From assembly GCA_019116525.1 (NCBI GenBank), contig DXBM01000063.1:1-43183 (forward strand): a stretch of 43,183 nt of DNA, read 5' to 3'. Source of the stretch: Candidatus Olsenella pullistercoris. Lineage in GTDB: Bacteria > Actinomycetota > Coriobacteriia > Coriobacteriales > Atopobiaceae. Shown here in pieces: positions 1 through 43,183 of the stretch. A program made the translations under genes and the position numbers. The first letter of the stretch is position 1. Each line of letters starts with the position of its first letter. The notes beneath the pieces are model-generated. The model worked only from the letters and a program-made list of their open reading frames with translations, had not been told where the DNA came from and made no database searches.

Positions 1-25
1 CGCTGGGGCGACTATTGTCAGGAAG

Positions 26-102
26 TGGTGGGCCTGACAAGGTTCGAACTTGTGACCTCCCGGTTATCAGCCGGACGCTCTGACCAACTGAGCTACAGGC
101 CC
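26..102 (-). tRNA. tRNA-Ile (GAT anticodon)
   Basis: Read on the minus strand, the 77 bases fold as a standard cloverleaf. The acceptor stem GGGCCTG pairs with CAGGCCC, the anticodon loop CTGATAA gives anticodon GAT, and the T-loop carries GTTCGAACC. The discriminator base is A and the CCA end is encoded. It decodes isoleucine AUC/AUU codons. A good sigma-70-type promoter lies just upstream on the same strand. Confidence 0.96.
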
Positions 103-115
103 AACGCAAGGAGAT

Positions 116-144
116 ATATTACACAGCACCCCCGCCTTGGTCAA
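116..144 (-). promoter_or_regulatory. Promoter of tRNA-Ile
   Basis: On the minus strand TTGACC (144-139) is followed after exactly 17 bases by TAATAT (121-116). The -10 box ends 14 bases before the mature tRNA 5' end, which fits a short 5' leader removed by RNase P. Confidence 0.7.
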
Positions 145-251
145 CGCTTTTTTCCAATTCCTTTGCGATTTCCTTTCCACCTCGGCACGCGCGTTGCACA
201 GGCCGCCGTATTGGGTAGGATATGCGAACGAGGAAACCGGAAGGGAGCAAC

Positions 252-788
252 GTGCCACTGAGGCGGATGGACATAGAGAGCGTGGTTGTCGGCGGAGGCC
301 CCGTGGCCTCTCTTGTCGTTCTCAAGACCCGCGAGGGCGAGGGCTCAGGCGGCGCGCGGCTGCTTCCCATCCGGATTGGGTCCGTCGAGGCAACGTCCAT
401 CACGATGGGGGTGAACCGGCCACGCGGCGGTCGTCCCATGACCCACGACCTCCTGTGCGCGACCATCTCCGCCCTCGGCGCCAAGACGGCGAGCGCGCGG
501 GTCATGGCCGTCCAGGGCACGACCTTCTTCGCGCAGCTCGAGCTCGTCTGCGCAACAGGTGAGCGCACGTTCGTCGACGCGCGACCCTCGGACGCCATCG
601 CTGTCGCCGTTCGCGAGGATGTGCCCATCTACGCCGATGACTCCGTGCTCGAGACGGCATCCATGCCCGACTTCCGCGGTGTCGAGAGGGAAGAGGAGCG
701 CCGCGAGCTCAGCGAGTTCCACGACTTTGTGGAGAGCCTCTCACCCGAGGACTTCAACGTTGCCCACGGCGAGAAGGACGGCGAGTAG
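252..788 (+). CDS. Bifunctional nuclease family protein (DUF151/BFN domain)
   Basis: The 178-residue protein matches the BFN (DUF151) family. Recognisable stretches are LLPIRIGSVEA, the central RPMTHDLL followed by a conserved LG, and FVDARPSDAIAVAVREDVPIY, whose RPSDAIA is the family hallmark. A charged tail of about 35 residues follows. Plant and bacterial relatives are reported to degrade RNA and DNA, but many actinobacterial members are uncharacterised, so the activity here is inferred. The GTG start at 252 is preferred because AAGGGAG lies 4 bases before it; ATG at 267 is the alternative and an in-frame ATG at 222 lacks a good ribosome site. The gene stands alone between tRNA-Ile and a repeat element, convergent with gyrA. 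Confidence 0.85.
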   Translation: MPLRRMDIESVVVGGGPVASLVVLKTREGEGSGGARLLPIRIGSVEATSITMGVNRPRGGRPMTHDLLCATISALGAKTASARVMAVQGTTFFAQLELVCATGERTFVDARPSDAIAVAVREDVPIYADDSVLETASMPDFRGVEREEERRELSEFHDFVESLSPEDFNVAHGEKDGE

Positions 789-795
789 CCCGGGC

Positions 796-924
796 TCATT
801 TGTTGGGTGATTTCTTGCACTCCTTGCGAGTAGACCCAGCAGAGACAAGGGCTCTACCTGCGACTTAGCGTGTCCTCAGGTCCTTGCTACTCACCGCCCC
901 CTCCAAAAACCACCCAACAAATGA
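796..924. repeat. 129-bp element with terminal inverted repeats (copy 1)
   Basis: The left end TCATTTGTTGGGTGATTT is repeated in inverted form at the right end (AAACCACCCAACAAATGA), with one mismatch in 18. An inner inverted pair GAGTAG / CTACTC lies inside. A second copy with the same ends and a related but diverged interior lies at 29609-29739. Neither copy encodes an obvious protein, so this looks like a MITE-like or structured-RNA repeat. It fills the gap between the BFN gene and the gyrA terminator. Confidence 0.85.
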
Positions 925-931
925 ACAGGGA

Positions 932-963
932 CAAAAAAGAGCCCGGCAGGTTCTGCCGGGCTC
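932..963 (-). terminator. Rho-independent terminator of gyrA
   Basis: On the minus strand an 11-bp perfect stem (GAGCCCGGCAG with CTGCCGGGCTC, 3-base loop) is followed directly by TTTTTT. It starts 8 bases after the gyrA stop codon. Confidence 0.93.
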
Positions 964-970
964 CCGTTTT

Positions 971-3721
<2,751 letters not shown>

Positions 3722-3736
3722 GTGTGGCCTTTCTCT

Positions 3737-3809
3737 GAATGATACGAGGGGACAGTCCCTTCGTATCATGGTCTAAATGATACGAAGGGACTGTCCCCTC
3801 GTATCATTC
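3737..3809. repeat. Twin palindrome between gyrB and gyrA
   Basis: Two 31-bp palindromes (3739-3769 and 3777-3807), each with arms starting ATGATACGA and a GGGAC / GTCCC core, are exact reverse complements of each other. They are separated by the 7 bases GGTCTAA. With two extra paired bases at each side the whole block forms an inverted repeat with 33-bp arms. The arrangement resembles the paired REP units of BIMEs. A single perfect copy of the same palindrome lies at 39241-39271. Confidence 0.93.
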
Positions 3810-3819
3810 CGTCAGTTGG

Positions 3820-5862
<2,043 letters not shown>

Positions 5863-5975
5863 GCGACTCCCTTCGTGCGTGCTCTGTGTTCAGGCCCAAG
5901 GCAAAAAATGCCCAGACTGAGCCATGATAGCCCTTCTGAGGCCACCAGAGGAATTCTAGGACGATATTCACGAAT

Positions 5976-6536
5976 TTAGCTGTCAGATAGCTTTTCTCGT
6001 CTGAGCGACATTCTCATCGCCCGAGAAACGCTCTCCCTGAGTCCTTTGGGAAGGTTGGCGACAAGGTCGGCGACCTTTGTCTCCTCTTCCTCGGAGAGCT
6101 CGGGGAGCGCTCGGGCGGGCGGGCGGGAGGCTGCCGGGCGGGCCGCCCCCACAGCAGAGCGACCGCGACGGTCCTGCCGGAAGGTGACTCGAGAGAAGCG
6201 GGCGCCGGCGGCGTCGAGCCTTGCGAGGTACACCTCTGCGTTGGCTCGGAAGTCGACCTCACACGCCTTCGTGTCCACGTAGACGACAAGGGCCGGGGGA
6301 GCTCCCGGGACGCGCGGGGGCTCCACGAAGACGCCCGTGGTGTGGGCGCGCTCCGTGCTCCCATTCACGGCGAGCCACGTCCTGAGGGTCCTCCACGACG
6401 TCCCGACCTCGCCGGTCCTCTCGCCGAGGACCCGCTCGTCGATGAGCGCGGAGAGGCTCTCCGGGGCTCGCTCGCGGCGCGCCGCCTCCGCCTCGAGCTC
6501 GCTCACGACCACGTGCTCCTGCGCCTCATCGCTCAC
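5976..6536 (-). CDS. dciA: DciA-like protein (DUF721), putative helicase loader
   Basis: The 186-residue protein carries the DUF721 core: WRTLRTWLAVNG, the HTTGVFVE strand, ALVVYVDTKACEVDFRA and a final ARFSRVTFRQD strand. DciA proteins are the ancestral operators of the replicative helicase DnaB in bacteria lacking DnaC or DnaI; in actinobacteria the gene typically sits between recF and gyrB, as here. The C-terminal third (SEEEETKVADLVANL) is probably helical and less conserved. The GTG start at 6536 overlaps the recF stop by 11 bases, suggesting translational coupling; a TTG at 6539 is the alternative. Family membership is clear; the helicase role is inferred from homologues. Confidence 0.85.
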   Translation of the reverse strand: MSDEAQEHVVVSELEAEAARRERAPESLSALIDERVLGERTGEVGTSWRTLRTWLAVNGSTERAHTTGVFVEPPRVPGAPPALVVYVDTKACEVDFRANAEVYLARLDAAGARFSRVTFRQDRRGRSAVGAARPAASRPPARALPELSEEEETKVADLVANLPKGLRESVSRAMRMSLRREKLSDS

Positions 6537-7617
6537 CAAAGCTCACCACCTTCGCAAGGTCGAGGAGGTCGGGCGAGAAGTACCCGAGGTTGGTGGTCGT
6601 CACCACGGTCTGAATGCCACCGTCGACGAAGCTCACCACGGCGCTCCTGCGTCTCTCGTCGAGCTCGCTCATGACGTCGTCGAGCAGGAGGACCGGGCGG
6701 GACCCGAGGATCTCTCCCGCGAGCGTGACCTCCGCCATCTTGAGCGCGAGCGCGACCGTGCGCTGCTGCCCCTGCGAGGCAAAGGAGCGGGCGTCGCGAC
6801 CGGAGACGAGGAAGAGGACGTCGTCGCGGTGCGGGCCCACGCAGGTCTGCCGGCGCCGCAGGTCCTCCGCTCGGCCCTCGGAGAGGCGCTCGAGCAGAAG
6901 CTCGGCAAGGGCGTCGCGCTCGAGGCCGAGCGCCTGCTCGCCGGCCGAGCACACGTACCGGCACTCAAGCCCCTCGCCCCCCGAGAGCTCGGCATAGACC
7001 TCGCACGTCCTTCTCGCCAGGCGGTCGAAGAGCCTGAGGCGGGCGGAGAGGACCGCGGCGCCCCCCACGGCAACTGACGCGTCCCACGCCTCGAGCAGGG
7101 AGACGTCGAGGACATCCTCCTTGAGCAGGCGGTTGCGCTGCTCCACGGCGCGCTGGTACTCGGCGAGCACGCGCGCGTAGCCGCGGTTTGCCTGACGGGC
7201 GAACGAGTCTATCTCGTCTCGCCGCTCGTGGGCGCCCCGCTTCACGAGGGCCAGGTCGTCGGGGGTGAACAGGACCGACATCAGGCTCTCGGGCAGGTCG
7301 GCGGCCTGGACCCTCTTGCCGTTCCTCGAGAACCGACGGGCCCCGTCCGTCACGTCGCACCGGTGGTCCACCACGCGCCCGTCACCAACGAGTCGCAGGT
7401 CAACACGAGCCGAGGACGCTCCCTCGCGGATGAGCTGGCGAGGCTGGGGCCTGCGAAAGGAGAAGCCCGCGGTGAGGAGCTGGATCGCCTCGACCGTGTT
7501 GGTCTTTCCCGTGGCGTTTGGGCCGGCGAGCACCGTGACCCCCGGGGCAAGCTCCAGCTCGAGCCGCTCGAAGCTCCTGAAGTCCGCCAGGGAGAGCTCT
7601 GTGACGAGAAGCCCCAT
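6526..7617 (-). CDS. recF: DNA replication and repair protein RecF
   Basis: The 363-residue SMC-like ATPase RecF acts with RecO and RecR to load RecA at single-strand gaps. The N-terminus LSLADFRSFERLELELAPG leads into Walker A GPNATGKTN. The C-terminal half has the signature and Walker B region (FASQGQQRTVALALKMAE, then PVLLLDDVMSELDERRR). The ATG at 7617 lies 4 bases beyond the dnaN stop and the 3' end overlaps the DUF721 gene by 11 bases, so dnaN-recF-dciA is a tightly coupled unit. Length is normal for the family. Confidence 0.97.
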   Translation of the reverse strand: MGLLVTELSLADFRSFERLELELAPGVTVLAGPNATGKTNTVEAIQLLTAGFSFRRPQPRQLIREGASSARVDLRLVGDGRVVDHRCDVTDGARRFSRNGKRVQAADLPESLMSVLFTPDDLALVKRGAHERRDEIDSFARQANRGYARVLAEYQRAVEQRNRLLKEDVLDVSLLEAWDASVAVGGAAVLSARLRLFDRLARRTCEVYAELSGGEGLECRYVCSAGEQALGLERDALAELLLERLSEGRAEDLRRRQTCVGPHRDDVLFLVSGRDARSFASQGQQRTVALALKMAEVTLAGEILGSRPVLLLDDVMSELDERRRSAVVSFVDGGIQTVVTTTNLGYFSPDLLDLAKVVSFGER

Positions 7618-7621
7618 GAGG

Positions 7622-8722
7622 CTAGAGGCGCACCGGCATGAGCAGGTAGAGGTAGTTCACCTTCCCGTTGCACTTGAAGATGCCCGGCTGCATGGAGCCC
7701 TGGAGCTCGAGGAGCATCTCGCCCGCCTCGGAGACCGCGTTCACGCAGTCGAACACGTAGTGGTAGTTGAGCGCGATGGCCACGCTCTGGCCCTCCACGT
7801 TGCAGGAGACGTACTCGGAGGACTCGCCGAGCTCGGGGGAGCTCGAGGAGAGCTTCACAAAGCCGCCGTCAACGTCGACGTCGAGCCGCACGGAGGCGTT
7901 CTGCTGGGCGATCGCCGAGACGCGCTTCAGGGCGGCAGAGAACTCGGGCACGTTGAGCGTCACCGCCGTGGCACACGTGGGGGGAAGGAGCTGCTTGTAG
8001 TCGGGGAAGTTGCCCTCGATGCGCCGCGTGACGAAGGTCGTGTTCCCAAACGAGAAGACGACCTGGCTCTCCGTGGTGCCGATGGAGATGGTGTCGGTGA
8101 GGGTGGGCATCGACAGCACGTCGTGGAAGACGGTTCCCGCCACGATGGCGCGGAACGCCTCGCCAGCGGGAGTCGAGGCGTTGGAGTCGCAGACCGCAAG
8201 GCGGAAGGAGTCCGTGGCAACGAGGCGAATCGTGTTCTCCTCGACGGTCAGGAGAATGCCCTGGAGGATGGGGCGAGAGCTCTCCTTGGAGGTGACGCGG
8301 TAGACCTTGTCGACCATACGGCCGAGAAGGTCGCTCGGGAGCTCGATCGTGCGGTCGCAGGAGAGCTCGGGGAAGCTCGACCAGTCGGCCGGGTTGAGGG
8401 CGTTCAGGCGGAACGTCGACTTCTCGCAGGAGATCGTGACCTCGCGCCCGATGCCCTCGAACGTGACGGCGGCATCAGGGAGCGTCTTCACGATGCTCGT
8501 GAGGACCTTGCCCGAGACGACCGTCTCGCCGCTCTCCTCAACGTTGGCGGGAACAAGGTGGCGGATGGAGATCGTGAGGTTGTTGGTCTGGAACTCGAGC
8601 TGGCCCTCAGAGGCGCGGACGTAGATGCCGGAGAGGATGGGGAGCGTGGAGTTGGTCCCCATGCCCTTTGAGACCACTGCGAGCGCCTTGGTGAGGGAGG
8701 CCTGGCTGACGGTGAACTTCAT
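7622..8722 (-). CDS. dnaN: DNA polymerase III sliding clamp, beta subunit
   Basis: The 366-residue beta clamp forms a ring that tethers DNA polymerase III. It opens with MKFTVSQASLTKALAVVSKGM, followed by LPILSGIYV and the paired-domain pattern of three repeated folds (for example NPADWSSFPEL and RIEGNFPDYKQLLPP). It ends with the typical YLLMPVRL tail. The ATG at 8722 is preceded by AGAAGAAGGG. It is downstream of dnaA across a 237-bp spacer that contains several DnaA-box-like sequences. Confidence 0.98.
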   Translation of the reverse strand: MKFTVSQASLTKALAVVSKGMGTNSTLPILSGIYVRASEGQLEFQTNNLTISIRHLVPANVEESGETVVSGKVLTSIVKTLPDAAVTFEGIGREVTISCEKSTFRLNALNPADWSSFPELSCDRTIELPSDLLGRMVDKVYRVTSKESSRPILQGILLTVEENTIRLVATDSFRLAVCDSNASTPAGEAFRAIVAGTVFHDVLSMPTLTDTISIGTTESQVVFSFGNTTFVTRRIEGNFPDYKQLLPPTCATAVTLNVPEFSAALKRVSAIAQQNASVRLDVDVDGGFVKLSSSSPELGESSEYVSCNVEGQSVAIALNYHYVFDCVNAVSEAGEMLLELQGSMQPGIFKCNGKVNYLYLLMPVRL

Positions 8723-8781
8723 GGTGGTCCCTTCTTCTAGTACTTAATGAACAATAAAAGAGCAGTAGTAGTAATAGGGTC

Positions 8782-8954
8782 TGTAGAAAAGTGGAAAAGT
8801 CGGGAGAGTGCGAGGTCAAACACGCCGCGCCCGCTCCTTGGAAGGTGTCCTTGCCTCGACGGCACTCAACACGGCCTGAGAGGCATTCGAGTTTCTCAAC
8901 AACTGACCCCCTCTTTTCTACGTCTTTCAACAGGCGAGCGAGAAGCTCTCAACA
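8782..8954. promoter_or_regulatory. DnaA-box-like cluster between dnaA and dnaN
   Basis: The dnaA-dnaN spacer holds a series of nine-base motifs related to TTTTCAACA. Minus strand: TTTTCTACA (8790-8782) and TTTTCCACT (8798-8790). Plus strand: TTCTCAACA (8893-8901), TTTTCTACG (8914-8922), CTTTCAACA (8924-8932) and CTCTCAACA (8946-8954). In Bacillus a box cluster lies at the same place downstream of dnaA and forms part of a bipartite origin. The function here is inferred from position and similarity to the larger cluster upstream. Confidence 0.55.
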
Positions 8955-8959
8955 TGGTC

Positions 8960-10516
8960 TCACGAGTTTCCCAGGATGGCGTCGCGGATCTGCGTGACGC
9001 GGTCGTAGAAGGCCTTGTCATCGCGGCTCGCGTTGTCGACGACTGAGATGGAGTGCATGACCGTTGCGTGGGTGCGCCCCCCGAAGTGCTCGCCGATGTC
9101 GGCCAGGGTCCGGTCGCAGAGCTCGCGCGCGAGCCAGATGGCCACGTGCCTCGGCTCCATGAGGGCCTTGTGGCGCTTGTTGCCGACGAGGCTCGTGTGG
9201 TCGATGTCATAGAAGCGCTCCACGGCGCTCTGGACGTCCTCTATTGAGATGGCGCGCCGCGCGCTCGGCCAGCACTCCTTGGCGAGCGCGTCTATCTCCT
9301 CGTGGGTGAGGCTCTCGCCGCGCGCCTCGGCGGACGTGGCGGCGAAGAGGCACCGCTGGCAGAAGCCCTCGATGAGGCGGATGTTGTTCCCGGCGCGCTC
9401 GGCCATGTAGTCGCAGGCCTCGCGCGGGACCCTGCCCGTGAGCCCGGCCACGTTCTCGCGCGCGGCGTCGTCGCGCATCCGCTCGCAGAAGGTCTCGATG
9501 AGCCGCAGCTTGAGCTCGTAGCTCGGGACCTGGATGGGCGCGGTGAAGCCCGACCCCAAGCGGCTCGTGACGCGCTCGTCGAAGGCGTCCTTGCCCATGC
9601 CGAGCTGCGCGGGCGTGCGGTCGGAGGCGAGCACGATCTGCTTGCCGTTGGAGATGAGCTCGTTGAAGGTGTCGAAGAAGAAGCCCACGGTCCCGGCCTT
9701 GCCGGCGAGCTTCTGGACGTCGTCGATGATGAGGACGTCAATGTCGGCGTAGTTCTGCCTGAGGACGGCCGCCGCGGAGCGCTCCGAGTGGCGCATTGCC
9801 TCGGTGTAGTCGGTGATGAAGGTCGATGCGTCGCGGTAGACGCACAGGCGTGACGGGTCGTTGCTCGCGATGTAGTTCTGGATCGCGCGAAGCAGGTGCG
9901 TCTTGCCCAGGCCGCTCTTGCCGTAGATGAACAGTGGGTTGTACGTGTCGTTCATGCCGTTGGCAACCTGGAGCGCCGCGGTGTAGGCGATGTCGTTCTC
10001 CTCGCCGCGCACGTAGCGGTCGAAGGTGAGCTTTGAGGTCGTCTGCGAGATGTCCTCGACGAGAGGGTTCCGCTCCCGGCGCCGGCGCGCCTCCTCGGCC
10101 CGCGCCCGCTCGTCAGCGCTCTCGTCCCAGGTGTCCTCAGCGATCCTGCGCGTTGCGTCGCCCTGCCACGCTCGGGGCTGCTCCACGGCGCTCGCCCAGT
10201 TCCGTGCCTCCTCGGCGGACATCGTTGAGGGGCTTGGGGCGGCGGGGCGCTCGCCGGCGGGCGTGAAGGAGACCTCGAGGCGCATGGGCTCGAACGCAGC
10301 CTCCGAGAGGCACTCCTCGATGACCGCCGCGTTCTTGGAGATGTTCTTCACCACCATGCGCATGTGCGTCTCAACGGTGATGGTGCCGCCCTCCATGCTC
10401 TTGGGCTCGCAGCCCCTGAGCATGGCGAGCGTCGACTCGGGGAGGTCACGCCGTGCGAGAAGGTCGAGGGCATCCTGCCAGAGGGCCTCAGCGTCTGATT
10501 CGAGAGAGATTTCCAT
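8960..10516 (-). CDS. dnaA: Chromosomal replication initiator DnaA
   Basis: The 518-residue initiator has the four usual domains. Domain I is followed by an acidic and Arg-rich linker (about residues 90-150). Domain III is an AAA+ ATPase with Walker A YGKSGLGKTHLL (about 198-209) and Walker B VLIIDDVQ. Domain IV is the C-terminal helix-turn-helix. The domain IV signature is unusual: residues 479-486 read GGRTHATV, where most DnaA proteins have GGRDHTTV, so two of the residues that read the DnaA box are changed. The matching change in the nearby boxes (TTTTCAACA) is described separately. ATG at 10516 is taken as start; GTG two codons upstream is possible and neither has a strong ribosome site. 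A -10-like TATACT at 10560-10555 is flanked by two DnaA boxes, suggesting autoregulation. Confidence 0.97.
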   Translation of the reverse strand: MEISLESDAEALWQDALDLLARRDLPESTLAMLRGCEPKSMEGGTITVETHMRMVVKNISKNAAVIEECLSEAAFEPMRLEVSFTPAGERPAAPSPSTMSAEEARNWASAVEQPRAWQGDATRRIAEDTWDESADERARAEEARRRRERNPLVEDISQTTSKLTFDRYVRGEENDIAYTAALQVANGMNDTYNPLFIYGKSGLGKTHLLRAIQNYIASNDPSRLCVYRDASTFITDYTEAMRHSERSAAAVLRQNYADIDVLIIDDVQKLAGKAGTVGFFFDTFNELISNGKQIVLASDRTPAQLGMGKDAFDERVTSRLGSGFTAPIQVPSYELKLRLIETFCERMRDDAARENVAGLTGRVPREACDYMAERAGNNIRLIEGFCQRCLFAATSAEARGESLTHEEIDALAKECWPSARRAISIEDVQSAVERFYDIDHTSLVGNKRHKALMEPRHVAIWLARELCDRTLADIGEHFGGRTHATVMHSISVVDNASRDDKAFYDRVTQIRDAILGNS

Positions 10517-10533
10517 GGGCACCGCAATCGTAT

Positions 10534-10588
10534 TGTTGAAAAAGAGCGGAGCCTAGTATAGCGATTGTTGATAACTCTCGGTTGAGAA
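10534..10588 (-). promoter_or_regulatory. dnaA promoter region with flanking DnaA boxes
   Basis: On the minus strand TATACT (10560-10555) is a likely -10 box; no convincing -35 is seen. TTATCAACA (10574-10566) and TTTTCAACA (10542-10534) bracket it, and TTCTCAACC lies at 10588-10580. Binding of DnaA here would sit on the promoter, the classical autorepression layout. The promoter assignment is inferred from sequence only. Confidence 0.5.
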
Positions 10589-10589
10589 C

Positions 10590-11438
10590 CTAGGTGAGCG
10601 TTCGGCCGATGGCGGTGGGCTGGTACTTTTGTCCCACCTTCATCACAAGCCCCTGTGCCGCGAGCGCCGCGAGCGTCCGTGACCACGACGCTGCGGAGCG
10701 ACCCTCCGCGCGGACGAGGTCGCTCGGACCCACGCTCTCGTGCTCTGCGAGGTAGGACATCACGGCCTCTCCCCGCTCGTCGAGCTCCACCTGCGGCATC
10801 CCCGTCCCCGCGACTGCCCCACTTGTACCAGGTACAAGTGGGGCGACAGGTGTTGACCCACTTGTACCTGGTACAAGTGGGGCAGTGGGGGCGTTCGAGA
10901 CGGCTCGGGCCTCGGGAACGGGACGCGTCGAGATGGTGACGACGGTGCCGCCCGATATGTTGTCCTCTATGTCCAGGCTTCCGCCCTTGTCGGCCATGTA
11001 CTGCTGCACGTAGGGCAGGCCGCTCCCCACGCCACGGATGTAGCGCTTCATCTCCTCGGTTGCCGACGAGGTCCCAAACTCGAGGGCGAGGGCCTTCTCG
11101 CGGATGCCGGGCCCGCGGTCAGAGAAGCGAATGGTGTTGCCCCCGTCGAGGATGGTGATGGTGGGCGCCTGGAAGTAGGCGTGGATGAAGTTCTCGACGA
11201 TCTCCCTGATGACCATGAACGGGACGCTGCCGCCCTGCTCGCGCGCCAGCCTGCTCACCGTTGCGGTTATCTCCTCGAGGTACGAGCGCACGTCCTTGGG
11301 CTCGATCACCACCACGCGAGGCGCCGCCGCGGCGTCATCGTAGACGGCCACGCGTGCGGGATGCGTGACCACGTCGAGGTGGCCCTCACCGCTCTCGCCG
11401 TTCCCCTCCTCCACGAAGGGGTAGAAGTCCCGAGGCAT
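10590..11438 (-). CDS. Stand-alone GHKL ATPase with C-terminal winged helix, next to oriC
   Basis: The 282-residue protein has a histidine-kinase-like (GHKL) ATPase fold without any phospho-accepting His domain. The N box is REIVENFIHA, the G1 box FSDRGPGI, the G2 box GVGSGLPYVQQYM, and a final GGTVVTIST strand follows. A low-complexity linker then contains two copies of APLVPGTSG encoded by palindromic DNA. The last 60 residues (GEAVMSYLAEHESVGPSDL to GQKYQPTAIGRTLT) look like a winged helix-turn-helix. The ATG at 11438 has AAAGGTGG upstream. It lies between the presumed origin and dnaA and reads toward dnaA, so the two may be co-transcribed. I do not recognise a named family; anti-sigma-type kinases share the ATPase fold. 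A role in transcription or initiation control is inference. Confidence 0.8.
   Translation of the reverse strand: MPRDFYPFVEEGNGESGEGHLDVVTHPARVAVYDDAAAAPRVVVIEPKDVRSYLEEITATVSRLAREQGGSVPFMVIREIVENFIHAYFQAPTITILDGGNTIRFSDRGPGIREKALALEFGTSSATEEMKRYIRGVGSGLPYVQQYMADKGGSLDIEDNISGGTVVTISTRPVPEARAVSNAPTAPLVPGTSGSTPVAPLVPGTSGAVAGTGMPQVELDERGEAVMSYLAEHESVGPSDLVRAEGRSAASWSRTLAALAAQGLVMKVGQKYQPTAIGRTLT
10813..10887. repeat. Twin palindrome inside the GHKL ATPase gene
   Basis: Two palindromes (10817-10843 and 10857-10881) have arms CCCACTTGTACC / GGTACAAGTGGG around a single central base, which is A in the first and T in the second. They are therefore inverted copies separated by 13 bases, and flanking ACTGCCCC / GGGGCAGT extends the inverted repeat outward. 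The insert keeps the reading frame and encodes the duplicated APLVPGTSG linker. The architecture matches the gyrB-gyrA twin palindrome although the sequence differs. Confidence 0.93.
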
Positions 11439-11715
11439 GGCCCACCTTTCAACATTTGTTCGTCGACTGTCGAAAAGATTTCGCTAAGGATTCGATTTGG
11501 AAGAAACTTTTCAACACGTTGTGAAAAGCAGTAAAAAACTCACCGAACCATAGCGAAATTGGTGTGGAAAGCATAGCACGACGAGCGCATTTTTCTTATC
11601 TATGAAAGGAAGCATCCACCTTTTCATGGGTGCGTGAAAAGAAGAGGGCTCTGCGCCCCTTGCCCTTTTCAACTCTCTGAGCGGCCAAAACGTGGAGATT
11701 CTTTGGTGGCGTAAA
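11439..11715. other. Presumed chromosomal replication origin (oriC)
   Basis: This divergent intergenic region lies where gene direction switches, beside dnaA and rpmH, and is A/T-richer than its surroundings. It carries many TTTTCAACA-like nonamers. Plus strand: CTTTCAACA (11446-11454), TTTTCAACA (11508-11516) and TTTTCAACT (11666-11674). Minus strand: TTTTCGACA (11476-11468), TTTTCACAA (11527-11519) and CTTTCCACA (11571-11563). The pair at 11508-11527 is face to face. Box identity is inferred from clustering at the expected place; the unwinding element cannot be pinpointed, although the TTTTTCTTATCTATGAAAGG stretch near 11590 is a candidate. Confidence 0.75.
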
Positions 11716-11745
11716 TTGACATGCGCGGTCGATGACCTTTACAAT
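11716..11745 (+). promoter_or_regulatory. rpmH operon promoter
   Basis: A consensus -35 TTGACA (11716-11721) is followed after 18 bases by TACAAT (11740-11745). Transcription would start about 45 bases upstream of the rpmH start codon. It is one of the best sigma-70-type promoters in the window. Confidence 0.75.
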
Positions 11746-11797
11746 CTCTGAGCTTATTGCTCTAAAGGACGTTCATACCCAATCGGGAGGAATAGCT

Positions 11798-11932
11798 ATG
11801 AAGCGTACGTACCAGCCCAACAAGCGCAAGCGCGCCACCACGCACGGCTTCCGTGCCCGCATGGCCACCAAGGGCGGCCGTGCCGTTCTCGCCCGTCGTC
11901 GCGCAAAGGGTCGCAAGCGCCTCACGGTCTAG
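11798..11932 (+). CDS. rpmH: 50S ribosomal protein L34
   Basis: The 44-residue ribosomal protein has the diagnostic start [12 protein letters not shown], then [20 protein letters not shown] and the basic tail. The start at 11798 is preceded by GGGAGGAAT; a longer in-frame reading from 11732 overlaps the promoter and is rejected. It leads the conserved cluster rpmH-rnpA-yidD-yidC-jag, and rnpA follows after 7 bases. Confidence 0.98.
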
Positions 11933-11939
11933 GCTCGCC

Positions 11940-12266
11940 ATGCAGAAGACCATCAAGTCGAGGTCCGATTTTGAGAGGGTCTTCACGCAGGGGCGCCGCC
12001 TGAGCGACAAGCTCCTGCGCATGCGAGTCGTGGCGCGCGACGACGGCCTCCCGGGAAGGGTGGCCTTCGTCGCGGCCAAGCGGCTTGGGAATGCCGTCTA
12101 CCGGAACAGGTGCAAGCGGGTGCTGAGAGAGGCCGCTCGCGCGGCGCTCCTTCCGATGGACGGCTACGACGTCATTCTCCTTGCCACGAACCAGACGCAT
12201 GACAGCTCCCCCGAGCGCGTCTCGTGTGCTGTGAGAAGACTGCTCGGCAAGGTGGTCGAGAGGTGA
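11940..12266 (+). CDS. rnpA: Ribonuclease P protein component
   Basis: The 108-residue basic protein subunit of RNase P helps the catalytic RNA trim tRNA 5' leaders. It begins [18 protein letters not shown] and carries the RNR signature in [15 protein letters not shown]. An in-frame ATG at 11853 would place the start deep in rpmH and is not used. The 3' end overlaps the GTG start of yidD by 4 bases. The RNA subunit gene was not found in this window. Confidence 0.95.
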
Positions 12267-12481
12267 GCGTCGCGGCGCGGGGGGCACAGTCCCTCATCCG
12301 CTTCTACCAGCGCAGGATCTCTCCGCTCTTTGGTCCGCGCTGCATCTACGTTCCCACGTGCTCCGAGTATGCGTACCAGGCCGTCGAGAAGTACGGGTTC
12401 GCGAGGGGGTGCCTTCTCTCGGTCCGACGGATCCTGAGGTGCCATCCCCTCCATGCCGGAGGATATGATCCCGTTCCCTAG
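12263..12481 (+). CDS. yidD: Membrane protein insertion efficiency factor YidD
   Basis: The 72-residue protein has the YidD (DUF37) pattern [31 protein letters not shown], the three conserved Cys (in [10 protein letters not shown] and RCHP) and the closing HAGGYDPVP. It is a small amphipathic membrane-associated protein thought to assist YidC/Sec insertion. The GTG at 12263 overlaps the rnpA stop in GTGA, so translation is probably coupled. yidC follows after 21 bases. Confidence 0.93.
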
Positions 12482-12502
12482 GGAGCGGACCACGGAGGGA
12501 CC

Positions 12503-13261
12503 ATGTGGGAATGGTTTATTAGCTTTCTGACCTCGGTGCTCGCGGGCATCGAGGGGTTCGTCGGAGACTGGGGCCTTGCGGTCATCATCCTGACGTTCAT
12601 CATTCGTCTCCTGCTCACCCCGCTCATGAACCACTCGACGCGCTCCACCGCGCGCATGCAGGTCATGCAGCCCAAGATCATGGAGATTCAGGAGCGCTAC
12701 GCTGACGACCCCGTTCGTCAGTCGGAGGAGCTGCGCAAGATCTACGCCGAGATGAAGTTCAACCCCCTCGGGGGCTGCCTGCCGGTCATCCTGCAGATGC
12801 CCGTGTTCTTTGCACTCTTCTCTGTTGTGCGAGACGTGCCTGCTGACGCCTGCTTCTATGGCATCCTTCCGTCCATCTCCACCTCGGTGAGCGCCGTGCT
12901 GGCGTCCTCCGGCGTTGTGGCCGCTCTTCCTTACATCATCTTTGACCTGCTCTTTGGTGTGCTCACCTTCCTTCCGCTCGCCATGAACACGGCGAGTCAG
13001 GATGCCGCCGCCCGCAAGCAGTCCCTCTGGATGGGCGGCATCATGGCGCTCATGATGGTGTGGTTCGGTTGGTCGTGCCCCGCCGCGGTCCTTCTTTACT
13101 ACGTCACGTCCTCCCTGTGGGGTGTCGTGCAACAGCGCGTCATCACTAAGCGCGTGATGGAGAAGGCCAAGGCCGAGGCTGAGGAGGCTGCCGCCAACAG
13201 CCCGATCGAGGTTGACGTGGTGCGTCGCGAGAAGAAGCCCCGTCCGCACAAGAAGAACTAG
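12503..13261 (+). CDS. yidC: Membrane protein insertase YidC/OxaA
   Basis: The 252-residue integral membrane insertase is of the short Gram-positive type without a large periplasmic domain. Five hydrophobic segments are visible, beginning at about residues 21-41 (WGLAVIILTFIIRLLLTPLM, with the conserved groove Arg), then at about 92-110, 130-160, 170-190 and 192-212. The cytoplasmic coiled stretch MQVMQPKIMEIQERYADD and FNPLGGCLPVILQMPVF are typical. The Lys/Arg-rich tail (EKKPRPHKKN) probably contacts the ribosome. GGAGGG precedes the ATG. Confidence 0.96.
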   Translation: MWEWFISFLTSVLAGIEGFVGDWGLAVIILTFIIRLLLTPLMNHSTRSTARMQVMQPKIMEIQERYADDPVRQSEELRKIYAEMKFNPLGGCLPVILQMPVFFALFSVVRDVPADACFYGILPSISTSVSAVLASSGVVAALPYIIFDLLFGVLTFLPLAMNTASQDAAARKQSLWMGGIMALMMVWFGWSCPAAVLLYYVTSSLWGVVQQRVITKRVMEKAKAEAEEAAANSPIEVDVVRREKKPRPHKKN

Positions 13262-13329
13262 GACAGTATCCCTGTTCTGCGCATCTACATCGTTACCAAT
13301 TAAGATAATTATTTGTTCGGGAGGGTCTG

Positions 13330-13908
13330 ATGAGTGAGGAAGTTACTATGGAGACCGAGGAGAACCTGGTCCCAGAGGCTGCTGCTCAGGATGACTTTGC
13401 CTCCGTTCGCGAGCACTACGAGACCACGGGCGAGCTGACCGAGGAAGAGACGGATAGGATCGCCGATGTGGCCGTCGGGTACCTCAAGGGCATCCTTGCT
13501 CTCTTTGGCGAGACTAACTCCTCCATCGATGAGTATGACGGCGAGAACGGCGAGCTGATTCTGGACGTCATCGGTGGTGACCTTGCTGTGCTCATCGGCC
13601 GTCATGGTCGCACGCTCGACGCCCTCCAGATGGTGCTGACCTCTCTCATGAGCAGCCGCATCAAGTTCTACTATCCCATCGTCGTTGACATTGAGAGCTA
13701 CAAGAGCCGTCGCAAGAAGAAGCTTGTTGACATGGCTCGCAGCTCTGCTGCGCGTGCCAAGGAGCGCGGAGGCAAGGTGACGCTCTCCCCGATGAACGCC
13801 TATGAGCGTCGCATCATCCACCTTGCTCTTGTGAACGATGAGAGTGTTGTGACGCACTCTGAGGGCGAGGAGCCTGAGCGTCGCGTGGTCATCACCGCAG
13901 TTCGCTGA
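13330..13908 (+). CDS. jag: RNA-binding protein KhpB (Jag), KH and R3H domains
   Basis: The 192-residue protein starts with an acidic stretch of about 35 residues instead of the usual Jag_N domain. A KH-like domain with IGRHGRTLDALQ and an R3H domain with MNAYERRIIHLAL follow. KhpB proteins bind RNA with KhpA and affect cell division and elongation in streptococci; the role in this lineage is inferred. GGGAGGG sits just before the ATG. It follows yidC as in most Gram-positive bacteria, and a strong terminator ends the operon. Confidence 0.92.
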   Translation: MSEEVTMETEENLVPEAAAQDDFASVREHYETTGELTEEETDRIADVAVGYLKGILALFGETNSSIDEYDGENGELILDVIGGDLAVLIGRHGRTLDALQMVLTSLMSSRIKFYYPIVVDIESYKSRRKKKLVDMARSSAARAKERGGKVTLSPMNAYERRIIHLALVNDESVVTHSEGEEPERRVVITAVR

Positions 13909-13930
13909 GACTGTTCCTGATAGACTGACA

Positions 13931-13961
13931 GGGGAGGGTGCTTCGGTACCCTCCCCTTTTT
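13931..13961 (+). terminator. Terminator after jag
   Basis: A 9-bp perfect stem GGGGAGGGT / ACCCTCCCC with a short CTTCGG-type loop is followed by TTTTT. It closes the rpmH-jag operon before rsmG. Confidence 0.93.
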
Positions 13962-14013
13962 CTATGACAGAATCTTTTGACTCGTGGTTTTTTGTCATGA
14001 CAAGGAGTCATAC

Positions 14014-14748
14014 ATGGCTTTGAGTGAACAGACGCAAGCTGAGATGATCCAAGAGCTTCTCAAAGACTATGGGATAGACTGCACTGAGGAACAGAGCCTG
14101 CTGCTTGCTCACCACCTTGCTCTTGTCATCGAGAAGAACAAGGTGTTGAACCTCACTCGTATCGTTGACGTTGACGAGGCGCTGGTGCTCCACGTGCTTG
14201 ATTCTCTTCTGTTGCTTGCCTGCAGCGGTGTCACGATGGATCCCTTCACTTGTTTTGTTGACATGGGAACAGGTGCTGGCTTCCCTGGTATTCCACTTGG
14301 TGTCCTTACTGGGGCACAAGGTGTTCTCGTTGACTCTGTTGGAAAAAAGGTCACTGCAGTAAATGAGTTCATCAAGGAACTTGGACTCAAGAACCTTGTT
14401 GCGGAACATTCTCGTGTTGAGGATCTTGCTCTGAGGATGCGTGGGACTCAGGACTATGTTGTTGCTCGTGCGCTTGCCCGAACCAACATCCTGATTGAGT
14501 ATGCTGCTCCATTCCTCAAGATGGGTGGTTCCTTGTTAGTTGCTAAGGCAAGGCCGGATGAGGATGAACTTAAGGAAGCTCAGCTGGCAGCCAAAATCTG
14601 TGGCTTGTCCCTTGTTTCACGTGAAACATTCGAGCTTCCACACTCACTTGGTCATAGAGAGATTCTCATCTATAAGAGAGTTGGGAAATCGACAATTCGT
14701 CTTCCAAGAAAACCTGGGACAGCAAAACGGGAACCACTTGGGATTTGA
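14014..14748 (+). CDS. rsmG: 16S rRNA (guanine-527-N7) methyltransferase RsmG
   Basis: The 244-residue methyltransferase modifies the 16S rRNA 530 loop using S-adenosylmethionine. The motif VDMGTGAGFPGIPL is the SAM-binding glycine loop of GidB/RsmG, preceded by NKVLNLTRI and HVLDSLLLL. The start at 14014 is set by AAGGAG seven bases upstream, which overlaps the palindrome TTGTCATGACAA (13992-14003). Base composition is visibly more A/T-rich than the neighbouring genes. A perfect parS site lies inside the coding sequence at 14613-14628 and encodes part of the segment VSRETF. Confidence 0.95.
   Translation: MALSEQTQAEMIQELLKDYGIDCTEEQSLLLAHHLALVIEKNKVLNLTRIVDVDEALVLHVLDSLLLLACSGVTMDPFTCFVDMGTGAGFPGIPLGVLTGAQGVLVDSVGKKVTAVNEFIKELGLKNLVAEHSRVEDLALRMRGTQDYVVARALARTNILIEYAAPFLKMGGSLLVAKARPDEDELKEAQLAAKICGLSLVSRETFELPHSLGHREILIYKRVGKSTIRLPRKPGTAKREPLGI
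14613..14628. promoter_or_regulatory. parS site 1 (inside rsmG)
   Basis: The 16-base palindrome TGTTTCACGTGAAACA is an exact match to the consensus parS of the chromosomal ParABS system. It is embedded in the rsmG reading frame. Confidence 0.95.
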
Positions 14749-14767
14749 AACAAGTGATGTGAAAAGA

Positions 14768-14795
14768 GGGCTATGTTTCACGTGAAACATAGCCC
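14768..14795. promoter_or_regulatory. parS site 2 within a 28-bp palindrome
   Basis: A perfect parS core lies at 14774-14789. Its palindrome extends six bases on each side with GGGCTA and TAGCCC, so it can also form a stable hairpin downstream of rsmG and may end rsmG transcripts. Confidence 0.95.
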
Positions 14796-14820
14796 ATTTC
14801 ATAAAGAGAAAAAATCAAGA

Positions 14821-14836
14821 TGTTTCACGTGAAACA
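14821..14836. promoter_or_regulatory. parS site 3, next to the parA promoter
   Basis: A third perfect TGTTTCACGTGAAACA lies 56 bases upstream of parA. A possible -10 TATGAT (14843-14848) would place the -35 region over this site, so ParB binding might affect parAB expression; that is inference. Confidence 0.95.
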
Positions 14837-14892
14837 ATCCCGTATGATGCATGTAGGCAAGGACGCCCTTAACTAAACAAATCGGAGGCCAT

Positions 14893-15693
14893 ATGGACTA
14901 CAAAGACGTAAAACGAGGTCTTCCACAGCGTGATACAAAGGTCATTGCTGTCATCAACCAGAAAGGTGGGGTTGGTAAATCCACAACGGTAATCAACCTC
15001 TCTGCCTGTCTTGGTGAGGGGAAGAAGAAAGTCCTTGTCATTGACTTTGACCCTCAGGGTAACTCAACAAGCGGATATGGCATCGAGAAGGAAGAGCTCG
15101 AGCACGACATCTATGATGTCATTCTACATGACACGCCTATAGAGGACGTTATACAAGAAACCTGTGTGCCGACCGTGTTCATTGCGCCGGCAACAATACA
15201 GCTTGCCACTGCTGAAATTGAGCTCGTAACAGCAATGGCACGAGAGTCGGTGCTCAAAGATGCGATAAAGTCAGTTAAGGACGAGTTTGACTACGTGTTC
15301 ATTGACTGTCCTCCCTCTCTGGGCCTATTGACTATCAATGCACTGACAGCGGCAACGTCTCTTCTAATTCCAATTCAATGTGAGTACTACGCACTTGAGG
15401 GCGTTGCAAAGCTCCTTGAGTCCATGCAGATGGTTCAGCGCAGAATGAATCCTGAGCTTGAGATCTTTGGCGTTGTCATGACAATGTTTGACAGCAGAAC
15501 AACGCTTTCAAAGCAGGTTGTGGATGAGGTACAGTCCTACTTTGGCAAGAAGATGTTCAAGACGGTGATTCCTCGAAACGTAAAGGTCTCTGAGGCGCCA
15601 AGCCATGGTCTGCCGGTAATTCAGTATGCACGTGTTAGCAAGGGCGCCCTCGCCTATTCAAAGCTTGCGAAAGAGGTGGTTGCTCGTGGCTAA
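14893..15693 (+). CDS. parA: Chromosome partitioning ATPase ParA (Soj)
   Basis: The 266-residue Walker-type ATPase drives segregation of ParB-parS complexes on the nucleoid. The deviant Walker A is INQKGGVGKSTTVINLSA. The switch I region is DFDPQGNSTSGYG and Walker B is YVFIDCPPSLGLLTINAL. The C-terminal SEAPSHGLPVIQYA is typical of Soj proteins. GGAGG precedes the ATG. The stop overlaps the parB start by 8 bases. Like rsmG, it is less G/C-rich than most of the window. Confidence 0.97.
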   Translation: MDYKDVKRGLPQRDTKVIAVINQKGGVGKSTTVINLSACLGEGKKKVLVIDFDPQGNSTSGYGIEKEELEHDIYDVILHDTPIEDVIQETCVPTVFIAPATIQLATAEIELVTAMARESVLKDAIKSVKDEFDYVFIDCPPSLGLLTINALTAATSLLIPIQCEYYALEGVAKLLESMQMVQRRMNPELEIFGVVMTMFDSRTTLSKQVVDEVQSYFGKKMFKTVIPRNVKVSEAPSHGLPVIQYARVSKGALAYSKLAKEVVARG

Positions 15694-16552
15694 GAAAACA
15701 GGTCTTGGAAAGGGTCTTGGACTGCTCGTTGGTGAAGCAGACGCAGAGACCGCGGGCATGCGACCGGACTCAACGCTGCCAATTGAGAAGGTCAAGCCTA
15801 ATAAAGGGCAGCCTCGAAAGAGCTTTAAGGCTGAGGAGCTTGCTGAGCTGACTGACTCTATCAAGCAGAACGGCATACTCCAGCCTCTCCTGGTTCGCAA
15901 GGTGGGCGCAGAGTACGAGATCGTTGCAGGAGAGCGTCGCTATCAGGCGGCGCGCGCAGCAGGGCTCAAGGAAGTGCCTGTTGTTATACGCGAGATCTCT
16001 GATGACGAGGTGTTCAAGCTTGCGCTCATCGAGAACCTGCAGCGTTCTGACCTCACTCCCCTTGAAGAGGCGCGCGGCTATCGACAGCTCATCAAGGACA
16101 AGGGACTTACACAGGAGGAGCTTGCCAAGGCGCTCTCGAAGTCTCGGTCAGCGATAACGAACACGCTTCGTCTTCTTGACCTTCCAAAGGAGGTCCAGGA
16201 GCTTGTGGACGAGGGGAGCCTCAGCGCTGGGCACGCAAGGGCCATCCTTTCTGTGCCAAGCGAGGAGGGTCGCATCAAGCTGGCGAGGAAGGTCGTGGAT
16301 GAGCGTCTGTCGGTGCGTCAGACAGAAAGTCTCGCCCCGTTGTTTTCTGTCACGGAGACAACAGAGCGTGCGGTTCGTGTCCCAGTGCCACAGTCGTTCA
16401 AGCGTGCTGCTCGCCAGATGCGCCTTGCCTTGGATACCAACGTTCGCGTGAAGAACGTGCGAGGCAAGAACAAGATTGAGATTGAGTTCTCTGATGAGGA
16501 ACAGCTCGCTCACATCGTTGACCTTCTCGCCGGACCGGATGCGTGGTCCTAG
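15686..16552 (+). CDS. parB: Chromosome partitioning protein ParB (Spo0J)
   Basis: The 288-residue CTP-dependent clamp loads at parS and spreads along DNA. The N-terminal LGKGLGLLVG box is followed by the CTPase motifs QPRKSF and GERRYQAARAAG, then ENLQRSDLTPLEEARGYRQL and the helix-turn-helix LTQEELAKALSKSRSAITN. The C-terminus holds the dimerisation domain. The GTG at 15686 (VAKKTGLGKGL) with AGAGGTGG upstream is chosen; an in-frame start at 15626 lies inside parA. Three perfect parS sites lie within 1.1 kb upstream. Confidence 0.97.
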   Translation: MAKKTGLGKGLGLLVGEADAETAGMRPDSTLPIEKVKPNKGQPRKSFKAEELAELTDSIKQNGILQPLLVRKVGAEYEIVAGERRYQAARAAGLKEVPVVIREISDDEVFKLALIENLQRSDLTPLEEARGYRQLIKDKGLTQEELAKALSKSRSAITNTLRLLDLPKEVQELVDEGSLSAGHARAILSVPSEEGRIKLARKVVDERLSVRQTESLAPLFSVTETTERAVRVPVPQSFKRAARQMRLALDTNVRVKNVRGKNKIEIEFSDEEQLAHIVDLLAGPDAWS

Positions 16553-16553
16553 C

Positions 16554-16793
16554 ATGAAGGTGAGAAACGCGTTGAGAATCTCTGTTGTCCTTGCTGGGGC
16601 AACGGTGCTTGTCTATCGATTTGGGCTGTCCGAGCGCGCGCGTGAAAGTCTCCGAGAGGGGGCACGGAGCGTAAGCGATGCTGTGGAGAGCGTCGTCGAG
16701 AAGATCGAGGACATGGCCGGGATCGTAGTTGACGAGGGACCTCTTCACAACAGAGAAGAGACCGAGCGTGACTGGGAGGCGCTAGGCTACTAA
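16554..16793 (+). CDS. Small membrane-anchored protein after parB, unknown function
   Basis: The 79-residue protein starts one base after the parB stop. One transmembrane segment (about residues 8-24, ISVVLAGATVLVYRFGL) is followed by an amphipathic, charged helix (ERARESLREGARSVSDAVESV) and an acidic tail ending DWEALGY. ATG at 16554 is preferred; ATG at 16539 would overlap parB. I do not recognise a family. The position suggests co-transcription with parAB, but any role in segregation or at the membrane is unproven. Confidence 0.65.
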   Translation: MKVRNALRISVVLAGATVLVYRFGLSERARESLREGARSVSDAVESVVEKIEDMAGIVVDEGPLHNREETERDWEALGY

Positions 16794-16808
16794 AACAGAA
16801 CACATGTT

Positions 16809-16850
16809 CGTGTTGAGCGCGGGCGCCTAGCGGCTCCTGCGCTCAACACG
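16809..16850. terminator. Inverted repeat between convergent genes, possible bidirectional terminator
   Basis: CGTGTTGAGCGC (16809-16820) pairs with GCGCTCAACACG (16839-16850). The rlmN stop codon lies in the 18-base loop. There is no clear U-run, so termination is only a possibility. It separates the post-parB gene from rlmN. Confidence 0.35.
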
Positions 16851-17897
16851 TTGCCTGAGCTGGCCGCACGCAGCGTCGATGTCCGCGCCGCGCGAGTTTC
16901 TCACGGTGGCCTCCACGCCCACGCTGGCAAGGCGCCGCACGAAGTCCTCCGCACGAGCGGGAGTGGAGGGCTGGAACTTTGACCCCTCGACCTCGTTGAG
17001 CTGGATGAGATTGACGTGAGCGAGGGTGCCCTCGCAGAAGTCGCAGAGCGCCTGGAGCTCGGAGTCGGTGTCGTTGACGCCACCGATGAGCGCATACTCG
17101 TAGGTGGGCCGGCGGCCCGTCTTGGAGACGTACTCTCCCATGACGTTGTAGAGGTTGACGAGCGAGTACTTCTTGACGCCGGGCATGAGCGCGTTGCGCG
17201 TGCGCTGGACGGCGGAGTGCAGCGAGACGGCCAGCGTGAACTGCTCGGGCTCGTTGGCAAAGCGCATGATCTGGGGAATGACGCCGCAGGTCGAAACCGT
17301 GAGGTGACGCGCGCCAATGCCAGCACCATCGGGGGAGTTGAGGCGGCGGAGCGCAGCGAGCGTTGCGTCGTAGTTCATGAAGGGCTCACCCTGTCCCATG
17401 AGAACGACGCTGGTGACGCGCTCGCCGAAGTCGTCACGGACGTGCATGACCTGCTCGTAGATCTCTGCCGCGGTCAGGGAGCGCGTAAGCCCCGCGGCTC
17501 CCGTGGCGCAGAAGGCACAGCCCATGGCGCATCCGGCCTGGGTGGACGCGCAGACGGAGAGCTTGTTGCGCGATGGCATGCCCACGCACTCGACGGTGAC
17601 CCCATCAGAAAGGCGCAGGAGGTACTTGCGGCTCCCGTCCTCGGACGCCTGCCGCGCCACCTCCACGGCTGCACCCATGGAGAGGCGCGACGCCAGCTCC
17701 TCCCGCAGCGCCTTGGGGAGGTTGGTCATCTCGTCAAAGGAGCGAGCGTTCTTGGACCACACCCACTCCTCGACCTGCTTTGCCCTGAAGGCAGGCTGGC
17801 CCAGGGAGGCGAGAAGCTCCGTGAGCTCGCCGCGCGTGAGCGAGTGCACGTCCCGGTGCGCGTCCTTCTCGGCGGAAACCTTCTTCTCTGGCGACAT
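16827..17897 (-). CDS. rlmN: Dual-specificity rRNA/tRNA methyltransferase RlmN
   Basis: The 356-residue radical SAM enzyme makes 2-methyladenosine at 23S rRNA A2503 and in some tRNAs. The iron-sulfur motif is CAMGCAFC, followed by GAAGLTRSLTAAEI. MGQGEPFMNY and GVNDTDSE are family landmarks, and a C-terminal Cys (DIDAACGQLR) is available as the catalytic methyl-carrying Cys. The start is ATG at 17897 because AGAGGTGG lies 5 bases upstream; GTG at 17912 lacks this. It is convergent with the parAB unit. Confidence 0.95.
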   Translation of the reverse strand: MSPEKKVSAEKDAHRDVHSLTRGELTELLASLGQPAFRAKQVEEWVWSKNARSFDEMTNLPKALREELASRLSMGAAVEVARQASEDGSRKYLLRLSDGVTVECVGMPSRNKLSVCASTQAGCAMGCAFCATGAAGLTRSLTAAEIYEQVMHVRDDFGERVTSVVLMGQGEPFMNYDATLAALRRLNSPDGAGIGARHLTVSTCGVIPQIMRFANEPEQFTLAVSLHSAVQRTRNALMPGVKKYSLVNLYNVMGEYVSKTGRRPTYEYALIGGVNDTDSELQALCDFCEGTLAHVNLIQLNEVEGSKFQPSTPARAEDFVRRLASVGVEATVRNSRGADIDAACGQLRQRVERRSR

Positions 17898-17996
17898 GAG
17901 ACCACCTCTCACCCAAGAGCCTGGCTTGGGGTATCCTCGTCCTGACGACCTTAGAGAGCGAGTCTAGCGCAAGAAGCCGCGGGCAAAGGAGCTTTG

Positions 17997-18956
17997 ATGG
18001 TACGTGAAGAGCTTAAGAGGCTGAGCGTCGTTGTCATCGGCGGCGGCTGGTCGGACGAGCGAGAGATCTCGCTCCAGTCCGCGGGCGAGTGCCGCCGGGC
18101 GCTCGAGGAGGCTGGATTCGAGCGCGTTGACCTGCTCGACCTTGCTGCGGATGACTTCATTGACCGCATCAGGCAGGAGGGCTACGACGTGGCGTTCGTC
18201 GCGCTCCACGGGACCTACGGCGAGGACGGCTGCATCCAGGGCCTTCTCGAGGTCCTGCGCATCCCCTACACGTTCTCTGGCGTCGCTGCCTCTGCTGCCG
18301 CGTCCGAGAAGCAGGTAGCGAAGGCGGTCTTTCGCGAGGCGGGCATACCCGTCCCGGAGGGCGTTGACGTGCCGGCGGGAACCGTGCTGTCCGAGGAGCA
18401 GCTGGACGAGCTTGTGGAGAGGTTGGGCCTGCCCATCTTCGTGAAGCCAGCGGCCAACGGGTCGAGCTTTGGCGTGACCCGCGTGACTGATCGGGATCAG
18501 ATCAACGATGCCATCTCGGCCGCGGGATCCGCCGGCGGGCGGGTGCTCGTGGAGAGCTGCGTCTCTGGCACCGAGATCACCGTGCCCGTACTGGGCAACG
18601 AGGACGCCCACGCCCTGCCCGTCGTGGAGATCGTGACCGGTGCGCAGTTCTACGACCTCAAGGTCAAGTACGAGCCGTCCGAGCTTCACCACGTCATCCC
18701 GGCGCGCCTCGACGAGGAGGTTTATGCCCGCGCCCAGGAGCTTGCCGTCCGCGCCCACCGCGCTCTCGGCTGCCGCGGCTGCTCGCGCAGCGACTTCATC
18801 GTCACCGAGCAGGGCGTGCCCGTGATTCTCGAGACGAACACGATTCCCGGCATGACCTCCTCGAGCCTCCTGCCCGACTCCGCCCGGCACGACGGGCTCG
18901 AGTTCCCGGAGCTCTGCGCCCGCCTCGTTGAGCTCGCGCTCGAGAGGCGCAGCTAG
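17997..18956 (+). CDS. ddl: D-alanine--D-alanine ligase
   Basis: The 319-residue ATP-grasp enzyme joins two D-alanines for peptidoglycan precursors in the cytoplasm. Seen are VIGGGWSDEREISLQS at the N-terminus, HGTYGEDGCIQGLLEVLRIPYTFSG, ATP-grasp strand PIFVKPAANGSSFGV, and the metal site VILETNTIPGMTSSSLLP. The stretch around YDLKVKYEP fits an ordinary D-Ala ligase, not a recognised vancomycin-resistance type. The ATG at 17997 has AAAGGAGC upstream. The next gene starts directly at the base after its stop codon. Confidence 0.93.
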   Translation: MVREELKRLSVVVIGGGWSDEREISLQSAGECRRALEEAGFERVDLLDLAADDFIDRIRQEGYDVAFVALHGTYGEDGCIQGLLEVLRIPYTFSGVAASAAASEKQVAKAVFREAGIPVPEGVDVPAGTVLSEEQLDELVERLGLPIFVKPAANGSSFGVTRVTDRDQINDAISAAGSAGGRVLVESCVSGTEITVPVLGNEDAHALPVVEIVTGAQFYDLKVKYEPSELHHVIPARLDEEVYARAQELAVRAHRALGCRGCSRSDFIVTEQGVPVILETNTIPGMTSSSLLPDSARHDGLEFPELCARLVELALERRS

Positions 18957-21935
18957 GTGGCCGTGAGCGCTGGCGCGCCCCTCGAGGAGCTTCTGCTCCC
19001 CGGGACCCCGGAGAGCGTCCGCCGCGCGTACCTCTCGCTTGCCGAGCGGGCGGCAGGCCGCGACTTTGGGCCCCTCGAGGAGGACGTCGTCGTTCTCGAT
19101 ACGGAGACTACGGGCCTCTCGTTCAAGGACTGCAGCCTCATAGAGATATCTGCCGCGCGCCTCTCGGGGCGTGAGGTGGTTGACCGCTTTGAGACCTTCG
19201 TGCACCCCGACTCGCTCATCCCGCCCGAGATAGAGCGCCTGACGGGGATCACGAACGCCGACGTCGCCGATGCCCCGGACCCCGTCTCCGCAGTCCGAGA
19301 GCTCGCGGAGTTCGTGGGCGGGAGCCCTGTGCTGGCGCACAACGCCACCTTCGACAGAACCTTCGTGGAGTCCGTGCCCGGGGGAGCAGCGGTGAGCGAC
19401 ACGTGGATCGACACGCTCGCCCTCTCGCGCATCGCCCTGCCCCGCATCTCGACCCATCGCCTCGCCGACATGGCAGCGGCGTTTGGCTGTGCATCGGTCA
19501 CGCACCGTGCCTCGGACGACGTGGAGGCGCTCTGCGGGATGTGGCGAATTCTGCTCTGCGCCCTCGCTGACCTGCCCGAGGGGCTCCTCTCCCAGCTCTC
19601 CTCCATGCACGAGGAGGTTCGCTGGCCGTTCAGGCCCGTTCTCTCCTACCTCGCCCACACGGCAGCGGAGGTGGGCACGTCGCCCTTCTCGCTCAAGGCG
19701 CACCGTGCCTCGCTCGTGCGCGAGTCCTCCGCCGAGCCGCGTCCAGACGCGGCCGATCTTGACCGCCTCGAGGCCCCCACGGCCGAGGAGATCCGCGGGG
19801 CCTTCGAGCCGGGCGGCGCCGTGTCACGCATGTACGAGCACCTTGAGCGCCGTCCCGAGCAGGTCTCGATGGCCCTTGAGGTCCGTGACGCGCTCGCCAC
19901 CTCAACGCACCGCGCCATCGAGGCGGGGACGGGCGTGGGCAAGTCCGTGGCGTACCTTCTCCCCGAGGTCCTCTTCGCTCAGCGCAATCACGTCACGGTG
20001 GGCGTGGCGACAAAGACGAACGCCCTCACCGATCAGCTCGTTGCCCACGAGCTGCCGGCGCTCGCCGCAGCGCTGCCCGAGGGCCTATCCTTTGCGAGCC
20101 TCAAGGGCTACGACCACTACCCCTGCCTCCGACGCCTTGACCGCGCTTTCGTCGACGAGCTCCCGCTCTCCCTGGTCCCGCACGACGGGCGCTCGGACAA
20201 CGCGGTTGCCGCCGACATGCTGACCGCGATCGCGGTGACCTACGCGTTTGCGTGCCAGTCGCCCGAGGGGGACCTCGACGCGCTCGGCATCCGCTGGCGC
20301 TACGTCCCGCGGCAGATGCTCACCACCACCTCGAGCGAGTGCCTGCGCGGTCGCTGCCCGTACTTCCCCAGTGAGTGCCTGCTCCACGGCGCGCGCCGTC
20401 GCGCCGCGTCCGCGGACGTGGTGGTGACGAACCACTCGCTGCTCCTGCGGGACGTGGCCGCTGAGGGCAGGATCCTCCCTCCCGTGCGCCACTGGGTCGT
20501 GGACGAGGCCCACGGATTTGAGGCCGAGGCGCGCCGGCAGTGGGCGGTTGAGGTCTCCGGCGAGGACGCTCGAGCAGCGTTCGAGCAGCTCGGGGGTGCC
20601 CGCACGGGCGCGATTCACACGGCCATGACGAGGGCCATGCCCCTCGAGGGGTCCACGCTCGCCGTGGGGCTTCTCGCCAAGGCCGCAGCCTGCGCCTCGA
20701 GGGCGTCCGTGGCCGTTGCCGACCTCTTCCTCGCGGTGCACGAGCTTGGCTCGCTCGCTCGAGGGGACGGGGGCTACGACCTCGTGACCCTGTGGATAGA
20801 CGAGCGCGTTCGCTCGTCCTCGGAGTGGGTGGCCGTCCTCGAGGCGGCCGGCGCGGCCACTGATGCCCTCGACGAGGTTGTCCGCGCGCTCGCCTCCGCT
20901 GTCTCCGCGCTCTCCGCAGAGGCCCCGCAGCTTGCTGCTGACATCTCGGACTCCGGGCGCTTTGCTCGGGATCTTCTCGCCGGCATTCGACTCATCTGCG
21001 AGGGGACCGACGAGAGCTACGTCTACTCGGCGCACCTCTCGCGCTCGAAGCGCCGCATCTCGGCAGAGCGGCTCGTTGCCGAGAAGATCGACGTGGGCGC
21101 GGAGATCGCCCAGCGCTGGCTCCCCGAGACGAGAAGCGTGGTGCTCACCTCGGCGACGATCGCCGTGGGGGACGACTTCTCGCACTTCGACCAGGCGGTT
21201 GGCCTCTCCGCCCTCGGCGAGGGCGCGCACCGCGACGTCCGGCTCGACTCGAGCTTTGACTTCGACGCCAACATGTCCGTTGTGGTGGCGTCCGACCTTC
21301 CCGCGCCGAATGACCGGGCCTATCTTGGGGCGCTCGAGGACCTGCTGTTTGACGTGCACGTTGCGATGGGCGGGTCGGTGCTCACGCTCTTCACGAACCG
21401 TCGTGACATGGAGCGCGTCCACGAGGCGCTCGCCCCGCGGCTTGCTGCCGCCGGGCTGGAGGTCGTCTGCCAGGAGCGCGGAACCTCCGCGCGCCGCCTG
21501 TGCACGCGCTTCACCGCCGAGAGGACCCTCTCGCTCATGGCGCTGCGCTCGTTCTGGGAGGGCTTTGACGCGGCCGGAGACACGCTGCGCTGCGTGGTCA
21601 TCCCGAAGCTCCCCTTCGCAAGCCCCAACGACCCGCTCGTGCGCGAGCGCGACCTGCGCGAGGAGCGCGCGTGGTGGCGACACTCGCTGCCTGAGGCGGT
21701 CATCTCGGTCAAGCAGGCAGCGGGCCGCCTCATTCGCTCCTCGAGCGACTCGGGGGTTCTCGTGCTCGCGGACTCTCGAGTGGTCTCAAAGGGATACGGG
21801 CGCCTCTTCGTGGGATCGCTCCCCTCCAAGAGCGTCTCGCGCCTCGAGAGTGCCAACGTGGGGCGCTACATCAGCCTCTGGCGCGCCAGTCACGAGCAGT
21901 CTCGAGGGAGGTCCTCGAGCTCCGACCGGGCGTAG
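18957..21935 (+). CDS. dinG: DinG-family helicase fused to a DEDDh exonuclease
   Basis: The 992-residue protein joins two enzymes. Residues about 43-205 form a DEDDh 3'-5' exonuclease like DnaQ: VVLDTETTG (Asp48, Glu50), LAHNATFD, and HRASDDVEAL. From about 270 a superfamily 2 XPD-like helicase follows: Walker A AGTGVGKS (about 322-329), DEAH in WVVDEAHGFE, and SFWEGFDAAGD plus QAAGRLIRS near the end. Four cysteines at 390, 462, 467 and 474 have the spacing of the E. coli DinG iron-sulfur cluster. It probably resolves R-loops or unusual DNA structures. The GTG at 18957 abuts the ddl stop. Its last 46 bases overlap the 3' end of pafC on the other strand. Confidence 0.88.
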   Translation: MAVSAGAPLEELLLPGTPESVRRAYLSLAERAAGRDFGPLEEDVVVLDTETTGLSFKDCSLIEISAARLSGREVVDRFETFVHPDSLIPPEIERLTGITNADVADAPDPVSAVRELAEFVGGSPVLAHNATFDRTFVESVPGGAAVSDTWIDTLALSRIALPRISTHRLADMAAAFGCASVTHRASDDVEALCGMWRILLCALADLPEGLLSQLSSMHEEVRWPFRPVLSYLAHTAAEVGTSPFSLKAHRASLVRESSAEPRPDAADLDRLEAPTAEEIRGAFEPGGAVSRMYEHLERRPEQVSMALEVRDALATSTHRAIEAGTGVGKSVAYLLPEVLFAQRNHVTVGVATKTNALTDQLVAHELPALAAALPEGLSFASLKGYDHYPCLRRLDRAFVDELPLSLVPHDGRSDNAVAADMLTAIAVTYAFACQSPEGDLDALGIRWRYVPRQMLTTTSSECLRGRCPYFPSECLLHGARRRAASADVVVTNHSLLLRDVAAEGRILPPVRHWVVDEAHGFEAEARRQWAVEVSGEDARAAFEQLGGARTGAIHTAMTRAMPLEGSTLAVGLLAKAAACASRASVAVADLFLAVHELGSLARGDGGYDLVTLWIDERVRSSSEWVAVLEAAGAATDALDEVVRALASAVSALSAEAPQLAADISDSGRFARDLLAGIRLICEGTDESYVYSAHLSRSKRRISAERLVAEKIDVGAEIAQRWLPETRSVVLTSATIAVGDDFSHFDQAVGLSALGEGAHRDVRLDSSFDFDANMSVVVASDLPAPNDRAYLGALEDLLFDVHVAMGGSVLTLFTNRRDMERVHEALAPRLAAAGLEVVCQERGTSARRLCTRFTAERTLSLMALRSFWEGFDAAGDTLRCVVIPKLPFASPNDPLVRERDLREERAWWRHSLPEAVISVKQAAGRLIRSSSDSGVLVLADSRVVSKGYGRLFVGSLPSKSVSRLESANVGRYISLWRASHEQSRGRSSSSDRA

Positions 21936-22837
21936 TCGCGAACCTGACGCGCGAGCTCTGGGTCGGTCGTCGTGCAGGAGCCGCCGCACGCGGCCACCAT
22001 CCGTGCGAGCCAGGTGCCTCCAAAGTGAGGGGTGTCGAACAGGGCAGCGCCCGTTCGCTCGTCCCGTCCCGCGGGACGCAGGTCGTGCCAGGGGAGAAGG
22101 CTGAGGTAGCGCTCGTCGGAGAACGCGAGGCGGACGAGTCTCTGCTCGCGCGGCCCCGCGCTGCCCTCGTCCGCCGTCGCGCGAGGCCGTGGCTCGGGAT
22201 GGTCCATGCGATCGAGGCGGAACGTGCGCTCCTCCTGGCGACGGAGGTCAAGGGCGTCTAGGTACCAGGTCCCGTCCTCGAGGTGAAGGCGCCGAGGAGA
22301 GACGAGCCGCTCCTCGCTCTCGCCGCCCAGGGAGGGCTTTCGGTAGGAGAACGCGAGGTCGCACCGGCGCGCGAGCGCGTCCGCGCAGGCCTCGATGGCG
22401 GAGGCGCGCGGCGCGTCCGCGCTTCCGAGCAGGCGCTCGACGAGGTTCTCGCTCACGGGCTCCTCGGAGGTGCAGTCCTCGAGGCGGCGCCTGAGGGGGT
22501 CGTCGTCAGGAACGCCGAGGCTCTCGAGCGCCGCGGCGAGCGCGATCGTCTCGGCACGGGTGAGGCGCAGCCGTCGCCCGCGCATGCCCTGCGAGAACGC
22601 GAGTGTCACGCCGTCAGGGTCCTCCACGAGGGGCAGGCGCGCCCCTTCCGCCCCGGCGGCAGTGAGAACGAGCTCGATGAGGGTCGCGGCGCGCTCGGGC
22701 GAGACGCCGAGGCGCGAGGAGACGGCGTCCAGGGTAAGGGCGTCACCGGCCTCTGAGAGGCTGGCGACAAGCGCGACGAGCTCGCGCGCCTCGTCGAGCG
22801 CGCCCGGCCTCCCGGCCTCCCTTGGCCTAGCCGACAC
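21890..22837 (-). CDS. pafC: WYL-domain transcription factor, PafC-like
   Basis: The 315-residue regulator has an N-terminal winged helix (LVALVASLSEAGDALTLDAV, VSPERAATLIELVL), a WYL domain (LARRCDLAFSYRKPS, then RLVSPRRLHLEDGTWYLDALDL with the Trp-Tyr-Leu signature) and a C-terminal WCX extension. PafB and PafC act together as activators of the LexA-independent DNA-damage response in actinobacteria. No proteasome-accessory genes are adjacent here. The GTG at 22837 overlaps the pafB stop by 11 bases, so the pair is translationally coupled. The 3' end overlaps dinG. Confidence 0.85.
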   Translation of the reverse strand: MSARPREAGRPGALDEARELVALVASLSEAGDALTLDAVSSRLGVSPERAATLIELVLTAAGAEGARLPLVEDPDGVTLAFSQGMRGRRLRLTRAETIALAAALESLGVPDDDPLRRRLEDCTSEEPVSENLVERLLGSADAPRASAIEACADALARRCDLAFSYRKPSLGGESEERLVSPRRLHLEDGTWYLDALDLRRQEERTFRLDRMDHPEPRPRATADEGSAGPREQRLVRLAFSDERYLSLLPWHDLRPAGRDERTGAALFDTPHFGGTWLARMVAACGGSCTTTDPELARQVRDYARSELEDLPRDCS

Positions 22838-23792
22838 TGTCCGCCACCCCCTCGAGAAGCCTCCGCCACGAACCTACGAGCTCGTCAGGAGAGACCGGAC
22901 GCAGGCCCATCGCCACTGCCCAGCTCGCCGCGGCGTCCATGTCGCTCACGCTCACCGACCAGACGGTCCGGCCCTCCTCTTGCCCAACGGTTCCCTGGCT
23001 GCCCGCGGCCTGCTCGAGGTCCTCCTCGCGACCTGCGGGGACCTCGAAGCGCGCAAGGGCACGCGAGGGCCCGATCTGAAACGGGAGCCTCCTCCAGTCC
23101 TCTACGCAGAAGTCCGGGGGAACGGGCGCGGGGACGGTGGGCAGCGGCCTCACGCTCGCGAAGCGGTCGACGCGATAGGTTCGCTCGCCCCCCTCGACGG
23201 GAAGGCCCTGCTCGTCCAGCCTCCCGGCGACGAGGTAGCGCACGCCGCGAAGCTCGAAGAGCCCATAGGGCGCGATCGTCCGCTCCGTGGTGGCACCCTG
23301 GGCATCGGTGTAGGTGGCCTGCGCTGCGTGCCCGCCCACGAGGCAGGAGCGCAGCTCCCGGAACGCCCTGCCCTCGGGTCTCGGAGTCGCTGAGACCGCC
23401 GAGGCCTCGGCAAAGGCGCGCGTGAGCTTTGCGAGGGCGAGTCGAAGGTCCCCCGCGAGCGGGAATGAGGAGCTCTCGAGCAGCGGCTGGCAGGCAACGT
23501 CGAGCGCAGCGGCCTCGAGCGGCTCGAGCTCGGCGCCCTGCGCGTAGGAGCCTTCCTCGTCGACAGCCCACGATGACTCCCCGCCGCTCGCGGGCAGCTC
23601 GCGGACCATGACGCCGCAGGCCGCAAGGGCCGCACGGTCGCGAGAGAAGGCGCGCCGGAAGCTGTCCGGCGAGAGGTCTGGGTAGAAGGAGCGGGCGACC
23701 TCGGAGGAGGCCAGCGGCGCACTGGCGTTCATGAACTCGAGCGCCAGCGAGCAGATCCTTCTCGCCCGCTCGTCGTCCCTGGTGAGCCGCAA
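22827..23792 (-). CDS. pafB: WYL-domain transcription factor, PafB-like
   Basis: The 321-residue partner of PafC has an N-terminal helix-turn-helix (ARRICSLALEFMNASAPLAS, DSFRRAFSRDRAAL). A WYL domain (AAQATYTDAQGATTERTIAPYGLFELRGVRYLVAG, with YLV in place of YLD) and a C-terminal extension follow. The start is taken as TTG at 23792 (LRLTRDDERARR) because AAAGGGGG lies four bases before it; in-frame starts further upstream to 23933 would run into the divergent promoter region and code poorly. It is divergent from the M28-like gene. Confidence 0.8.
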   Translation of the reverse strand: MRLTRDDERARRICSLALEFMNASAPLASSEVARSFYPDLSPDSFRRAFSRDRAALAACGVMVRELPASGGESSWAVDEEGSYAQGAELEPLEAAALDVACQPLLESSSFPLAGDLRLALAKLTRAFAEASAVSATPRPEGRAFRELRSCLVGGHAAQATYTDAQGATTERTIAPYGLFELRGVRYLVAGRLDEQGLPVEGGERTYRVDRFASVRPLPTVPAPVPPDFCVEDWRRLPFQIGPSRALARFEVPAGREEDLEQAAGSQGTVGQEEGRTVWSVSVSDMDAAASWAVAMGLRPVSPDELVGSWRRLLEGVADSVG

Positions 23793-23925
23793 GGAGCCCC
23801 CTTTCGCACCATCGTTTGAGTCGTCTGCGTCTTTTCCACGAAGGACGAGAGCAAGACGTATACTCTTTTGATTGTATGCACGGCGCGTGAGAAGGACCGC
23901 GACACTCGTAAAAAGGATGCTGCGC

Positions 23926-26019
23926 ATGGCCATGACACACGACTATCTGGACTTCCTCAACGAGAGGATTGACATCGCTCCCGCCAACAGTGAGGAGGAG
24001 CTCCAGGCCGCTCAGGTCATCTCGGACCTGATGTCCCAGCACAACGTCGAGCCCTCGATCGAGGACTTCGAGACGCCGATCGCCCCCACCCTCGCGCCGT
24101 CCGTGCTCGCGATCCTCATGCTCGTTGGCCTCGTGCTCGCGGGCGTCACGCCGTTCCCGGTGAACTTCATCGGGTTCCTTCTCGCCGCCGTTCCCGCTGT
24201 CCTCTCCGTGCTGCGCCTCTTTGGGCGCGAGGTGAGCTTCTCCTTTGGTCCCACCGCGCAGAGCCAGAACGTCGTGGCCGTCCATCGCGCCGAGGGGCCG
24301 CTCGTCACCAAGGGGAGCCGGACCATCGTGCTCGTTGCCCACTACGATACGCCGCGCGAGAGCCCCCTGCGCACCTCGCCGCTCGCGCCCTACCTCGCCA
24401 CGCTCGCTAAGGTGTCCCACCCGTGCTCCTTTGTTGCTGCCGTGTGCGCGTTCCTGCAGCTCATGGGGTTCCTTCCCCTTCCCTTCCGCATCGTGGTGCT
24501 GATCGTTGGCATCCTTGCGAGCGTCCCGTCCGTGACCCTTGCCGTGGGCTCCGTCATGGAGCGCACGTCGCCCTGCACCGAGGGCGCCAACGACAACAAG
24601 GCCGCCGTCGCCGCGCTCCTCGGCGTGCTCGAGAACGTCCGTCCGAGCGGCGCCGAGCCGAAGGCACGCGAGTTCGAGCGCCCCGCCGAGGAGGCTCCCG
24701 CTGATGCTGAGGCCGCTCAGGAGGGCGAGGTTCCCGCCGAGGCCGCTCCCGAGGCACAGGAGGCCGATCAGCCCGCTCCTCAGCCCGAGCTGCCCATGGG
24801 CGTGCGCCACGGCGAGGAGGTCCTGAGAGCGCTCGCGATCCTCCCCGAGGACTGCGAGCTCGTCTACGTTGAGCCCGCCCCGCGCTCCGTCGAGGAGCCT
24901 GCGGCGGGAGCGACCTCCACGATCGAGCTCGACGCCGCCGCCCTCGGCCGCGCGGATGCCCCCGCCGCCGAGGCGCCCGTTACCGCCGCCGACCTTCCGA
25001 CCGACAGGTTCTCCATCGTCATGGAGGACGGGGGCGAGGGCGTTGGCCCGCAGGACGAGGCAGGCCTCACCATCGTGGCCGGGGACGATCCCGACGCCAC
25101 CCAGGAGGTCCCCGTCCAGCGCCCCGATGCCCCGAGCGACCCGGAGTGGGGGAAGACGAGCTTCCGTCCGCAGCTCTCCAGCGTTGCCCGCCGCGCCTCC
25201 CTCTTTGACCTGCCCGATCCCTCCGAGAGCGAGAACGACCCCTTCGACACCGGCGCCGGGGCGCCGACCGCGCAGGCGCCGGCTGAGCGCACGGACGAAG
25301 ACCCGCTCGCCCCTGCCCCTGCCCAGGACGCGCCCGAGCCCATCTCCACGATCTCCGCTGCCGACCTTGAGGAGGCACGGCCCAAGAAGGCCGGCATCCT
25401 TGACCGTCTCCGCGGCCTCGCCCGCCGAAAGGGCTCCAGCGACGCCGATTCGGCAGACGACGACGCCTGGCGCGGCGGTGCCGCAACGCGCAGTGGGCTC
25501 CGCCTCGTTGACGGCGAAGATGCGCCCGCCGAGGACGAGCTGCGCGACGCCGTCCTCAAGCTCGGCGACGACGCCCTCATCGCGCACGACATCTGGTTCG
25601 TGGCGCTCGGAGGTTCCTCGCTCGGGCACGCCGGCATGCGCTCCTTCCTTGCGCGCCACCGCTCTGAGGTGCGTGGGTGCTTCGTCGTCAACCTCGACTG
25701 CGTGGGCGCCGGCGCGCTCACCGCGCTCAAGAGCGAGGGCCTTGAGCTCACGCGCCGTGGCGATCGCAGGATCTACCGCCTCCTCTCCGGCGTTGCTGCC
25801 GACCTTCACTCCGAGCTCGCGCTCGCGCCGCACGACTGGGCCGACACCGACGCGACCCCCGCGATGCGCTCCTCGCTGCGCGGCCTCACCCTCATGGGCC
25901 TCGATGCCAACGGCCTTCCCGCGCTCTCCAAGACCCCCGATGACGTGGCCGACAACGTGAGCGGCGACCAGGCCGCCACCGTTGCCGCCATGGTCACCGA
26001 GATGATCAGGCGCTCGTAG
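23926..26019 (+). CDS. Membrane protein with degenerate M28 peptidase domain
   Basis: The 697-residue protein has an N-terminal cytosolic or external segment and two pairs of hydrophobic helices (about residues 48-90 and 165-205). A split M28 peptidase-like domain is interrupted by about 330 residues of acidic, Pro/Ala-rich sequence. First-half metal ligands are present (VAHYDTP with His139; GANDNKAAV). In the second half the usual Glu-Glu pair is replaced by Ser564-Ser565 in VALGGSSLGHAG, and the final His of the family is replaced near SKTPDDVADN; the intermediate Asp in NLDCVGAG is kept. It may therefore be a pseudoenzyme. Start choice among ATGs at 23917, 23926 and 23932 is uncertain; AAAAAGG precedes the middle one. 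A terminator follows. Confidence 0.7.
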   Translation: MAMTHDYLDFLNERIDIAPANSEEELQAAQVISDLMSQHNVEPSIEDFETPIAPTLAPSVLAILMLVGLVLAGVTPFPVNFIGFLLAAVPAVLSVLRLFGREVSFSFGPTAQSQNVVAVHRAEGPLVTKGSRTIVLVAHYDTPRESPLRTSPLAPYLATLAKVSHPCSFVAAVCAFLQLMGFLPLPFRIVVLIVGILASVPSVTLAVGSVMERTSPCTEGANDNKAAVAALLGVLENVRPSGAEPKAREFERPAEEAPADAEAAQEGEVPAEAAPEAQEADQPAPQPELPMGVRHGEEVLRALAILPEDCELVYVEPAPRSVEEPAAGATSTIELDAAALGRADAPAAEAPVTAADLPTDRFSIVMEDGGEGVGPQDEAGLTIVAGDDPDATQEVPVQRPDAPSDPEWGKTSFRPQLSSVARRASLFDLPDPSESENDPFDTGAGAPTAQAPAERTDEDPLAPAPAQDAPEPISTISAADLEEARPKKAGILDRLRGLARRKGSSDADSADDDAWRGGAATRSGLRLVDGEDAPAEDELRDAVLKLGDDALIAHDIWFVALGGSSLGHAGMRSFLARHRSEVRGCFVVNLDCVGAGALTALKSEGLELTRRGDRRIYRLLSGVAADLHSELALAPHDWADTDATPAMRSSLRGLTLMGLDANGLPALSKTPDDVADNVSGDQAATVAAMVTEMIRRS

Positions 26020-26060
26020 CCCCGGAAAGGGAGCGCCTCCCCGCATGACCGACCGCTGGT

Positions 26061-26093
26061 GGGCGGCCCCCGAGCAGGGGGTCGCCCCCTTTT
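26061..26093 (+). terminator. Terminator after the M28-like gene
   Basis: An 11-bp stem GGGCGGCCCCC / GGGGGTCGCCC (one G-U pair, loop GAGCA) is followed by CCTTTT, 41 bases after the stop codon. Confidence 0.75.
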
Positions 26094-26427
26094 GGTCGCG
26101 CCCGCGGCGCGTTCGCCAGCCTCCTTGGGCTTCTCGGCCTCCGTGCGTCCTTGTGGTTCTCCCGTGCTCTCATCGTGCCCTCCAATCCCTGGGCACACGA
26201 CGGTACGCCCCGCTGCTGTCACGGAGCTTCCACGAGCGTTTCCACTGACTGCGCTCAGGAGCCCCCTGACTTCCACAGGCCCCCTTTCCGCTCTACGGCG
26301 GCCCGTCTCCCGTGCGTCGTGGCCGCGTCTCCGGTTTTGCAACACGTTCTGTCTCCACAAAACGCGCACGCCCTTCTCGCCGTGCCTTCACGAGTGAAGA
26401 GAGAGCGCGCCCGCGCGGTGGAAGCTG
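26094..26427. other. Gap without a supported gene
   Basis: About 330 bases carry no reading frame with a credible start, ribosome site or family match. RNase P RNA, SRP RNA and tmRNA hallmarks were looked for on both strands and not seen. The only pattern is a cluster of TTCCAC-containing nonamers in one orientation: GCTTCCACG (26226-26234), GTTTCCACT (26238-26246) and ACTTCCACA (26269-26277). Confidence 0.6.
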
Positions 26428-26436
26428 TGGTAGAAT
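26428..26436 (+). promoter_or_regulatory. Extended -10 of tRNA-Gly
   Basis: TGGTAGAAT forms an extended -10 element ten bases before the tRNA. The same 11-mer GTGGTAGAATC precedes tRNA-Lys. No clear -35 is seen. Confidence 0.6.
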
Positions 26437-26446
26437 CCTCTCGCAC

Positions 26447-26521
26447 GCGGGCATCGCCAAGTGGTAAGGCATCAGCTTCCCAAGCTGACACTCGCGGGTT
26501 CGAGTCCCGTTGCCCGCTCCA
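26447..26521 (+). tRNA. tRNA-Gly (CCC anticodon)
   Basis: The cloverleaf has acceptor stem GCGGGCA / TGCCCGC, anticodon stem TCAGC / GCTGA, loop TTCCCAA with anticodon CCC, and a T-loop with GTTCGAGTC. The discriminator is T and CCA is encoded. It reads the GGG codon. Confidence 0.96.
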
Positions 26522-26530
26522 TGATCTCCC

Positions 26531-26552
26531 AGGCCCCGCCGGGGCCTTTTTT
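26531..26552 (+). terminator. Terminator after tRNA-Gly
   Basis: AGGCCCC / GGGGCCT with a GCC loop runs into TTTTTT. It lies only 18 bases before the start codon of the aminopeptidase gene. Confidence 0.9.
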
Positions 26553-26570
26553 GTGTCGAAAGGAGCCAGC

Positions 26571-27851
26571 ATGGCCCCCATCCCCATGACCGACGAGGAG
26601 TGCCGCCTCGCCACCGAGGCCCTCTCCGAGCAGCTTGACCTCTACGCAACGCTCCTGGTCCGCAAGGGAGTGGCCCTCGAGCGCGGCCAGGAGCTCGTCC
26701 TCGAGGCGCCCGTCGAGCGCGCGGACTTTGCCCGCCGCGTCGTGAGCGCCGCCTACCGCGCGGGGGCCGGTCACGTGACCGTCATCTGGCGCGACGACGT
26801 GGTGTCGCGCCTCACCTATGAGAGCTGCGAGCTCTCCTTCTTTGAGCACACGCCATCCTGGCAGGTCGAGCAGCTCAACTCGCTCGCCGAGGCCGGCGCG
26901 GCCTTCCTGTTCCTCGAGGGCCAGGACCCCGCCGCGCTCAAGGGCATTGACCCCGCAAAGCCCGCCGCGGCGAGCCGCGCCCGCAACACCGAGTGCCGCT
27001 CCTTCCGCGACGGCATGGACTTTGGTCACAACGCCTGGTGCATCGCGGGCGTGCCCGTGCAGTCGTGGGCGCGCGAGGTCTTCCCCGACCTCTCGCCCGC
27101 AGAGGCGCTCTATCGTCTCTGGGTGCTCATCCTCGCGGTCTCGCGCGCCGACGGGGAGGACCCGGAGAGCGCGTGGGAGACGCACAACGCCTCGTTCGAG
27201 AAGACCAAGCGCTTCCTGAACGGCCACCGCTTCACCGCCCTGCGCTACGAGGCCGGAAACGGCACCGACCTCACAATCGGCCTTCCGGAGGGGCATCTCT
27301 GGGACGGTGGCGCCGGGCGCACGCAGGGAGGCGTCACGTTCTTCCCCAACATCCCCACCGAGGAGGTCTTCACCTCCCCCGACCGCCTGCGCGCGGACGG
27401 CATCGTCTACTCGGCCATGCCGCTCGTCCGTGCCGGCCAGACGGTCCGCGACTTCTGGCTGCGCTTTGAGGGCGGCAAGGTCGTGGACTTCGGCGCCGAG
27501 CAGGGTCGCGAGGTTCTGCGCCACATCCTTGAGACCGACGAGGGCGCCTGTCGCCTCGGCGAGTGCGCGCTCGTCTCCAAGAACACTCCGATCCGCCAGA
27601 GCGAGACGCTCTTCTACGACACGCTCTACGACGAGAACGCGAGCTGCCATCTCGCGCTCGGCATGGGGTTCCCGGAGTGCGTGGCCGACGGCGTCTCCAT
27701 GAGCAAGGACGAGCTTCTCGCCCGCGGCGTCAACCAGAGCGCGACGCACGTAGACTTCATGATCGGAACCGACGACCTCAACATCTATGGCGTTGCCGCC
27801 GACGGGTCCGAGACCCCCGTCTTCGTGAACGGGCAGTGGGCCTGGGAGTAG
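26571..27851 (+). CDS. M29 family aminopeptidase
   Basis: The 426-residue protein matches the thermophilic aminopeptidase family (AmpS/PepS/aminopeptidase T). Two-metal ligands are recognisable: Glu in NIPTEEVFTSPD, Glu in RLGECALV, His in CHLALGMGFPEC, and His and Asp in THVDFMIGTDDLNIYG. The N-terminal half is the family's capping domain. It probably trims peptides in the cytoplasm; no signal peptide is present. The ATG at 26571 follows AAAGGAG. It sits between two tRNA genes, directly behind the tRNA-Gly terminator, so expression may depend on read-through or on a promoter I cannot see. Confidence 0.92.
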   Translation: MAPIPMTDEECRLATEALSEQLDLYATLLVRKGVALERGQELVLEAPVERADFARRVVSAAYRAGAGHVTVIWRDDVVSRLTYESCELSFFEHTPSWQVEQLNSLAEAGAAFLFLEGQDPAALKGIDPAKPAAASRARNTECRSFRDGMDFGHNAWCIAGVPVQSWAREVFPDLSPAEALYRLWVLILAVSRADGEDPESAWETHNASFEKTKRFLNGHRFTALRYEAGNGTDLTIGLPEGHLWDGGAGRTQGGVTFFPNIPTEEVFTSPDRLRADGIVYSAMPLVRAGQTVRDFWLRFEGGKVVDFGAEQGREVLRHILETDEGACRLGECALVSKNTPIRQSETLFYDTLYDENASCHLALGMGFPECVADGVSMSKDELLARGVNQSATHVDFMIGTDDLNIYGVAADGSETPVFVNGQWAWE

Positions 27852-27861
27852 CCGCGCGGCG

Positions 27862-27870
27862 TGGTAGAAT
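27862..27870 (+). promoter_or_regulatory. Extended -10 of tRNA-Lys
   Basis: TGGTAGAAT, identical to the element before tRNA-Gly, ends ten bases before the tRNA start. Confidence 0.6.
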
Positions 27871-27879
27871 CGACACCGC

Positions 27880-27955
27880 GCGCCCTTAGCTCAGCTGGTA
27901 GAGCAGGGGACTTTTAATCCCAAGGTCTAGGGTTCGAACCCCTAAGGGCGCACCA
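27880..27955 (+). tRNA. tRNA-Lys (TTT anticodon)
   Basis: The acceptor stem GCGCCCT / AGGGCGC, the anticodon loop CTTTTAA with anticodon TTT, and a GTTCGAACC T-loop identify tRNA-Lys. The discriminator is A and CCA is encoded. Confidence 0.97.
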
Positions 27956-27966
27956 TCTGACGGCAC

Positions 27967-28001
27967 GGGCCGGACGTCCTTCTCGGCGTCCGGCCCTTTC
28001 T
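27967..28001 (+). terminator. Terminator after tRNA-Lys
   Basis: A perfect 10-bp stem GGGCCGGACG / CGTCCGGCCC is followed by TTTCTT. Confidence 0.9.
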
Positions 28002-28058
28002 TGTCGGCGGGAATGTTTCCATACAGAATCAAAACCCGCGCTCGCTGGGTGACCGTTC

Positions 28059-28064
28059 TATAGT
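28059..28064 (+). promoter_or_regulatory. Possible -10 of the argG leader transcript
   Basis: TATAGT lies 67 bases upstream of the putative leader peptide. A convincing -35 or an ArgR operator was not found, so this is a weak assignment. Confidence 0.35.
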
Positions 28065-28130
28065 CAGCCTCGTCAGACAGCCGCGAGCCAATAGCCCGCG
28101 CCCGCTCAACATCTGAGGAGGCCAACGTTG

Positions 28131-28205
28131 ATGAACGTTCACAGCGCATCCGCGTATGCCGCCCTCCTTGCAGCCCGACGCCAGAACCGACGAATCACGC
28201 CCTAG
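28131..28205 (+). CDS. Putative arginine leader peptide of argG
   Basis: A 24-codon reading frame starts with ATG, preceded by the strong ribosome site GAGGAGG. The peptide begins MNVHSASAYAALLAA and continues with Arg-Arg-Gln-Asn-Arg-Arg, encoded CGA CGC CAG AAC CGA CGA (28176-28193), ending Ile-Thr-Pro-stop. Four Arg codons in six positions just before the stop is what a ribosome-stalling sensor of arginyl-tRNA needs. Its stop codon touches a segment able to form an antiterminator, and a terminator hairpin follows before argG. The whole unit is undescribed to my knowledge and rests on sequence logic only. Confidence 0.7.
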   Translation: MNVHSASAYAALLAARRQNRRITP

Positions 28206-28280
28206 ATGTCGCGTGTCGCTTCAGCATGCCGGTTCTTATCGCCGGCCCAGGCTCCAGCGCCCCGCGACGTCGGGGCTTTT
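28205..28280 (+). promoter_or_regulatory. Arginine attenuator upstream of argG (antiterminator and terminator)
   Basis: The terminator is GCCCCG (28259-28264) paired with CGGGGC (28271-28276), followed by TTTT. A competing 9-bp pairing joins GATGTCGCG (28205-28213) to CGCGACGTC (28263-28271), with one G-U, and takes bases from both arms of the terminator stem. A small hairpin GCCGG / CCGGC (28228-28246) fits inside the antiterminator. A ribosome stalled at the Arg codons leaves 28205-28213 free for antitermination; one that reaches the stop codon covers it and lets the terminator form. Confidence 0.65.
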
Positions 28281-28317
28281 CTGTGAAACGGCAACCCACC
28301 CAATGAAAGGGAACATC

Positions 28318-29547
28318 ATGGCAGAGAAGGAAAAGGTCGTACTCGCATACTCCGGCGGTCTGGACACGTCCGTCATCGTCAAGTGGCTGCAGGTCGAGCG
28401 GAACCTCGACGTGATTGCCATCTGCGGCAACGTGGGCCAGGACGAGAAGGACCTCTCCTGGATCAAGCAGAAGGCCCTCGACATGGGCGCCATCGCCTCC
28501 GAGGCCATCGACATGCGCGCCGAGTACGCCGAGAAGATCCTCTCCAAGGCCATCTGGGCCAACGGCAAGTACGAGGGCGTCTACCCGCTGCTCTCCGCGC
28601 TCTCCCGCCCGCTTATCTCCAAGCACCTCGTTGACGTCGCGCACCAGTACGGCGCCAAGTACATCGCGCACGGCTGCACCGGGAAGGGCAACGACCAGGT
28701 GCGCTTTGAGACATGCATTCGCGCGCTCGACCCCGAGCTTGAGATTATCGCGCCCGTGCGCGAGTGGGACCTCACCACGCGCGACTCCGAGATGGAGTGG
28801 GCCGAGGCCAACGGCGTGCCGGTGCCCACCACCAAGAAGAAGCCCTACTCCATCGACGACAACCTCTGGGGGCGCGCGATTGAGTGCGGCGTGCTCGAGG
28901 ACACCTGGAACAAGCCGCCCGCGGACATCTGGACGATGACGGCCAACCTCGAGGACTGCCCGGCCGAGCCGGAGGAGGTCGTGATCTCCTTTGAGGAGGG
29001 CATCCCCACCGCCATCAACGGCGAGAAGATGGACCTGCTCAGCCTCATTATCAAGGCCAATGAGATCGCCGGCCGCAACGGGTTCGGTCGCATCGACATG
29101 ATCGAGGACCGCGTGGTGGGCATCAAGAGCCGCGAGTGCTACGAGTGCCCCGCCGCCCTGCTGCTCATCCAGGCGCACCAGACCCTCGAGCAGCTCTGCC
29201 TCGACGCCGAGACCCTCAAGCAGAAGGCCAAGATGGACGTTGAGTGGGCGTCCACGGTCTATCGCGGCCTGTGGTTCTCGCAGAACCGCAACGCCATCGA
29301 CGCGTACAACGCCTACACGCAGAAGTACGTCACCGGTGACGTGCGCATCATCCTGTGCAAGGGCGGCCTGTTCGTTGACGGCGTGCGCTCGGAGTACAGT
29401 CTCTACGACTACAACCTCGCCACCTACGACGAGGGCGACACCTTCGACCACACCGCCGCCGAGGGCTTCATCGTGCTTCACGGTCTCCAGTCCAAGACGT
29501 GGTCCAAGGTGCAGGGGCCTGGCTCCGGCCTCCAGCCCGTGCACTAA
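28318..29547 (+). CDS. argG: Argininosuccinate synthase
   Basis: The 409-residue enzyme condenses citrulline and aspartate with ATP in arginine biosynthesis. The N-terminal ATP loop is LAYSGGLDTSV. HGCTGKGNDQVRFE, REWDLTTRDSEMEWA, the PYSIDDNLWGRAIECGVLED stretch and SRECYECPAALLL are strong family landmarks. The ATG at 28318 has AAAGGG upstream; in-frame sequence extending to 28156 belongs to the leader region and is rejected. It is followed by a terminator and a repeat element before argH, so the two genes are adjacent but probably have separate control points. Confidence 0.97.
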   Translation: MAEKEKVVLAYSGGLDTSVIVKWLQVERNLDVIAICGNVGQDEKDLSWIKQKALDMGAIASEAIDMRAEYAEKILSKAIWANGKYEGVYPLLSALSRPLISKHLVDVAHQYGAKYIAHGCTGKGNDQVRFETCIRALDPELEIIAPVREWDLTTRDSEMEWAEANGVPVPTTKKKPYSIDDNLWGRAIECGVLEDTWNKPPADIWTMTANLEDCPAEPEEVVISFEEGIPTAINGEKMDLLSLIIKANEIAGRNGFGRIDMIEDRVVGIKSRECYECPAALLLIQAHQTLEQLCLDAETLKQKAKMDVEWASTVYRGLWFSQNRNAIDAYNAYTQKYVTGDVRIILCKGGLFVDGVRSEYSLYDYNLATYDEGDTFDHTAAEGFIVLHGLQSKTWSKVQGPGSGLQPVH

Positions 29548-29573
29548 GGGTAAGCTGGGAAAACGCATGACCG

Positions 29574-29617
29574 CGGCGGTCGGTTGGGGAGCCCTGACCG
29601 ACCGCCGTTCATTTGTT
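29574..29617 (+). terminator. Terminator after argG
   Basis: An 11-bp perfect stem CGGCGGTCGGT (29574-29584) / ACCGACCGCCG (29597-29607) with a 12-base loop is followed by TTCATTTGTT, which is the start of the terminal inverted repeat element. Confidence 0.75.
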
Positions 29618-29739
29618 GGGTGGTTTCTGGGCGCCACCTTGAGTAGATCCCACATGAGACTTGCATAGAACCGCAGGTAGACGTGGTGTCCCGGCTGGGG
29701 CCTACTCGGAGGGTTCCCTAGAAACCACCCAACAAATGA
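29609..29739. repeat. 131-bp element with terminal inverted repeats (copy 2)
   Basis: The ends are 20-bp perfect inverted repeats (TCATTTGTTGGGTGGTTTCT). The interior shares blocks with copy 1 at 796-924, such as CCTTG(N)AGTAGA near the left, GTGTCC in the middle and CTACTC near the right, but has diverged elsewhere. Both copies are in the same orientation relative to these blocks. The left end abuts the argG terminator and the right end lies 75 bases before argH. Confidence 0.88.
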
Positions 29740-29814
29740 AGTGGGAGACAATGCTGGGGCGCGCGAGCGCTCTGATAAGCTGGTTTTGAGACAAAACGCG
29801 AGGAGGGGGCCACG

Positions 29815-31206
29815 ATGGCGCTGTGGGGCGGCAGGTTTGAGAAGGGCGTTGACCAGTTCACGCAGGAGTTTGGCGCGAGCCTGGAGGTCGACAAGAACAT
29901 GGCGGCCCAGGACATCGCTGGGAGCCGCGCCCACGCTCGCATGCTCGCCGAGCAGGGCATCATTTCCGCCGACGATCAGGCGGCGATTGACGCGGGCCTC
30001 GCCGACATCGCGCGCCAGATCGAGGACGGCACCTTTGTCTGGGACGTCAACGACGAGGACGTTCACATGGCGGTGGAGGGCGCGCTCACCCGTGCGATTG
30101 GGACGCCCGGCGGCCGCCTGCACACGGGCCGCTCCCGCAACGATCAGGTTGCCACGGACATCCGCCTGCTCGCCAAGGACCTCTGCGACAAGCTGCTCGC
30201 CGGAAACGTTGCCCTGCGCCGAGTTCTCGTTGATGCCGCCGCCGAGCACCTGGACGTGGTGATGCCCGGCTACACCCACCTCCAGCACGCCCAGCCAGTG
30301 CTGCTCTCTCACCACCTGCTTGCCTACTATTGGATGTTCACTCGCGACTTCACGCGCCTCAGCGCCGCCCGCACGGCGGCCGACGCCAACCCGCTCGGCG
30401 CGGCGGCGCTCGCCGGCACCACCTACCCGCTCGACCGCCAGCGCACCACGGCGCTCCTGGGCTTCTCGCGCACGATTCCCAACTCGCTCGACGCCGTCTC
30501 CGACCGCGACTACCTGCTCGACCTCGAGTACGCCTGCGCCGTGAGCATGATGCATCTCTCGCGACTGTGCGAGGAGATCGTCCTGTGGAGCTCCACGGAG
30601 TTTGGCTTCATCACGCTCTCCGACGCGTACTCAACGGGCTCCTCGATCATGCCGCAGAAGAAGAACCCCGACTTCGCGGAGCTCACGCGCGGCAAGACCG
30701 GCCGCGTCTACGGCGACCTCATGGCGCTGCTCACCACGATGAAGTCCCTGCCGCTCGCGTACAACAAGGATCTCCAAGAGTGCAAGGAGGGCCCGCTCGA
30801 CGCCGCGCGTACGCTCTCTGACTGCATGGAGATCGCCGCGGGCATGATCGAGACCATGACGGTGAACGCCGACGTCATGCTCGCGCAGGCGGGCACGGGC
30901 TTCTCAGCTGCAACGGACGTGGCCGACTACCTGGCCAAGAAGGGCATGCCCTTCCGCGAGGCGCACCGCGTGGTGGGCGAGCTCGTGCTCTACTGCGAGA
31001 AGAACGGCAAGGGCCTCGAGGACCTTACGGCAGAGGAGTTTGCCGCGGCGAGTCCTCTGTTTGGGCCCGACATTGCTCGCGACCTTGATCCGGCCGGTAT
31101 TGCCAACGCCCGCGTGACCTACGGAGGAACCGGTCACGAGGCGGTGGTGGTGCAGCTCGACGAGGCGCGTGAGACGCTCGCCTCGGACGAGGCAGCGCTG
31201 GTGTAG
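29815..31206 (+). CDS. argH: Argininosuccinate lyase
   Basis: The 463-residue fumarase/aspartase-superfamily enzyme splits argininosuccinate to arginine and fumarate. It begins MALWGGRFEKG, followed by DEDVHMAVEGAL, TGRSRNDQVATD and HLQHAQPVLLSH. The superfamily signature is GSSIMPQKKNPD, and the catalytic Ser loop lies there. GGAGGGGG precedes the ATG. It completes the last step of arginine synthesis begun by argG; no other arg genes are in the window. Confidence 0.97.
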   Translation: MALWGGRFEKGVDQFTQEFGASLEVDKNMAAQDIAGSRAHARMLAEQGIISADDQAAIDAGLADIARQIEDGTFVWDVNDEDVHMAVEGALTRAIGTPGGRLHTGRSRNDQVATDIRLLAKDLCDKLLAGNVALRRVLVDAAAEHLDVVMPGYTHLQHAQPVLLSHHLLAYYWMFTRDFTRLSAARTAADANPLGAAALAGTTYPLDRQRTTALLGFSRTIPNSLDAVSDRDYLLDLEYACAVSMMHLSRLCEEIVLWSSTEFGFITLSDAYSTGSSIMPQKKNPDFAELTRGKTGRVYGDLMALLTTMKSLPLAYNKDLQECKEGPLDAARTLSDCMEIAAGMIETMTVNADVMLAQAGTGFSAATDVADYLAKKGMPFREAHRVVGELVLYCEKNGKGLEDLTAEEFAAASPLFGPDIARDLDPAGIANARVTYGGTGHEAVVVQLDEARETLASDEAALV

Positions 31207-31407
31207 GGGCCGGGGCACAACTAATAAGAACTATTGGTTCGGGTGGAGTGCCCTCACGGTGCTCCACTCGCCTGTTAATGCGTAACGTTTGTGACAGGAA
31301 GCTGTGGGGAGCCTTGAAAAAATGGAGGAGGGGGGTCACTATCTACCGTATCGGCCCGTGATCTTGCGACGGGGACGATTCGTGTAGGCAAAGGGAAAGG
31401 AGACGGC

Positions 31408-33636
31408 ATGAGAACGGTACGCGGAAGGTGGGCTGCGCTTGCCCTGGCGCTCACCGCCTTCGTTGCCATGCTCGGGCTGACGCCTGGCGTAGCGATGGCT
31501 GCGGAAAGGAATGTCGCTCGGGTTGGTGACAAGGATTATGCAACGGTCGATGAAGCGCTTAAGCACGCTGACGAGGGCACGATTTACCTGCTTGCCGATG
31601 TCTCCGATGTGGTGGTTCTTGAAGAGACAACAGCTACCATTGACCTAGGCGGTCATACGGTTTCCGCTGTGGACGGTCACGCAATTTCCAACAACGGCGT
31701 CCTGACGATTGTTGGATCGGGCACCGTTGACGGAGGGGACAAGAGTGGTTGTGGGGCGGTCTACACTGCGCCCGGAGCAACCACGACCTTGAACGGTGGT
31801 GCCTATACCGGCAGCAAATGGTATGTTATCAAGAACTTGGGAGCTATGATTATCTCCGAAGGCGTTTCCCTACAGCAGGAAGATGCTGGCTCCAGCGCTA
31901 TTGATAATGGATACTACGGGAACCCGGGCAATGATTGTGGAGTTGCGTATCCTGGTCCAGAGGGCGCTCACGTCAGCCTGACCATTACGGGCGGATCTTT
32001 CTCAGGCGGTATGAACACGGTCAAGAACGACGATTTCGGAATCCTGTCGATTAGCGGCGGATCGTTCTCCAACACTGTTGGCCCTGTCATGCTCAACTGG
32101 AACAAGGCAGACATCTCTGGCGGAACCTTCACGTCGAGTGCACCTAATTTGCTTGCTAACGGGTATCTGAGCGAGAGGGCGGATGCCGGTAAGCTGACCA
32201 TCACGGGAGGCACCTTCGTTGCAAACGAGCACGGCGCGCTCTTTACCTATCCCGAAGGCGCATCTGAGGGCGGTGCGATTGTCATTTCCGGCGGCTCTTT
32301 TGAGGGCAAGCTTGTGATTGATGGCGAGCAGGAGAACTACCCCAACCTTCCTGAGATTACAGGCGGCACCTTTACCGATGACGTGTCCGAGTACGTCCCT
32401 GAGGACTATGAGCTGAACGAGGACGGCACTGTCACTGAGCTTCCCGATATCGCCAAGATTGGCGACACCTCGTACAAGTCTCTCGAGGCAGCCGTCGCAG
32501 CCGCTACCGACGGTGATGTCATTGAGCTGGTTGCCGACGCCACTGTCGGCGAGAGCATGACGCTCGCGGCTAACAATGTCACTATCAAGGGCAACGGTCA
32601 CACCGTCACTGCCGTTACTGAGGGGTTTGTCACCAACGACGCCAATGGTGGTGCCGGCAACAGGGCCCTTCTCACCGTCACTGGCAACGGCTGCGCGGTC
32701 GAGAACGTCAAGATGGTTGGCAATGCGAGCACCTCGCACCTCATTAACCTTTACTCGAGTGCTTCGGACAAGGTTCACGACTTCACTGTCAAGGACGTCT
32801 CGCTCAACCACAGCGGCTCCTCCACGGGCGCTGCCATGGTCGTGGCTCACTGCGCGGTAACGGCCGAGGGATCACTTGAGGTCATCGTTGGCTCCAACTC
32901 TTGGGGTGGCGTCAACCTCGACAACAAGTACGGCGATACCAGCTTCAACTTTGCCGAGAACTCCAGCCTGACGTATACGGACGCCAGCAACAAGGACCTC
33001 CCCTTCGGCTACACGGACATTAACCCCGCCGTCGATGCTGATGCGACCTTTACCTCTGACAGCCAGAACGTTGGCGTCGAGGAGGGAGTCCACTCTCACA
33101 ACTCTGACAAGATCGTGGGCTATATTGCCCCCACAACCAAGTCAGAGGGCTACTCTGGAGACGTCGTTTGCTCGATCTGCGACAAGGTCATGATTGAGGG
33201 CGAGGTCATCCCCAGGCTCCAGCCCGGCGAGATTGTGATGTTCCGTCTGTACAACCCCAACAGCGGCGAGCACTTCTACACCGCGAGCGAGTACGAGCGC
33301 GACTCCGTCGTCAAGGCTGGCTGGGACTACGAGGGCGTTGGCTGGATTGCCCCTGATGAGGGCGACCCGGTCTATCGCCTGTATAACCCCAACGCCGGCG
33401 ACCACCACTACACCACGAGTGCCTTCGAGCGCGACAGCCTCGTGCGCGCTGGCTGGGACTACGAGGGCATCGGCTGGTACTCCGCCGACAAGGAGAACGG
33501 TGTGCCGCTGCTGCGCGAGTACAACCCGAACGCCGCGACCGGCACCCACAACTACACCGTCAGCCAGTTCGAGCACGACTACCTTGTGAGCATCGGCTGG
33601 AACGACGAGGGCATCGCTTGGTACGCGGTGAAGTAG
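31408..33636 (+). CDS. Secreted beta-helix protein with C-terminal DUF5648 repeats
   Basis: The 742-residue protein has a signal peptide (hydrophobic stretch from about residue 9, cleavage near AMA-AERN). Two similar modules follow, each opening with a phrase like VGDKDYATVDEALKHADEG or IGDTSYKSLEAAVAAATDG and continuing into right-handed beta-helix-type repeats rich in ITGGSFSGG and ISGGTFTS. A short Cys motif (VCSICDKV) precedes about 130 residues with three DUF5648 repeats (FRLYNPNSGEHFYT, YRLYNPNAGDHHYT, REYNPNAATGTHNYT, each ending in GWDYEG or GWNDEG). No sorting signal is seen, so retention at the wall may depend on the repeats. AAAGGAG precedes the ATG. Function unknown; adhesion or glycan binding is inferred. 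Confidence 0.8.
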   Translation: MRTVRGRWAALALALTAFVAMLGLTPGVAMAAERNVARVGDKDYATVDEALKHADEGTIYLLADVSDVVVLEETTATIDLGGHTVSAVDGHAISNNGVLTIVGSGTVDGGDKSGCGAVYTAPGATTTLNGGAYTGSKWYVIKNLGAMIISEGVSLQQEDAGSSAIDNGYYGNPGNDCGVAYPGPEGAHVSLTITGGSFSGGMNTVKNDDFGILSISGGSFSNTVGPVMLNWNKADISGGTFTSSAPNLLANGYLSERADAGKLTITGGTFVANEHGALFTYPEGASEGGAIVISGGSFEGKLVIDGEQENYPNLPEITGGTFTDDVSEYVPEDYELNEDGTVTELPDIAKIGDTSYKSLEAAVAAATDGDVIELVADATVGESMTLAANNVTIKGNGHTVTAVTEGFVTNDANGGAGNRALLTVTGNGCAVENVKMVGNASTSHLINLYSSASDKVHDFTVKDVSLNHSGSSTGAAMVVAHCAVTAEGSLEVIVGSNSWGGVNLDNKYGDTSFNFAENSSLTYTDASNKDLPFGYTDINPAVDADATFTSDSQNVGVEEGVHSHNSDKIVGYIAPTTKSEGYSGDVVCSICDKVMIEGEVIPRLQPGEIVMFRLYNPNSGEHFYTASEYERDSVVKAGWDYEGVGWIAPDEGDPVYRLYNPNAGDHHYTTSAFERDSLVRAGWDYEGIGWYSADKENGVPLLREYNPNAATGTHNYTVSQFEHDYLVSIGWNDEGIAWYAVK

Positions 33637-33665
33637 CGCCAGCGATCTGACGAGCCTAAAACTAG

Positions 33666-33702
33666 GGGGGCGGCCCGAAATGATTCGGGACGCCCCCTTT
33701 TT
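33666..33702 (+). terminator. Terminator after the beta-helix gene
   Basis: GGGGGCG / CGCCCCC plus CCCGAA / TTCGGG, separated by a single mismatch, form a long hairpin with an ATGA loop, followed by TTTTT. Confidence 0.92.
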
Positions 33703-33720
33703 GCGTGTCCGCCCTATCGG

Positions 33721-33750
33721 CTGACATGTCGCCGGGGGTACATTTATGAT
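33721..33750 (+). promoter_or_regulatory. Likely promoter of the large adhesin
   Basis: CTGACA (33721-33726) is followed after 18 bases by TATGAT (33745-33750), about 45 bases before the GTG at 33798. Confidence 0.5.
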
Positions 33751-33816
33751 TTAGTATCAGGACGCGTGAACCGAGTTTCGATGCAAAGGGGATGGTTGTG
33801 AGCATATTCTCTCGAT

Positions 33817-36800
33817 TTGTTCTGGGAGCCAAAAAGAGCGCGAGGGGGGGGGGTAGCGCTTCTTGCGCTTGGCCTCTCGCTGATTGTCGGCATTGTCGCG
33901 GCGCCGACGCTTGCCCTCGCGTACCAGAGTGAAACCTGCGGGGAATTTGTCGTCACGGTCGCCGAAGGAGGCTCGGCAGAGTACTCCTACGCGAACGGCG
34001 TGCTCACGATCACAGGCGGAACCCTTACCGTGAGCAACACGGATCCGAGCACGCCCACCAACGAGCGCATAGTCATTTCCGGTCATGTTGACGTGACCCT
34101 TGCTGGTGTGAACATCGGGCGATCCACGTCCGGATCGCCCGTGGAAGTTGATGACCACGCACGGACTGATGTCACCATTCGCCTGCAAGGCGAGAACACG
34201 CTTGTCTCGAGCGCCGCCGGCACGCCGGCGCTGCGAAAGAGCCGCGGGCAGACGGGCGGAAGCGATGTCAGCACGCTCACGATCACGAGCGCGGACGGAG
34301 ACGGAAGCGCTGCCGGCTCACTGACTGCGCGGTCCACCGGCGAGCACTCAGCGGGCATCGGGGCCGGCGAAGACTATCACGGCGATGTTGCCAACATCAC
34401 CATCGCTGGCGGCACCGTGGACGTCTCCGCAACGAGCGGAGCCTCGATTGGCTCGACGGGGGGCGGCTCGACGTGGGGCCTCGTTATCTCGGGCGGCGTC
34501 GTGACCGCGGCCGGAGGCGATGGGCTGGGCGCGAACACGCCCAACGGGGTCAGCAACTTTGAGATTACCGGCGGGTACGTGGTCACGAGCTCGTATCGGG
34601 GCAGCACGCCCACAGGCGGTCTCGTAAGCACCGATGGCGGCAAGAGCTTCACCGCGTGGGGAGATTGCCGGCTTCCGGAGTCACAGAGCCCCCTCAGTGC
34701 AGAGCGCCTGACCATAGAGCAGGGGGCCACGCTCACCATCCCTGAAAGCGCACGCATGACGGTGAGCAAAACGGTGATCAATAACGGAACGCTGGCCGGC
34801 GAGGGAGCCTTGGAGAGCACCGGCACGTTCTACAACAACGGCACGATTGCGGACGGTGTTGTCGAGGGCGACGTGACCGAGCAGCTCGTGACCATCGAGG
34901 GCGGGACCGCAAACGGCAGTGCCGACCCGCAGACCGTCAGCGCGGGGTCAACAGTGGCGCTCCATGCGAACGAGGTCGTCGGCATGGTGTTCACTGGATG
35001 GGAGGTCACCATGGGCCACGGGGTCGAGCTCGCTGACCCTGCCGCTGCTGAGACTACCTTCTCGATGCCCTCGGGGAGCTGCGTCACCATCCGTGCCACC
35101 TACGAGTACCTGTTCGGCACGATCGTGACGGAGACGGGCGAGGAGATTTCCGTCACGGGCGAGAATCCGAACGCTCTTTACGCGTCGATTCGGGATTCCG
35201 GCTGGCAGAACTATCCCAACAGCACCTTCCGGCTCACCGCTTCCGATGAGACGGCGGAAGGCGTGAGCGACTACCTGTCGTTGCCCAGCGACCTCCCTGC
35301 TGGTGCGGCGGTCGATCTGAACGGCCGCACGATGAGCGGCAGCCGCTTTGACTCAGCCTATGCAGAGGAAGTGAGCCGGCTGTGTGTGCGCAACGGGACG
35401 CTAACGGCCACGTATGGGCTGAGCGTTCAAAACCTCCAGCTCACGCTTGAGTACGTGACCCTGTCTGCCGCAGGCTCTTGGGACGGCAGTCTGAACATCT
35501 ATGTGGGTGGGAGCGCCTCATCCTTGATGTTTGGAGAGGGAACGAGCCTCTCAGACAATACGATCTCGGTCACAATCGGCGGGTATAGAGGAAGCGTGAC
35601 CATTCCGTGCGCGCTGGCGCAGGATGAGCGTCTGAGCTTTGAGGGAGAGATCAACGTCAATCGCGTTCACTCCTGGACCGCCACGACGGGAGGCGCCGAG
35701 GCGTGCGCGTCATGCGGGTTGCGACGAGGATCGGCGGAACTCTCGCTGAGCCCGGCAGAGGGTCTCGTGTACGACGGCGAGAGTCTGACCGCAGCCGATG
35801 CAGGCGTCACGGCAACGTGCGACGGCGCGGACTGCTCAGGCGAGGTGGTGTTCTGCTGGCAGCGGGTGAACTCCGACGGCTCGCTCGGTCGCCTTGAGTC
35901 CGGTCTTCCGAGGGACGCGGGAACCTATCGGGTCACGGCAACGCTGTACGGCTCCTCGACGGACGACGTCGCGTATGAGACGCTCGCCGAGACGGTGACA
36001 GTGAACGTGGCTGCCAGACCTGTGACTGTGCGCTTTGACGGTTCTGTCACCGCGCAGGAGAAGGTCTACGACGGCACCTTGACTGCCGAGCTGTCCGACA
36101 TCTCCTCCGGTGCGGCATTCCAGCTCGACGGGGTGCTCGATAGAGACCAGGGCTGGGTCTGGCTCAGCCTCGATGGCGTTCACGGTGAGTTTGCCGATGC
36201 CGGCGTGGGCACCGAGAAGAGCGTCGCCGTCCTTCTCGACAACCCGAGCCTCAGCTCCTCAAACTACGCCCTCTCGAGCAACGAGGTGCAGCTTGAGAGT
36301 GGTGTGACCGCGTCTATTACCCCGCGTCCCGTGGAGCTGGAGTGGCAAGGCGTCACTGGTCGCTTCTTTGGCGACGGCAGGGACGTGACGGCGCTTGTGA
36401 AGGGTGCGGTTGAGGGAGACGACGTTTTTGCACAAGTAAACAACGGGGGGCAGCACGAGGCGGGGACCTACACTGCGACCGCAGCGCTCGCTGGCTCTGA
36501 CGCGGCGAACTACATCCTTGCCGAGGGCGCGCTGCAGAGCGTTGCGTACACGGTGGCACCCGCTGTTGTCACGCCCGACGGAACGCAGGCCTCGTCGCTC
36601 GACGACGCCGGCGTTGCCCAGACGTCCTTCGTGTTCGGCGAGAAGATCGTCGTTCGGGTAGTACCGGCCCTTGCGAGCTCTGAGCAGGGAGTACTCACCC
36701 GCGGGCTCGCGGAACCCGCTCCTGAGCAGATGGCGCTGTACTACGGGGACACGCAGATCTCCGACCCGGTGAGTGCTGCCTCGGACGGCTCGTACACCAT

Positions 36801-37734
36801 GACGTACGACACGAGTGAGGGCATCGTTCCGGCAGGGGCTGAGTTTGAGACGCTCGTTGCGCGGCTGGTTGGCTCAGAGAACGTGAGCGGGTTTGAGGTG
36901 GCCGTTGAGGTGTCGGTCGCCAAGGCGCCTCAGGCCGCGCCCGAGGGCGTGGCTCCGACCAACGAGCTTACGGTCGGCGACGGAGGACAGCTCTCGGGGC
37001 TCCCCGCGGGAGGCGAGTGGCGCCCGGCGGGCGAGGGTGCCTGGCGTCCCGTGCCTGCGGGCGGCGTGGTGAGCGGGCTTCCGGCCGGGGACTACGAGGT
37101 TCGTCTCCCGGAGAGCGAGACGCACGCCGCCTCTGAATCGGCGAGGGTCACCATCAAGGACTTCTCGTCCACGCATGGCGGCATTACGTATCCTGCCGGG
37201 ACGACAGATTCCGGTGACGGCCTGGCGACCCTACCCGACGGCGAGGGCATGGTCACGTTCCCCAATGGTGCCACGGTGGTTCTGCCCGGCGGGTCGACCG
37301 TCGACCCGGAGGCGCAGGTCGCCGCGACGCCCTCCGGCGTCGAGGTCACGCCGGATGGCGACGGCCTCTCTGTGAGGCTGCCGGGAGGGGCTGTGGTGAG
37401 CGCTGGCTCAGCTACGGTGGGACAGGATGGCTCCGTTGCGCTTCCTAACGGCGGGACGATCACCTACCAAGATGGGACGACCGGCCAGATTGGGCACGGA
37501 GAGACGGTTGCCCCCGATGTGAAGGCCCCGGAGCGGGGGCCGCAGCAGGGGGCCGGGTCGTCGGACGAGCCGACGTCGGGGTCTGAGGGCGAGCCAGAGC
37601 CAGAGCCGACGCCCGCGGAGGAAGGGCTCGCCGACACCGGTGACGCGGCTGCGTTCGTTCCGGTGCTCGCGAGCATCGCGACCGGCGCCTCCGCGCTTGG
37701 CACCGCGGTTGCCCTGCGACGTCGCAGCAAGTAG
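33817..37734 (+). CDS. Large surface adhesin with LAxTG sorting signal; start disrupted by a poly-G tract
   Basis: The open frame encodes 1305 residues: a signal peptide core (VALLALGLSLIVGIV, cleavage near LALA-YQ), a beta-helix-like region, and an InlB-type repeat around residues 365-430 (GMVFTGWEV). YDG/MBG-like domains follow (KVYDGTLTAELSD; AGTYTATAALAGSDAANYIL), then a Pro/Glu linker and a C-terminal wall signal LADTGD, hydrophobic segment, RRRSK. LADTG fits the LAxTG motif of class E sortases. The only in-frame start is a TTG at 33817 with no ribosome site. A good start (GTG at 33798 after AAGGGG, encoding SIFSRFVLGAKKSAR) is one frame off, and the two join cleanly if the G10 run at 33844-33853 had nine Gs. 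The gene is thus either phase-off or carries a homopolymer error. Confidence 0.8.
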   Translation: MFWEPKRARGGGVALLALGLSLIVGIVAAPTLALAYQSETCGEFVVTVAEGGSAEYSYANGVLTITGGTLTVSNTDPSTPTNERIVISGHVDVTLAGVNIGRSTSGSPVEVDDHARTDVTIRLQGENTLVSSAAGTPALRKSRGQTGGSDVSTLTITSADGDGSAAGSLTARSTGEHSAGIGAGEDYHGDVANITIAGGTVDVSATSGASIGSTGGGSTWGLVISGGVVTAAGGDGLGANTPNGVSNFEITGGYVVTSSYRGSTPTGGLVSTDGGKSFTAWGDCRLPESQSPLSAERLTIEQGATLTIPESARMTVSKTVINNGTLAGEGALESTGTFYNNGTIADGVVEGDVTEQLVTIEGGTANGSADPQTVSAGSTVALHANEVVGMVFTGWEVTMGHGVELADPAAAETTFSMPSGSCVTIRATYEYLFGTIVTETGEEISVTGENPNALYASIRDSGWQNYPNSTFRLTASDETAEGVSDYLSLPSDLPAGAAVDLNGRTMSGSRFDSAYAEEVSRLCVRNGTLTATYGLSVQNLQLTLEYVTLSAAGSWDGSLNIYVGGSASSLMFGEGTSLSDNTISVTIGGYRGSVTIPCALAQDERLSFEGEINVNRVHSWTATTGGAEACASCGLRRGSAELSLSPAEGLVYDGESLTAADAGVTATCDGADCSGEVVFCWQRVNSDGSLGRLESGLPRDAGTYRVTATLYGSSTDDVAYETLAETVTVNVAARPVTVRFDGSVTAQEKVYDGTLTAELSDISSGAAFQLDGVLDRDQGWVWLSLDGVHGEFADAGVGTEKSVAVLLDNPSLSSSNYALSSNEVQLESGVTASITPRPVELEWQGVTGRFFGDGRDVTALVKGAVEGDDVFAQVNNGGQHEAGTYTATAALAGSDAANYILAEGALQSVAYTVAPAVVTPDGTQASSLDDAGVAQTSFVFGEKIVVRVVPALASSEQGVLTRGLAEPAPEQMALYYGDTQISDPVSAASDGSYTMTYDTSEGIVPAGAEFETLVARLVGSENVSGFEVAVEVSVAKAPQAAPEGVAPTNELTVGDGGQLSGLPAGGEWRPAGEGAWRPVPAGGVVSGLPAGDYEVRLPESETHAASESARVTIKDFSSTHGGITYPAGTTDSGDGLATLPDGEGMVTFPNGATVVLPGGSTVDPEAQVAATPSGVEVTPDGDGLSVRLPGGAVVSAGSATVGQDGSVALPNGGTITYQDGTTGQIGHGETVAPDVKAPERGPQQGAGSSDEPTSGSEGEPEPEPTPAEEGLADTGDAAAFVPVLASIATGASALGTAVALRRRSK
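33844..33853 (+). repeat. Homopolymeric G10 tract near the adhesin start
   Basis: Ten consecutive G residues lie between the charged n-region and the hydrophobic core of the signal peptide. Translation from 33798 with ten Gs ends at TGA 33930-33932; with nine Gs it runs through the whole adhesin. Such tracts change length by slipped-strand pairing. Confidence 0.9.
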
Positions 37735-37759
37735 CGCTTCTCGCTAACGCGAGTCCCTT

Positions 37760-37795
37760 GGGGCGGTCCGGGGTTCCGGGCCGCCCCATCTTGTT
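37760..37795 (+). terminator. Terminator after the adhesin
   Basis: A 12-bp stem GGGGCGGTCCGG / CCGGGCCGCCCC (one G-U, loop GGTT) is followed by the weak T-rich ATCTTGTT. Confidence 0.7.
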
Positions 37796-37838
37796 GTGGC
37801 CCTCGGGGCGCAGGGGGTTCTCGGCGGCCGCGCTGGGG

Positions 37839-37844
37839 TAGAAT
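37839..37844 (+). promoter_or_regulatory. Possible -10 of purB
   Basis: TAGAAT, the same hexamer as at the two tRNA promoters, lies 43 bases before the purB start. No clear -35. Confidence 0.4.
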
Positions 37845-37887
37845 TGGCCCCGAGAGCAGCACAGAGAGCGCCGTACGAGGAGGCCGC

Positions 37888-39234
37888 ATGATCGATCGCT
37901 ACACCCGTCCCGAGATGGGCCACATCTTCTCTCTGGAGAACAAGTACCGCATCTGGCAGGAGATTGAGGTCCTCGCCTGCGAGGCGCACGCCGAGATGGG
38001 CAAGATCGGCATAACGCGCGAGGAGGCGGCTTGGATCCGCGAGCACGCCGACTTCAACAAGGACGAGGTTGACGCCATTGAGGCCGTCACCAACCACGAC
38101 GTCATCGCGTTTCTCACCAACATGGGTGAGTACATCGACCGCGACGTGCCGGAGGGCGAGCCCAAGCCGTCCCGCTGGGTCCACTTTGGCATGACGAGCT
38201 CCGACCTTGGGGACACCGCCCTCTGCTACCAGCTCGTTCAGGCAACCGACCTGCTCATCGAGGACTGCCGCAAGCTCGGCGAGATCTGCAAGCGCCGCGC
38301 CTTCGAGGAGCGTGACACGCTCTGCGTTGGCCGCACGCACGGCATTCACGCGGAGCCCATGACCTTTGGCATGAAGTTCGGCAGCTGGGCGTGGGAGCTC
38401 AAGCGTGACTACGACCGCCTCAAGGACGCCCGCGCCAACGTGGCCTTTGGTGCCATCTCCGGCGCGGTGGGAACCTACTCGAGCATCGACCCCTTCGTGG
38501 AGGAGTACGTCTGCGAGCACCTGGGCCTTGTTCATGACCCGCTCTCCACGCAGGTCATCTCGCGCGACCACCACGCCTACCTCGCTGGCGTTCTCGCGAC
38601 CACTGCCGCCACCTGCGAGCGCATCGCCACCGAGATCCGCAACCTCCAAAAGACCGACACCCTCGAGGCGGAGGAGCCGTTCCGCAAGGGCCAGAAGGGC
38701 AGCTCGGCCATGCCGCACAAGCGCAACCCCATCACGGTGGAGAAGGTGTGCGGCCTCGCGCGCGTGGTGAAGGCCAACGCGCAGGTTGCCTTTGACAACG
38801 TTGCGCTGTGGCACGAGCGCGACATCTCGCACAGCTCCGCCGAGCGCGTGGCCCAGGCCGACAGCTTCATCGCGCTCGACCACATGTTCCAGTGCCTCAC
38901 CCGCATCGTGGACGGGCTCATCCTCTATCCGGCGCAGATGCTCGCCAACCTCAACAAGACGCGCGGCCTGATCTTCTCGTCCAAGGTGCTGCTCGCCCTC
39001 GTTGAGACGGGAATCACGCGCGAGGAGGCCTACGCCATCGTGCAGGAGAACGCCATGGCCACGTGGCGCGAGGTCCAGCAGTGCGCCGGCGGCACCACCT
39101 TCCGCGAGAAGCTCGAGGCCGACCCGCGCTGCACCGTGAGCTCCGAGGAGCTTGACGCCATCTTTGACCCCCGCGCCTTCCTCACGCGCGCGGGCGTGGT
39201 CTTCGACCGCCTGGAGACCCTGAGCTTCGAGTAG
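37888..39234 (+). CDS. purB: Adenylosuccinate lyase
   Basis: The 448-residue lyase acts twice in purine synthesis, on SAICAR and on adenylosuccinate. It begins MIDRYTRPEMGHIFSLENKY, has HFGMTSSDLGDTA and VGRTHGIHAEPMTFG (catalytic His), and the superfamily signature KGSSAMPHKRNP with the mobile catalytic Ser. The length fits the Bacillus-type enzyme. GAGGAGG precedes the ATG. No other pur genes are adjacent; a palindromic repeat follows 6 bases after its stop codon. Confidence 0.97.
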   Translation: MIDRYTRPEMGHIFSLENKYRIWQEIEVLACEAHAEMGKIGITREEAAWIREHADFNKDEVDAIEAVTNHDVIAFLTNMGEYIDRDVPEGEPKPSRWVHFGMTSSDLGDTALCYQLVQATDLLIEDCRKLGEICKRRAFEERDTLCVGRTHGIHAEPMTFGMKFGSWAWELKRDYDRLKDARANVAFGAISGAVGTYSSIDPFVEEYVCEHLGLVHDPLSTQVISRDHHAYLAGVLATTAATCERIATEIRNLQKTDTLEAEEPFRKGQKGSSAMPHKRNPITVEKVCGLARVVKANAQVAFDNVALWHERDISHSSAERVAQADSFIALDHMFQCLTRIVDGLILYPAQMLANLNKTRGLIFSSKVLLALVETGITREEAYAIVQENAMATWREVQQCAGGTTFREKLEADPRCTVSSEELDAIFDPRAFLTRAGVVFDRLETLSFE

Positions 39235-39240
39235 CGCGAA

Positions 39241-39271
39241 ATGATACGAAGGGACAGTCCCTTCGTATCAT
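39241..39271. repeat. Single palindrome of the gyr-type family
   Basis: A perfect palindrome with 15-bp arms (ATGATACGAAGGGAC and its complement, one central base) matches the twin palindrome at 3737-3809. It ends one base before the ribosome-binding AAAGGAG of the next gene. Confidence 0.95.
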
Positions 39272-39286
39272 GAAAGGAGAAGAACG

Positions 39287-39550
39287 ATGCACTTTGACTA
39301 CACGCCGCGGGGCGTCTGCTCGCGAGCCATCCACATTGACCTCACTGACGACGGCCAGACCATCGAGCAGGTCTCCTTTGAGGGCGGCTGCAACGGCAAC
39401 CTCAAGGCAGTGGGCAAGCTCGTTGCCGGTCACCAGGTTGACGAGATCGTGGGCATACTCTCGGGCAACACGTGCGGCCCCCGTCAGACCTCGTGCGCGG
39501 ACCAGCTCGCCCGCGCCCTCACCGAGGCGTCGGCGACGGCCAGGGCGTAG
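39287..39550 (+). CDS. TSCPD domain protein, TIGR03905 family
   Basis: The 87-residue protein has the conserved pattern GVCSRAI, VSFEGGCNGNLKAV, LSGNTCGPRQTSCADQLARAL. Four cysteines (in GVCS, GGCN, NTCG and TSCA) could bind a metal; related TSCPD domains occur at the end of some ribonucleotide reductases. Function is unknown. AAAGGAG seven bases before the ATG, directly behind a palindrome, sets the start. The Tat lipoprotein gene follows after 4 bases. Confidence 0.88.
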   Translation: MHFDYTPRGVCSRAIHIDLTDDGQTIEQVSFEGGCNGNLKAVGKLVAGHQVDEIVGILSGNTCGPRQTSCADQLARALTEASATARA

Positions 39551-39554
39551 CCCC

Positions 39555-40757
39555 ATGCGCTTTCCGCGACTCACCAGACGGGGGTTCATCAAGACGGCTG
39601 CGCTCGGCTCTGCTGCCGCGGCGGCCGTGAGCGTGCTCTCGGGCTGCTCTCACGCAAGCGACGAGGAGGCCTCCGATCCCGTTGTGGTGGACGAGGACTC
39701 CGCCGAGGACATCCTCTCGACCTTCGAGGAGGTCGAGTGCCCGCTCGTGGTCGAGAACGCATGGGAGCTGCCCCTGGGCAACGTGCTCCATCCTGCCGAC
39801 GGCACCTGGATCCCGGTGACGACCGCCGGCTCCTCTGCGACCCCCATGGTCAAGGCCTCAGTGCTCTCGCTCGCGTCAGGCCAGCTCGCAGAGGTCGTCT
39901 CGGCGCCGTTTCAGGAGGGCGCGACCAAGGTCATCTATGACGCGCGCTGCTCGGACTACGTGTACGCCTGGGTCGAGCTCGATCTCGCCACCCGCGACTG
40001 GGCCCTCTACGCCGCGCCCTTCTCGGCGGGGGCCCTCTCGGGCGACGTGCGCACCCTCTGGGAGGCCGACGCCAACTACGACCCGGCCCCCTTCGCGGTG
40101 AGCGAGCGGTCAGTCATCTGGCAGGTCCAGCCCTCAACCTCAGGCTCAAAGACCACCGAGAGCTCGCGCTGCTACCTCTGGCACTCTGAGGACTCCGAGG
40201 CGCAGGCCGTGGTCGAGTCCTCGGGGCGCTTTGCCACGTCGCCCACGATCTCGGGGGACGCCGTGGTCCTCACCCCCCGCGTCCGCGCCGACGAGGGCGT
40301 CTACTACGGCGTGACCGCCTACTCGCTCTCCGATGACCTCGCGACCAGGCTCGACCAGCTCGTCATGCCGCAGAGCGTCCGTCCGTTCCGGGCAACGCGC
40401 GTCGGGGACCGCTTTCTCGTCTCGGTTGAGGCGAGCTACGGCTCGGGAGGTCTTCTCGGCCAGATGGGAACCTACATCGGCACGGCGGACTCCGGCTTCT
40501 TCCGCCTCAACCGGGAGCCCTCGGAGGGCGGCTGCGGCAACGGTGACGTTATCGTGATTAAGGGCACAGCCTCGTACTTTGTGATTGACCTCGCAAACCG
40601 TCAGTACTCGACGCTGCTCGCGACGGACCGCTCCGTTGACTACGGCGAGTATCCCGCCCGCGCGGGCAACTGCGACCTCTTCGTCTCCTTCTCCACCGTC
40701 AAGGACGCCGACTCCGGCTACCCCGCTTCCGTCTCCGTACGCACCTTCCGCCTGTGA
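39555..40757 (+). CDS. Tat-exported lipoprotein, probable beta-propeller, unknown function
   Basis: The 400-residue protein starts with a twin-arginine signal (LTRRGFIKTAALGSAA) followed by the lipobox LSGC, so it should be exported folded and lipid-anchored on the outer face of the membrane. The mature part consists of repeated beta-strand blocks typical of a propeller (YVYAWVELDLATRDWALYAA, SVIWQVQPS, AVVLTPRVRADEGVYYGVTAYSL). No enzyme motif was recognised. ATG at 39555 puts the twin Arg at residues 8-9; the ribosome site is weak. It lies just upstream of a two-component system, whose signal it might sense, which is speculation. Confidence 0.78.
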   Translation: MRFPRLTRRGFIKTAALGSAAAAAVSVLSGCSHASDEEASDPVVVDEDSAEDILSTFEEVECPLVVENAWELPLGNVLHPADGTWIPVTTAGSSATPMVKASVLSLASGQLAEVVSAPFQEGATKVIYDARCSDYVYAWVELDLATRDWALYAAPFSAGALSGDVRTLWEADANYDPAPFAVSERSVIWQVQPSTSGSKTTESSRCYLWHSEDSEAQAVVESSGRFATSPTISGDAVVLTPRVRADEGVYYGVTAYSLSDDLATRLDQLVMPQSVRPFRATRVGDRFLVSVEASYGSGGLLGQMGTYIGTADSGFFRLNREPSEGGCGNGDVIVIKGTASYFVIDLANRQYSTLLATDRSVDYGEYPARAGNCDLFVSFSTVKDADSGYPASVSVRTFRL

Positions 40758-40847
40758 GAACGAATCGTCGAACGGCGTGTGGGGTACACTAGTGACACCT
40801 ACGGGTCGGGTTTTCCGACAACGCAAAGAGCCACAGGGAGGCCAAAG

Positions 40848-41570
40848 ATGGCTTCAGACGACAAGAAGATCCTGCTGGTCGAGGACGACAAGGCAATCCG
40901 CGACGCCGTCGCGGCATACCTCGAGCGCGAGAGCTACATCGTCCGCGGCGTCGGCGACGGCCAGAGCGCGGTCGAGGAGTTCGAGAAGCACTCCTTTGAC
41001 CTCGTAATCCTTGACCTCATGCTCCCCAAGCTCTCGGGCGAGCGCGTCTGCCGCGCCATCCGCGAGACGTCGAACGTGCCGATCATCATGCTGACCGCCA
41101 AGGGCGAGGTCGAGGATCGCATCATTGGCCTTGAGCTCGGCGCCGATGACTACCTCATCAAGCCCTTCTCCCCGCGCGAGCTGGTGGCCCGCGTTCGCGC
41201 GCTGCTCCGCCGCGCCCACACCGAGTCCGAGCCCGCTCTCGAGACCCTCGACTTCGGCGACCTCGTGATCGACATCTCCGGCCACAAGGTCCTCGTTGAG
41301 GGCAAGGAGGTCGACCTCACTGCCTCTGAGTTCAAGCTGCTGACCACGCTCGCGCGCTACCCCGGTCGCGTCTACACGCGCATGGAGCTTGTCGAGAAGG
41401 TCCTGGGCTACGACTTCGAGGGCTACGAGCGCACCATCGACTCCCACGTCAAGAACCTGCGTGCCAAGCTCGGCGACGATCCGCGCAACCCGCGCTGGCT
41501 CTACACCGTGCACGGGGTTGGCTACCGCTTCGAGGCGCCCGAGAAGGCGACCGACGCCTCCGGCAAGTAG
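40848..41570 (+). CDS. OmpR-family response regulator
   Basis: The 240-residue regulator has a receiver domain with acidic pocket VEDD, the phospho-acceptor Asp56 in VILDLMLPKLSG, and the conserved Thr and Lys (MLTAKGE, DDYLIKPFSPREL). The C-terminal OmpR winged helix includes LTASEFKLLTTLARYPGRVYTR and TIDSHVKNLRAKLGDDPRNPRWLYTVHGVGYRF. GGGAGG precedes the ATG at 40848. The sensor kinase follows after 12 bases, so they form one operon. Confidence 0.93.
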   Translation: MASDDKKILLVEDDKAIRDAVAAYLERESYIVRGVGDGQSAVEEFEKHSFDLVILDLMLPKLSGERVCRAIRETSNVPIIMLTAKGEVEDRIIGLELGADDYLIKPFSPRELVARVRALLRRAHTESEPALETLDFGDLVIDISGHKVLVEGKEVDLTASEFKLLTTLARYPGRVYTRMELVEKVLGYDFEGYERTIDSHVKNLRAKLGDDPRNPRWLYTVHGVGYRFEAPEKATDASGK

Positions 41571-41582
41571 GCGGCGCTGCCC

Positions 41583-43115
41583 ATGTCTGCCCGCTTCGTG
41601 CTCGGCGACAAGGACCGTCTCGACGACACGGGCTCATCGCGGTCCGCGTCGTCCACAAACTCCTGGAACACCATACGGCCGCACCCCAAGGGCGGCCGCC
41701 CCTATGCGACGAGCCTGACGTTCGCCTTTGCCCTCACGGCCGTGATGACGGCGCTCGTGCTCGCCGTGGTTCTCGCCGTGGTCTGGGAGGGTCAGTTCCG
41801 CTCGTACACGCGCAAGAACATGCAGGACATCGCCGACTCCACGGCCGCCACGATCTCTGACGCCTACGCGGCGAAGGGAGAGCTCGACGAGGGCGTGGCG
41901 AGCGCGGCCGAGGCGGCGTCGGCGCTCTCATCGGACATCGTGGTGCAGGTCACGTCTGCCGACGGCACGGTCCTCTACGACGACACCTGGGCAACGTCCT
42001 CCACTTCCGGCATGGGCCGCACCGAGGCGCCCCGCGTCCCCGCGGCGGTGCCCGCCACCGAGGACGCCACGGTGAGCGCGGACATCTGCGACCCCGAGGG
42101 CAACGTCGTGGGCACGGTCCGCCTTTGGGCGCTCGGCTCGGACGCCCTGCTCACCAAGAGCGACGCCACGTTCCGCTCCAACTCCTACGGCGCCATCGTC
42201 ACCGCGGCCGCCATCGCCTCCGTGCTCGCCTGCGTGATCGGCTACTTTGTCTCGCGCTCGATCGCGCGGCCGATTCAGCGGATCACCTCGACGGCCAAGC
42301 AGATCAGGAACGGCGACCTCACCGCGCGCTCCGGGGTCACGGGGCCCGACGAGGTCGGCCAGCTCGGCGAGACGTTCGATGACATGGCCGGCACGATCGA
42401 GCGAGACCTCAAGCTCGAGCACCGCCTCACGGGCGACGTCGCCCACGAGCTGCGCACGCCCCTCATGGCAATGCAGGCCACGGTCGAGGCCATGCAGGAC
42501 GGCGTCCTGCCCGCGGACGACGAGCACTTCGAGGTGGTCGCTACCGAGGTGCGCCGGCTCTCCCGCCTGATTGACGCCATGCTCAAGCTCTCGCGCCTCG
42601 AGAACGGCACGACGGAGCTCAAGATCGAGCGCACCGACCTCGTCTACCTGGTGAGGAGCCTCGTCTCCTCACAGCACCAGCTCTTCCACGAGCGGGGCAT
42701 CCACCTGCGCTTCGTTGACGAGACGCCCCATGGCGAGCTCTATGCCGACGTTGACCCCGACCTCCTGCGAGAGGCGATCGTCAACCTCATGAGCAACGCC
42801 ATGCGCTACACCAACGCTGACGGCTGGGTGAAGGTGTCGCTCAGGCAGGACCGCTCCGACGTGCTCGTTGCCGTGCAGGACACCGGTATCGGCATCGCCA
42901 AGGAGGACATCCCCCAGACCTTTGCGCGCTTCTGGCGCTCCGACGTGAGCCGCGAGCGCGTCTCGGGCGGTCTGGGCGTGGGCCTGGCCATTACCAAGGA
43001 GATCATCGACCGCCACAACGGCACGATCCTCGTTGAGTCCGAGCTCGGTCGCGGAACCACCTTTACGCTGCGGGTGCCGCAGCGCCACCCGCGCAGGCAG
43101 CGCGACAAGGCCTAA
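41583..43115 (+). CDS. Sensor histidine kinase (HAMP, HisKA, HATPase)
   Basis: The 510-residue kinase has a 40-residue cytoplasmic N-terminus, a first membrane helix at about 43-68 and an external sensor domain of about 130 residues. A second helix follows at about 201-220 (AAIASVLACVIGYFV), then a HAMP domain (SRSIARPIQRITSTAKQIRNGDLTAR). The phosphorylated His is His288 in GDVAHELRTPLMAMQ. The ATPase shows NLMSNAMRYT, DTGIGI and GLGVGLAITKEII. The ribosome site before ATG 41583 is weak, fitting translational coupling to the response regulator. The signal is unknown. A 62-bp palindrome follows 6 bases after the stop. Confidence 0.93.
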   Translation: MSARFVLGDKDRLDDTGSSRSASSTNSWNTIRPHPKGGRPYATSLTFAFALTAVMTALVLAVVLAVVWEGQFRSYTRKNMQDIADSTAATISDAYAAKGELDEGVASAAEAASALSSDIVVQVTSADGTVLYDDTWATSSTSGMGRTEAPRVPAAVPATEDATVSADICDPEGNVVGTVRLWALGSDALLTKSDATFRSNSYGAIVTAAAIASVLACVIGYFVSRSIARPIQRITSTAKQIRNGDLTARSGVTGPDEVGQLGETFDDMAGTIERDLKLEHRLTGDVAHELRTPLMAMQATVEAMQDGVLPADDEHFEVVATEVRRLSRLIDAMLKLSRLENGTTELKIERTDLVYLVRSLVSSQHQLFHERGIHLRFVDETPHGELYADVDPDLLREAIVNLMSNAMRYTNADGWVKVSLRQDRSDVLVAVQDTGIGIAKEDIPQTFARFWRSDVSRERVSGGLGVGLAITKEIIDRHNGTILVESELGRGTTFTLRVPQRHPRRQRDKA

Positions 43116-43121
43116 CGGGCT

Positions 43122-43183
43122 GACAGGGGGGACGGGGGGATCTGTCAAGTCAAGACTTGACAGATCCCCCCGTCCCCCCTGTC
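43122..43183. repeat. 62-bp perfect palindrome at the window end
   Basis: Two 30-base arms, beginning GACAGGGGGGACGGGGGGAT on the left, are exact inverted copies separated by AA. There is no T-run inside the window, so it is not a clear intrinsic terminator, though it may stop or stabilise the kinase transcript. It may extend past the window edge. Confidence 0.93.

Follow-up and report, generated by a model that had tools for sequence, protein, structure and literature searches.

For the synthesis of arginine in bacteria, the standard textbook example is control by the ArgR repressor. An arginine-responsive upstream ORF on an arginine-pathway gene, as proposed here for a bacterial argG, is known from fungi in the form of the arginine attenuator peptide; this is a eukaryotic arrest peptide, which causes stalling when arginine is high and works at the level of translation. 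The attenuators of the trp, his, leu and ilv systems resemble the argG leader in that a short ORF, in which the amino acid of the pathway is encoded by tandem codons, is combined with mutually exclusive antiterminator and terminator structures placed before the first gene. The argG leader differs from these systems in the amino acid, i.e., arginine, in the target gene argG and in having no protector hairpin at equilibrium. For actinobacteria, trp, leu, ilv and cys leaders were described, and in the portion of that source considered here neither argG nor "Arg codons" occurs (PMC1262725); the portion considered of a further source does not contain the word "arginine" (PMC2965389). For Salmonella speF, the portion of the source considered here describes that two consecutive Arg codons in the leader orf34 sense arginine shortage and that ribosome pausing raises expression, the output consisting of susceptibility to RNase G, termination by Rho and the masking of a ribosome site (PMC6386406). 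According to the same portion, orf34 controls polyamine synthesis without an intrinsic terminator as output, whereas the leader described here precedes a gene of arginine synthesis and has a predicted terminator; moreover, orf34 belongs to gamma-proteobacteria, uses the codons AGG CGG and encodes a peptide unrelated to that of the argG leader. An assignment of the latter to the SpeFL/orf34 family (DUF2618) was rejected, as the peptide has no HIRRT and the gene is argG, not speF. Among the matches listed in open-licence PMC full text, none concerned a bacterial gene of arginine synthesis under the control of an attenuator with arginine codons. The logic of attenuation is long known for other amino acids; arginine, argG and the clade appear to be new.

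The window, i.e., the whole stretch of DNA that was analysed, comprises 43,183 nucleotides, and the features of the leader region are collected in Table 1. The preliminary description had named the downstream gene argG and the class Coriobacteriia, and both assignments hold: the gene scores above the cut-off of the NCBIfam argG profile, and its nearest named relatives are from Thermophilibacter and Olsenella strains, alongside uncultured Atopobiaceae, Thermophilibacter being classified in the Atopobiaceae, Coriobacteriia, Actinomycetota. One argG was detected in the window's own genome (82% complete), and a match is present in all 31 congeneric genomes. The likely start of argG is at 28318, while the mechanical ORF list opens the same frame at 28156; argH is located after argG in the window.

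Upstream of the leader ORF, a weak candidate for a -10 box reads TATAGT or TACACT wherever the aligned slice of a congener extends that far; a promoter scan returned no site. The inverted repeat upstream of the leader ORF is strongly conserved within the genus, and its centre CAATAGC is present in 28 of 29 congeneric upstream regions and absent from the outgroup L029. A further repeat was observed between argG and argH at 29606-29740, an element with inverted ends of about 24 bp, of which a 72% copy lies at 796-926 of the window on the opposite strand and shorter matches on the contigs C34 and C71; judged from these copies, it is probably a small, MITE-like repeat family.

Table 1. Positions of the features of the argG leader region in the window.
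Feature	Position	Strand	Evidence
Candidate -10 box TATAGT, weak	28059..28064	+	inferred
Inverted repeat GCCGCGAGCCAATAGCCCGCGCC in the 5' leader, conserved	28080..28102	+	congeneric comparison
Shine-Dalgarno sequence GAGGAGG of the leader ORF	28115..28121	+	sequence; conserved
Leader peptide ORF MNVHSASAYAALLAARRQNRRITP	28131..28205	+	24 codons and TAG; conserved in congeners
Control codons CGA CGC	28176..28181	+	in frame; CGA at 28176, CGC at 28179
Control codons CGA CGA	28188..28193	+	in frame; CGA at 28188, CGA at 28191
Antiterminator 5' arm, overlapping the stop codon	28199..28213	+	predicted fold; pair counts
Intrinsic terminator hairpin, predicted	28259..28276	+	terminator scan; -10.8 kcal/mol; pair counts
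Antiterminator 3' arm, overlapping terminator loop and 3' arm	28263..28276	+	predicted fold; pair counts
Short T-run TTTT, then CTGT	28277..28280	+	sequence
Shine-Dalgarno sequence GAAAGGG of argG	28305..28311	+	sequence
argG, argininosuccinate synthase, predicted target gene	28318..29547	+	NCBIfam TIGR00032, 496 bits vs cut-off 268

Very probably, the leader controls argG by ribosome-mediated transcription attenuation and senses how far tRNA-Arg(ICG) is charged. A 24-codon frame with a strong ribosome site and the codons CGA CGC and CGA CGA near its end, as reported in the preliminary description, is indeed present, so that the window has, as far as the DNA can tell, the translatable leader ORF of an attenuator together with conserved tandem codons for the end product of the pathway. 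A Pfam scan of the leader peptide returned no family, and an Rfam scan of the leader region gave one chance-level match (E 2.1, on the other strand, 14 bits vs a gathering score of 75); a T-box or other Rfam regulatory RNA was rejected, as the leader has no Rfam family match.

In the proposed mechanism, a ribosome would translate the ORF while RNA polymerase traverses the leader. If arginyl-tRNA is scarce, the ribosome would halt at one of the four CGN codons and leave the antiterminator 5' arm wholly or largely free to pair with the emerging 3' arm, which would block the terminator and allow argG to be transcribed. If arginyl-tRNA is ample, the ribosome would proceed towards the stop codon at 28203 and cover the 5' arm, the terminator would form and transcription would end near 28280. 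The sequences and the modelled folds themselves contain the ORF with its codons, two structures that exclude each other, the conservation of these elements and a flip point just past the Arg codons; termination in the cell as well as a response to arginine and its magnitude are inferred.

The predicted folds are consistent with such a switch. The terminator with its T-run, which had been claimed before, was recovered by the terminator scan, placing a predicted intrinsic terminator between the leader ORF and the first gene. The pairing of 28205-28213 with 28263-28271, claimed to exclude this terminator, does so and extends beyond the claim, since 28199-28203 can also pair with 28272-28276 with A28204 bulged, resulting in an antiterminator of 14 bp that spans the entire 3' arm of the terminator. 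For the fold of 28196-28290 (95 nt) a z value of -4.38 was obtained, which is equalled by 0 of 200 shuffles. For each codon position the RNA downstream of the ribosome was folded, the ribosome edge being assumed 13 nt past the first base of the A site. The probability of the terminator is 0.00 whichever of the four Arg codons occupies the A site (for the stalled state, the shuffle mean is 0.61 and 0 of 30 shuffles are as low), at the following ATC it is 0.005, and it rises to 0.92 at ACG and to 0.96 at CCC and at the stop codon; the exclusive antiterminator is thus predicted to be freed by stalling. The equilibrium fold of the ribosome-free leader is the antiterminator as well, with a terminator probability of 0.00. 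At equilibrium a protector hairpin is thus not apparent, and read-through would be expected of a leader that is not translated, in contrast to the trp leader of the textbooks.

Whether both stems covary in related genomes, as the preliminary description had proposed to examine, was assessed by pair counts in 24 congeneric leaders, in an alignment that kept four poorly fitting rows (L004, L008, L016, L029), and the result differs between the stems. For the antiterminator, 94.6% of 312 cells are paired and 6 cells are changed on both sides, values reached by 0 of 500 shuffles in each case; the double changes are spread over 3 pairs, a number that 15 of 500 shuffles reach, and the number of pair types is 6 (106 of 500 as high). 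Slid controls have at most 54.8% of cells paired, yet show up to 2 pairs and 4 cells with double changes. The terminator, with 93.8% of 144 cells paired, has a single double-changed pair, which 255 of 500 shuffles match, i.e., no excess over the controls; because one slid version even scores higher, it is without covariation support.

Within the genus, 29 argG upstream regions were used, without those of G022, whose sequence starts within argG, and of G019, whose argG is broken. The leader ORF is in frame in all 29, comprises 23-33 codons and starts with ATG in 27 and with TTG in two (L026, L027). The position of the stop codon varies: it follows RRITP or RRI, or lies 7-9 codons past RRI, and these longest leaders run through the antiterminator arm. 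The first Arg pair is reduced to a single codon or missing altogether in L004, L006, L007, L008, L011 and L016, the second pair CGA CGA is retained in 29 of 29, and in the alignment of 24 congeneric sequences CGA CGA ATC is invariant. A search for exact copies of the motif CGACGYCAGNNNCGACGAWTC gave a single match in each of 24 of the 31 congeneric genomes and none in a reversed control. A terminator was called in 25 of 28 distinct congeneric leaders, and in 24 of these 25 a flip is predicted, which takes place 1-3 codons past the last Arg codon of the core. No T-tract terminator was called for L004, L008 and L029, and for L016 the terminator probability at the stop codon is no higher than 0.39, so the output step may vary. 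These sequences stem from close relatives and are not independent tests. The loss of the Arg codons or of the alternative pairings among relatives had been named as a possible refutation; the relatives mostly passed, and the expected conservation of in-frame Arg codons extends to other genera, where the core recurs.

Beyond the genus, 60 argG upstream regions across the order and 80 named loci, many of them from already sampled genomes, were considered, and the overall sample is weighted towards close relatives. By a motif rule that was devised after such peptides had been seen, a leader was called in 29 of the 60 order-wide regions. Among 127 distinct argG upstream regions of at least 300 nt, a leader was called in 74 and not in 53, the latter including a group with argR directly before argG, the genera g13, g53 and g70 and members of the families f3-f6 and f8; L126, a leader called by the script, proved spurious and does not enter the codon counts or the fold tests. 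The N-termini outside the genus are unrelated and only the Arg-rich core is shared: an RRQxRR-like core is also present in other Atopobiaceae and in Slackia, and a variant RRQRAISRRR in Collinsella. Accordingly, MICTARSHGMVSLRRQNRRISPAMSRALA (Tractidigestivibacter), MAFASNMNNSLRRQDRRTTLRRQRVLTPVR, MFFNFTNASLRRQSRRNTLRRARVLSAVLIR (Slackia isoflavoniconvertens) and a peptide ending in IATRRQRAISRRR (Collinsella ihumii) have only this core in common with the other leaders. A search for CGACGYCAGNNNCGACGWWYC in 120 genomes of the order resulted in 15 exact matches, 14 of them upstream of argG and the remaining one antisense inside ftsW (G139, contig 9). With one mismatch allowed there were 43 matches vs 15 in the reversed control, and of the 28 one-mismatch matches at least one lies upstream of argG (G139, contig C6).

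Overall, a terminator was called in 51 of 69 distinct leaders and none in 18, among them the Tractidigestivibacter-type leaders L039, L041 and L046, in which the Arg core is present without a called T-tract terminator; leaders of this kind may have another output, or the terminator scan may be too strict. Four Collinsella leaders fell outside the fold test because the called hairpin includes the last Arg codons. For the 47 testable leaders, the mean terminator probability is 0.20 with the ribosome stalled at the first Arg codon, 0.93 at the stop codon and 0.73 when stalled with a shuffled interval, and in 31 of the 47 it lies under 0.2 in the stalled state and exceeds 0.8 at the stop codon. 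Among the 22 testable leaders from outside the genus, 11 flip at the expected position (0 to +2), three of them unevenly (L038, L068, L140), while of the other 11 seven keep the terminator throughout, three flip earlier and one never forms it.

The argG genes of L050/L147 (Collinsella ihumii) and L051 are about 85% identical to the window's argG and stand behind a Collinsella-type leader, and most Collinsella argG genes are only about 59% identical to it; from these identities, the gene may have been replaced or transferred in L050/L147 and L051. The genome G209 (L035, L036) has four argG matches, two of them near full length.

The choice among the Arg codons is strongly biased. The 69 distinct leaders contain 391 Arg codons (CGA 223, CGC 124, CGU 38, AGG 5, CGG 1), and CGA makes up 57% of them vs 13% (66/516) in 11 long ORFs of the window, which were hand-picked and checked for gene status only in part; none of the 16 Arg codons of argG is CGA. 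Binomial p-values computed for the leaders take no account of relatedness and carry no weight here. In the complete congener G028, 52 tRNA matches were obtained, the tRNA-Arg anticodons being ACG (twice), CCG, UCU and CCU, and among its scanned tRNA loci there is no tRNA-Arg UCG. Because this congener has tRNA-Arg ACG and no UCG, the codons CGA, CGC and CGU, i.e., 385 of the 391, are assigned to one common isoacceptor. The tRNA-Arg ACG carries inosine at the wobble base.

The same RNA switch might alternatively be driven by nascent-peptide arrest, in which RRQxRR would stall the ribosome together with free arginine, ornithine or another ligand. An RR[QHR] motif is present in 63 of the 69 distinct leaders, in 57 of these 63 the codon after the first RR is CAG, and an Arg-Arg leader with a conserved peptide domain is known from Salmonella speF orf34, as described in the portion of the source considered (PMC6386406). 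However, the Q of the core is replaced by H in L048 and by R in L058, suggesting that the Arg codons, rather than one fixed peptide, persist, and the residue between the two pairs varies (N, M, I, S, D, G, A). Moreover, a peptide sensor would be indifferent to synonymous codons and thus to the preference for CGA, and an arrest caused by arginine would raise argG at high arginine, which is the wrong sign for a biosynthetic gene. Because the non-Arg residues vary and the synonymous choice is extreme, we consider peptide arrest improbable. The CGA-rich core could also be kept as RNA only, in helices such as CCGACG/CGUCGGG, with an incidental ORF and a switch that answers another factor. The core CCGACG can indeed pair with CGUCGG of the terminator, and CGACGAATC and CGTCGGG are invariant in the congeneric alignment, but the ORF lengths vary by whole codons over the 29 congeners with ribosome site and start retained, other genera with different terminators retain in-frame Arg pairs, and in 60 of the 63 leaders CGA opens the first pair, the position of which is upstream of the antiterminator arm. 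Given that the N-terminus differs in steps of whole codons with the reading frame preserved, we give a pure RNA element a very small probability.

That argG is controlled by the ArgR repressor, the leader being additional or vestigial, would agree with the detection of ArgR (PF02863) in 18 of the 31 congeners, among which is the window's own genome. However, ArgR was undetected in the other 13 of the 31 congeners searched, among them five that are 98-99% complete (G004, G013, G028, G029, G030); these five all have the leader, that of G030 (L004) without a called terminator. This reading has hardly any probability left, while ArgR may act on argG in addition to the leader. The Arg-codon leader is confined to argG within the loci searched, as judged from their sequences: argC scores above its cut-off in 30 of 31 congeners, and argC, argJ, argB and argD are clustered in the window's own genome, and the argC upstream regions of 10 congeners have no leader like that of argG, none with RRQ or a resemblance by eye, while ORFs with at least 4 Arg in 12 codons are present in 4 of the 10 (L179, L180, L182, L183).

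A separate arrangement was observed in Eggerthellaceae, where at eight loci (L075, L077, L078, L080, L082, L083, L092, L208) argR, identified by Pfam for L208 and by eye from the ends of the genes for the others, lies directly upstream of argG. This argR ends in RRR-stop with the last codons CGA CGA CGY TAG, and its last Arg codons and stop lie inside a conserved hairpin GCGACGACGYTAGTCGTC, which is followed by a T-rich stretch in most cases. The hairpin sequence is present in 22 of 244 genomes of the order, once in each; wherever an argG position was listed (20 of 20 cases, excluding G168 and G180), it is found 165-291 nt before argG. In L206 (G146) and L088, the same hairpin with RLRRR-stop closes a 42-codon ORF, which for G146 has no Pfam or NCBIfam match; it looks as if a leader peptide had replaced argR. 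Collinsella-type leaders end with a similar hairpin, for which 11 matches were found in the 244 genomes, 6 of 6 checkable ones upstream of argG. The argR gene of Eggerthellaceae may itself be the leader ORF of argG. It is a tentative and rather doubtful generalization that several families of Coriobacteriales read Arg codons for argG, that in many Eggerthellaceae argR is the leader and that tRNA-Arg(ICG) is sensed via the rare codon CGA. If true, repressor and attenuator of Eggerthellaceae would be one shared reading frame.

If the attenuator reading of the argG leader is correct, a group of gut bacteria would regulate argG through translation, also where ArgR is undetected. The unusual choice of CGA and of codons for one isoacceptor would moreover offer a natural way to test whether leaders, as theory holds, employ those codons that respond most sensitively to starvation.
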